Source: Capsaspora owczarzaki ATCC 30864 (lineage: Eukaryota; Opisthokonta; Filasterea). Taken from it: 64,000 bases of DNA. This document shows positions 1 to 64,000 of the stretch, one piece after another; position 1 is the stretch's first letter, and every line of letters starts with the position of its first letter. The notes under the pieces were generated by a model, which did not search any database, was not told the DNA's origin, and saw nothing but the letters and a program-made list of their open reading frames with translations. The stretch covers positions 2,154,917 to 2,218,916 of the forward strand of contig NW_011887293.1 in NCBI RefSeq assembly GCF_000151315.2, written 5' to 3'. A program made the position numbers and the translations under genes.

Positions 1-3000
1 AGACTGCTGCGAAGATCCATCAGGAATGAGATGGGGGCTCGCGTCTTCAAAAAGACCTCCACGCCCTCGTGGATGCTCGAGTTGTACAAGGCCAGATGGA
101 AGTTGGACGGCAGATGCGGGGACAGCTGAATCTCAGGCAGCAAGTCCACCTTCAAGTTGGGCGTGAGCGGATCGGGCAAGCGCATCGAGCGCGGGAAGGC
201 GCTCAGAATGAGATTGCGCAGCTGAACGCACTTGGTCGGAATGACGTCGCAGAAGCTGAAATGGTAGTCGCACAAGAACTCGGGGAAGTCGTGCAAGAGC
301 ACGAGCAGCACGCGAACCAAGCCACGGTACAGTCGACGGACAGGGCTCGGCAGCTCGTCGCGACGCAGGTACGGAACGAGGTAGTTGAACACGTCCATAA
401 ACAGCCGCTGAAGCACGGGCCAGCCCTTTTCCGCCTTGATGGTCAGCAGCTTTGGCATGTAGAGTCGGTGCGACACCAGTTCGAGCCAAGCAAAGGCAAA
501 GCCTTCGAGGGCCGACGGTTGCATGGCGTGGAGCGTGTTGCTAAACAGCGACAAGAACTGCAGGTACTGGATTTCCGAAATCACATCGCGATCGCTGAAA
601 TCGGTCAGCAGGCCCTGCAGAATACGGAAGTAAGGACGCTGGTTGAAGCCGCCGGCGCGCTTGATGGAGTGCTCCTTGGCAGCCACGGATGCAATTGCGT
701 TGAGTGTGTTCTGGATGAATGTGACGCGGGTGGGGCTCAGCATGTCGGTGCTGCGCAGGAGCACAAAGAAGAACTTGACAAAGGCATCAGGGGCGGCGTA
801 CGGCGAGTGGTGAATCCAGTGGAGCACCGTGCCCGACGCTGCGCCAACCACGGTCGGCGCGGTGGAAACGTTGGCACTGACTGCGGCATTGCTGGCAGCA
901 TAGAAGGCCGCGGCAGTCGCCGTGTTGGACGTGGTCGGCGGAGTGTTGGCGGCGGCAGGAGCAATGGTCGAGTTGGCACCAACCGCACCGCCAGCGACGG
1001 CCGAGAATGAAGCGGGCGAAGGGGCGGTGGGCATGCCCTGCGTGGTGGCACCACCAGCCGGAGAAAGCGGGCCAGTGTTCGATCCGAGTTGGCTTTGCAG
1101 CTGGGCTTGGCGAGAAGCGGGATCGGCGACCTGGTGGTACAAATCCACGACATACTCGACAATGGTGCGAATGACGCGGAGTGTGTGCTCGTCGCTGCGG
1201 AAGACCTGCATGTCCTGGAGCCGGGCAAAGAAGGACGCAAACAGCGGCGTAGTCGTGTTGGGCAAAGGTTGCTCGACATACACGGCGCCGTTGGTGTAGA
1301 AGGCCGTCATGAACATGTCAAACAGCGACACGGCCTGGTCGGTGAAGGCGGCGCCTTCTTCGGGATCGGGTCCAACCAAGCGGTCGTTGGCAAAGGCACC
1401 AGAGCGGGCCATGTCGAACGACTCGGAAGCAATCGCGCTGGCCGCGGCAGCAAAGGTGGACGGTGGCTGCGGGACTGCGCTGGCGATCGGCGAGCCTTGC
1501 TGCGCGCCAAGGAAGGCTCCCATGGTCGAGCCGAGGTTGGACGAGCGACCCGCCGCCGCTGCTGCTGCGGCTGCTGCTGCGCGAGCGGCGGCCAGTTGCT
1601 GGTGGGGTTGGCCGCCTTGCGACTGCTGTTGTTGCTGCTGTTGTTGCTGCTGCTGCTGCTGTTGTTGTTGCTGCTGCTGCTGGAGCAACAACTGCTGCTG
1701 TTGCTGCGGAGTCAGCATGCCAGGTCCACCAATCTGAGCGCCAGCCTGCAGTTTCTGGGCGCGGACACGGTCAATCAAGGCCGCCAACGGCGCAGGCAGC
1801 ATGCGGTTTGAAACGTGAGCAATCTTGCCAAGCATGTCGAGAACGTTGAAGAACTCGATCGGCGCCGGGGTGTGCACGGGCTTGTCGGTCAGGTACAGCT
1901 TGCCAATGAGGCGGAGCGTAAAGTCGCCAGCAGCCACATGGCGGGTATCCTCCAGCAGCTTGGCAAGATACGCGTCAAGATCGGGTGCAGAGAGAAGCTG
2001 GGCGCGCAGGAGACCGGCCACGACATCCACGTGTGTCTTAAAGCCGTCGTCGGCAAACATGAGCCAGGCGGTCAAATCGGACGGCATCTTTTTGCAAAGC
2101 GCCTTGATGTTGTGCAGCAAGCCAAAGCAGGCTTCCTTGAGGATTTTGACCGAGCTCTCGAGGAGCATGCGCAACAGCTCGCGAGCGACAGAGCACGACA
2201 GCTCGTCGCGGCCTGCGTTCAGCGGGCATTGCTGGATGGCCTGCGGGATGGTGTGCATGAGCGCCATGACCTCGTGCGACTGCGGAATCGAGCCAATCGA
2301 CAGGCCGGCAAACTCGGCCGACGACAGCATCTTGGACATGTCCGACAGGCGCTTTTCCATTGCCTGGAGCAGGCGGGGATCGAGAGGCGCGGAAGGGCCG
2401 GCGAGAGAATCGCCAAACATGGACTTTTGCAGAGATGGGTCGCCTCCAGCAACGCCACCTGCGGCAGCAGCAACTGCAGCGGCGGCGGCGGCAGACTGGG
2501 CCTGAGCCTGTGCGGCGGCGGCAGCTGCGGCTGCCATCGATGCGGGCATGGTGCGCATGAAATCGTCGTACACGCGCAGCTGCTGGCCGGTGGTGCTGCC
2601 AGGCTTGGGCCGCAAAGGCTCGGCGAGGGTAGCCAGCCGTGGCATCGAGTAATGGTTCAGGTCGTACGGGACCTGGCCAGGGCGACGGCGGCGCAGAATG
2701 TTGGTGGCAAACTGCTCATCGGCCTCCATCGCAATGACACTCTTCTCCATGGCAGCCTTTTCAATGAACGTGCAGGCCAGGTCCAAGTTGTCGGCAACCA
2801 GCTGGGGAATGGACGCTTCCAGCATGGCCTGGAATTCCATGTTGCCCTGCATGGACTGCTGCAAAAAGTTGCGAAGGTGCGACGTCATGGCGGTGCGCAG
2901 AGGCTCGCGGCTTGTCACGGTCGCGAGAGAGCCGGCAAGGTTCTGGACGGCCAGCTGAGCCGCCTTGCGGATCTTGGCTTCGTCAAGCTCGAGCACAAAG

Positions 3001-6000
3001 TCCTTGAGCACGAGCTCGCGGGTGGTGACGCACGCAATCGGGCAGTAGCGGTCGAGGACGGGGCCAATAATCTCGTTGATGGAGCGCTCCATGGCGAGGA
3101 AGATGTACGACTTGAGCTGAGGCATATTGAGCGGGGTGTTGGGTGCCACGTGAATGAACGGCGAGAGCGTCGTAATCTGGGCCGTCGAGATGGAGCTGAA
3201 CGGCACGTTGGCGTGGTGCGTGGGAAGCGGGTGATCGTGGCCAAGTTGGCCATGCGCCTGTTGCAGAGCAGCCTGCTGCTGCTGCAGCTGGAGTTGCTGC
3301 TGCATGAGTTGCTTGCGCTTTTGCATGTCCGCGATCGCAGTGGCGGGAACAACCTCGTTGCTGTCAATGTTGAGGTTTTTGCACAAGACCTCGACCTCAA
3401 ACTTGAGATTGAGCTTGAGATCGGGGAGCGAATGCAGCTCCTTCAGGACGGCAATCATGCCCATCAGCCAGGGATTCGGGGGCTTGAAAATGCGAGACTT
3501 GCACCCTTCGAGCACCTTGGCAACGAACGGCACCACGTACAGCAGCTGGTCTGTCTCGTAGGCTTGAAGGATCAAGTCCTTGATTGGCAGGTCGCGGTGC
3601 AAAATGGGCTTGTTGCGGCTCAGCGTCATCAGACCGAGCCACGAGCCGAGATTCTTCAGCAGGCTGCGCTCCGAAGAGCCCTGCGTGGTGCCAATCTTGT
3701 CCGACTCGAGCAAAATCCGGATGGCCGAGTACGTCTCGTCCAGAAGCATGCGAGGGAGCTGCGGAATCTTGAGGCTTTCCGAGAAGGCCAGGTACAGCTG
3801 ATGGAAGTTTGGCTCAATGCTGGCACGCTTGACCACGAGATAGTGCACAAACCAAGGGAAGAACTCGGGCGCAAGCAGCTTTTTGAGCTCGTTGGCCTTC
3901 TTGTCGAGGTTGGAGATGGAAATGTTGTTGACAATGAAGGCCACCTTCTCCTGGATCTGGTCTGTGGGCTTGGGGAAACTGGCGGCCATCTCGGCCGCAG
4001 CCAGCAGAGTCTTGATGTTGTTGGCAGACGACGTGAGGGAGGGACCCTGGCTGGCTGCCGCCGCAGCCGCAGCAGCAGCGGCAGTGCCGGGCGTTTCCGT
4101 GCCGGGAGTGGCGCTGCGGCTGCTCAGCGACGAGTTGCCAGCGCTGGAATCGTCGCCGCCAGTGCCGGGGGTGCCGGGTGTACCAGGCTCAGTCCCTTCA
4201 CCAGAACCAACCGCACCGCCAATGACGCCAGGACGATGCAAGCCCGCCCAGTTGTTGTTCCGAGCCGTGCGGATTTCGTTAATCAGCCGACGGGTGGTCG
4301 CCGACGCGTGCCCGCTGGCCTCCACCAAGTTGGACAGGAACTTGTCCATCCACTCGACCGATGCCACGCTCAGAGGGGCGCCGATGATGGCAAAGGTCCT
4401 GCAGAGAATCTGAAGCACCTCGTCATTCGCCAGAGTGCCATTGCCGCTCATAAAGGCCCGAATGCAATAGACAATAATCTTGGTGGTAAGCACATGAAGG
4501 CGGAAGAGTTCACCGAGGAAGAGCATCCAGCCATAGTGGCGGCGCTTGACGGTGCCCAGCTCGGACGCGTCGCGATCGTTGGCAGCCAGCGCGCTGTGGC
4601 CATGCTCAAACTCGACTTGGCAAATGTTAAAGAAGCAACGTTTGAACGCATTGTTGGTGGCCGTGCGGTAGATGGGCTGACACAACTCGGCCACCACCAG
4701 AGCAATGAGTTCGAGGCGGCCGCTGCCGCTGCCCGACACGCTCAGAGGGGCGGTCTCGTTTGCGTTGATCACGAGGCCGTCTGCGGCAGTCAGGGCAGCG
4801 TCATACACGGCCTTGGCAATGATTTCGGCGAGGCGAACAACATTGCCGTTGGCCGAGGCGGGCAGCGGCACGTTGGTCAAGTCGGTGGCGACCTTCTTGA
4901 TGTTGCCTGCGTGGAGCGACGAGAGGGCGGCTGCTGCAGCAACGAGGGCCGGCTCCTCCTCGGGCTGAATGACTGGAATGGGCTGGTTGCCGAGAGCGGC
5001 TGCCTGGGCAGCAGCGCCGCTGGCGGTGCCTGACGACGCGCTCGTCGCTGCACCCGCAGACCAAGAGGCCGAGCTGCTTGATGGCGAAATGCCAGCACCA
5101 GCATTGCCCACAGGTGAGCTGAACGACGACAGGGCGCCGTTGGCGACACCGCCGTCAGACGCGCCAGGGGTTGCGACGAGAAGGGCTGTCTGAAGCGCAA
5201 CGTCACTCAGCATACCGTCAGAAGCCGATGCACCTTGCTGCAAGCTGTTGCGGACGGCCTGGACAAGCTCTGGTGGGAAGCGCAAAAAGTGGGGAATTTC
5301 GACAATCTTGAGCGCAAACTGCGGCCACTCGGCGAGTCGAGACTTGATGCAATCCAGGCCGACGATGGCAAAGCGCACAAACAGGCGCGAATCGGACGGC
5401 TTGCGCAAACCCTCGAGAATAAACTTGAGGAAGGAAGCGCCGACCACGCCAGAAACGACGCGCTCGCTCAGTAGCGAGCCGTACAAGCGGCCGGCAATGG
5501 TCAGGGTCTCATCGCCGTACCGAGGCAAGTGCAGGTACTCGGAATAGAGCTCCTTGATCAGGCAGTTCAGCACCATCTGGTCGCGCGGGAACGCTGAGGA
5601 CTTGAGCAGCTTGACACGGTCGACAAACCGCTCCACCGACATGCTGCCCTTGAACACTTGCTGCAGTTCACCGGTGGCTTCGGCTTGGACATCTGGCGGA
5701 TATGTCGCACCGTCGCTGAGGGAGCTGTCAAGTTGTTGCTGTTGTTGTTGTTGTAGTTGCTGTTGCTGTTGTTGCTGCTGCTGTTGGAGCGCGTCCATGG
5801 GGCCTTTGCCAATGGAGCGCAGAAACTCTTCCACGTCAATGCCCAGACCACCTTGACGGAGGCAAGGGACGAGCACATTCTGCAAAGCGCTGGTAATCTC
5901 CTTTGGAAAAGTGTTCATCAAGGGCTGGAGCGTTCGCACAAAGAGTGCAACAAGATCTGGTGGAATGCGAACGGGCGATGAAGGATGGACCTCGAGGAAA

Positions 6001-8199
6001 CGACGCTCCAGGAATCGTGCAGCCGCAAGTGCAAATTCCGAGCGTTGTTGGGCGTGTCGTTGCTGCTGTTGAGGCGATGCTCCGCTGGAGGCATCTGGTC
6101 GCTGCAGCTTGTCAGCGAGCCACTTGGACAACACGAGCAAGTTTTTCCGAGCAGCAACAGCAGCCAGCTCGACAGAGAACGTGTAGGGTTGGGCGTCGAG
6201 GAACTGGGGCAATGCGTTCAGTGCTTGGACAATGTCGAGGGTCTGAGACAGCCGGACAAACCATCGGTCGTCGTCGTCGATAGCATTCCACTCGGCAAGT
6301 GCTTGGAGGACAAACCGGTCATTGACTTGCCAGATTTGCTGGAAGAGAGCGACGGGAATCGGGGATGGTGGAGCGCCCTCGGCCACTGGCTGCACAAGCT
6401 GTGTAATGATGGCGCGGGCCAAGTCCAATTGCAGTGGCGACGACGGGCAACGTGACTTGACCAGGCCAAACAAAAGCAGCTCTGGACATGCGCGAATGGC
6501 GGGCAAAAAGAGCGAGTTGACGTTCATCTCCATTTCTGCATTGGCACCGATGGCGAGGAGCGTGTCAATCAACTCCTGGCAAGTCCAGTTCTGTACTTGC
6601 TGCTCGTTTGTTTCTGTGCTGGACGAGGCGATGGCGAGCCAGTCTGCGCACGCTTGTCGAGAGTCGTTCGTTGCAAACGAGAAGACCGATGGAGGTGCAG
6701 ACAAGGCGGCAGTCAGCATGACTAGTTGGGAGGCAACGTGTTGCCATGGTCGGAAGAGAAAGTCTGAAGTGAACGGGGTGGGGGCCGTCTCTTCCAGACC
6801 CATGCCCCGCAAAATGGCTCGCGAGAGGAAGGTGAAGCCCTCGCCGCCGTCAACTGTCAAGCCCTCGTAGTCCAAGGCAAAGATGACCTCCACAAAGTTG
6901 AGGGATGGCTGGATTTCCTTCACGACATCGATGAAAGGGGCAACATTCCATGTTGTGGGCTTGTGTGATGAGTCGTCGTTGGAGGAGGCTTGTTGTGATG
7001 GTTGTTTTCGGTCCCAGGGGCTGGAAGAGCCTCCCGCTGCGCCCCACGCGCCGCTGGTACTTTGCAAAGGGAGGGTGTCCTCGAGTCCCGAAAGGGTGCC
7101 TGCCATCATGCCGAGCACGCGAGCAACGACGACAGGGGTGATGGTGGCGGGTGGATAATAGTCCAGCAGCTCGTGCACCGAGCTGAGGGATGCGCACGAG
7201 GCATAGCCCAGTTCGCGCATCAAGTTGGCGAGCGTGACATGCGCCGTCACTTGTGAAACAACGGACGCCGCCATAGATGTAGAGCTGCTAAATCCGATCG
7301 ATTGGTCGACTGGAAAGATAGTGTCGATGCTGACGTCCTGCTTTTTGCTGTGGTAGAGGAAAGGAGCGAGGGTAAGCGGCACAACATCCAACGGGTACTG
7401 CGCTTGAAAAGTGTGGACGACCTCGGCGAGCTGATCCTTCTTCAGACCAATCTCAGACGAGGAGGCAACGAGGTGCTCGAGAAGGTTGCGGAGAAGCGCT
7501 TCCGAGACGGGCGGTTGTGAGGGAGCGGACGCCGATGAAACGAGGGTGGCAAAGTGGCTCGTCACAAACTGGAGACTCAGTGACTGGATTTCACTCGACG
7601 AGGACTGGAGGAGCCCGAGAGCCACAACAAAGCTCTGTACTAGAGAGAGCTTGAGGATGCGAGGGAAGTGGCCAAAAAATCCAAAGAGAGCCTCGGAAAC
7701 GGCAGCCGAGTTTGGAAGAGTGCGGGATGCGGCTGGCTCGTCGCTGGCAACCGGTTGGAGCGCGAGGCAAAGCGCAGACGCAAAGTTGGGTCGTTCGAGA
7801 AGCGATGCGACCTCTTCACCAAAGAAACGGACGACGGGGGCGTCAGAAATGTCCGACTCGGTGGAAAAGTTGATCGACCAGAACAGGCGCCTTAGAAGAA
7901 AGTGGTAGGCGTCGGTCCCGTACTGTGCGACGACCTAGAAAAACGGTGCAACGCAAGCAACAGAAGGAAGGAGGAAAAAAAGGTGAGAAACGACAACAAC
8001 GAGCGATCAAGGTCTGGCCTGTCTTTTGCTTGTTGGCCCCCCTCCACCAAAACCCGGGGTCGTCCCTCTCCGGTACCTTGCGAAGTTCGGCGATGACTGG
8101 AGAAGAGCTCTGTCGCTTGGAAACGTCAGAGAGAGCGGCGAGAGAGGAAACACACTGAGCGATCTTGGAGGCAACTAGCAATGTGACGTTCTGCGTCAT
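1..8199 (-). CDS. CNOT1: CCR4-NOT complex scaffold subunit 1 (CNOT1), 3' end outside window
   Basis: This is the scaffold of the CCR4-NOT deadenylase complex. I read exon 1 at 8199-8077 and exon 2 from 7934 to the window edge in one unbroken frame, at least 2,685 residues; human CNOT1 has about 2,376. Blocks typical of CNOT1 appear in order. They are the N-terminal HEAT region (RVLGMMAG near 7130), the MIF4G/CAF1-binding domain (NISISNLDKK, LLYVVPFVAKVLE and FEVEVLCKNL, 3,950-3,380), the CAF40-binding DUF3819 (ERSINEIIGPVLDRYC, 3,090-2,580), and the start of the NOT1 superfamily domain (LHDFPEFLCDYHFSFCDVIP, LRNLILSAFP, 310-180). About 150 C-terminal residues should lie to the left. Gln- and Ala-rich linkers account for the extra length. 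The ATG at 8199 follows a likely acceptor at 8222, so a 5'-leader intron is probable. Confidence 0.95.
1623..1685 (-). repeat. CAG/CAA repeat coding polyglutamine in CNOT1
   Basis: A near-pure CTG/TTG run on the + strand encodes about 20 glutamines in the CNOT1 linker after the CAF40-binding module. A second, shorter glutamine run lies at 5725-5790 in the same gene. The reading frame stays open through both. Confidence 0.9.
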
Positions 8200-9356
8200 T
8201 GAGCGGGGTCCCCGAGTTGACTGCAAGAAGGGTGGTTGGTGTTACCGGCCGAATCGGACCAAGAAGCACCAGCGGGGATGAGGGATGGAGGGGAAACTGA
8301 GAAGAAAAAAAAGTTGGGAGAAAATAATAGGAAAAAACCAATCCCAGGGAACTACCAACGGGAGAAACAACAGCAGCAGCAACAACAACAACAACATCAA
8401 AAGGAAGACAGTCAGAGTGAGTCATCATGCCCGATGGTTGAAAGCACACACAAACACACACGAACACAGAGCAGACCAAGCAGATTCCCCATCATCTCCT
8501 GCGATGCAAAGCTCATCCCTCCCTCCATCCGATGGACGCGCGACATAGAGCAGTAGCATCGACAAGTCTGCAACTGCAGCGTTGCGCTAGGCTCGCGCCC
8601 GCTTGCAACCATACCCCACCCCCCTTCTCCTTCCAAAAGGCCTCAAAGTAACGATCTCGAGAAACAAGAAAAAAAAAAAAAAAAAAAAAGTCGATGCTCA
8701 AACGCACTTGAATCGAGAGGACGCTGAAACGCGATCGACCGACCGTGCGCTGCGACTCGTCCTCGAACACACACAAACCAGCCGAGTCTATCTGATGTGT
8801 GGCTATCGTTCGAAAGTGCACACGACGACCACGCGTTCGAATGAATCGACCAAGACAAGAGGTGGAAAAAAAAGCGCGGCAAAAAAAAAAAAAAAAAATG
8901 AAGATCAGCAGTTTTTTTTTTTTTTCTTTGTTCCCTGGTTGCAGTGGCGGTCTTGGCCAGCTTCCTTGGTGCCGGCTGGCATTGAGTGGACGCGGAACCA
9001 CGGCATTTGCTGCTCCCAAGCAACATTCGCAGTGTTCAGCAGACAACGGCCGGAACAGCCAGAATACGAACAGCCAAAAGACGAAGAAAAAAAAAAGTTG
9101 GCGCGCTGAGCTCCAATTGCCTCTCCCCCCCCCCGTTTCCTCCCCTTCCACCAAGGCTGGGCACTCAAAACAGAGAAGAGCTCGGTGCCATCGTGAAGTA
9201 GCGAACGATACAAGGCGGACACCGCGCGAATAGGAGGACGCAGAAGAAAAAGGCAAATAGAACAAAAATCAAAAGAATAAAATAAAAATAAAATAAAATA
9301 AAAACTTACAAAAAAAAAAAAACGAGTGTGTTTTGAATTGAATTTGGGTTGCGATC

Positions 9357-9398
<42 letters not shown>

Positions 9399-9536
9399 GA
9401 AACATTCGAGTGTATTGCGTTTTGTATCCCACAAAGCAAAGTACGTGACAAATCAGTCAACTTGGAAGGAAGCGGTCAGTCCTTGTTGTCTCGTCCGTTT
9501 CACAAGCTCAAGCTCGTTCTTTTGCCAGAAATCGAC
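8200..9536. promoter_or_regulatory. Divergent intergenic region between CNOT1 and the Rieske gene
   Basis: No convincing coding sequence is visible. The region holds the 5' leaders of two divergent genes: A-runs at 8670-8690 and 8880-8897, T-runs near 8915-8927, and a GA dinucleotide tract at 9360-9394. Long poly(dA:dT) runs at both likely start regions would fit nucleosome-poor promoters, but that is inference. Confidence 0.5.
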
Positions 9537-10550
9537 ATGGCTGAGCCATCGGTGCCCTCCACCGTCGAGCAGTCGCTGGCAGGTTTGAGCATGAATGACA
9601 AGACTACCACAAGGGTGGATGAGGAGCCGGCCCGGACGCAGAACGCAGAGATTGCCTCAGCCGGAACCGCAAACGAGCAACCGACCTTTGTCGATGTGGG
9701 AATTGCCGCCCGAGACCTCCTGCCTGGCCGCTCCAAGCATGTGCAAGTGCAGGATCGACAGGTGGCCATCTTCCGAACACATGCCGGAGCGCTGCATGCG
9801 CTGGATCATCTGTGCTACCGTAAGTGCGATTGTGCTTTGCCGCTCGCTGATGCTGCACTGATGGTCAATGTCGCATCTTGCTCGCTTCACTTTGCTGAAT
9901 GTCATCGGTTTGTGTTCTTGTTTGTGGCATAGACATGGGCAGTCCACTTGCAAGTGGGGATATTGAGGTGAGGGACAAAACCTGCTGTTTGGACTTTTTT
10001 TATGTCCATAGCAACCCACTTCTTGTTCAACACGATGAGCGAGAAGCACTTTCAATCATTCATTCTGGCTGATTCGTGTGAATGATTGTGCATGAGAGAA
10101 CCAAGACACGTCCCTCTCTCTTTCAAAGCCATCAATCTCACTTGTTTTTTTTGTTTTTTTTTTTTGCTTCAACATCGTCCGCCTCGCTTGCCAACGCCAA
10201 CTTGGTAGGACATTGGTGGACATGCTTGCGTCATTTGCCCTTGGCACAAGTACGTCATTGCGCTGGACACTGGGGAAGGCTTTTACAAGAAGATTGACCC
10301 GTACGCGGCCAAAGGTTCGCCGCCAGAGCTGTGCTCGAAAGGCGTGCGCCAGCGCGTTCACCACGTTCGCGTCGGCAAGGGCGACAAGCTCGAGGTGGCT
10401 CTGTCCATATCCAAGGAGCCGTTGGCATCCGATCACTACCACCAGGCGTTTGCCCAGGGCATGGAACGTATGAAGCAGGCTGGGCTGTCCGTCTCCAGCG
10501 GCGTTGTTGTTGCCGGTGGACTTCCAGGCGGCAGCCGTGCTGGTAGCTAA
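9537..10550 (+). CDS. RFESD: Rieske [2Fe-2S] domain protein (RFESD-like)
   Basis: This is a small soluble Rieske ferredoxin-like protein of 219 residues in three exons: 9537-9819, 9933-9967 and 10209-10550. Ligands are C93-x-H95 (CYHMGSPL) and C116-x-x-H119 (CVICPWHKY), so the first ligand pair is completed across intron 1. GDIE after the first pair, TGEGFYK and CSKGVRQRVHHV match animal RFESD closely. The N-terminal ~60 residues are unconserved and show no clear targeting signal. An upstream in-frame TTG at 9462 exists, but the ATG at 9537 is preferred. The partner oxygenase or reductase is not in the window. An electron-transfer role is inferred from the family only. Confidence 0.88.
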
Positions 10551-11941
10551 TGCGTTTCTCCCATTTGTCCACATGGCGATGGACAGTGATTGATGAATCG
10601 ATTGATTTTTTTGGTTTGTGTGGCGCAAAGGCGTTCTCGTCTTTTCCACTTTCTTTCTTTTTTTTTTCGAATCGGTTGCATTCTGTTGCTGATCGTACTA
10701 TTATGTATTGATTTTCTTTTCTCTTGTAAAATATAACTGCATTCCATGTTACTTCCTGTCATGTCCTGAGTTGGATTTTGTTTCAGTCTTTTGTTCTGTT
10801 TCAAGTGTAACCAGCTTGTTCTGCTGCTTGACCACACCCCCCTTCGATCTCCCGTCGAACTCTCTCCCCCTCCCCAGTCCTCCGTTCAATCGCGATAAGC
10901 AAACACCATCCTTCTGTTTTCAAGTCTCAGGTGTGCTTGGTCACACACGCCACCCACCTTCGACCACTGCTCGACACATTCAAAACCGCACAGAGAAAAA
11001 ACGCGGGACTCTATTCGCGCCCAAAAGGCTTTTTATGCTGCTCAGGACCGCGAAAAACAGCACTTGTCTCTGCGCCCTTCTCTCGCATCCAGCCTTGCTG
11101 TGCTTGTGCTCTTGAGTGGTCGTGACTGCATGCCACTGTCGTGCGACAAGCGCTGTTGTCAAAGCGCGGAAGGGAGCCGAACGCGCTGAGTGGTTCTTTT
11201 TTTTTTTTTTTTTTTCTTTCGCTGTTTGTTTTCGTTTGGCTGCTGCTTCTCTGCGCTGCTTCACTTTCTCTCTCTCTCTTTTTTGCTGTTCTACTTTTAC
11301 CCGTGAATTGGAGGCTTGTTGGTGCAAGTCGCAATTTTGTCAGCAAAGCGGGCCTGCGCACTTGGCGTCCTGGAAGAAGCACGATTCACTTCCCACAGAA
11401 AATCCAGCGAACCCTTTGCGGCAAAAGCCACTTGTGTCGCCCGCTCTCGCTCTCACTGCACTTGCGCACTTGTCCCCCACCCCCCGGCCTCCCCGAGACT
11501 CCCGCATCTGCTGTTTCTGGTTGATGCAAGCGCTTCTGAAGATGGCGGGGGGGGGGGAAACAAGCACTCTTTTGTCGCCTGTTGCTGCGTCCAATTCTGT
11601 CGAGCCTCATTCCTGCAACCTTTTTACTCTTGTTTGAGTTTTTTAGGTACCTCCCACAGGAAGACATCTTTCCCTCAAGGCACATCCATCATCGGGGACA
11701 CTGCACAGCGACCATCACCAACACACTTCTATTGTGGCACCACTTGGCATCACTTGGTCTCCAAACGTCCACCCCTGTTCGAGTCGTGTGGATTGTTGAA
11801 TCCTAATTTGGAGCTAGCCGCCAAAAAACGCTCCTTCTCGACAGCAACACGCCCCATCTTTTGGTCTTTCTATTTTGCCTTTCTCTACATTTGTGTCGTC
11901 AAGATCAACCCGCTCAACTTTCACAGCATTGAATTCTCACC
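10551..11941. other. Intergenic region, no gene recognised
   Basis: It holds the Rieske gene 3' end and, probably, the long 5' leader of the TRPC4AP-like gene. There are T-runs (10634-10668, 11198-11216), pyrimidine-rich stretches and a G-run (11547-11555). Short open frames here have no protein-like features. Confidence 0.5.
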
Positions 11942-14900
11942 ATGTTGGCGCAACCAATCACCGCACCTGGCACGCCGTCACCTGTCAAGATGGAAACATC
12001 CTCGCGTCCCGCTCTCCCGCATTACCCCTTGTCGCTGCCTGCTCAGCGCGCTGCGTTGACACCGCCCATGTCGGCGTCCTGCAACGAAGGCGTCTTTGCC
12101 CTCGAAAACGCCGCAGAGGTGCCATTCTCAACCAGCCCGACCCCGTCAGAACCACCATCGCGCCGGCCTTACAATCGAGTCGCATCCAAGTCGGGATTTG
12201 GCTTCCTTGCTCGGTCCAGCTCCCCGGCGGCTCAGATTAGTGCCAGCACGTCGTTGAAGCGCGACACGAGCAGCTCCAGTCTGCACGCCAAGCACAGCAA
12301 CATGCTGCCCCTCGCTTCGCTCTGCCATCGCAAGTCAGTCCTCCAATCCGACATGCACGCCAGTATGAACAGCGCCACCGTCTCTTCTTTTGAGCTTGCG
12401 CCCTCCGCTTCTGCCCCGGCCATGTCCCAGAGCTCTGGCTTGGATGGTGCCCGAGGGCTTTTCCACCACCGTGCGCATCAGCACCGTGCTGACCTCTCAG
12501 CTGGCAGCAACGGCCCTTCCACTGTGAATATTGTCCACCGACTTGCTCATTCACAGCTGAATGGACGGCGGTTTTCTGGAACTCCTATCGCTCGAGTACG
12601 TTTCCGCCCGATTGTTGCAATTTGTTTTTCGTTCTTTGCTTGGTGTCGTTGCTGGTGTTGCTGTTGCTGCTGCTGTTTTTGCGGCTATTGTCCTGGAGGT
12701 TGCTCGCTTTCTCACCTCTTCTACCACCATCTCGTCTGATTCCGATTGCACAGTCACCAAAAGCATTCACTAGCGCCGTTTCCAACCAACTCAATGATTT
12801 GCCAGAGTTGCTTGTACGACTGGAACAATGCGTGGCAACGCGCAACGATGTTGCCAACCGCGCCCATTTGACTGCTCTTGCATCCCATCTTCTGGGGAGC
12901 CGCTTGCCTGCACTTCTTTCACATGCACCATCAGCCCTTGTCACTGCCGACGCAGAACCGTTCTTTGCAAGCCACGCCAATTCGAGCGAATCCACCGGGC
13001 CCTCCATCGCGAGCTGGCTGGTCAATCTTAACAGCCAACCGCTCCCAACGGATGCAGCGGATGAGGCAGCAGTCGCACACGAGCATACGCTCGCACCGTC
13101 GGCCTCCCTGCCCTCGTTCACTGCCGCCACCGAGCGCCGCTTTCATTTCCGACTCTCTCCACACGATGCGTTCGCCATGCTCGGGGGTGTCCGGCTATTA
13201 ACAAGTCTGATTCTGCGCGACGACTTGGCCATTCTGCCACCAAACAGCGTCTCTGAAGTGGGAGGAGGACCCATCCGGCCAACGCTTGTACCAAATCTTG
13301 CTGCTTTGCGCGTGATTAGCGCAGCGCTGGATTTGCTGCGACACGTTTGCATCCAAGTGCCCTCCACAACTGCAGAGCTGGCAAACGACCTGCCCTTGCT
13401 TCGACAGCTCTTCTTGTTGTGCTCGTTCAAGACGACAATTGCCAACGCCACGGCTCTGCTGGAAGAGCTGCTGGCGGCGCGCACCAAAACGTTCGACTTG
13501 TCGCTCATTCCGAACGTGCACCAGCTCATTTCGTCGCTTGCTTTCGACGATTTCACACACTTTATCAAGATTATTGTTCTTCTTGTCTACGATCTGGAAG
13601 ACCACGGTGTGGCTGACGCTGTGCGTGTTTCCTTGGACAAGGAGGTTCGCGCAGTTCAACGCCATTCCTCCATGCTTGCCCCAGTCCGCCAGGTCGATCG
13701 GAACCATGCTCTGCTGCTCGGCAATCCAGATCTTCTAACCCGACTGGTCAAGGTGCTGGACGTTGGCGTGAACGGCGCGTTGCGCGAGCTGTGGCTCGAC
13801 ACGGAAACCGCTCGCCAGGCCGCTGCGCATCGCGAGCGAATGGCTCAGGCTGCCGCGGCCGAAGCTGCAGCGAGTGCCGCTGCTGTTGCTGCTACTGCTG
13901 CCACTGCCGCTGCAGTCGCCTCCAATCCTTTCCGCCCTCTTCCGTCCGTGCCTGCTTTTGCCAGTCCTGCTGATCTCGCGGCCATGGCGGCCTCGGCGGC
14001 CGCCAGCCCTGGCCCGGCCCGCATCTCTCGGCCTCGCCGCCAGCCGTTGCTTGCAGACTCTGACTACACTCCTGCGCAGCAGGTTACCGTGGATCAGGAC
14101 TTTCGTCTGGAGACGTGGCACCGCGCTGTCGCAGGTGCATCAGCACTCTCGTTTTTGCGGCCCAGCGCGCATCCTGTAACACATGCTCCCCCTTGCTCGC
14201 ATGTGACCATTTCGACACTGGCGGAAGTCATTTTTGTCTTCAACCTGCTCTTGGGCAGCAAGCGCAAAGCCGACACGCAGACTCGCCTGGCGCAGCTGGG
14301 CCTTGTGCCAATTCTTTGCAAAGCCTACTCGTTCATGCACTGGCGGCCAATTCCACCCACTCCTGCGCATTCTAGCAATCTTAACGTGGACAACACTACT
14401 GTCAAAGTCCAGTATTTGCGTTTGGTAAAGCATTGGGGCTGGGCGGAACTGCTCGTTGTATGTTTTGCTTGCTTTTTTTTGCTTCAAAGTGTATTTCTCA
14501 CTTATCTTGGTTCTGATGTGGCTCTTTCTTTTGTTGTTGTTGTTGGCTCAGCTTCATGGCATGGCGGATGGCATTCCAGATTCGCGCCACCATCGTTTGT
14601 TTTTTGCTCAAGCAGAGCTGTCTCAAATCCGCACTATTGAACGTCTGTGGCGGGTGCAGCGGGGACCCGAGCAGTTTGCCAAGTAAGGCGTCTGTTGAAT
14701 TTGTTGTTGAGTTTTGCCGAGGTTGACAAAAATCACTGTTGACACTCAAAAACAAAACAATTACTTGTCATGATTTGCTTGCTTGTAGAGCCACTTTCTG
14801 CCGAGAACCAGTCGGCCTGGTCAAGCTGATGATGCATGAGTTGTGCTCCAACGAAACGTTGGATGCGTCAATGAAGTTCCAATTCGTGGTCGCCATCGAA

Positions 14901-15611
14901 AGTCACATTCGCGGTGCGACAAGTGCCGAGCGAGCACTTTTGGCCACCAGCGACTTTTTCCAGTTTTTGCTGGACGAATTGCTTTCGCCCGAGTTCAAGA
15001 CCAGCTCCATCCTGCAGAGCTTGTTCGATCTGCTTGGCGAGCTGATTCGATTCTGCCCCGTGCTCTTGATGCAGTTCTCTGACTTGTGCACCGACGAAGC
15101 GTTTGCTCGGCTGCTGCATGTCATCAGCCTGCATCTGGTTGACGCAAACGTATTCTTGCGCAGCATCATGATGACCATTAGCCATTACTCCCAGCACCAC
15201 CGCACGACGGCTGAAAGCGACTGCACGAGCTACATTCCCGAGCGATGCAAGTTTGCCGCCTTCTTCGGCGACCCCGCGAACGTCATGTGGCTGTGTGCGC
15301 AGCTAATGCTCGTGATTAGCATTGACGAGCTCAGCCAGGAGAACATTTGCTGTCTCAACAGCGCACTGGTCATTTTCGTGTTTGCCTACCGTGAGGGTCA
15401 ACTGGCATCCTTTGTCGAGCGCCTGTACGCCGTGTGCAATCTCGTCAATGGCGATGCGGCAGCCACCTTTGCCAACTTTGCCCAGCTGCTGGTCTTCTGG
15501 AAGCAGCACTACCTGAAGCGGCACCGCGACCTGTATCAGCTTGCTGCCGGGTCCAGGATTAGTGTGGATGACTGGATGACAGTTGTCAATGTTGTTGCCT
15601 CGTTTTGTTGA
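11942..15611 (+). CDS. TRPC4AP/TRUSS-like scaffold protein (DUF3689 family)
   Basis: I read four exons: 11942-12595, 12754-14457, 14552-14682 and 14789-15611, giving 1,103 residues. The first ~220 residues are Ser/Pro/Ala-rich and look disordered. The rest is helical and armadillo-like, with an Ala-rich insert around residues 590-650. The C-terminal third carries blocks I associate with TRPC4AP: LVDANVFLRSIMMTISHYS, SQENICCLNSALVIFVFAYR and LLVFWKQHYLKRHRDLY. In animals TRPC4AP acts as a substrate receptor for CUL4-DDB1 ligase and in TNF-receptor and TRPC channel signalling. Only the family link is inferred here, from remembered similarity. The next gene starts 1.16 kb downstream on the same strand. 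Confidence 0.65.
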
Positions 15612-16774
15612 TCTGCTTTTGGATTTTATACATTTTTTTATCTTTTATTTATTTTTTATTTTTATTTTTTATTTTTTTTTTTCGATTAACACTTGTTTGC
15701 AATGCCGACGCATTCGCTTTCAAAATCGTCCAATCCCAGCGATACAAAACGCTGGTGTGTCACACGGTTATGCCAGCTGTCGTTCACTCACTCACTCACT
15801 CACTCACTCGCTCACTCACTCACTCACTCACTCACTCACTCGCTCACTCACTCACTCACTCTCACTCTCTCACGCACTCACTCACACCAAAAGGTCGTTC
15901 TGGTTTGGAACATGATTTCTGTAAATCGAGCTATCACTCTTCTGTTTCTTTCTGTTTGTTTTTGTGGTTTGCCTATTTTTTCCCTATTTTTTCGGTTCGT
16001 TCCTTTTTCCTTGTTTGTTACCGTCTTGCGTCCTTTCATTTCTTGCAACAGCACACCGAACATTGCCAGACCCCCGCATCTCAACACTCAACTGCTATCA
16101 CTACCTCCAACCTGACTCTTGACCGTGTGAAAGGAACAGCAAGCGCATGCGGTAGGGGGGGGGGCTTTCTTACAGAAAAACAAAAGTACACGCCCGATAA
16201 GCATGTCGACTACTGTGGGGTAGCATGCAGTGCCTCGCATGTGAATCGCGCGCTGTCCTTGCTATGCAAGCGCACAGATTTGGATACTGAGTGACGCTGA
16301 CAATGGCGTGAGAGAGAGCGAGAGAGACAGTGAGAGCGAGAGAGAGAGAGAGAAACGAAAAGTGCTCTCCTGAGCAAAACTAGAAAAAAATCGTGCCGTC
16401 AAACCGTATTTTGTTGTGGGCTTTGGATTGGGGCAGTTGAAGGGAGGCGGGAGCAGGAGCACGCTCTTCAGCGAGAGTGCGAAAGAGGGAGCGAGCGTGC
16501 GAGAGTCAAGACAAAGCAAAACGCTCATCCTACATTCCTGCTTGGCGAGTTTGTTCGCTTTGTTTGTTCTTTGTGGTTTTTCTTTCTTTTGTTTTTTTTT
16601 TTTTCTTTTTTTTGTTTTTTTGTGGTTTTTTTTTGTGGTTTTTTTTTTTTTTTGGTTGTTTGTTTGTTTGGTTTCGCTTTTCTTGCTTCTTCCCTTCCGG
16701 CTTGAGATGATGCTGAGCTGACTATTTCTATTTCATTCAAACAGGAAGCAAACTCACAACGACCAAGTCCAAAA
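15612..16774. other. Intergenic region rich in simple repeats
   Basis: It contains T-rich runs (15630-15685, 16588-16655), a CACT tetranucleotide array, a GA tract (16308-16352) and a G-run (16156-16164). No gene is visible. The last ~100 bases look like the leader of the receptor gene; an acceptor-like CAAACAG at 16738-16744 suggests a leader intron. Confidence 0.5.
15783..15887. repeat. (CACT)n microsatellite
   Basis: About 100 bases of tandem CACT/CTCA units with a few single-base variants (CTCG) and a short CTCT slip near the end. It lies in non-coding DNA between two + strand genes. Confidence 0.95.
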
Positions 16775-19700
16775 ATGGCGAATCTGACGCTTTTGTGGGG
16801 AGGCATCGTCGTCGTTTTGCTCATGGCCTGCCTTGCCCCTCAAGGCACACTGGGCGACATCCACAATCTCCCAACACTCTGGACAAACGCGGCCAAGACC
16901 ACCCGTCCGCAACTTGCTGGTCGCAGTGTCGTGTTGGCGCCTGACGGTGGCCGAAACGCCATCTCAAATGCTTACGAATACAGCATGGGGCTCAATTCCC
17001 AGCTGCCCGATGTCTATCATAACGAGATCATGATTCGTTACACTCAAGAGTACCTCGCCAACGCGGGTGCAACCGTCTTCATGACACGCGAGCGCTGGTT
17101 TGGCACGTCCGACGAGCAGATTCTGGACGATCAATCGCCTGCCAACTGCATCAAAACTGGTGGATGGACTTCCTACGGCATTGGGTTCCTCGGTTACCAC
17201 TCGTACGTATTTGGCGACCTGAATGCAGAAACAGCCGTCGCAGCTTTCGTGACCACCCTTGCCGCCGATGGGTACTATCCCGTGTACATTCGTGGTTTGG
17301 GCGACGGCCAAAACCGTGCCTCTCGCACGCTCATTCGAATCTTCCATTCTGGTGGCACAACTACCCTGTACATGAATCAAAACATGTACAGCAGGCAGTG
17401 GATGTATGCCGGTCGCTACTACTTTACCAAGACAGGCTTTCGCGTCGAAGTTTCCAACAAGCTTGACTTTGCCGTCGACGCTGGCAGATGCGTCATTGTG
17501 GATGCAGTTCGCGTCGGTTGCGGTTCCCTTGGCGGCTATCCTCGCTTCCACTACGGCACGTCCAGCTTTTTGACCTACATGAACTACACTGTCAGCACGA
17601 GCTCGGCAACAGCGATGGCTGATTTCAGCAAGCAGATGATTCAAGGCGATCTGGAAACTGCCAACTGGCAAAATTGGGCGCTTTTCTATCTTGTGAGCAC
17701 CGCTACTGGCGACTCTTCAATTCGTGGCACCCAGGATTTCAGCTACAGCAACGTAAGTGCATGAAACGGATTGTGTGCTTTTCGCGGTACTCTTTGATTA
17801 ATGATTTTGCTCGATAGGGTCGTACCTCGTCATACACGGGCATCACCAGTACGGCGATCTACAACTCCTCATTGCAGGCCGCTTCGGATAGCTTCTGCGA
17901 CGCCATTCATGCGGCCGCAGTTTCAACGGGTCTTGTAGACAAAGCCAAGGACCTTCATCAATGGCCGCCGCTTGATTCGTCCTCACGAATGCCCACCATG
18001 ATGGCCATTCCTTATTACGCCTCCAACAATGCAGACATGCTACTGGCTCAGTCCGAAGCGGGTCGCGAGAATGTACGTACGCTGTGGTCTTTGCTTTCAT
18101 GAGCTAGTGCATTGAATCTCACACAAATCTTCTTCCTCCATCAAACAGCTCGGGCGCGCATACTACAAGGGCATTGCCAAGTACTTTTCATCGACCGCCA
18201 CCATCATTCCGCTCCCTGTCAACTACCTGCACACCATCAACCAAGGCGGCAACGTGGTTCGAGTCTGCTGGCGCCAACCTGACGACACCCAAGAGTCCAC
18301 TGACGCTGCGACCGCGTTCAAGATTTACCGGTCTACCGATGGACGCGGATGGGACGATGGAGTTATCGTCGCCGCTTTTACGTACCTTAACAGCTTGTGC
18401 TACGACGTTACATCTCTGACAGTCGGGCAAGTCTACTTTTTCAAGGTTGCCGGTCTCAATGCAGGAGGCGAAGCGTTGACCAAATGGACGGCAGCGGCGC
18501 GCGTGACCGACCCTGCTGTTGGTGTCACTCGTCCGCCAATTGTCATCGTCGACTGCTTTGTCGAAGGCTTTGTGCACACTTCTACCAACATCGAGGGTCG
18601 GTACACGCGGGAGTATGTGGTCGAGCACGCCCTGTCGATTGCTGGAGCCGGTTACTCGTTTGATTCTGCATCTGCAGACATCTTTTCTGAGTCCCAATGG
18701 GTTACCACCCACCTAGCAATGTACAAGGCGGTTGTCTGGGCGTCGGGTGATACGGCCGCCAACATCAATGTCTTCCCTGCTGTTGCGCAAACCGCCATCA
18801 ACTCGTGGATTGCAGGTGCCTCCTCTGCAAGCCCTCGCTCGCTTTTCGTCAGTGGCTCGAATGTCGCTGCTGGCCTTAGTGCTGCGGGCAGTACCAGCCT
18901 CACCTTCCTCAACAGTCAACTCAAGTCCACCTTTGTCAACGCCAATGCAAACACTTTCGTTGTTCGCCCGAACGCTGGATTCACCATGAGCGGCACTGTG
19001 GGCTTCAACAGCATTGTGGTGCTTGGGAACCCATACGCTGTCAGCTCGCCGGATCAGATCGGCACAGCAGGCACAGGAACAGCGGCGCTGTACTACGGCC
19101 CTTCGTCTGGGACGAATGTCGCTGGTGTCAGCTCACGCAGCACGGCAGGATATTATGCTTCCTTCTTGCTCGGCTTCCCTTTTGAAACGATCAACTCGCG
19201 AGACGAGCGCGACAAGTTGATGGCTTCGATCCTGTCCACCATCATGTTTGCAGCTCCTGACTTGCCCTTGGCGCTGCCGTCCGTCAGCTCGGCTGCCAGC
19301 ATGGCCACGCAAGCTTCTGTTGCTTCCCGAAGCTCTGCTTCGATTGCAACCACCGTGTCTGCAAGCGTTGCCTCAATTGCTTCGATTGCATCCACAGTCT
19401 CCGCCACAGTTGCTTCGGCATCGTCTGCATCAGTTGCCTCAGAATCGTCTGCATCAGTTGCCTCAGAGTCGTCTGCATCAATTGCCTCAGCATCATCAGC
19501 GTCAATCGCCTCGGCATCGTCAGCGTCGGAAGCGTCGGAAGCGTCCCGTGCCTCAGCTTCTGCCTCTGTGGCCTCCGAAGCGTCAGCGTCAGCCACTCAA
19601 ACCCCGCAATACTCGTGCCACGTTGAATGTCAAGGCGGCTGCACTGGCCCAGCGGACACGGAATGCGTCTCCTGCGTGCACTTCAAGTTTGGCGCCCGAT

Positions 19701-20173
19701 GCGTCGCCTCCTGCCCGATCGACTATGCAAGCAAGGCTGATCATGTTTGCGCGCCCGTCCCCAATGATTCCTTGCCCATCGGAGCGATTGCTGGCGGTGC
19801 TGGCGGCGGTGTCGTCCTGCTGTTGCTTCTTTTGCTCATCCTGCTTCTTGTCGTTCGTCGCCGTCGCAGCAAACCTGCGCCGAACGCCGAAGCCCCTGCC
19901 CCGCAGTCCACGATGCTCTTTGCCAACCCGCTGCTCGATCATGGCGCTGAAATGGATGGCGTCTATGATACGCTGAATGCCCCTGGGCCCGCCAGAATCA
20001 GCAGCCCCGACTATGAGAAAGCGATGCTCGCGGCGGAGTACGAGGCACCGCACCATCCTGGTCAGGAACAGGAGAGTACTTACGATACACTCGGAGCCAG
20101 CGGAATGGCTCCGTTGCCACCACCGACTGTTAGCGGCATTACGTATGCCAGCATCTCTGCGGCTGATAATTGA
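16775..20173 (+). CDS. Single-pass receptor with amidase-like/golvesin, FN3 and GATase-like ectodomain
   Basis: Three exons (16775-17752, 17818-18072, 18149-20173) encode 1,085 residues. A signal peptide covers ~1-28. An N-acetylmuramoyl-L-alanine amidase-type fold (VVLAPDGG, HNEIMIRYTQEYL, FMTRER) is interrupted by a golvesin-like beta domain (~140-260). An FN3-like domain (~425-520) and a glutamine-amidotransferase-like domain (SLFVSGSNVA, LLGFPFETI, ~525-770) follow. This is the order I know from bacterial xanthan-lyase/golvesin proteins. Next come a Ser/Ala/Glu low-complexity stalk (~790-895), a Cys-rich furin-like segment (~900-945), a membrane helix (~957-980) with an RRRR stop, and a ~100-residue tail. 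Tail motifs VYDTL, STYDTL and ITYASI resemble phosphotyrosine sites. The metal-binding His of the usual GHGG is replaced (PDGG), so catalysis is doubtful. Confidence 0.8.
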
Positions 20174-20481
20174 AATGAGATCTGATTGTAGGCGTTTTGT
20201 CCGGTCGTGGCAGCAAATGATCATGCTTTGGTGCTGTGTGCTTCGACCACATTGTGTGATGCATTGGTCGTGATAAAAATCCAGATCCATCCTACCAAAA
20301 TGTCCCATTGCATCACAAGAACGTTCAAAGACATTTGTAATAGACACAGAAACCGCACACACACACACGCAGAATCAAACAAGACAAAAAATAGACAGCA
20401 AAACTACAAAGATAACAACAAGAATTTTTTAAAAATCAAAAATGGCGCTGCGATGCGATGCGATGCGATCAGCGAACGCGC
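20174..20481. other. Tail-to-tail spacer, nothing recognised
   Basis: This holds the 3' ends of the receptor (+) and the RapGAP gene (-). It has a CA tract (20358-20370), A-rich sequence, and a GATGC tandem (20451-20467) just before the RapGAP stop codon. Confidence 0.6.
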
Positions 20482-23400
20482 TTAATCGTTGAGAGCAACA
20501 CAAGCCACGCTCGACACAACCGCCTCGTTGGCAGTGTTCTGGTTGATGGTGTAACTGTTCGCAACAAAGATTTGCTTCGTTGAGTTACGCACGGTGATGA
20601 GCTGCGTGGATTGAAGCGGAATGACTTGAATGAGGTTGCCGTTCACCAACGTGCGAACTTCAATGCTATTCGTTGAAAAGCCCAAGATATTTGGGAAGGC
20701 ATAAACTGTTCAAACGAAAACATTGGGGTTTGGTGCGGAAGCAAGGAAAACGAAAGACACGTGAGTATTTTCACTTTATCATGGAATGAAAAGCGAGCAC
20801 CAGAAGCCATTCAACTTACCAACAAAATTGGGCATAATGGTCCACCGAACAATCAAAGATCGAGTGCTTTGGCCTCGCCTGTTGACAAAGACACCCAGGT
20901 CTATTGTTCGAGCAAGAGAAACGAAAAAAGCAGAAAGTCAATCAGCGCGAACAATCGACGAGCAACGCAACCAACATCTGTCTTGAGAAACTCACTGTTG
21001 TAGCAGACAAAGAACTCATCACTGCCGAGATGCAAAACATCTACCGGCCTCATGTCTGTCCCGGTGGCATGAAGAACATCTACGCTGGCGTCGCTCGTGT
21101 CGTCCAGCGAGACAAGCGCAAAGTGGTCGGAGAAGCCGAGCACTGCAGATTGTCCGCTGATGCCAAGCGTGACGCAAGTGTCGGAAAGCCCGATTGCCTA
21201 ATTTTCGGGTCACAAGAAGCAACGCAAACACATCAAAAGGTCAGCTATTTGCCATCCCAGAGGCATCACCCACTTGCATGACCATTCACAACCAAAAAAA
21301 AAAAAAAAAAAGCAATGAAAGCATACCAGTTGTCGCTGGAAAATTCGCGACGATGCCTGCCAGCGATAGACAAGCAGCGTCTTCTTCACAGACACGCAGA
21401 GCCGGAAGGACGTGGTGGCGTCCGCGGACGATTCCCAAAACGGGTCGAGCGCGAAAATGTTGCAATTTTTCGTGTCCTCAAGCTGGCACTCAAAGATGGC
21501 CGGCTGGGACGAAAGCGCACGCAACGAGACTTGCTTGAGGCCGGCAATGTCGTAGTACACAATGTAGCTGGTGCCCGGCGACGCAGTTGGGGCGGCACAG
21601 GCAACCAGCAGGTTGAGCTCTGCAATCACCGAAATCTGCGTAAACGAACGCTCAACATGCAGAGGCAGCTTGAACATTTCGGGTTGGCCGGGATTGGTAG
21701 AGCCAGGAATGCTCACAAACGGGACGTAGATGTAAAGACCGGCATCTGTGCCGAGCACCAATGCCTCACCAAGCTTGGCGCCGCACTGAATGACGCGCGG
21801 GAGCAGTGCTGCACAGATGGCTGGCTTGTACAGCCGCCCGGATGGGCCAGCTGATGTCGACGACAGTGTCAAGCCAGAAAGATCCGTGTTCGAAGCGGAA
21901 GGGGACGTGGATTCCGAGAACGAGGAGCGCTCCATCACGGGACTTGTAGGAGGCGAAATAACGGGTGCCATGTTCGTCACGGAAAGAGACGGGAAGCTTG
22001 AGGGAGAAGCAGAAGAACTACCTGCGGCAGGAGTAAAGAATGTCTCGAGCAAGGGCAGCTTGCGTCGCAAACTGCTTCCAGTGGAGCTCGCTTTCGAGTT
22101 GTTCAAGCCAGAGCCGACCACAGCTGCCATCGAGGAGAGCGACTTGGAGCTGTTGACGGACACAAGCATACCCGATGAGGTGGCTCGATCTTCAATGCCC
22201 CTGATGAGCTGGGTGAGCGTTCGATGCTGGCGCTGCTTGAACGCCGGCGAAGCGAGCGTCGCCGTCTCGCCGTTAATCAACTTGGTGAGCAGGAACTCTC
22301 GCAGCTCGACCTCGGAGGTGAAGCGAGGCGGCGATGGCAGCGCGGGTCCGTACGGAGGGACGGATGTTTTGGAGGCAACGTTCAGCAAAAACTCGTACTT
22401 GTTGGTCAACTCGTTAAAGACAGGCGAGACCACCGCAAAAACATGCAGGTAGTGCGATGCCACGCTGCCGGGGTCGAAAGCATTGACTTCCATTGACAAG
22501 GAGGGTTGAGAGCTAGCTCCTCGTCGAACAGAGGCGGGAGACTGGGCAGGCAAGTCGTCGACGCTCTCGGCAGTGGTCGGAACAACGCCCTCGGGCAGGT
22601 CTTCAAACACAATGGCACAAATGTCGTTGCCAATATGACGCTTTCGCTCGAGCTGTTGCTTGTCACCCTCTGCGAACGGCAGAAGGGTCGAGACGTGGAA
22701 CATGATTTCGTAATTGCTAAACCTCGTGTACACAGAGTGCGTGCCAGTCGTGTTGTCTTTGACGTCAAGCCCAGCGCGGAAGTACGGCCAGCCTTTGAGC
22801 TCCACCTTGTCGCCGAGCACCTTCAAAAAGTCGTCAAAGCGCGGCGACCCTTCGCGGTTGGAGAACATGTGCTCCTCGTGAACCTGGTGGGCTTTCTTGT
22901 AGAGCACACCAAACTTGAGCTGCCGTGTTGTAATGTAATCTTCGATCTGGAGCAATTCGCGCGAGATGTCTCCGTCAATCTGCTTGAGTTTGCACGAGCT
23001 AAGCGACGGCTGAATGGCGCGGAGCAGATGGGTCGGCGTCAGCGACTGACGGTCACGCACGGCAACAGTCAGATGCTCCAGGCCCGTTGTCAGCCACAGA
23101 ATGAGACGATACTGCGTGTACGGGTTGACTGGCAAACCCTCGGTTTGCGAGGACACGAGCTGCTCGCGGCGGACGGAGAGAACAAATGTACCCACCCCGT
23201 CGCTTTGGCTTCCCAGATAGTTTTGGTGTTCGCGTGTATTGAAATGCTTGGCAAACCAGGCCGTGGTCGATTCGTCGTTTTCCACGAGCGGGCGCTGAAT
23301 GCCGTACTGGGAGTGATTGTTGCCGTCCTCAACGTTGAACTGGTCGCCGGGCGTTATCATGAGACATCCGTTCGAATTGCTGGTGCTGCTGAGTTGGGTG

Positions 23401-26400
23401 TTGCTAGTACCACCCACGCTGCGCTGTTGCTGGGTTGAAGATGTCGGGAACTTGCGCGTGTACAGCCCAGAAACAGAGCGTTGGCGAGCGGCAATCATGC
23501 CATCGTCAGGATCAACATGGTGCTCAGTCAGGTAAAACCGGATGTGATGGCCTTGGTGACGCTGCAGCAACTCGTTGATTCGCTCAGCATCGTCCAAGCG
23601 TCGCTCCGACACGTGATCGAGCACCAAATCCAAGCAGAAAATATCTGCAGAAGCGCGAGGAATGTCGTGCTTGCCCACAGCAGCGCGCAGCAAGCTGGCG
23701 GCCGTGGTTGTGGCAGAAATCGCAAAGGTGCGGAAGGAGAAATCGCGCCGATAGACCCGCACGGCGGGAGGAGTGTCGGCTCCGCCACCACTGACGCCAC
23801 TACTGGCTTTCGTTGCAGACGCCGATGCGGCACTCGGGGATGACACTGCAGGGGCTGATTTAGATGTGGAAGCAAGTTCGGTGCCGCGTGCACTTGGGCT
23901 GGAGGAAAAAGCCGCAGGCGGAGCTGGGGCCACCAAACGGGCAGCAGCCTCTGCTCCAGCTCGAGTATCTTCAAACACGGGCGGCGGTGGCACCGTGTTG
24001 GAATTTCGCTCGCCATTGGTTGCGTTGTCGCTCACGCTGAGATCTTGCGATGAACCGCGGCTTGGAGTGCGCAGGGTCGCAGGCGCGGTTGCGGACGTTG
24101 CTGCAGTTGTGAGAGCGGCGAGCTGCGAGACGGGAATGGCACCTAGCACATCTCCGGAAGGCGTCCGCGAGCGAGGACGCGAGACTTCCGCCAACGGGGT
24201 ACCCGAGGTTGTTCGAGAACGAGGTTGTCGCACCACAGCGGCGCGGATGGGCTCGATGATGACGTCGTCACTCAAGTCGCTCACTGGGGTAAGCGTCATC
24301 CTCTTGGCCTTTTTGAGAGCGGCGCGCATGAGCCACGGAATCTCTTCGTCATCCATCTTGCGCGATACGGTGCCAGATGTCTCGACGAGGCAATAGGTCT
24401 TCGGATCAATGTCGCCTTTGTTTGCCTTGATCAATGCCAGCTTGACAACGTCTCCGACCGTGTTTACTTTGAGCACCTTGAAAATGGTATAAGGGTGGTC
24501 GGGTGTGACGCCATAAATGCAGACAACGCCTTCATCTGGAGTGATGGACAAGGTTCGGGACCGCCCCAGTCGCTGCTGCTGTTGTAGTTGTTGTAGTTGT
24601 TGTTGTTGTTGTTGTTGTTGCGGTTGCGCAGAATCTGAAGGCGAAGTGCTGCCTGCTTCCAGAGCAGCTTCGCTCGCGTTCGCATCGTTCGCGTATGCGT
24701 CAGAGTCAGAGTCAGCCGCAGATAACACAGAGTCTCGGGGACTGGACGGCGTTTTTGACGAAATGGAAGTGGGCAGGCCGAGGAGAGCGGTTGAGGTCAA
24801 GTCGCTCGGCTTGGAGATGGACTCGTCAGAACCCGAATCAGAGTCCAGTGGGCGAATGGCGTCCAAATGTGTGTCATCGACAGTCTTGGAGTGGCGGGCA
24901 GCAATCTTGGCAGCGGCTTCGGCACGTTGTGCGGCCTCGTGCTCGTCGACCCGCGCAAGTTGAGCCGGAGTCGCGACAGCAAGCACCTGCCAGGAATCTC
25001 GAGGACGCAGGAACAGCCGCTTGCTTCGTTCCAAGCATTGAGCAGCAGTGAGAGGAATTTCGGCATCGTCGATGACGCGTTCGCCATCCATGCCGGTCGT
25101 CTCTACCAAACAGTACTTGCTCGGATTGGCTAGGACATTCTTGGCACGAATAAGCGCCAGGCGCACAACATCGCGAGCAGTGCTGATGCTCAGCACGGTA
25201 ATGTTGCTGATCGCAGTTGGCTCTTTGGAAACGTCGTAGATGCACAGCAAGCTTTCCGCGTCCACAATGGCAGAGATTGCACGTCGTTTCCGGAGCGCGC
25301 TCGAGCTGCGAGAAGCGACCGTAACGGCCGGCTCTGGATTGGAACCGCTGCTCGGCTTGGCGCTGCCATCTTGAATGATGACGGGCGCCGTCTCGATCGA
25401 CACGCGTCGCCGTGGCGATGCAGTCCCGGAAGCAAAGGCAGCCGCGTTTGCGGGCGCCATCATCTCGGAGACGGTGTCGTTCACGGATGCAGCAATGGCT
25501 GCAGAGTCATCAGCGCGGGAATCGATCAGGGCAGCAGCAGTAGTCGCGGCGGTTGCCGACACATCTCCTCCACCCAACGCACCGTCTTGTGGCTGTGATT
25601 GCGTGTTGTCCTGCTGCTGTAGCGTGCCAGCAGCAGCTTGTAGAGGGATTGCATCAGAAACGGTTGTAGATTCATGAGAAGGAGCAATCGCAGGAGACTC
25701 GAGTTGAGAAGCCGAATGTGCACTCGAAACGCGAAGTGGTGGCGGTGGGGGTGCGACGCCGTCTTCGCTGCCAGCGCTGCTCAGCGAAGTAAGAGACGCC
25801 GCTTCATTCAATGGAGGGGCGGCAATTGCCTCTGACGAGCTCGCGCGAGAGGCGTGCTCAAGACTATGTGAGCTGGCGTGCAAGCTCCCACGGCTTGCAT
25901 CGTCCATGCCTTCGCTCGAATCGCTCCCGCCACTGACACTCCCGTCCACGCGCTCATGAGACAAGCTCAGTGGAGGAGTGGACAAGTGGGCAGACTCGGA
26001 CTGCTGCGGGAAGACAGGCTCGAGTTTCGCCAGCAAGGCATTTGCACGCGCGAGATCTTGCTCCAGCTGGTTGGCTCGATCGGCCAAGAGCAAGCGCTCT
26101 CGTGTGGACGCTTCTGCCGCTGCTTCCGCTAGCACGGCACGCGCTTCGAGAGCTGCGATGCGAGCAAGAAACTCGTCCTGCTGCTGGCGAACGCGCTGCT
26201 CGGATGCCTCAGCCGCCTCGGCGATGACGGCCGCAGCAGCGTCGCGGGCCGCCCGAATTGTTGCAGCCTCTGCTCCCTTCGATTCCGCCTCGGCCTCCTT
26301 CAACTGCAGTTCGAGAGCCGCAACACGTGCAAGGTGCTCGGACTCTTGCTGCCGTGCGCGCGATTGCTGCTGCTCAAACTCGGTTTCTTTCGCTGCACGT

Positions 26401-28971
26401 TCGACACGGCGTGCCTCGAGCATGAACGCCAATTCTTCACGATGCCGGGCATCCTGCGCTTGAAGCTCACTGGCACGACGCGTGTGGGCTTCCACCAGTT
26501 GACGCTTCAAATCTGCAATTTCCTGCTCCAAGTCGCCGTTGTTGGCTCCGGAAATGCTGCTGCTAGTGCTGACACTGTTTCGACGCTGGTCGAGCTGGTC
26601 AATCGACGGCATCGAGTTGAGCGACGGGGTGGAACCCAGTGGGAGCTTGAACCCGTCTGACGACGCTGCAGCGTCCGCCATCGCCTGGTGTTGCTCCAGC
26701 TGCAAGTCCTTCCAGCGGCGTGCCTCTGTCTTGGCCTCGTCGCGCTCTTGCTCGAGCTCGCGAATCTTCTCCAGTAAATCGGACTCGGTGGTGGACTGCG
26801 ACCGCCTCCGACCAACCTGGAGCGACAAGGAGGAGTTTTGGGGTGACAGGCCGGGAACCTCATCGGATTGCTCGGCCGTGAGATCGGCAGAATCAGACGC
26901 TGGGAAGGTCGATCCGGAGCCTGACGAACTGCGCGAGGCAATCGCTGGTCGCTGGCGGTATCCTGAAAACGAGGCGTTACTCCGTAGGGTTGAACCAGCG
27001 GCCGAATTGACCTCAAACGACTGCGAGCGAGTCAGAGAAGCAGATACGCCAGGTGGTGCCGTCATTGGCTTGTTGACAAAGCGCTGGTGCAAGCACGCCA
27101 CGTAAATCATCATGGATGTCTCGTCAATGTGCGACTCGGACGAGCACACGTCATTTGCGTCCAGCAAATCTGGAACTCCGGCTAGTGTGAGCGCCTCCAA
27201 TGCAGCCTGCGTGTTTTGTACCTCGTTGGTCTGAACATGAGAGTTGAAGAGAGAGTCAGAGTGAGAAAGTTGAACCGAATCGTCATAAACATGCATGGCA
27301 AACAGACAAAAAAACACACACACAAAAGGTAATTCCCAAGAAGCAACGCCGCTCCTACGTACTTTATCCGTTGGATAGTTGTATCCCTCGCAAAATCGAC
27401 TGGCCAAAGCGCATAGGGGCAAACCGGTGCCAAAGCTGCGACCAAAACAATTGAAACACAGCAATCAGCGCACCTTCACCGCACCTTCACCGCACCTTCA
27501 CCGCACACAATAGGGTTGGAGATTCAGACAATCCAAAACCCAACCAACAATCACCACCAACAAGACAAGCTGTCTGACGACGCACCTGCGATCAAAGTTG
27601 GCAATTTTCAGACTTTCGTCGACCGACTCGGCAACTGATTTGCACCAAGCAAGCAGCACGTATTTTACTCGCGCTCCGGACGGTTCGCCAACGACTACAC
27701 AACTAAACTGATAGCGCCGCAAGATGGCGTAGACAATGGCCATGACTTGCTTCTTGTTGCCGAGCTCAATGTCTTCAGCGCTCCATTTGAGCGCCGTTTG
27801 TGCAACCTGCTGCAGAGTCTGTAAACCCATGTGCAAGTTGTCGATACGATGCCACCGCCGTTCGGGCACCACGTGAAAGGTCAACCGGGTGCCAGTCAGA
27901 ATGGACAAGAGCCAGCAGATTTTGGTGCCGTCCCTGCGTCCAGTCAACGAATGAGTTGTTGATACAGCAACAGCGGCAGCAGCAGCAGCAGCAACTTGTT
28001 AGACACCGAAATGCAGTTTGTGGGGCGTTCCTTACCGGAAGTCAGCGTCCATGTTTCGAACACCATCAACGTCTACCTTCGCGAGGTGGTGGTTAACCCA
28101 TCGAATAAATGTCTGTGTGTGATGCAGAGCAAGAGGGGAGGTTTTTGTGAGCACCGGCCAAACAAGCATTGACAAACAACAAAAACAAACACAAAAACCT
28201 CATAAAATAATAAATAAGAGTAAATAATAACAAATAGAATAAGAATAAATAACCGTAAATAATAAAAGAATAAATAAACAGATGAAGAGTCAATGTTCGG
28301 CTCCATCCCCGGGTCCGCCACCGCTCTTCCGTCCCCCCCCCGTCCCGCGAACTCGTCCAACACTGAGCTTCAAGTCAAAGAGAGGAGGACAAGAAGGCGG
28401 GGTGTCGAATCAGCGTCACTGAGGTCAATGAAGCGTGAATGGATCAAAAAAAAAAAAAGACAAAGTACATCCATCCCTTCCCATCCTCTCCCCCACACAC
28501 ACACAGCCGAATGGGTCGCACGCAATCACAGCGTCATGTCGTGATGTGCACGCTTTTCCACAGTTGCTCGGTTGGCGGTGGACGGGGAGAACAACGGAAG
28601 GAGCGGTTGGACCCTGCAAACTCACTCAACTCACTCCCCTCCCCTCCTCGCGCGGTTTCGCTCTCGTTGTTAGCTGCAGCTGTGGCGGCGGCGGCGGCTT
28701 GTTGTGGTTGCTTGCATTTTACCTTCTCTTGAGTGGTCGCTTGCTGGAGTCGCGTCTCTGGCGCAAACCGCTTCCGAGGCGAGCCCGCGACAACGGCGGA
28801 TGTAGCAGCAGCAGCAGCAGCAGGAAAGCTTGTCGCTGAGCCTGGAGGCGACAGACCCGTCAGCCCCGCCTCGCCGCCATTGCTGAGACTAGTGCTGCTC
28901 ACGCTGCCAGCGCGCAAGGAGGCCGATGGGACTGCAGCGCTGCCGGTGCTGCTGCTCTCGAGGGCAGACAT
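20482..28971 (-). CDS. Tandem CH, coiled-coil, RA, RapGAP and CNH domain protein
   Basis: Eight exons: 28971-28723, 28112-28036, 27933-27586, 27435-27363, 27230-21327, 21197-20996, 20900-20820 and 20705-20482; all phases join, giving 2,385 residues. CH1 begins at ~84 (TFIRWVNHHLA, DGTKICWLLSILTG); CH2 (VLLAWCKSV, SFGTGLPLCALASRF) ends near 301. A coiled coil spans ~400-665. Two RA domains lie at ~900-1000 (LLCIYDVSKE) and ~1140-1230 (VVCIYGVTPD). A divergent RBD/RA follows (~1405-1485). RapGAP (~1540-1930) keeps the catalytic Asn-thumb context RHIGNDICAIVF (~1781). A CNH domain runs from ~2040 to the end (NLGVFVNRRG, PNILGFSTNSIEVR). The RapGAP-CNH half resembles animal GARNL3. An actin-linked Rap/Ras inactivator is the natural inference. 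Confidence 0.9.
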
Positions 28972-30601
<1,630 letters not shown>

Positions 30602-30672
30602 TTGGCACGTGTACTTGTTCATTTGGGTGGGGGGGGAGTGTTTTTGTTTTTAATATACAACTTTGACGGCAT

Positions 30673-31430
30673 TCAAGTGTTGCTGTGCTCCTCTATCACC
30701 GACTTGATTGCTTGTATCATCTCTGGACGTGTGCATGTGCTCAATACTTCGCTGAAAGAGACCTGTTCAAGTAGTTTGGGTTTCAGTAAAACAAAACAGA
30801 AAAAAAAAACAGATCGTGCCCTATCTTCTCGCTTGATGATGGAGACCCACCCATTTCCGCGATCGCTCGCGCTGCTCTGGCCATTGATCTAGCACTTGGT
30901 CGACCGCTAATTCAAACCAGTGAATGCAGGACGTTGAATTCCCGTTTTTCGACGCAACCTGCACGCTTCCCAGCGAACGCGTAATTCTGCCAACAATGCC
31001 CGCTTCTTCGACTACCAAAATACAAATCGCAATAGGAACAAGTGAGCACATTTCAATGCTGAATCTGAGCAACTGAGCCATCATCATTCTGGATTGGGAA
31101 CCGCCCCCTCTTACTTGCTTCCCGGCGAGCGCTCTCCTCGATGGACTCGTCGCTTTCCCAGCCGCCCTTTGGCAAAATCCACTCTTGCTTGGCTCGTGAT
31201 GTTACTAGCAGGATCTCACGCTGCCCACCCTCCCCCGCCACGCGGCCAAGATGATGGTGAGGACGAAACATTCGGATTGAGCTCGCCCCAGCCAGCATTG
31301 AGCATTGGGTGAAATTGGTTACCGTGTCGCGTCGTGTGATGACGCAGCCAGCAACTTGGCGAACACCGTCGTGGTAGACTTGCATGTCCCGGCCAAGGCG
31401 CGAGGTCAGTGGGATGGCAGAAGCGTCCAT
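30673..31430 (-). CDS. Diphosphoinositol polyphosphate phosphohydrolase (Nudix, DIPP type)
   Basis: This enzyme removes beta-phosphate from inositol pyrophosphates and diadenosine polyphosphates. Exons are 31430-31115, 31011-30851 and 30762-30673, encoding 188 residues; animal DIPPs are ~170. VAGCVITRR, LLVTSRAKQEWILPKGGWE and the full Nudix box G-x5-E-x7-RE-A-I-EE-A-G-I are present. The box is split by intron 1 between REA and IEEAG. WFELAVDQVLDQWPEQRER then RKWVSFSEVL close the fold as in NUDT3/Aps1. A ~20-residue insert (NFTQCSMLAGASSIRMFRPH) precedes the substrate loop. An inositol 5-phosphatase lies ~10 kb away, but no operon relation should be assumed. Confidence 0.92.
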
Positions 31431-31605
31431 CAATCAGTATTCGTGCAAAGGGAGATCCGATGAAAGCAACGACTGGAGCAGAATGGAAGAGAACTGTACT
31501 GAATAATAATAATAGTGCTTGCAATGGCAACAGCAATAGCTATAGCATGACAGAGAGAGGGAGAGGGAGAGAAATCGTTCACAACAAAGAGCACAAAAGT
31601 TTGAC

Positions 31606-32729
31606 TCATTTTTGCTTGGCAGACTTTGGGGAAGCATTTCGCTTCCCGACACCGCCTTTAACACTCGAGCGCTTGCCTGTACTTGGCTTTTTGGCAGCCT
31701 GTGCGGGTTGAACCATTCAGATATGAGGAAGACGAGCAGCAGCAGCAGCAAAAGGCAAAGAATGAAATAAAAGAGTTGTCCAACAACGCTCAAACAAGTC
31801 CTGCCAAGCATACAATAACCACCACCACCACCACCACCACCACCACTCAAAACTGCTTGCATACCTTGGATGATTTCGAGGCCATATCTTCGGATGTTAG
31901 CACCTTGGTGACGGGCTTTTTCTTCTTGCCTTTTGACTTGGCACCTGATTCATCGTCCTCGTCGTCCACACCTCGCCACGAGTCTGTGGCAATCGCATCG
32001 TCTTGGAACGCGTCCTGCACACACAACCGGTGTATCATGGTTTATGATGGTTTTGGTCAGTGATACTGCTCGGTTGATCACTCTGAACAGCATCTTCAGC
32101 TCAACTTACGGCATCGATTGAGCCCTCAACGACAGTCATGCTGTCCAGCGCATCTCCAAGGCATGTTGTATGAATGACGTTGTTCACGGTGGCATCGATT
32201 CGGGCCTCGTTGGGTCCGATCGTCACCAGCATGAATGTATTGCTTGGAACGACTGTGCCCTGGAAGATGAGCCCCTTGAGGTCGAGCACCAACGGCGCCG
32301 CGGCATCTTGCGCATTGACGACCAATCGTCCAACCGAGCCCGTGTCGCCGCTGAGGTTCAACTGCGACACAGAGCGTGGCGAGAGTGTGTGAGTTGCAGT
32401 TTTTGGCGCCAACTCTCACCCATTCGCGCCAAATCTCAACAAAATCCTGCGCCATCTGCTTGCGCTGCTCCAGAGACGCCCTGAGCACTGTTTGCGCCAC
32501 AGTCAATGTGTACCTGAGGTTCGGTTGTCTCCATGAGGAAGGCGGTTGCTGGCTTCCCAAGCACGAGCGGGATTGCTCCAACGGGCAGCGCGGCGGTCGC
32601 TTTGGCTTTGCTCTGGAGCAGCCCTTCGACCGCCTCGGCTGCCGCTGCAGCCAGATCGAACGTCGCATCAGCAGCATCGGCATCGGCAGCAGCATTCGTA
32701 TCAGCATTCGTCGACAGATCAATGTCCAT
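31606..32729 (-). CDS. BIN4-like protein (candidate topoisomerase VI accessory factor)
   Basis: Exons 32729-32514, 32361-32110, 32014-31865 and 31698-31606 encode 236 residues; all junctions are phase 0. Residues 1-72 are Asp/Ala-rich. The core (73-156) has LSGDTGSVGRLVV, LVLDLKGLIFQGTVVPSNTF and a MTVVEGSIDA end. The C-terminal ~80 residues are acidic, then Lys/Ser-rich (KSKGKKKKP, SAKQK), typical of a nuclear DNA-binding tail. From memory the core order LSGD-VGR-LDLKG-VPS-TF-EG resembles plant BIN4/MIDGET, a component of the topoisomerase VI complex. I cannot confirm this without a search. The alternative is an uncharacterised nuclear protein. A T-run and CAG immediately before the ATG suggest a leader intron. 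Confidence 0.5.
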
Positions 32730-33085
32730 TCCTGCACAAAAAAAAAAAAACAAAGAAAGAGCTCAAGAATCAAAAAGTGACAAAAATGGATTGACGGGTT
32801 GACCAAATTCAGAAGGCAAAAAGTTCTCAGAAACTCTGGCAACCTGCTAAAACTCAGACTTTTTTCTCCTTTTCAAACACTCTTTGAAAAAATCGAGCGT
32901 CACTCTTCTTTCACTGCTCTGCTCGGCGTTGAGTTTTGTATGAAGCGACATCATCATCAAGTAAAAGCTCAAACCTTGCATTGTGAGCTGTGTTGACATT
33001 TTGCGATAGAAAAACTCGCTGACTTTTGTTGCTTGACATTCAATTGCTGCTGCTGTATGAACTATTCTTTGTTTTTTTTTCCAAG
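32730..33085. promoter_or_regulatory. Head-to-head region between BIN4-like gene and membrin
   Basis: This should contain the first exon(s) of membrin on the + strand, but no segment encodes the expected N-terminal helices. One possibility is a mini-exon from the ATG at 32940 with a GTAAAA donor at 32961, which keeps phase with 33086. A T-run and CCAAG acceptor sit at 33071-33085. Confidence 0.4.
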
Positions 33086-33678
33086 GCTGCTGCTGCACAG
33101 GCGTCGTCGGGAAGCGCGTTTGCCGAACGGGACGAACTCTTCCGGCGAAGCGCTGCGAGCGATGGCTCAGCACACGGCGCGTCGTCATCCTCTTCGTCAT
33201 CCACGTCGTCAAGGCCGGGCGAGACTGCCATTACAATGATGGAGTATGGCGCGCGCGAGCACGGCAAGCTGGCGCAGGTCGACAGCAGCATTGACGAAAT
33301 GCTTGGTAATGCCGTCAATATGCTCGACAGCCTCAAGTCACAGCGCGCAACGCTCAAGGCAAGTGACAAATAGGACAATTTGGAATTTGGAATTTGGACT
33401 TTTGGAATTGGAAGTGGGGATTTCTCATCGTGGAACGAGACCTTTGGAAACATGCGCAACGTCAAGCTCACACAAATTTTCGGTTTTGAACGAATTTGGT
33501 GGGCGGGGAGCAGAGTGCGCATCGACGGGCGCTAGATGTCTTCAATACGCTTGGCTTGTCGAATACTGTGATGCGGTACATTGAAAAGCGGTCGGCCCAG
33601 GACTGGTGGATTTTGACGGGAGGCATGATTTTCACAATTGTGTTTATGGTGATGTTCTACCGATGGTGGATGTCATGA
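33086..33678 (+). CDS. GOSR2: Membrin (GOSR2/Bos1-type Qb-SNARE), N-terminus unresolved
   Basis: This is a Golgi v/t-SNARE for ER-to-Golgi and intra-Golgi fusion. Two exons are supported: 33086-33358 and 33514-33678, encoding 145 residues. The SNARE helix contains IDEMLGNAVNMLDSLKSQRATLK and, after the intron, ALDVFNTLGLSNTVMRYIEKR. A C-terminal membrane anchor (WWILTGGMIFTIVFMVMFYR) follows. These match GOSR2, with the zero-layer Gln in SQRATLK. The intron is of GC-AG type (AAG then GCAAGT). Animal membrin has ~110 more N-terminal residues (Habc-like helices) that I do not find between this gene and its upstream neighbour. The start codon is therefore uncertain. The 3' end faces PIGU 134 bases away. 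Confidence 0.85.
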
Positions 33679-33812
33679 GGCGTTGTTGTAGTTTGTTTTG
33701 TTGTTCACATCCATTCTTAGTACGATATTGAAGGACGATCTGTTGTGGAGAAATCGAGCGTTGTTTTTTGTTGTTGTTGTTTTTTTTTTTCTCGCTGTAC
33801 AGAACAGCAAGG

Positions 33813-35584
33813 TCATTGCATCACAACCGTCGCACCGTCAGGTACGGCGATGCCATGGATAATATCATACTCTCTTCGCAGGTATGCCAAGCAATAGTCG
33901 AGTGCCAGGGCCGTGACTGCAAAGGCGTGTGCCAGAGTAACGCCATACGGAAAGTTGGCGTTGCCATTCGAGCCGACCAGCCATTGGTGGAAGAAAACTG
34001 GCCCGAGAATGGTGGTGAAGGTCAAAATGCCGCCAACAACGAATCGGAACCGCAAGTCTGTACAAGCCAAGAACAGTTAGTGGAAGCGGTCCAACCAAAA
34101 ACAGACGGGGGGAAATGCCAACAAACAACCACATCGTTCAACGTGCATGGATTGAGCTGTGGGAACATGCAGAGCATGGAAAACACAAGTGCCAAGTCGC
34201 CCATCGAGGGATAGGACTTGAACACGGTAATGATTGTGACGATAGCGAAAGCAAGAAGTGGCGGATGTCGTCTGTTGCACCGGCACACAAAAATTTCAGT
34301 GGTGAGCGTTCCAGGAACTACTGCCCACACACACAACCCGTAACAGGGAACATTCACTCGACTCGAAATCATGACAGGACTTGCCGAAACTGCACCGACA
34401 AAGGAAACACGTAAATAAACACATGCAGCTGGAAGACCCAAGCGAAAAACGGTCGAAAGTGCATAAAGATCTCGGTGAAAAAGTACCACATCAGTCCGAT
34501 GTTGGGAGTGAGATCTGGAACTTGGATGATAAAGCCAAAGACCGCATCCACAAAGTCCCAAGAGTCAATGTAGAGGTAGGAAGCCAGCGCCACAACAAGG
34601 GTCCAAGCTACGACCCAAAAGCCAAACACGACGACGCGCCATGTTGAAACATCAGATGGAGCCTGCACGCTGTTCACTGCAGCCAGTGCGGACGACGGTG
34701 CAGAGTGAAGCTGGAGCACAGGTGGGTGACTAGCGATCGCGAGCGCAAGCGGCGCAACGAGTGCGATCGGATAGAGCGACGAGTATCCAGCCAGCACGCA
34801 AAAGAGCGCAGCCAACGCTGAATGCTGCTTGACTGCGAAATACAAGGCAGATGCAATCAAGAATGCGTCCCAGGACGCCGTGGAGTGCGCCAAAAAGCAA
34901 AGTATGGAGAATGGGTTGAAGAGCCAGACCAGCAAAGTCGTCTGCGCCGCGTCGTCTGCGTCCTTTTCAGTCACAGCGAACAAAGAGGACGTTGCTGCGG
35001 ATGCCTCCGGCTTGTTCTGGTTGTTCTTGAGACGCGAGCCATCCAACCACCGCACAGAGTACCGAGCGACTCCAGCGAGCGCCAGTCCGGCCAGCACATC
35101 CGACACCAAGGTGAGCAAAATGACGGCCCATCGAACGTGCTGCGTCTCTGGCGCCATGCTGGTGGCAGTAGCAGTGATGGCGGCACTGACTTGTGCGACT
35201 GGCCCAACCTTGAGCTGTTTTGACACGGATTGCACGAGCGACAGGACGAGCGGCGCATGGTGCACGAGATCCCCGCTGTACGGCGATGCGCCTTGCTCCA
35301 TCAAATGCAATCCCTACAACAACATGATTATCAGCACACATCCATGGTCACGGCACGGCACGGAGCGCGATCGAGGAGTTGCAATCTTGTCGCGTACGAA
35401 CGGTACGTTGTTGTTATTGTTGTTGTTGGTGTCGTACCTCGAGCAAGCGACGATGGCTCGTCAGTGGCGTCACCAGCTCATAGCGCTGAGGGTCTTGGAT
35501 GTACGACAGCAGTGGACTTGGCAGCAGCATCAGCAGTCCGAGCCGGAGCGCCACTGCAGCGGCAATCCACGACGCGATCTGCAT
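33813..35584 (-). CDS. PIGU: GPI transamidase subunit PIG-U (Cdc91)
   Basis: This multi-pass ER membrane subunit of the GPI transamidase helps recognise the GPI anchor. Exons are 35584-35438, 35313-34385, 34271-~34147 and 34057-33813. Diagnostic blocks are YELVTPLTSHRRLLEG and MEQGASPYSGDLVHHAPLVL. SWDFVDAVFGFIIQVPDL, NIGLMWYFFTEIF, FKSYPSMGDLAL, GNANFPYGVTLAHAF and YCLAYLRREYDIIHG also match PIGU. About ten hydrophobic segments are visible. Intron 2 begins GCAAGT (GC-AG type) and keeps frame. The end of exon 3 is uncertain: a GC donor at 34146 gives the best alignment (LNPYDLRFRF). A T-rich tract and CAG just before the ATG suggest a leader intron. The head-to-head neighbour is MED10. Confidence 0.92.
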
Positions 35585-35751
35585 TTCAGGCTGAGCACCA
35601 AACAAAACAAGCAAAAAAAAAAAACTCAGACTGAGAACGTCATCAATCAAAGAAGATATAAATCACGTTACTCATATGCTTCAATTCAAAGGTGACGAGT
35701 TTAGGAGTTGTAATGGACGTCCAGTCTTCGTTCTGAGCTTGCATTGAAGCA
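35585..35751. promoter_or_regulatory. Bidirectional promoter of PIGU and MED10
   Basis: Only 167 bases separate the two opposing start codons. The interval has an A-run (35611-35622) and an AT-rich patch around 35650-35675. Shared promoter use is inferred from spacing. Confidence 0.6.
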
Positions 35752-36706
35752 ATGGCGACCAGCAGTGCCGTAAACCCAGCGACGAGCGCAACTGCTGCCG
35801 ATCCGCGACTGCAGCTGGAAGAGCAGCTGGAAGAGTTTGTCGAGACGCTGCGGCAGGTCGGGATTGTCGCCACGTCCTTCCAGTCAGAGAGCCAGCCCGT
35901 GCTCAATGCAAAGCTGTACGAAACACCCGGACGATCGCCTTTCCAGTGATCTCACCTTGCTCTGGACCAACCAACCTCTCACAATTGTGTGATGTTTTTT
36001 GGTATCGCGCTACGCTACATGGATTGGCTGACCTTCATTTTGATGTTGAACGGTGTTTGTTTTGAGGTTGTAGTGGATCGCTCGTGTCGCAGATGCAGGC
36101 ATTGGACGAGCTCCGCCAGGCAGTCGATATTGACATCCCGCTGGATTTGCTTCGGTAAAGGAAGCAAGGAGGGGGGAGGGCGATACATTCGAGTTTCAGT
36201 TTACCGTTGAGGAGATCAGGATTTTGCTGAATTTCTCAGAAAAAGTGACCGCACTCACACACTCTTTTGCCCGCTTGTGCTCAAATGTCAGCTACGTCGA
36301 TGACGACATGAATCCGCAAGTGTTTACAAATGATGTGGTGCTCGAGGCGGTACAGAAGAATCGCACTGCCAGCGCAACAGTGGACATGTTTCAGGTTTGT
36401 CCTGCTTTGGATCATTTGCCCAACCATTGTACGCTTCGTTGCGCCCTATACTGAGCAATTTTTGTGGTGTTGGAACGCGGGGTTTGACAGAAATTTAAAA
36501 CGCTTCTCGAGAGCGAGTTGGCAACCACAATGCCTGAAGACTTTGCATTGTACCAACAGCAAATATCTGCCGCTTCTGCCTTGCCCTCGCCATCGCAAAC
36601 GGCGGACGCACTGAATGGATCGAACAACAATGGCAACAACGTAGTATCAATAGGGGCGCAAATGGAGGTTGATCCGCCTGCAACGCAAGACAATGCATTC
36701 CTATAG
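35752..36706 (+). CDS. MED10: Mediator complex subunit 10 (MED10/Nut2)
   Basis: This is a middle-module subunit of Mediator, which bridges transcription factors and RNA polymerase II. Four exons (35752-35915, 36074-36154, 36292-36394, 36491-36706) join in phase to give 187 residues. The conserved N-terminal part LEEQLEEFVETLRQVGIVA, FQSESQPVLNAKLGSLV and MQALDELR is almost collinear with animal MED10. DIDIPLDLLRYVDDDMNP, FTNDVVLEAVQKN and KFKTLLESELATTMPEDF follow. A ~45-residue Ser/Asn-rich extension after PEDF is extra compared with the ~135-residue animal protein. It converges on the RhoGAP gene, 130 bases away. Confidence 0.95.
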
Positions 36707-36836
36707 TTGTGAAAATGGAAAAAAAAAAAAAAAAAAATACAATAGTTACCAGCAACAACAGACGACACTCAAAACAAACAAACAAACAAACAAACAAACA
36801 ACAAGAAAAAACGAAACAAAAAATATAGGCATCCTT

Positions 36837-39821
36837 TTAAGCAGCCGTGTGGCGCAGAGCGAACGTGGCGTTTGGGTGCTTCTTGACGAGCTCAAAGACA
36901 TTCTCATTGAAATTGACTAAACGGGTCGAACCTGTTCAAACGAGCAATCACACATTCAAGATGAGCGAGATGCCGCACAAACCATCCAAAAAATCCATCG
37001 TTGGAACAGGCACGTACTTTCAGACTCCTTCATGTGCAGAGCAGTCACTTCCGACTTCTTGGCGGTTTCAGCCACGAGCGAATTGATGAGATCAAGCGCA
37101 AGTGTCTTTTCGTACACAACGACGGCCTTGCGGTGGACGACGGAGAGAGAGTTGGGCGGCATTTCCACTCGCATAATGACAACGGAATCCTACAGCAAGC
37201 AAAAAACAAAATTGGGATGGTAACTCGTTGTCAGTGAGTGAGCTGCTCATATTGCGCCTTTTTGCCACGACGAAAAGCCTTGCTTTTTTTTTGCTCGGCA
37301 CTTACATCTTCAATTCCATCCAGTTTTTTGACATCTTTGGATGATGACAGCACGTAGGGCGTGCCTGCATGAGGCGTCACGGTCGAAACAGACTGGAAGC
37401 TCGGGAGATCATTGTTGGATGATGATGTGCTGTCCGACGAGTTTCCCTCAAAACTAGATGTCAGCCACTTGACGAGGTCTTTCCGCTTGGATTGGGTGCC
37501 GCTTTTGCTAAAGAGATTCAAGGTTCGGTACTTTTTCTCTTTCTGGGCGGGCACGGCAGGCGACAGCTTTTGCTGTTGGTCGAGAAACTCGACTTGCGTC
37601 AAAATGCTTGCAGAAACCTGCGCAAGTGAACAGAGTACAACCCCGGACCAGAGTAGAGAGTGAGCACACATACATTTTCCAAGAACTCAGGATGGAATGC
37701 AACACAACAAAGCAGACCATTTTCGCTTACCGTAAAGAGTTGCTCGTGATTTTCAATCATGCAACGGAATGCGGCGGCAGTGGCCACTTGCAACTCTCGC
37801 TCCTTGCCAAGATGCTCCTTGGGCTTTTGAGCCCGGAAGACGTTCGGAGCAAAAATAAGCGCCAAGTTGGATGTATTCATCTTGTTTGTCTCGGAAAACG
37901 TTGCGACGTGAGCAAGGAAGGGCAGGATAAGGCGAAGCACGGCGGTGTGTGAATTTGGTAATAGGAGCATGAGTAATTGCAGCGATTCGATTCGCAGTTG
38001 CTTGTCCCGAAGAGCTGCAGACCAAAGGAAAAACCACATCGTCAAGAATAAAATCAGAAACAAGCAAGCAAACAAACAAAAAAACCAACAAACAAACAAC
38101 CAAACAACAAATCTCACCTTGCGTCGCAATAAACGTGTCGGAAAACTTTTCCGTCAATAGAGGCTCGGGCAGCTCGCGCAAGAACTGTTTGAGAATGGCA
38201 GCCACGTCGTTGGGGTGCACAGCCTCCAGCTCGTACAAGTCCACATCGCCACGAGAAGCTTCGCAGTGATCGCGGAGAATACGGATGCGATTGGCCGACC
38301 CGGCCTTGCGGAACAAGCCTTCCGAGGTCATTGCCATGTCCATGAGATACTCAAACGTTCGCACCAGGAAGATGGGCGCGATTCGGTAATCATTCTTGTC
38401 GCGCTCAACCTTGGATTTTTCCTTGTCGAGGACCGTGTCGAGAGGAATGCCAAAAACGCACTGCGCAGGTTGCGAGTCACGGCGCCCGTTGACAACGGCA
38501 GCCGTCGCTTGCGCAAAGGCTGCGCGGAAGGTTGATCGTGCGTGCTTTGAGTGCGAAGCCTTGCTTCGGATCGGCATGGTACCAACGTGGCGCTCCATGA
38601 TTTCGGTGAGTTGGAGCAGAGCGACTGGGCGAGCCTTGATGAGTTGCTCGTTGGTCAATTCCGACAAGTCTTTCGGGAGAAGCTTTTGCTCACTAATAGC
38701 CGCGTCTACTGTTGGTGTGCGCCGAAGCGTGTGTTTTGTAAATGCTGCAGGACCTTCCATTTCCGGCACTGCGTTGACAGACTCTGAGGACTGGTGCTCG
38801 GGCGAATCGGAAGAAGCCAACGAAACAGAGTCGGCTGCAGGAACCGCAAGTCCCTTCACGTCGTGACTGCTACTGCTGTTTCGAATGTGTTTGCCATGGC
38901 CGCTAGCGCCGCTGCCGCTGTTGTTGCTGCCGGTGCTGGCTGGCACAGTGAGGCTAAGAATGGAAGAAGAGGAGGACATTGAGCCAGGCGATGCGCTCGT
39001 GTTTTGGCCAATTTCCGACGACACGGATCTCCGACTGCTGGGGCCGTCGCCAACACTGAGTGGCCGATTGCTGTTGTCTCGCGATGCGGCAATGTTGGCA
39101 AGCGCGGACAAGATCCGCTCGCGGTCCTGGCCGCCCCCAAGCGTCTCTAGCATGGTTGAATTCACCGACTGCGAGCGGCTGGACTTTCCAGACGCAGGTG
39201 CGCTCGAGTCCGAGTAGGCCGACCCCGGTCGAGATGTGGAATGACGCGATCGACGAGCGATAATTGTGTTGAGTTGCAGCACTCGTCGTCTCAACGCGTC
39301 AAACTGCGTTGCAGTGAGGCGATCTTTGAGTGCGAGGATGCGAGCGTCTTCGACCACATGTCCGGCTGTTTGTTTGAAGGTCGAGCAGAACAGAGAGATT
39401 GATGAGATTTCAGAGAAAGAGGGGCAATGGGTTGAAAGATCGAAAGAGCAGCACTTCTTTGGCTTTGACATTTCAGCGTACCTCGAAGGACTTCCACAAG
39501 GTCGGGATATCCGACATCCGTTAGCCAGTCCAACAGTTCATCAAACTCTGATTGTTCCGCTGATGACAAGGAGAAGGAGAAGAAGGGAAGGGTGAGTCCA
39601 AATGGCTCGACGGTAGTCACACAACGGGGAGCAACCCACACCACACCACAGCAGCAATGCGCACCTTCGTCGGACTTGTCCAGCGTACTGATCAGTGCCT
39701 GCTGATCTTCTAATGAGAGGCTATTCAACAATGTTTCGGCATCTCGCAAGTCCATGTAGAGCTCGTCCTCGCCAATCTCGCTGGTCGAGTCGCCCTCCGC
39801 GGTGCTGCGGCGCTTCCACAT
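36837..39821 (-). CDS. RhoGAP protein, ARHGAP18/28/40 family
   Basis: Seven exons (39821-39665, 39559-39482, 39365-38118, 38014-37731, 37617-37306, 37189-37018, 36931-36837) encode 781 residues. The N-terminal part carries ELLDWLTDVGYPDLVEVL and LKDRLTATQFDALRRRV, as in the ARHGAP18 family, then a long Ser-rich region. The RhoGAP domain (~380-590) has the arginine-finger block EGLFRKAGS (~432), LKQFLRELPEPLL and NLALIFAPNVF. The C-terminal module (VVIMRVEMPPNS, KTLALDLINSLV, VFELVKKHPNATFALR) parallels the end of ARHGAP18. It should stimulate GTP hydrolysis by Rho-type GTPases; the specific target is unknown. Transcription leads away from a long non-coding region rich in A/T runs. Confidence 0.9.
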
Positions 39822-40069
39822 TGGCGTTTTTTTTCCTTGAGTGGTCTTGGCAAGCTAGCTTTTGTGTGTGGTTGCTTTTTGTTTCCGCGAGCGAGTCACC
39901 AAGCCTGTCCTGCAGCAACAAAACACGCAAAGTGTAAGCACGAGTCCGTCAAAATTGGCGTTATCGTGATAATGTTGTTGTTGTTGTTGTTGGTTGCGCA
40001 ATATTTGTGCTGAATGTTGAATGGTGAATGTTCGAGCGATGCAAATCAAAAGCAAAGTGAAATGGAAAA

Positions 40070-40072
<3 letters not shown>

Positions 40073-40109
<37 letters not shown>

Positions 40110-40139
40110 CAAGAACTGTTTATTTCAAAGGCTTCAGGA

Positions 40140-40181
<42 letters not shown>
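40073..40181. repeat. Inverted homopolymer pair, A35 then T37
   Basis: A run of 35 A (40073-40107) is followed after 37 bases by a run of 37 T (40145-40181). Together they could form a long A-T stem. They could also be independent poly(dA:dT) promoter tracts. Confidence 0.9.
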
Positions 40182-40184
<3 letters not shown>

Positions 40185-41224
40185 CCCTTTGAAACGTCGC
40201 TTCTTCTTCTTCATCTTCTTGTTGTTGTTGCTGCTCTCGCTCTTCTTCTTTTTCTTGTTGTGTCAGAGTGATGAAGCAGCCCCGACCGAGACGATCAGGC
40301 AGCTTTTGACGAGCCTTTGTTGGCTGTTCGTTGGATCTTGCAACCGACAAAAAAAAAAATAAAAAATTTGAAAAAATATTACAAAAAAAAAAAGGGTGGA
40401 TCGAAGCCGAAGAAGGGCAGCGTCAGGGCCATTCAGTGCTCCGACACAGTCTGACGGTTGCTCGTTGAGTGGCTGCAAGCGCTGGTCGGTTGTGCAGCAG
40501 CGATCCATCAAAACGACGAAGGGGAACCGTCGAAAGAGAAATGTTGAAAAAAAAAAAGAAAGAAAAAAAAACGACGAAGACCGCAGCGCGTTCGTCCCCC
40601 TCCCCCTTCTCCGATTGGCGCTGGTCGTGCGCACCCTCCGCTCTCACATACACATACACACACTTTGCTGCGTCTGTAGCACTGCAGCGAGTGTGGAATG
40701 AGGTGAGGAAGCCCCGCACAACAAAAGACAAACTAGCCCTCCCATTCCCAAACCGCACTCGGGCTGCTTGCTGTTGACTGCATCACAACGCAAGAAGGAC
40801 GCATCGAAGCGCAGTGCTCGGCTCGCGACCAAGAAGATGCAGCGAGATGACGACGGCGGAGGAGCGGGAGGCGCACGCTGGACCCCATGCCTGGTCGAGC
40901 GTCGTCGCGGTCGAAACCCCATTGAATTGTTGGAGTTGACTCAGTAGGCCGTTTTGATTGTGGCTTACCAACGCTTTTTTTTCTACCAAAATGAAGAAAA
41001 ACAGAGTGGGGGCTTTTTTTTTTTTTTTTTTTTCCTTTTGTTTGGTTTGTTTGCTTGTTTGTTAGATTGTTTGTTTGATCGAGTTCTGAGACAGTGAGAT
41101 GATAGAAAACCAAACTAAATCAAAAGGGGCAGCAACAATAACAACAACCACTAGAAACGCTACTTCACACAGCTCGCCTTCTGATCCCAACTTCTCATCG
41201 CTTCCGAGATAAAGGCATACGAAA

Positions 41225-41310
41225 GATAGGCGGCACTGTTTATTTGGGATCTGTTACAATAAGCCCGAAGGGCAACCGTGTGAAGTACGAAGCGTAGCTG
41301 GTGCCCTCAG
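41225..41310 (+). repeat. Diverged copy of the dispersed inverted-repeat family
   Basis: The core GGCACTGTTTATTTGGGA (41232-41249) and following GTTAC match the repeats bounding the ATPase locus at 47.6 and 49.8 kb. GAAGCGTAGC (41289-41298) also matches their outer part. A flanking inverted pair, GCTACTTCACAC near 41160 and GTGTGAAG near 41278, suggests a small self-contained element. It lies within the probable 3' UTR of the 5-phosphatase gene. Confidence 0.6.
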
Positions 41311-41552
41311 CAACAACACAAACAACAACGACAACAAACATCATCAGCAACAGCAGCAACAGCCGCAACAAAAACAAAACACTCACACACACACTCACAC
41401 ACACGCACAAGCTACAGCAATCAAGCTGCAGCGAAACGACATAACTGAAACAAATACAAAGTAATGGAAGCAAAAAAACCAACGGCAGAAATGGGGAAAG
41501 CAGACCAGCACGACAAACTTGGCGCACTGAAGTGGCAGCGAGACAGGCAATG

Positions 41553-43040
41553 CTACTCAATCCAAACAGTACCAAGCAGCCGTGCTTTTGGCACACCGTG
41601 CAGCACTAGATCGACAGCAAAGGTCGCCTTCTCGCTGTCACAGGCCTCGGACAGCGAGATGGCAGCCTCGCCAAGGCTGGAACGTGACTTGCCTTCCTCG
41701 CGTGCACTGACGAGAATGTGGCAGTCCCGCAGATACTCGAACGAGAAGCCCTTGACCTTGAGCGAAATTTTGTCCTTCCACTTGGGATTGGGCATGCGCT
41801 CTGCGCCAGTGTCGTCAGTGACGAGGGTGGCGTGCGCAAAGTTGAAGCAGGCATGCAGCAGGGCTTGGGCGTCCGGCGCGCTGTTTTCGGGAATGGCCAG
41901 GTCCTCCGTTCGCAAGTCGCCCAAGTGCAAAACGTGTGTCGTGTTCAGGGGCGTGAAGGGCGCGACGATATCGAGACGGAAGCAGCTCATCACGGGGACG
42001 TGGTCACTGGTGTGAATGTCGAACGCTCCGTCATAAAGGCCCTCGGCCAGCTCCAACCCTGGAAGCGTCTTGTAGAGGACGCGGTCGCAGTACGACGTGA
42101 TACGGCCAAAGTCGTACTCTTCCTTGTTCTTCTTGAACTTGAAGGTGGGTGCGAACGTGATGGGCGCCTCGCGGTAGTTGTAAAACCCTTGCCGAGATTG
42201 CTTGGACTTGGCCAGCTGGTCGCGCTCGAGCATGGCGGCATAGTTTTTGGCGGCAAGCATGGCCTTGACCTCCTCGAGCGGTGCTTCCACGCGATAGTTG
42301 AGATCTCCAAACCAGAAAACGTACGGGTACTGCGTGGTCGCGCCAAAGCCGTCGATACCGTTCTTGATGCCGGCATTGATGGCCCGCGCGTCCGCGTTGC
42401 GTCGTTCGTAGTTTTCGTCGTGTGCGTTGAGATGACAGTTGACAAAGCAAAGCTGGGTCTCGCCGAATTTGAACGAGGCGCACAGCCCGCCCTTGTTACC
42501 AGACAACCCGCCCAACCGGCCCGTGGTGCGCAGAGACTTTTCCACGTTGGAAATGAGCGGCAGATGCTCCTTTCGCACGTGTACGCTCAATCGGATTTCG
42601 CCGCTCCGGGCCTTGCCGTCTCGCACAGCGTCGAGGAAGGATTGCTCGCTCTTGTACGTGTCGACAGTCATTGGTGTGATGGAAATGTTGGCAACCGATG
42701 TGTAGCGGTCGCCCAGCGTCTTGGCCACCGAACCAAACCAGTCATCCTCGCAAGATTCATACTCTGGTCGTGGATCGTACTGGCACTCTTGCACACCGAC
42801 AGCAATGACGTCGTGGTTGTCGGTCGGTCGCAGCCAGGACGCCATGCTGCTCGGCGGTGGTGTGTTGCCCACATTCCAGCTGCCCACCAAGACGGAAATG
42901 CTCTGCTTGACTGGCGCCGAATCGGGATCGGACAGCTGGTCTGAGCGTTTGGCCGAGCGCGTGAATAGGCTCTTGTTGAGCGATTGGAATAGGGATCGCT
43001 TTGCTGTCCGTGGCGACGAGGATCCCGCGGCGTCACTCAT
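41553..43040 (-). CDS. Inositol polyphosphate 5-phosphatase with C-terminal C2 domain (SHIP-like)
   Basis: A single coding exon gives 495 residues from the ATG at 43040; an upstream coding exon cannot be excluded. The catalytic endonuclease/phosphatase fold runs ~50-355 with the diagnostic motifs GSWNVGN, AVGVQE, GLSGNKGGL and NCHLNAH. WFGDLNYR (~240), YCDRVLYK and SDHVPV (~346) complete the set. The last ~120 residues (KISLKVKGFSFEYLRDCHILV to VLHGVPKARLLGTVWIE) look like a C2 domain, as follows the phosphatase in SHIP proteins. No SH2 domain is present. It should dephosphorylate the 5-position of phosphoinositides such as PI(3,4,5)P3 or PI(4,5)P2; substrate choice is inferred. Confidence 0.93.
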   Translation of the reverse strand: MSDAAGSSSPRTAKRSLFQSLNKSLFTRSAKRSDQLSDPDSAPVKQSISVLVGSWNVGNTPPPSSMASWLRPTDNHDVIAVGVQECQYDPRPEYESCEDDWFGSVAKTLGDRYTSVANISITPMTVDTYKSEQSFLDAVRDGKARSGEIRLSVHVRKEHLPLISNVEKSLRTTGRLGGLSGNKGGLCASFKFGETQLCFVNCHLNAHDENYERRNADARAINAGIKNGIDGFGATTQYPYVFWFGDLNYRVEAPLEEVKAMLAAKNYAAMLERDQLAKSKQSRQGFYNYREAPITFAPTFKFKKNKEEYDFGRITSYCDRVLYKTLPGLELAEGLYDGAFDIHTSDHVPVMSCFRLDIVAPFTPLNTTHVLHLGDLRTEDLAIPENSAPDAQALLHACFNFAHATLVTDDTGAERMPNPKWKDKISLKVKGFSFEYLRDCHILVSAREEGKSRSSLGEAAISLSEACDSEKATFAVDLVLHGVPKARLLGTVWIE

Positions 43041-43858
43041 GCTCACCAGAGAACTTGATCCGAATAATAGAGTCGGTTGATTGGTTATGTTGTGGGTGGC
43101 TTTTTGAGACGAAAAGATCTCTCTAGATCTCGCACACGCGAAAATTTGCTGCGGATCTGAGTTGGGTGCGGTTTGTCACCAAAAAATCAAACAAAGCAAG
43201 CGTGAAGCAAAGCGGCAAACGGGTGAGCGGGGTTGGTGTTGCTTCTTCCCAAGCGGTGCTCGAGTGAAATCGTCGTTCGAGTAGTCTGACTCCTGTGGTG
43301 CGGCAGCAACAGAAGGAAAGCGGAGCATATGTGAGCAAAGTGGTTGGCATGAGAGTCGAACGCGTTTTTTGTTCGCTCGTTGACCCGCGGTTTTCAATAT
43401 GAGGTGGTTGGGCGTTGCATCCATGATTCAATGCATGCGTGGGTTGGCTTGCTCGACGTTTGGCAGCGTGCGAGCAAGCCAAGCACGTTAGCGGAATAGT
43501 GATCAAGAACTGCACTACAGCGTCCAGAATGCAATGGTACAGCCACTGTGTCCCGCTTTCTCGCGCTTGCTCGCTTTGCAAGTCTGCAATTCAATCAAAC
43601 CTGCATCGCTTGCATCGCTCGTGACCAAGCGTGCTTCACTCAGAGAAGAGGCGGGGGGGGGGCCGCGACTCGCCCTTTTGCATTGAAATTTCAAAAACCA
43701 CAGCTTCGTTGAAGACAGCGACACACCAACCCCCAGCGACAAACGGTCTGGCTTGCTTGGAACACGGACGATTCGGGGTGGGGGGTTCCCACTCGGCATG
43801 TAGGGTGGGCGAGTGGCGCAACTCCCAGCCAGCCACGCCACAACGAGTTAGCATCATG

Positions 43859-43860
<2 letters not shown>

Positions 43861-43916
<56 letters not shown>
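43861..43916. repeat. Poly(A) homopolymer, 56 bases
   Basis: An uninterrupted run of 56 A, the longest homopolymer in the window. It has no adjacent gene sequence or target-site duplication that would mark a retrotransposed copy. Confidence 0.95.
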
Positions 43917-43917
<1 letters not shown>

Positions 43918-44425
43918 GAAAATATAAAAAATCGGAAAATAAAAAAATTTGAATAAAAATTCATATCGTCGGGCAGTTTTTCGGCGTTTGGTGTGTGCTA
44001 TGGTTGGCGAGACGCGGGCAGCTATCAGCAACAGCAGCAAGGCTTGAGGAGGAATGATGAGGGAGATCAGCGATCGCGCAGCAGTCATAGCGGGGGAGAA
44101 AACATGCAGGGGAAACGGCTGAAGATTGAACAATCCAAACCGCCCATTCTCCCCTGCACGACTGGCCTCCACCACCACCCCCCACAATGCTCTGCACGTT
44201 GAGCCTGCAGGCGCAATCTCGTGTGGTCGTTGTGCACAATCTCAGAGTCTCGACGGGAGTGCTGCTGGCATCCTCGCATGTGGTCGAAATGCAGGATCAT
44301 TCTCGCTTTTTTTTTATTTTCTTTTTTGTTTTTTTGCTTTTTTCGACTTTCACTCACTTTGCGATGGCTCACTTTGAGGGATGGAAGACTGGGACTAAAG
44401 TAGCCCTAACGTGCAAAAATCCGAA

Positions 44426-44614
44426 TCAGTTGTAGATCAGCAGAGTACAATACACAGGATCAAGCACTCGTGCGTGATTCAATCCGAAAGAGATTCTTGA
44501 CAACACCGGCCGATTCTGAAGCAAGCTCTCAGAACTGCGCGAGTCGCGCACCTCGATGAAATCGTACATGCTCTGTGCCATCCAGTTGTGAATCAGAGTA
44601 TGAAAATCAATGGA
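44426..44614 (-). other. Possible orphan terminal exon, 62 codons
   Basis: On the minus strand a pyrimidine-rich tract ending in CAG (44615) is followed by 62 open codons and a TGA at 44428-44426. The peptide (SIDFHTLIHNWMAQSMYDF at its start) is protein-like in composition but unrecognised. No upstream exon is evident, and the polygalacturonase gene begins only 194 bases away on the other strand. It could be a gene remnant or chance. Confidence 0.25.
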
Positions 44615-44807
44615 CTGTCAGAGAGAGAAAGAGAGCATTGCTGATTGATGGCAATCGCTGCAGCAAAGATTCGGCACCACGGGCCAAACGATTCTCAACC
44701 AGCTGTCAGGTGCAATGACTTGTTGATTCAAACACAAAAACTAGCGTTTTTACCAACGTTACAATGGCACCAGTTTGTGTGTGTGGGAACGACCGCGCAG
44801 TCCTCAA

Positions 44808-46374
44808 ATGCTGCAATCTGCCGCAAATTGGTTGTTTGGAGCCGCGATTGCACTCTCGCTCCTTGCGCTGGTGGACGCCAAACCATGGCCGCGGGCACCC
44901 GCCTCAGCCTCGTACATTGATCAGTACCCGAGCTCGACGACACCCATCACGCTCCCTGTTCGAAGCAAGGTCGGACATAGCAGCAGAATCTTGGATCCGC
45001 TGATTGCTTTTTCAAATTGCTCACCATTTGGCATCTACTTTCATCCCTCTCTTCGATGCTTCGTGGACGACTCTGCTCGTGCGTTTTCAACCTACCTGAC
45101 TTGACAGAGCTTCAACATTGTCGATTACGGTGCGGTGGGCGATAACGTGACTGTCAACACGGCCGTCTTCAACAAGATTGTCGCGCTCGTCGCCGCCAAT
45201 GGCGATGGTGAGATTTACATTCCGCCAGGAATCTTCGTGTCTGGCACGTTCAACTTGACGTCTCATGTGACCCTCCGCCTGGCGAGCGGCGCTGTACTTG
45301 CCGGAAGTCCCAATTTCGCCGACCACGAGATTATTCCCGCGCTGCCGAGCTATGGCCGAGGTCGCGAAACCGAATCCATCTTCCGGTATTCGTCGCTCGT
45401 CCATGGCGAGAACTTGGATGATGTCGTCATTACAAGCGACAACGGGCAGGGCGTCATTGACGGAAACGGGATGGGCTGGTGGGCTGCGCACCGTGCCTCC
45501 AACTTGACGTACACGCGCGGACACCTCGTTGAGCTCATGTACACGACCGATATCATGCTGGTCAACGTTGAGTTGCGCAACTCGCCGTTCTGGACCATTC
45601 ATCCCTACTCGTCCACGAACGTCCTCGTTTCCAACGTGACCATCAACAATCCCCTCGACTCGCCAAACACAGATGGCTGCGATCCAGACTCTTGCAACCA
45701 AGTCGTTATCCAGAACTGCGTGTTTACTGTGGGCGATGTAAGTGCGGTACCGTGCGTGCTCTCTGTTTTGTTTCTCGACGAAAATGGCTCACCACCAAGT
45801 CTTGTGTGTGTGCGGCCAGGACTGTATTGCCGTCAAGAGCGGGTGGGACAATCCCGGCATCCAGTACGGCGTCCCCACAACAGACGTGGTCATTCGCAAC
45901 ATGACCATGCACACGCCGACATCTGCAGCCATCGCTATCGGATCGGAAATGTCTGGAGGCGTGTCCAATCTTCTCGCACAGGACATTCGCGCCTTCAACT
46001 GCTCTTCTGGCATTCGTCTCAAGTCTGCACGCGGGCGTGGCGGCTATCTCCGCAACTTGACCTTTGATGGAGTGACCCTGAACGACGTCAAGACGGCCTT
46101 GTCCATCAACGACTTTTACGGCCAGCACGAAAGCATCTTTTACGACCCGTTGGCGGTGCCAATCATTGATTCCATCTTCATGTCCAATATTGTTGGAACA
46201 GCCATCACCATTCCAGGTGACTTTCAAGGCTTGTTTGATGCAAAAATCACCAATGTGGCCATTTCCAATGTTTCGCTCGCGGTTGTTGGGAGCGGCTCCT
46301 ATACTTGCTCTTATGCGACGGGAACGCAACATGCGGTTGTGCCCGTGCTGTGCGATGCTTTTGCTCGTGTTTAG
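44808..46374 (+). CDS. Secreted GH28 polygalacturonase-like glycosidase
   Basis: Three exons (44808-44969, 45108-45737, 45820-46374) encode 448 residues. A signal peptide (~1-24, WLFGAAIALSLLALVDA) precedes a right-handed beta-helix. GH28 signatures are NTDGCDPDSC (~240, catalytic Asp), GD/DCIAVKSG (second Asp pair, split by intron 2), IAIGSEMSGG in place of the fungal GHG block, and IRLKSARGRGG (RLK for the usual RIK). The IGSEMSGG form is common in bacterial and plant enzymes. It likely cleaves pectic or other uronic-acid polymers outside the cell. The donor of intron 1 (AAG then GTCGGA) is weak, so the first junction is less sure. Confidence 0.92.
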
Positions 46375-46483
46375 TGTTCAGCATGCTCAGCGTGTCCAAA
46401 AGGGGAAAAAAAGCGAAAGGCGAAAAGACAATCGCTTGCTCCACTCCCTCTAACAATACAGCCTCTCGCAAGCAGTTTCAATT

Positions 46484-46531
46484 GAGCAAATCGCAGCAAT
46501 TCTAGTCGAGCAAATCGCAGCAATTCTAGTC
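46484..46531. repeat. 24-bp tandem duplication
   Basis: The unit beginning GAGCAAATCGCAGC and ending CTAGTC occurs twice head-to-tail (46484-46507, 46508-46531) without mismatch, just past the polygalacturonase stop codon. Confidence 0.95.
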
Positions 46532-46789
46532 AAGAAGCAGCAGTTGGCATCACTGCCGACCGTTGCGGGCTGTGCACTGCGCGAGCTCCTTCGCTCTATG
46601 TTTTTGGTCCATGCGAAGCGTCAACCAGCCGTTCGTGAACATGCAGTACTGATTTTGGGGGGTTGGTGGTCGCAGAAACGCAGTAATTTGAGTTCTGAAA
46701 TCGAAACGCTTCGTTTTGCGTCTTGTTCCAATTCTCGAGCCCAGCACCCACAGTCACATATCAACCAAACACCCAAGTAATGTATTTCA

Positions 46790-46907
46790 GTTACGGCCAT
46801 ATCTGGTGGAATGCACCGCATCCCGTTCCGCTCTGCGAAGTTAAACCACCATGAGAGTAGTTAGTACTGCGGTGGGAGACCACGCGGGAATACTGCTTGT
46901 TGTAACT
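46790..46907 (+). rRNA. 5S ribosomal RNA
   Basis: The ~118-base sequence starts GTTACGGCCATAT and ends TTGTAAC; these ends pair as 5S helix I. Diagnostic segments are GCGAAGTTAAACC (the internal A-box region), GTTAGTACTGCGGTGGGAGACC and CGGGAATAC. It is transcribed by RNA polymerase III. No second copy is present in the window, so this is either a dispersed single copy or one end of spaced copies. Confidence 0.93.
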
Positions 46908-46909
46908 CC

Positions 46910-46919
46910 TTTTTTTTTT
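46910..46919 (+). terminator. Pol III T-run terminator of 5S rRNA
   Basis: Ten consecutive T begin three bases after the 5S 3' end, the expected RNA polymerase III termination signal. Confidence 0.85.
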
Positions 46920-47651
46920 GGTTTGCTACTTTTTTTTTTTTTCTTTTTTTTTTTCCCCCCAGTCTCTTCGAGTCGTACTTGCCTTCCCGAACATGCGCAA
47001 GTCTGCATGCCTCAGCACAATTCGGGTGGCGTAATCCTGTTGACGATGGACCGGTCGACCCAACCCAAATGCGATTCGGAGCGCAGCATCGACTTTTTTC
47101 AAAGTGTCCTTTCGCGCGCTCGTTTGCATCGATACTCTGCGAGATTCAGCGCAATCTGGTGGTTGTTTTATTGCGAAATATGATTGTTTTGCGTTTTCTA
47201 GTACTGGGTTGTGTTTTGGGATCACTCAAGGAGTGGAAAGAGCGTTGCAAACAAATGCCAGCGATAGAAACGTCCATATCTGGGGTCTGAAGCTAGTACT
47301 CGGCACCATGTTTACAGGCTCTGCGGGTCCTGACATAGATTGTGAGACTCCGATTCCCACGGGTTGGGGCTTAGAGCTATTGGCCAGGTAACGTCGATTG
47401 ATTGATACAAAATGCGCAATGACAACTATCCAAAAGCATCCAAATACACCAGAATATGCTAAATCCTCATTAACTACCACCGGCTAACCTCGCCGGCTGG
47501 ACGGACGCAAACTCGGGTCCTGACATAGATCGCATTGTGTCTATCTTGTAGTGTTATTGGAGTGCTTGTAGCGCGGATGGTCGTTTGGGGAAACTTGCCA
47601 ACTGCGCGCTGCGATGTAATTCCTCAGTCTTACCAAATCGAACCGGGGGGG
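46920..47651. other. Non-coding region with a direct repeat
   Basis: GGGTCCTGACATAGAT occurs at about 47324 and again at 47516, a perfect 16-base direct repeat. T-runs lie at 46930-46952. No gene is recognised. A run of 12 G (47645-47655) lies at the edge of the left inverted repeat. Confidence 0.5.
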
Positions 47652-47747
47652 GGGGACTACTACGCTACGCTTGTAGTGCACATGGTCGCGCTTCGCGCTC
47701 TAGAAACAACTCCCAAATAAACAGTGCTACCTATTCTAATAATATAC
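47652..47747 (+). repeat. Left inverted repeat arm
   Basis: It shares ACGCTACGCTTGTAG, GCGCTTCGCGCTCTAG and AACAACTCCCAAATAAACAG with the reverse complement of 49714-49797. Confidence 0.85.
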
Positions 47748-47992
47748 TGTATTTTTGTGTCGGGGTATCAAAGACAAGACAGTGACACAGGCACTCACGC
47801 ACTCACACACCCAGGCAAAGCAAGTCGTCCGCTCAACGAGCATCGAGAATGCCGATAAACTTTACAATTGGCTTTTATTCTCAGAGTGACGTCTTCAAGA
47901 TACAATACAGATGCTGAGAACGCATTGCAACACACGAAAGCAGAGGGTGAACGCTTGAAGATGGCTCAAGAAGCCAGAAACAAGGGACGGCC

Positions 47993-49258
47993 CTACGGTC
48001 TCGTGCAGTTCAACAGGGCAGCCACGGAGCGCTGAACGTGGCGCGAGTGAAGGGTGTACGTGTCGTTGGGATGGTAAGCGAGAATGTTGATGTTGGTGGC
48101 GAGGAGCTTTTTGGTGAGGTCAATTCCCAGGGTCTTCTCCAAGCTTGGCCGTCTCAAAGAGCCGTGAGTCAGATCGCAGAGTGTCTTGTGAACGACAGAA
48201 GTTGCGTTGTACAGTGCCAAATCGTCAATCAGGCGCTGGAGGGAGCTTTCAGTACGCGAGGAGAACTCTTCAAAGATCTGTTCCACAGTCTTGAACTGAA
48301 GCTCAAACACCAGGCTGTTGAGCAGAACAAAACGCCCGCCAGCAATCTTAGCAACGGCGCGTTTTGCCGCATCCTCGTTGACGCCACGATGCAGCAGAAA
48401 ATCGACAGCTTGTTCGTCGGTGATATCACTCACTTCGGCAATGCGAGCACGAGTCATTGCTGACGATGCCTTGAGCTCAGGCAGATTCGAACCATCGCAG
48501 GTGACGAGAACAACATTGAGCAGCTGCTCGTCAGCAGCCGCCTTGGCAAAATCTTGAATCGCATGCAACAGTGCTGGACCCTGCTGGGCGATCTCGTCCA
48601 CGGCGTCGATGACGAGCGTAGCAGGGTGACCGTGCTTGGTCTTGAACTGTTGCGCAACGTCCCTCAGAATGAGACTGAGCAACACCCAGCTCCTGAAGGG
48701 TTCTGCTGCCGATGTTACTTCATCCAGTTCAACACCACGGTCTTTCAAATAGCCTTCTGTGAACTGGTTGGGCTCGAACGCGAGAGACCGTGCCAGTAGA
48801 CCCGGCATCGAGACTAACACCTCGCTTTTGACGATGTGGTAGACAATGCCAGTGCTGTTGGCTCGGATGGCGTTGTGGACGGCGGTGGTCTTGCCGCAGC
48901 CTACTTCGCCAATGACGACCGTGTAGTCCTTCAACCGCGCGGGGCGCAGCACCTTTTGAAGCATCGCAATAGCATCTGGACGACTGACGTGGTATTTCTC
49001 GAAACGTGGGATCACGGAGCCGGCCTCGAAGCGAGCGAGCATGCGAGCGAGAACGACTTCGGGCGAGTGGGTCTTGGCGATCGTGTTCTTGTCCTCCAGC
49101 ACGTGCCGAGCAACAAAAGCCGCCACAACCAAAACGATGAATGTGGTGGAGACCGCCTTGGCGACCGCGCCGCCGATGAAACCGAACACACCCCGAAAAG
49201 CTGGCTGCTGCTGAGCCGGGGCCGCCGCTGGAGCCGCCGCTGGAGCCGCAGCCGACAT
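47993..49258 (-). CDS. Membrane-anchored P-loop ATPase of unknown role
   Basis: An intronless 421-residue protein from the ATG at 49258. After an Ala/Pro/Gln-rich start, a hydrophobic helix (VSTTFIVLVVAAFVARHVL, ~35-53) could anchor it. The ATPase core has FEKYHVSRPDAIAMLQKVL, Walker A GEVGCGKTT (~112-120) and Walker B TLVIDAVDEIA (~213). A sensor-like LLNVVLVTCDGSN and a helical C-terminal lid follow. The layout resembles STAND or archaeal-type ATPases related to Orc1/Cdc6 folds. No catalytic partner domain is visible. Lack of introns in an intron-rich neighbourhood and the flanking inverted repeats point to mobility or recent gain. Function is not assigned. Confidence 0.75.
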   Translation of the reverse strand: MSAAAPAAAPAAAPAQQQPAFRGVFGFIGGAVAKAVSTTFIVLVVAAFVARHVLEDKNTIAKTHSPEVVLARMLARFEAGSVIPRFEKYHVSRPDAIAMLQKVLRPARLKDYTVVIGEVGCGKTTAVHNAIRANSTGIVYHIVKSEVLVSMPGLLARSLAFEPNQFTEGYLKDRGVELDEVTSAAEPFRSWVLLSLILRDVAQQFKTKHGHPATLVIDAVDEIAQQGPALLHAIQDFAKAAADEQLLNVVLVTCDGSNLPELKASSAMTRARIAEVSDITDEQAVDFLLHRGVNEDAAKRAVAKIAGGRFVLLNSLVFELQFKTVEQIFEEFSSRTESSLQRLIDDLALYNATSVVHKTLCDLTHGSLRRPSLEKTLGIDLTKKLLATNINILAYHPNDTYTLHSRHVQRSVAALLNCTRP

Positions 49259-49713
49259 CGGGATAAACAGAAAACAAAACAAAAAACTGCGCTCAGCGTT
49301 GACAATCCATTGTCAACCCGCTATGAGTTGAATGATTGTATCATTGTTCTTCCAAGACGGTCCTGATGATGCTGCATTGTGCCGCTTTTCAAAGCGGTCT
49401 GAGTGTTCCAACGAGACAGGTGGCTTTTTCCACCAGAGCCCATTGGCGATATGATGAGCATTGGGACGTTGAGGTCGATTGACTTGATAATAATGTCTCT
49501 CTTTTCGCTATCAGCAAGGTCGAGGTGCTTGTGGGATTGGCGGTCATTATTTGTTGGCAAGATACATTTAATACATTATTCGTATTTCTTCAGGCGGTTT
49601 CAAAATTTCCAATTCCACTAATATAAAAGCGCTCGCCTGTGGGTGGGTGGCACTGAAAGGGAGTATGGGGGTTGTATGGGAGTTGTTAAAAACAGTGCTA
49701 CCTCGGATAAGGA
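49259..49713. other. Upstream region of the ATPase gene, inside the element
   Basis: A minus-strand open stretch (49560-49321, no ATG) encodes ~80 residues including VPMLIISPMGSGGKSHLSRW. It is reminiscent of a degenerate phosphate-binding loop but too short to assign. The direct repeat GGGAGTTGTTA occurs at 49677 and 49746. Confidence 0.35.
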
Positions 49714-49797
49714 TATATTATAGAATAGGTAGCACTGTTTATTTGGGAGTTGTTACTAGAGCGCGAAGCGCCCTACAAGCGTAGCGTTGTAGTCCCC
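49714..49797 (-). repeat. Right inverted repeat arm
   Basis: This is the reverse complement of the left arm. An additional short palindrome (ACAGTGCTACC at 49692-49702 against GGTAGCACTGT at 49728-49738) sits at its inner end and could form a hairpin. Confidence 0.85.
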
Positions 49798-50288
49798 ACA
49801 CCCAGCCGTTTCCACTCGGACTGGCACCAGCAAGTTGCATTTTTTTGCACAGCTACCGAAAAGTGAATTACCAAATGTACCGACTCATCCACTCACGGAA
49901 GCCAGGCAAGCTTCCGGCAAAAAAAAAAAAAAAAAAAAAAGCAACCAAAAAATTACCAAACTCCGAATTCAGCCTTCTCGCACTCTTTCCTTCCTGCATT
50001 CACCATGTTCAGGTACGCAAACATTCTTTTTTTTTTTTTCCCCCGTTCGCCCTGTTGTTATCAGCGGCTTTTTTCTGGCTCCAACATTGTCTGCCTTCGC
50101 TCTGTGTCTTCTGCGACTTGCTGATGCTGCTGCGAGCTGAGCATCTCGACTGAGCTGCGTGAAGATGTGCCGAAATCACCAACTGACCCTTTTTTTTTTT
50201 TTTTTTTTTTTTTTTGGCAATCACAGTGCTGTCGGTCTGATTACTTGTACGCTGCCATTGCCACTCGGATCGATCCGTGCTGCTGCTA

Positions 50289-50327
<39 letters not shown>

Positions 50328-50870
50328 CTCCTCTACACACTCCATCCATCAGCTCTGTTTTTCCCGCCTCTCCCCGACTCTAGTGCCCGAGTATAGAAAT
50401 GGGAGCGTGGCGTCTGTGTTTTTTTTTTTTTTCCCCGTTCTCATGATCGCCCCGCATCAGCTTCGATTGTCTCTCCTTGTTGCGCTCTCCTTCCCCAGGC
50501 GTTTCCGCGTCTCTCTCTGGATGTGTTGAACGCCGCCTCCCCATCGCGTGTGGGCAGGTGCAGCATCCATCGGCGCACACCAAAACCACCATGCTTTTTT
50601 TTTTTTTGACTTTTCAAAAAGTCACGGTCGCCGTTTTTTTTTTATTATTTTTTATTATTTTTTATTATTTTTTTTTCCCTCCTCATCTGCATTTGGATCT
50701 CAGATCTCGATGCGAACGACTGCGTATTTGTGCCATCGGATGCGAACGACCTTGTCACGTGCAATCAGCTTGGAACAGATCTGCCATCGTGCGTGTCGCT
50801 CCGAGCAGAGGGACGCTTCCTGGGGCAGTGAAACAACGCACGCCTGACTGAAGAAGAACACGAAAACCAA

Positions 50871-50901
<31 letters not shown>

Positions 50902-51067
50902 GCTTGTTTCACTTTGCGCACAGTTTGCAAGCCTTCCCCTTCCTCTTTCAACACTCCAACACACGACTCATTCACTCGAAACATCCCTTCTTGCCTCCTT
51001 ATTCCTCGCGCTCACTCGAAACATCCCGCACCTTGTCGAAAAAAAAAAACAACAACCAACAAAACAG
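49798..51067. other. Leader and promoter region of PEPCK
   Basis: It contains many A/T runs (49920-49940, 50028-50040, 50190-50215, 50869-50901), a (CA)n tract (50290-50325) and pyrimidine-rich DNA. The start exon of PEPCK should be here. Two candidates are CACCATGTTCAG before a GTACGC donor (50001-50018) and an ATG at 50710 opening an Arg-rich, presequence-like frame with possible phase-1 donors. Neither is proven. Confidence 0.45.
50290..50325. repeat. (CA)n microsatellite
   Basis: About 18 uninterrupted CA units in the PEPCK leader region. Confidence 0.95.
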
Positions 51068-52965
51068 CCAAGAACCTCCATCGTACTGCCTACACGGCTA
51101 CCATCACAGCTCGCCGCCTGTATGCGCTGCCTGCCAACGCCATCAACGGCGCTGCGCTGAACAAGCACCCCAAGCTGAAGCAGTGGGTCGAGGACAAGGC
51201 CAAGTTCTTCAAGGCCGACAACGTGCACGTCATTTCCGGCACTGAGGCCGAGAACAAGGATTTGATCAAAATCCTCGAAAAGTCGGGCACCATCGAGCAG
51301 CTCAACCCCAAGCTCCGCCCCAACAGCTTCCTTGCGCGCACCGACCCCAAGGACGTTGCTCGCGCTGAGGACTCGACCTTCATTTGCTCCAAGGACAAGA
51401 AGGACGCCGGCCCGACCAACAACTGGGTCAACCCCTCCGAGATGCGCCAGCGCCTCGACAAGCTGTTCGCCGGCACCATGCGCGGCCGCACCATGTACGT
51501 CATCCCGTACTCGATGGGCCCCATCGGCTCGCCCATCTCCCGCATTGGTGTTGAGGTCACCGACTCGCCCTACGTGGCCGTCAGCATGCGCATCATGACC
51601 CGCGTTGGCCAGCCCGTCCTCGACGTGCTCGGCGCCAACGGCGAGTTTGTCCCCTGCGTCCACTCGATCGGTGCCCCGCTTGAGGCTGGCGCCAAGGACG
51701 TCCCGTGGCCGTGCAACACCAAGGAGCGCGCCATTGTCCACTTCCCCGAGACCCGCGAGATCTGGTCGTTCGGCTCTGGCTATGGTGGCAACTCGCTCCT
51801 CGGCAAGAAGTGCTTCGCTCTGCGCATTGCATCCGTCATTGCCCGCGACGAGGGCTGGCTCGCCGAACACATGCTCATTCTCGGCATCACCGACCCGAAG
51901 GGCAACAAGAAGTACATTGCTGCCGCCTTCCCCTCCGCCTGCGGCAAGACCAACCTTGCCATGCTTCAGCCGACCATCCCCGGATGGAAGGTTGAGTGCG
52001 TCGGCGACGACATTGCCTGGATGAAGATTGGCGCTGACGGCACCCTCCGCGCCATCAACCCCGAAAACGGCTTCTTTGGCGTCGCCCCCGGCACCTCGAT
52101 GAAGACCAACCCGAACGCCATGCGCTCGATCGAGAAGAACGCCTTCTTCACCAACGTTGCCAAGACCGCCGACGGCGACGTCTGGTGGGAAGAGCTCTCC
52201 AAGGAGCCCCCGACCGGCACCCTGACCTCGTGGCTCGGCAAGCCATGGACTGCCGCCAGCGCCAAGACCGACGGCCCGGCCGCCCACCCCAACTCGCGCT
52301 TCACCGCCCCGACCGTGCAGTGCCCCATTATCGACCCCAAGTGGAACGACCCCGAGGGTGTCCCGATCTCGGCTATTGTCTTTGGCGGCCGTCGCCCCAA
52401 CCTCGTGCCGCTCGTCTATGAGGCCAACAACTGGCAACACGGCTCCTTCATTGGCTCGGCCGTCTCCTCGGAGAAGACCGCCGCTGCTGAGGGCGACCTT
52501 GGCGTCCTCCGCCACGACCCCTTCGCCATGCTGCCCTTCTGCGGCTACAACATGGGCGACTACTTTGGCCACTGGCTCAGCGTCGGTGCCAAGGCCAAGG
52601 ATGCCTCCAAGCTTCCCAAATTCTTCCACGTTAACTGGTTCCGCCAAGAGAACGGCAAGTTCCTCTGGCCCGGCTTTGGCGAGAACTCGCGTGTTCTCAA
52701 GTGGATTTTCCAGCGCACCAACAACGAGAACGTTGCTCGCCAGACCCCCATCGGTCTCGTCCCCGCCGAGGGCGCCCTCGACACCACCGGCCTTGACGTC
52801 AAGCCCGAGGTCATGAAGAAGCTTCTCGAGGTCAACCCTGCTGGCTGGCTCAACGAGGTCGCTGCTCTGCGCAAGTACTATGCCACCTTTGGCGAGGCTC
52901 TTCCCAAGGGCATCAAGGCCGAGCTCGACGCCCTCGAGACGCGCCTCAAGGCTGCGTCCAAGTAA
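51068..52965 (+). CDS. PCK: Phosphoenolpyruvate carboxykinase, GTP-type (start exon unresolved)
   Basis: This enzyme converts oxaloacetate and GTP to phosphoenolpyruvate and CO2, the key step of gluconeogenesis. From 51068 the frame encodes ~631 residues, full length for the family. Motifs include [37 protein letters not shown], the kinase-1a loop and reactive Cys [34 protein letters not shown] and NWFRQ. The last is near the C-terminal GTP-binding region. No ATG occurs in frame before the conserved NPSEMRQRL, so the start lies in an upstream exon. The first residues ([17 protein letters not shown]) look like part of a mitochondrial presequence. Codon use is strongly C-ending, unlike neighbouring genes, which suggests high expression. 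Confidence 0.93.
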
Positions 52966-53277
52966 ACGATAAAGCACAAAATGGCATGGGAACCGATTCA
53001 CCCTGCTGAATGTCATTATCGCTTGTACGCACTTGTTTCTTCCGGAAACGTACAACGTTGAAAACACAAAAAGTATCTTAATTGAAATAAAAAAACAAGC
53101 AAAACAAACAAAACAAACGCACCCTCCACACAAGAATGATGAACAAAAACAAAAAACAACCCTCTCAAACTATCTCATTTCTCAATCCAATATTGTATTG
53201 AGTTCTCGAGTTTACAGCCAAGTGTACATTTGTTTTTTAACAAAAAACCCCCCTAAATCACTGCAGAACTACATGTA
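52966..53277. other. Tail-to-tail spacer between PEPCK and GLE1
   Basis: AT-rich 3' UTR sequence of both genes. Nothing else is recognised. Confidence 0.6.
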
Positions 53278-54554
53278 TTACGATGTCGCCAATTCGCGAC
53301 CCTCAGGTATTGGGACACTGCGTGACTTGAACACTCCGTCAAGGAAGACGCGAAGGCGAGCAACGGCGCCCTCGCAGCCATCAGGCATGCGGGCAGAGTA
53401 GTCGCTGGCCACAAACTGCAGCAGTTTTGCAAACTGCTTCTTGTACGTCTTGTGAAGGGAATGTCCAGCAACCTGCACAATGGTGGAGAGCAAGCAAACG
53501 CTGTAAGTCGTTGAAACTCGTTGACAACATCGGGCACCAACAGAACTTTCGAACAAGATCTTACAGACAAAAACGCCAGCAAAACGGACGGGGTCACTTT
53601 GCGTGGCCGCATGTTCAAAGTGCGAGCCACCCATCGCCAGCCCACATCGATGCCGACTGGATTTTTCATGCCGGGCAGCGAGTCGACCTGGACGATGGCG
53701 GCGTAAAACGTGACAATGCCAGTCATGCGCTCAATGTACTTGCCCTCATCTTCGTCGGACTTGTATCCGAGTGCCACTCGATAGTCTTCGTCGCTCATGT
53801 CAGCCAAGCGTGGTACAACGACCGGCACAGTCATGGGACACGCCACATGCATGGATGCCACGAGCAGTTCGTGTAGTTCGGGATGGCGAGACATGAGATA
53901 CACGGCAAAAATGGCGTATGGGAAGGNNNNNNNNNNNNNNNNNNNNNNNNNNNNNNNNNNNNNNNNNNNNNNNNNNNNNNNNNNNNNNNNNNNNNNNNNN
54001 NNNNNNNNNNNNNNNNNNNNNNNNNNNNNNNNNNNNNNNNNNNNNNNNNNNNNNNNNNNNNNNNNNNNNNNNNNNNNNNNNNNNNNNNNNNNNNNNNNNN
54101 NNNNNNNNNNNNNNNNNNNNNNNNNNNNNNNNNNNNNNNNNNNNNNNNNNNNNNNNNNNNNNNNNNNNNNNNNNNNNNNNCCAAGGCAGACGTCGTGTTG
54201 ACAAGATGGTGATGGCCTTCTTGAACTCGATGCGAGTTCGCGCGAGTGACTTGTCTTCCATGAAAATCCTTCACGGTCGTGGTAAACTTGTCATAGAGTT
54301 CCTTGCTCTGAGCATACTCGTTCAACGCTTCCGGAGACGCCATTTCGCCAACAGCAGCGCCGGATGCGGCGGGGGGATTTGGCGCGCGCCACAATCTTGA
54401 CACCGCCAACGGCGGGGCCAGGCGCTGCAGCGGGCAGAGCAGCAGTTGGGGCCGCAGCAACGGGAGCGGCAGCACCTGGAGCATTGGCCTTCGCTTGAAG
54501 TTGCTGCTGGTGGGCTTGAATGGTCGCTGCATTGTCGGCTTCTTGCTTGGCCTG

Positions 54555-54603
<49 letters not shown>

Positions 54604-56167
54604 TCCGCCTTGGCGCGCTCGGCCTGCAGCTTTGCTTCCTGTTTGGCCTTCAAATCGGCCTCCTCTTGCAGTCGCGCCTGTTCCGCAGCCACGCGCTGCT
54701 TTCGCACGGCAATCAACTGCTGAGCAGCCTGTTCCAATACGGAATGGCGGCTTCGACGCTGCTCGGCAAGCTGCAGCTCGATATCGTCGCTCAACCTGAT
54801 GTCAGCAACAACAAACCCACACAATAAACACAATACTCGTAAGCAACTCCTCCAAATAAACAAAGACACAGCGCGCACTTCGAATGGACATACGCCGAGC
54901 TGCGCATGGCGGATATCTCGCGAACATGGTTAATCTGCCGCTCGCGCTCGGGCGAGAGAATGCTCGCGGGATTGGCGGGATTTTGGGCAGAAAGGGAACC
55001 CGTCGGCATGTCGACGCAGGCCTGGAGAAACTGCTCTTGCAGTTGCATTCGGGAGTGTGCTTGAATGTGCTGGATGACAATCTGGGCAGGATTTGGCCGG
55101 GTGGCTGGGAAGAGCTCTGCAAATTGAGCCTCGAGAGCAGACATGTTGGGCGTCGATGCTGCAGTCGCTTGGCCGGGCGAAGGATTGCTGCTTGGCAAGA
55201 GTCCGGAATGCAACTGGCGAGTGCTCTGGATGTCAAGGCTAGTAGATGCTGCCGACGGCGCAGAAGCACGATGATGTTGGTGATGATGATGATGCAGTTG
55301 GGTGGCTGCAGGAGCATCTGGGTGAGTGGCAACATACTCTTCGTCGTCTGTGTTGGTTGTCAGATCCAGCCGCAGCCCCAGATTCGTCGTATTCAATGCG
55401 CTCGAGGATGAAGCGGCGTCTGTCTCCAGATCTGGGACGCAAAACCGGCGTACGCTGGGAGAAGGCGCATCGCTGGCTCGAGTCATGGTTCGCTTGACGA
55501 GCAGCGGCGATGGCGATGAAATGATGGTGAATGCTTCCAAGGATTGGCTTGGACTTGCTAGAGCTGCTGGCGACGACGCGATGCCTCGACGCTCGACTGA
55601 CAATACTCGTCTGCCGGTCGGAGTTGGCCTTGTGCTGCCAGTGGGTGTGCGTGCAATCCTTGTGGCAGACCCCGGCTGCTGCTGCTCGCCCTGCTCTGAG
55701 CCTGCGCTTTGACTCTGGCTCCGAATTGAGACGACTGCAGGACGCGGTGATGCGCCTCGAATGTCGCCCGCCACGCGTCCTTTGTCCTGAACATGCTCGT
55801 CGTCGTGGTCGTCGTGGTCGTCGTGGTCGTCGTGCAAGTCGAGCTCGAACGGGATGGCCTGCTCGGCCGCGCTCTTGATGGGTGTTATAGTTGACCTGGG
55901 AGACGTCCATGCAGGCTGCTGTCTCTGTGCCAGCATTGTCGGCGTGGCTGTCCTGGGGCTGTTGGACGGCGATCCCGTCACCGAGAGGGGGAGCGGCGGC
56001 AGGCTGGCAGCGATGGCTTCGCGATCCTCGCGGGTGATTGGCGTCCCACGGCGCGACAACAGCGGCGCAGGAGATGCACGTGTGAACGGCAGGCCACTAC
56101 TCGCGCTCCCGGGTGGCAGGCGAGGCGACGCCGATCTGCTCGTCGGGGTTGGCGACGCGACTTCCAT
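53278..56167 (-). CDS. GLE1: GLE1 mRNA export factor, interrupted by assembly gap
   Basis: GLE1 activates the DEAD-box helicase Dbp5/DDX19 at the nuclear pore for mRNA export. Exon 1 (56167-54894) is a long Ser/Pro-rich disordered region. Exon 2 (54795 into the gap) has an acidic/coiled-coil segment (LSDDIELQLAEQRRSR, polyalanine). After the gap come 53926-53565 and 53472-53278. These carry the conserved GLE1 domain: FPYAIFAVYLMSRHPEL, MTGIVTFYAAIVQV, VGIDVGWRWVARTLNMRP and HSLHKTYKKQFAKLLQFVA. Between 54376 and the gap the frame shifts at least twice: at a six-base G/C run near 54371, and near 54262 before MEDKSLARTRIEFKKAI. These are most simply sequencing errors beside the gap, though real lesions are not excluded. 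Confidence 0.88.
53927..54180. other. Assembly gap (254 N)
   Basis: A run of 254 N lies inside the GLE1 coding region and hides part of the conserved domain. The real gap length is unknown. Confidence 0.99.
54559..54602 (-). repeat. GCA/GCT repeat coding polyalanine in GLE1
   Basis: Fifteen consecutive GCx codons on the minus strand (GCAGCAGCA on the plus strand) form a polyalanine stretch in the coiled-coil region. Confidence 0.9.
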
Positions 56168-57433
56168 TGTGTGAAACTCGTTTCACGCTTCAGTTCCAGC
56201 AGCGCACAACGTTCCTGTGGGATGAGCAATAGAGGACTGTGCTTTTTGTTTGTGCTTGCATGCAAAGTCAAATCGTATTCAGTTAGTAAAATTGGAGGCC
56301 CACGATGTAAATTGGTAGATCTATGTATACAAGGCTGTTTTTTTTAAAAAGGTAGCATGAAACCCCCAAAATATGTCGTTCATATCCACCACCGTGTCCT
56401 ACGTCGCTTTCCGCCGCTGGTGCTCTGATTGTGTGGTTTACACCATGCCATCAGTGTGCTCGAGGCTCGGGGGCGCAGCGGAAGTGCGTTGGGCGGCGGG
56501 GCGGAGCGAGAAAAGGAGCAGTTTGTGTCGCGATGTGATTTCTCAGCCAAGCTTTTCCCAGCCCTCAATCTGTGCCACTGCTACATTCTGTTGCGGGTTC
56601 ATCTTGTCCAACAATAATCGGGCCGCAGTAGAGGGCGAGTAGCCCCAGCACGCTTGGTTAAAAAAAAAAAAAAAAACCAAACAAACAAAAAAACAAAACA
56701 AAAAACCAAAAACAACTCTTGCATGTCCAAACCGAGTGCTGAACTGTTTTATGCACTCTCTCAGCTTCCGGCTCCTCCTGCCCCTACCAGCCATTGTCCC
56801 GATCTCCGATCTAAAGAATTATTTGATGTGGTGTGGCAGCCCGCTGACACTGATCTGCTGCGACGAGGTTGCGTTGACCGTCACACCTTCTCGCGGCCGT
56901 ACAGGCGCCGGCGAGACAGCAGCGTGTGGTCTGATGCACCGAGTGGCATGGACACATGGTCTACTCTCTCGGGAGGGGGTTGCAGGGCAGGGGAAAACAA
57001 TTGCAGAGCTCAGCGACGCGATGGGAGTGAAAGACATGGCGATTCTACCTTTTTAAAAAAACAGATTTATAAATAATAATCCAAAAAACCAACCATAGAA
57101 AATCCAAAGTCAAACTCTCTTAATTCTTGCTGCCAATCCACTTCATTAAATGGAAAGACAAAGCAAGAAGAAGAAGAAGAAGAAGAAGAAGAAGAAGAAG
57201 AAGAAGACTTTTTTTTTTAAAGGATCATTCTTTTTTTTTTTTTTTTTGATCCAACCTTTTTTTTTTTTTTTTTTTTTTTTCAATAGAGATTTGCAGCGTG
57301 GTCGGGCAGCACGCTTTCTCTCTCTCTCTCTTTGGTCCACCGGTCCACTCCATCGCTCAGCCCCCCTCCCATCACCCCTCTGCCTTCAGTTCATCCATCA
57401 CCACCACCACCACCACCCACCCACCTCGCGTCA
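56168..57433. other. Divergent intergenic region, GLE1 and uL3m
   Basis: No gene is accepted. An inverted pair, TTTTTTAAAAAGGTAG near 56340-56355 and its reverse complement at 57044-57059, encloses ~730 bases and may mark a small element. The uL3m leader side holds an AAG array (57166-57207), T-runs (57231-57247, 57258-57280) and a CT tract. A short + strand frame (56722-57076) has no recognisable features. Confidence 0.45.
57166..57207. repeat. (AAG)n microsatellite
   Basis: About 14 AAG units directly followed by a T-run, in the uL3m leader. Confidence 0.9.
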
Positions 57434-59808
57434 ATGTCAAGCGCTGCTGCTGCTCGTGCGGCTCAGCTCGCCGTGGTGAGGAAAACAGCGGCCGCGTGCA
57501 AGATCTCGAGATCTGCTTTTGCTGCTCCTTCCCGCTTCCTGTCGTCCAGCGCCACTGCCTTTGCCCGGAAGCGCCCGTCCGCCGCCGGTTTCGCAAAGCC
57601 CACTACTCCGAGTGCCTCGACCACTCCGGCTACCTCGACCACTCCGGGTGCATCTACTTTGACGTCGACTCGCACCAAGGCTGCCGCGGCTGCCGCCGCT
57701 GCTGCCGCTGCTGCTACCGAGTCAGTCATCGACCCCCAACAGCAGCGGGCCATCAAACGAGCGCTAGTAGATGTTGCTTTAGAGGCACGTTTCGACAAGC
57801 TGGCCAACTCCAACCCGCACAAGTTGACGTACGAGAATCGCATCCTAAACAATTGGCAACCCGGGACCGCCAAGGACACTTTGGATGCCGCGGCAACGTA
57901 CAACCCCGCCAAGCCACACTCTCGCAAGCTTGCGCCAGCCATTGGCACAGTCCCGCAAGTCGGCCCCGCATTGCCAAAGCCCGTCAATCCCCTCACCGCC
58001 CAAGGCCTCACTCGCCTACAGCTCCTCGGAGCTCAGCTCAGGGGCGATCTGGTGGACGAGCCCCAACCACCAGTCCCCGCCCATGTTATCAAGCAGTTGC
58101 AACACCCCGATCTTGACGTGTCGCCGAGCAAAATTAGTCGCAAGAAGCAAATCGAGCAGGCGGTTGCCCGCGCCATGCCCGACGAGCTCCGCAGGAACAT
58201 TGATCAGAAAAACCCCAAGGTCAAGGCGTTTATCAAGCAGACCACCGAAGAGCACGAAGGCTTCCAGTTTGACCGACTCGACAGCGCCACGGCCGCCGGC
58301 GAGAAGCTCCCTCACGGCGACCCAACCGTGACCAACAACCCCAGCGCCCTCATCATCGAGTCCTCCTTGTACAAGCAGACGTACGACCCGACGTTTTCCC
58401 AGCGCACTGGTGTCATTGCTACCAAGGTTGGCATGATGCACACCTGGAACCACTGGGGCCAGCGTCTCCCTCTCACTGTGCTGCAAATCTCGGACGCTGC
58501 CGTTCTCGACTTCCGTGTCCCCGAATCACACGGCTATACTGCTTTGCAGGTACGCACATCCAATCCCCTCTCTTGGTTTGACATTCACCCGGCTTCCCCG
58601 CCACCTTTCCGCCACCTTCTCTATTCCGATGAGGAAATATACTTACAAATGCTCTAGAATTAATCCGACATTCAGCCACGCGTGTTATGACGCATGGTTG
58701 CTGACGAGACGTATCCATCTGACGGAATTTTTTTTCCCTACTTTAACTTTTCTTTCCCTAATCTCCATATCGTCCTTTGTTCTCTTCTTTTCGACGTTGC
58801 TAACTTGTTTGAGTTTTTTTTGCTCCTTAGATTGCCGCTGGTGAGATCAAGCAACCTGCGAAACACGTCGAGGTGAGTTTGATTCGTTTGCTCTTGGCAA
58901 ATGCCTTGTTTTTGAAGGGTTTTCTTTTTAATTTCCATTGGTGCTCACCTTGGTCATAACTCTTTTTTTTTTTGTTTTGAACAGGGTACTTTCCGAAGGG
59001 TTGGCCTCACTGCCCGAAAGCACATTCACGAATTCCGTGTGACTGCCAATGCTCTCATTCCACCGGGCACCCGTTTGTACGCTGCGCATTTCATTCCCGG
59101 CCAGCATGTGGACGTTCTTGCCAACACGTAAGCCGTTCTTCTCGCTGATGTTTTATTGCATGTCTAGTTCGTTTGCAAAGTACATCCATGCTAAAACCTT
59201 TGTTTTTCTTGGTTTTGTTTTCAACAGTAAGGGCCGAGGATTTGCAGGTGTCATGAAGCGCCACGGCATGAAGGGATCTCCCGCCTCTCACGGTCATTCA
59301 TTGGTCCATCGCGCTATGGGCAGTTTCGGCGGTGGCGGTGTACGTTCTCTCTTGCACGACCTCTGGTTTTTTGATTGATTTCTTCAGTGTGACTGACGCT
59401 TTTTTTCTGGTTTTTCAATTCTTAGGGCATGGGCCGTGTTTATCCAGGCAAGCGCATGGCAGGTCATATGGGTACCATTCCTGCTATGCATCATAATCTG
59501 TTGGTGAGTATCTGTTTCGCCTCGCTTTGATGGAGTTTGATTTGTTCTCTGACAAAGTGTTTTTTTTTTTTGTTTTTTTTTGGGCACTTTTGTTGCAGGT
59601 TTATCGCATCAATACCAAGCATAATCTCGTCTATGTCAAGGGCAGTGTACCTGGCCCTCGCAAGGCGTTTGTTTATTTGCGCGATGCCGTTCGCGCACCA
59701 AACAAGCGATTGCTGCTTCCTTTCCCAACATACTATCCAAACCCTTTGAGGCCTCTTCCCGAGGAGATTACTTGCCCTCCGCCGAGCACTGAGGCGGGCA
59801 AGGTGTAA
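57434..59808 (+). CDS. MRPL3: Mitochondrial large-subunit ribosomal protein uL3m
   Basis: Six exons (57434-58549, 58831-58872, 58985-59127, 59228-59339, 59426-59503, 59599-59808) encode 566 residues, longer than the ~350 of animal MRPL3. The first ~85 residues are Ser/Ala/Arg-rich, suiting a mitochondrial presequence; polyalanine and a helical linker follow. The uL3 domain begins [19 protein letters not shown] and continues [60 protein letters not shown] and [18 protein letters not shown]. These match bacterial-type L3, including the W-finger-like loop ([13 protein letters not shown]). All junctions keep frame. It is nucleus-encoded and should act in the mitochondrial ribosome peptidyl-transferase region. 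Confidence 0.95.
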
Positions 59809-60002
59809 AAAAAAAACCCCATCCTCGTTTCGATCCTGCACAGTTTTGCAATTTTCTTGTACCATCAACAAACGCGTTTATCCAAACTCCTTTTCTTTCC
59901 GCTTGCATTTTTTTTCAAGATGTAATTCTTGTAGCACACGTGTAATAGTACCCGAAATAATGACCAAACAAAACTCCCGACGACAAGCAAACAAATTCCA
60001 CC

Positions 60003-62680
<2,678 letters not shown>

Positions 62681-63549
62681 GGATGGGTCCAAAAGCAAAT
62701 ACAAAACAGGGAATGAGCAAATTCAAGTGCTTACAAGGATGAGATGAGAATGGGGGCAGGTGACTGGGAAAGGTCTGAGAATCGCGGCCTGTTTTGCTTT
62801 GTGATTCAGTGAAAGCTTGCGATTGCGATCAAACCTCATCGCGTGCGTCTGCGTCAGTACTCGCGCAATACAAGACGAAAAGACGTGCAAACTATGGTGA
62901 TCGAGTTCCAAAGCACTGCTGGGGTGACTGTTGCATTGAATCTCTCGCTGAACAAGCCGAGACAGAAACGAATCAACGCCCAAGCGAATCTACAATCTCA
63001 GTTCTTCAATTCTTCAATCCTTCAATTCTTCAATCCTTCAATTCTTCAATCCTTCATCAATCCTTCATCAATCCTTCATCAATCCTTCATCAATCCTTCA
63101 ATTCTTCACATTTAAAATCTTCACTCATTTTTTTTTTCTTTTTGACACTTTTTTTTTTTTTTTGCTTTTCAGCTGTCTTGTTTTTTGTTTTTCGGTCGAC
63201 CATTTTTCGAACAAGCAACGCACACTCAAGCAACAAAACAGCTCCAATCGACACGACACGAACATCCCCAACGCTCAACACTTTGCTTCATCGACAGCAG
63301 CACACACACACACACAAAAAGCGACAACACACAAAAAACACACCAAAAGCGACGAATCGCGAGTCGAGCATCACAAGCGACTCTTTCTGTTCCACTTTCA
63401 GACGCAGACACACTCGCACAGAGACACACGCAACCTCAACGTGGTGCTTGTGTGGTGTTGACGTCCGACAAACGCGGGAAGGCGAGGCGAGACGAGACGA
63501 GACGAGACGAGAGCGACAGAAAGAGGAGTAGTAGTCAAAAAAACACACA
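62681..63549. other. Divergent region upstream of PAK1IP1 and the last gene
   Basis: It contains promoters and leaders, a TTCAATCC-type minisatellite, T-runs (63128-63160), CA-rich sequence (63300-63350) and a GACGA repeat (63490-63511) in the leader of the downstream gene. No coding exon is recognised. Confidence 0.5.
63000..63112. repeat. Minisatellite, TTCAATCC / TTCATCAATCC units
   Basis: Alternating TTCAATTC and TTCAATCC units are followed by four TTCATCAATCC-like units, about 110 bases in all. Confidence 0.9.
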
Positions 63550-64000
63550 ATGGAAGAGACTCGCTCGCGCGCTGGTCAGGCCAAGCAGCAATGCGAGGCT
63601 GCGCTGGACGAGGCCATCACGCAGCTGTCGACGGAGGTCGGCGAGGCACAGCTGGACGACCCCGACTTTATGGTGGCACTGACCACGCTGAACGAGCTGT
63701 CGCAGCGGGTGCTGGAGACGACACTTGACGCCTACACGCCAGACCTTGTCAAGCAGGTCTCCACCGCCATCCAGGACCTCAAGCGCTCGTGGAAGGCGTC
63801 CTGGGGCTTTGTCGACCGCATCACGAACGTCATGCTCAGCGTCAACCGGCTCACCCGCATCGTCACCCAGCTCATCGAGGCAAAAACTGCGCCGCCGGCA
63901 CCAGCAGCAGCACCAGCAGCAGCAGCAGCTCCTCCAAAGCCCCAAGCCCAGCAGCCGCCAGTCATCATTGCGCCGTTGCTTCCTTCAACGCCAAGCACGA
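63550..64000 (+). CDS. Unidentified protein, N-terminal 150 residues, runs off window
   Basis: The ATG at 63550 opens 150 codons to the window edge. The first ~115 residues are helical and amphipathic (FMVALTTLNELSQRVLETTL, FVDRITNVMLSVNRLTRIV), like a small helical bundle. A Pro/Ala-rich linker follows. No family is recognised. The spacing of the helices would fit an N-terminal bundle of a signalling or trafficking protein, but no function is proposed. Confidence 0.7.
   Translation, partial: MEETRSRAGQAKQQCEAALDEAITQLSTEVGEAQLDDPDFMVALTTLNELSQRVLETTLDAYTPDLVKQVSTAIQDLKRSWKASWGFVDRITNVMLSVNRLTRIVTQLIEAKTAPPAPAAAPAAAAAPPKPQAQQPPVIIAPLLPSTPST

What the first reader, a model, noticed from the sequence alone, without database searches (positions are those of the whole stretch)
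16775..20173. Bacterial amidase/golvesin-type ectodomain captured in a phosphotyrosine-motif receptor
The extracellular order amidase fold with golvesin insert, FN3, then GATase-like domain is one I know from bacterial secreted enzymes. Here it is fused to a eukaryotic Cys-rich stalk, a membrane helix and a tail with VYDTL, STYDTL and ITYASI. The last two fit the (S/I/V/L)-x-Y-x-x-(L/I/V) inhibitory-motif pattern. The gene has two spliceosomal introns, so it is domesticated, not contamination. The zinc-site His appears lost (PDGG for GHGG), pointing to a binding rather than cleaving role. Sensing bacterial wall fragments through tyrosine kinases is an attractive hypothesis.
Basis: partly seen in the sequence, partly recalled or inferred. 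Interest (0 to 1): 0.85.

Follow-up and report, generated by a model that had tools for sequence, protein, structure and literature searches.

The report
Bacterial-type dead-amidase receptor in Capsaspora
A single-celled relative of animals carries a small family of cell-surface receptors whose outer part looks like an inactivated bacterial cell-wall enzyme and whose inner part carries tyrosine-signalling tails or, in two relatives, a tyrosine kinase, so it may have built its own way of sensing bacteria.

Summary
Confirmed and extended. The gene (Capsaspora owczarzaki CAOG_01854; the public model lacks 383 residues) encodes signal peptide, Amidase_3 fold with a golvesin/CBM35-like insert, FN3, GATase-like domain, Ser/Ala stalk, Cys-rich knob, membrane helix and a tail with three Yxx(L/I) motifs. 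The ectodomain is bacterial in type: 227 loci in prokaryote genomes encode relatives, and in three protein searches the only named eukaryote was Capsaspora. Of four active-site residues, all kept in 78 of 80 bacterial loci, three are lost in 9 of 9 Capsaspora copies and the fourth in 8: a dead enzyme, probably a binding domain. New: the 9 copies form one clade; two carry tyrosine kinase domains of different subfamilies; one of these shares 2.9 kb at 97% with the window gene. Synonymous divergence shows homogenised ectodomains and diverged tails, as in mammalian paired receptors. Cautions: both kinase copies have a one-base frameshift; three kinase-less copies lack tail tyrosines; strict ITIM-like motifs are not shared by all; ligand and phosphorylation are untested; the donor is unresolved. 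Closest analogue: PGRP-LC, built from another amidase fold.

The parts
16775..17752 (+). exon 1 (residues 1-326): signal peptide, N-terminal half of the dead amidase, golvesin insert
17753..17817 (+). intron 1, 65 bp, GT-AG, phase 0; an intron at the corresponding place in 8 of 9 family loci (modelled)
   Evidence: for L071 the modelled donor is not consensus; absent in L075
17818..18072 (+). exon 2 (residues 327-411): C-terminal part of the dead amidase
18073..18148 (+). intron 2, 76 bp, GT-AG, phase 0; an intron just before LGR[AT] in 9 of 9 family loci (modelled)
18149..20173 (+). exon 3 (residues 412-1085 and stop): FN3, GATase-like domain, stalk, Cys-rich knob, membrane helix, tail
17120..17515 (+). 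Golvesin_C / Xly-CBD domain (residues 116-247), CBM35-like fold, inserted in the amidase fold
16946..16948 (+). site of the first zinc His (GHG): Gly58 here
17006..17008 (+). site of the zinc Glu (VED): Pro78 here
17693..17695 (+). site of the second zinc His (HTNA): Val307 here
18007..18009 (+). site of the catalytic Glu (VE[LV]AFHD): Ile390 here
18221..18475 (+). FN3 domain (residues 436-520)
18533..19249 (+). GATase1/ThuA-like alpha/beta domain (about residues 540-778)
19256..19594 (+). Ser/Ala-rich stalk (repetitive; homology with the kinase paralog on C9 ends at 19536 inside it)
19568..19750 (+). Furin-like / growth-factor-receptor Cys-rich knob (residues 885-945)
   Evidence: E 6.9e-9
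19784..19855 (+). transmembrane helix (about residues 957-980), followed by RRRR
   Evidence: sequence, helix 581-600 of P0003 (= 964-983 here)
19868..20170 (+). cytoplasmic tail (985-1085): Y1017 (GVYDTL), Y1033, Y1042, Y1056 (STYDTL), Y1077 (ITYASI)
16626..19536 (+). block shared at 97.05% with the tyrosine-kinase paralog L069; no other part of window 13001-22000 matches the fetched 6.8 kb of that locus at E 1e-5

Best explanation
It is a member of a receptor family found here only in Capsaspora. A complete secreted bacterial protein (Amidase_3 with a golvesin/CBM35-like insert, FN3, GATase-like domain) was acquired, probably once. It lost its two zinc His and the catalytic Glu before the family spread and was joined to the host's receptor chassis (Ser/Ala stalk, Cys-rich knob, membrane helix). 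Shown here by computation: anatomy, bacterial kinship, loss of the active site, introns, single clade, kinase-bearing paralogs, homogenised ectodomain. Inferred: the ectodomain binds a glycan or cell-wall ligand through the CBM-like insert and the empty amidase cleft; binding clusters the receptors; a tyrosine kinase (a kinase-bearing paralog with a near-identical ectodomain, or another host kinase) phosphorylates the YxxL/I tail, which then recruits SH2 proteins.
For: Kin over nearly the whole ectodomain: 29% identity over 97% for P0005; 227 of 269 matched stretches in a prokaryote-only collection encode relatives, 80 were kept, the best ones Bacteroidota. Active site: all four residues in 78 of 80 bacterial loci (the other 2 lack the N-terminal half and keep the last two); in 9 Capsaspora loci the two His and the catalytic Glu are lost in 9 and the zinc Glu in 8. 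The 9 loci form one clade, SH-aLRT 100. Kinase domains in L069 (9.9e-47) and L074 (6.6e-47). Folds. dS 0.02-0.10 in the ectodomain against 0.33 in the tail and 0.77 in the signal peptide between the window gene and L068. Yxx[LIVM] excess in three deeply separate tails, Fisher p 5e-7.
Against: No ligand, phosphorylation or expression data. Three of 7 loci without a kinase (L070, L072, L073) have no tyrosine in the modelled tail; strict ITIM-like motifs are 1 in L068 (shuffle p 0.11) and 0 in L071. Both kinase-bearing loci hold a one-base frameshift in the ectodomain, so they may be pseudogenes or sequence errors. In the diverged half of the tail the motif positions are kept 4 of 4 against a background of 28 of 56 identical, p 0.056 only. 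YxxL/I also fits clathrin adaptor sorting signals (recalled). Paralog models rest on GT-AG choice and homology, without RNA data.
Confidence: 0.6

Rival explanations
1. The ectodomain is an adhesion or self-recognition module that uses the old carbohydrate-binding surface on host or snail glycans (for example in Capsaspora aggregation, recalled), not a bacterial sensor.
For: The insert resembles CBM35/36 and xanthan-lyase binding domains, whose ligands are polysaccharides in general (recalled); long stalks in L072 and L073 suit surface display.
Against: Nothing specific; the amidase fold is kept as a unit with its insert, which is hard to explain if only the binding insert matters.
Confidence: 0.3
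2. The YxxL/I motifs are endocytic (adaptor-binding) signals, and the protein is a scavenger receptor that internalises bacterial polymer for food.
For: YDTL and YASI also match YxxPhi (recalled rule); Capsaspora is phagotrophic (recalled).
Against: Kinase-bearing paralogs with the same ectodomain type; the two distal motifs have an ITIM-type residue at -2 in this gene, though not in all paralogs; motif copies lie up to about 97 residues from the membrane.
Confidence: 0.25
3. The tail motifs are chance: a low-complexity tail in which tyrosine motifs come and go.
For: 3 of 7 loci without a kinase have no tail tyrosine; shuffle p for this tail alone is 0.03; distal conservation p 0.056.
Against: 4 of 4 (L071) and 5 of 6 (L075) tyrosines are Yxx[LIVM], p 0.0002 and 0.0004; the FANPL[LF]...YD[TAS]L block recurs in window, L071 and L075, in L070 without the tyrosine.
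Confidence: 0.12
4. Bacterial contamination or a mis-joined assembly.
For: The ectodomain's kin outside Capsaspora are bacterial or unnamed.
Against: Introns at shared places in 9 loci on 5 contigs, stalk and Cys-rich knob in the same exon as the GATase-like domain, the same kind of fusion in several loci.
Confidence: 0.01

Closest known systems
Bacterial secreted Amidase_3-golvesin-FN3-GATase-like proteins (Bacteroidota, Planctomycetota, Verrucomicrobiota, Sumerlaeota)
   Same: Whole ectodomain order and folds; 22-29% identity, most over about 640-750 residues
   Different: They keep the zinc site (78 of 80); P0005 ends in a Por_Secre_tail instead of a receptor tail
PGRP-LC of insects (recalled): membrane receptor made from a dead peptidoglycan amidase
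   Same: Single-pass receptor whose outer part is an amidase that lost its zinc ligands
   Different: PGRP derives from the Amidase_2 fold (recalled), no match of which was found in this genome; here it is Amidase_3, with tyrosine motifs or kinases inside
Capsaspora receptor tyrosine kinases (Suga et al. 2012, seen only in a reference list)
   Same: Two family members carry kinase domains close to other host kinases: L069's up to 65-66%, L074's up to 93%
   Different: The window gene has no kinase; the ectodomain is a bacterial-type protein; whether Suga 2012 lists these two is not known to me
Mammalian paired receptors such as Siglec-11/Siglec-16 (PMC5701461, abstract read)
   Same: Ectodomains homogenised by gene conversion while the signalling ends differ; one partner is often non-functional in humans
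   Different: Ig-like lectins in animals; here activating versus inhibitory roles are untested

Membership tests
Amidase_3 (N-acetylmuramoyl-L-alanine amidases) | sequence kinship to the family | tested here: met
   window E 7.9e-4, under cut-off; paralog P0004 3.2e-10, over cut-off; kin in 80 bacterial loci kept
Amidase_3 (N-acetylmuramoyl-L-alanine amidases) | amidase fold | tested here: met
Amidase_3 (N-acetylmuramoyl-L-alanine amidases) | zinc ligands and catalytic Glu | tested here: not met
   all four replaced in the window protein. It is not filed as an amidase enzyme
Golvesin_C / Xly CBD-like domain | profile match over cut-off | tested here: met
   55.2 bits, cut-off 31.6
Receptor tyrosine kinase | cytoplasmic kinase domain | tested here: not met
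   none in the window protein; present in paralogs L069 and L074
ITIM-type receptor | [SIVL]xYxx[LIV] in the cytoplasmic tail | tested here: met
   2 motifs in the window gene; 1 in L068, 0 in L071, 3 in L075
ITIM-type receptor | tyrosine phosphorylation and SH2 phosphatase recruitment | not testable with these tools
   only that the genome has two SH2 matches before a PTP match on C13
PGRP (Amidase_2-derived receptors) | Amidase_2 domain | tested here: not met
   no PF01510 match in the genome at E 0.001; the domain here is Amidase_3
Paired receptors | near-identical ectodomains on opposite signalling ends, kept by gene conversion | tested here: inconclusive
   ectodomain homogenised, ends differ, but both kinase copies are frameshifted and roles untested

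The most novel reading that the evidence does not exclude
A unicellular relative of animals has a paired-receptor system: the same ectodomain, captured from bacteria and turned from an enzyme into a sensor, is carried by receptors with their own tyrosine kinase and by receptors with ITIM-like tails that could recruit an SHP-like phosphatase, and the shared ectodomain is kept near-identical by gene conversion ending in the repetitive stalk. This would place paired, tyrosine-based sensing of bacteria before animals, or as an independent invention.
Probability: 0.22. Interest if true: 0.93.

Novelty: new variant of a known kind. Interest (0 to 1): 0.76.

Why it matters
If true, a lineage next to animals turned a bacterial cell-wall enzyme into a receptor ectodomain and plugged it into tyrosine-kinase signalling, independently of the animal PGRP route. 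It makes testable whether holozoan tyrosine-kinase receptors sensed bacteria before they served cell-cell signalling, and how ectodomains are swapped between receptor chassis.

Tried and rejected
Contamination or mis-assembly: rejected (introns in 9 loci, receptor parts in the same exon). Active enzyme: rejected on the site table. The genome scan holds prokaryotes only and kept the best 80 of 227. Donor phylum: not resolved; the Capsaspora stem is long (1.16) and treekit warned of long branches meeting (quick method; 73 of the 96 rows aligned were used, 23 bacterial loci were dropped to save time or because they were cut off). ITAM reading: rejected by eye, the spacing of the YxxL/I motifs (39 and 21 residues) is far from the 6-12 rule (recalled). 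L006 tandem SH2 looks like PLC-gamma, not SHP (features recalled). NCBIfam gave only a sub-threshold MYXO-CTERM hit at the membrane helix. Reading of other receptor tails: of 28 loci, 14 lie on the minus strand and were read on the wrong strand, so only 14 were usefully read.

Papers: no hit for Capsaspora with golvesin or for four locus tags; one hit for Capsaspora with immunoreceptor tyrosine-based, not opened. Searches were seen as listings only. Opened: PMC6001378 (passages) and PMC5701461 (abstract and outline). The library lacks most subscription papers, so Suga 2012 could not be read. Four locus tags only were searched, not those of the other five loci.

Fold comparison: Foldseek ranked long, poor-rmsd alignments to Eph ectodomains; I gave them no weight. 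L073 was left out of the Pfam scan of paralogs.

Full report
WHERE IT IS. The window lies in a 27.46-Mb assembly (G000:C2:2154917-2218916). Database names identify it as Capsaspora owczarzaki ATCC 30864: the protein CAOG_01854 (P0003) matches the window protein at 100% over its aligned part and its contig has the length of C2, 2,667,796 bases. Taxonomy: Filasterea.

GENE. Exons 16775-17752, 17818-18072 and 18149-20173 splice at GT-AG sites into 1085 codons without a stop. The public model CAOG_01854 begins at residue 384 and so misses the signal peptide, the golvesin domain and most of the amidase. CAOG_01892 (P0001) begins at the equivalent of residue 71.

BACTERIAL KINSHIP. A protein search with residues 28-780 gave 7 hits: four Capsaspora proteins, one named as Planctomycetaceae and two without organism name; of these P0005 has 29% identity over 97% of the query. 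A profile search gave 10 hits: three from Capsaspora, four more with golvesin, Amidase_3 and fn3 (one named Deltaproteobacteria, the others unnamed), and three weak ones of fibronectin type. A third search from a clade-B paralog gave four Capsaspora proteins and two that their source calls amidase. The collection includes EukProt; no other named eukaryote appeared, within the limits of word-based candidates. In a collection of 84,980 prokaryote genomes 269 stretches matched the pattern, 227 encode relatives and 80 were kept, all with bacterial titles, the best Chitinophagaceae and Saprospiraceae; that no eukaryote appears there is by construction. The unnamed proteins used in the site table (P0005, P0006, P0008, P0010, P0011) all keep the four residues.

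DEAD ACTIVE SITE. In the alignment, 78 of 80 bacterial loci have His, Glu, His and Glu at the four positions; the other 2 lack the first half and keep the last two. Window protein: Gly58, Pro78, Val307, Ile390. Over 9 Capsaspora loci the first His is lost in 9 (8; for L074 the piece read shows SPAMGW), the zinc Glu in 8 (kept in L075), the second His in 9, the catalytic Glu in 9. Unlike states (PDGG; PALG, PAMG; PMYG) show further drift after the loss.

FAMILY IN THE GENOME. The protein search shows 9 loci (nine golvesin matches): window, L068, L069, L070, L071, L072, L073, L074, L075. An intron sits before LGR[AT] in 9 of 9, and intron 1 is found in 8 of 9. A quick tree of 73 of 96 rows puts the 9 in one clade (SH-aLRT 100), with clade A (window, L068, L069, then L075 at 90) and clade B (L070-L074); its place among bacteria is unresolved.

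KINASE-BEARING PARALOGS. L069 (C9, CAOG_05635) runs, after a one-base frameshift near L069:3706, into stalk, membrane helix and a tyrosine kinase domain (9.9e-47); L074 (C19) has one too (6.6e-47). Both have VA[IV]K, HRDLAARN and DFG, and C-lobe sequence downstream. L074 has a one-base frameshift near its N-terminus. The two kinase pieces are 48% identical; L069's is nearest to other host kinases at 65-66%, L074's is 72-93% identical to 39 other loci (150 of 286 candidates scored, so a lower bound). One of these (L156) has another ectodomain and its 2.8 kb match L074 only from the juxtamembrane region on. So the ectodomain has been joined to at least two kinase types.

SHARED CASSETTE. Window 16626-19536 matches L069 at 97.05%, and no other part of 13001-22000 matches the fetched region of that locus; the match ends inside the repetitive stalk. 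L068 matches window 16762-19523 (95.4%) and 19420-20086 (91.6%). Window against L068: dS 0.10, 0.02, 0.02, 0.04 and 0.03 over the five ectodomain parts, 0.01 over Cys-rich knob and membrane helix, but 0.77 in the signal peptide, 0.25 in the stalk and 0.33 in the tail (dN 0.17). Against L069: 0.03-0.07 over the ectodomain. The first 40 tail residues are identical between window and L068, the next 56 aligned ones are half identical. Gene conversion or recent cassette exchange explains this; selection on protein does not, since synonymous sites differ by region.

TAIL. Yxx[LIVM]: window 3 of 5 tyrosines (shuffle p 0.030), L068 3 of 4 (0.015), L071 4 of 4 (0.0002), L075 5 of 6 (0.0004); L070, L072 and L073 have no tyrosine in the modelled tail; L074's juxtamembrane part 2 of 5 (0.23); L069's was not tested. 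Strict ITIM-like: 2 (p 0.005), 1 (0.11), 0 and 3 (0.0004) in window, L068, L071, L075, and 0 in L074. Fisher over window, L071 and L075 for Yxx[LIVM]: 5e-7. Window to L068: of four distal columns with a tyrosine, 3 keep it; the one lost (Y1033) is not a motif; motif Y and +3 kept 4 of 4, p 0.056. Similar tails occur on other Capsaspora receptors, for example L067 and the kinase receptor L053 (14 of 28 loci usefully read). The genome has 34 SH2 matches, 16 PTP matches, and on C13 two SH2 matches (one partial, with stops) 0.8-1.0 kb before a PTP match on the same strand; that PTP piece scores best with receptor PTPs (1.2e-78) and less with SHP-2 (5e-53), so the SHP-like reading rests on the layout.

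MECHANISM. Shown by computation: a membrane receptor with a catalytically dead bacterial-type ectodomain and tyrosine motifs, in a family with kinases. Inferred: glycan or wall ligand, clustering, phosphorylation, SH2 recruitment. The insert's carbohydrate-binding kin make a polysaccharide ligand the best guess; peptidoglycan itself is a guess from the amidase fold.

NOVELTY. No paper in the searched library joins Capsaspora with golvesin or names the four searched loci; UniRef already labels one paralog 'Golvesin/Xly CBD-like'. Nearest in principle are PGRP-LC (recalled) and paired receptors (PMC5701461, abstract). I file it as a new variant of a known kind: receptors built from dead amidases, here with another fold and another signalling end.

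Noticed in passing
L069:3649-5625 (G000:C9): CAOG_05635 is annotated as a 690-aa protein cut by a one-base frameshift; the next frame stays open into a tyrosine kinase domain, so a host receptor tyrosine kinase is missing from this annotation or broken.
   Followed up: yes
L074 (G000:C19:146000-152800): A second kinase-bearing family member, also with a one-base frameshift, near its N-terminus; whether these are errors or pseudogenes is open.
   Followed up: partly
G000, 39 loci: 39 loci with kinase pieces 72-93% identical to that of L074, at least one with a wholly different ectodomain: a burst of receptor tyrosine kinases with swapped outer parts.
   Followed up: partly
L072 4200-6200, L073 4000-7400: Ser/Ala/Val-rich stalks of roughly 750 and 1200 residues made of degenerate repeats; possible recombination joints.
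   Followed up: no
L070 (G000:C13): Internal duplication of a 1.1-kb block of the ectodomain and, in the public model, a tail without tyrosines.
   Followed up: partly
window 21210-27464 (-): Large open frame with Rap_GAP, Ras-association and CNH domains next to the receptor gene.
   Followed up: no
window 50848-52965 (+): GTP-type phosphoenolpyruvate carboxykinase in one open frame.
   Followed up: no
G000:C13:292722-294496: Two SH2 matches and a PTP match on one strand, the layout of an SHP phosphatase, though the PTP piece scores best with receptor PTPs.
   Followed up: partly
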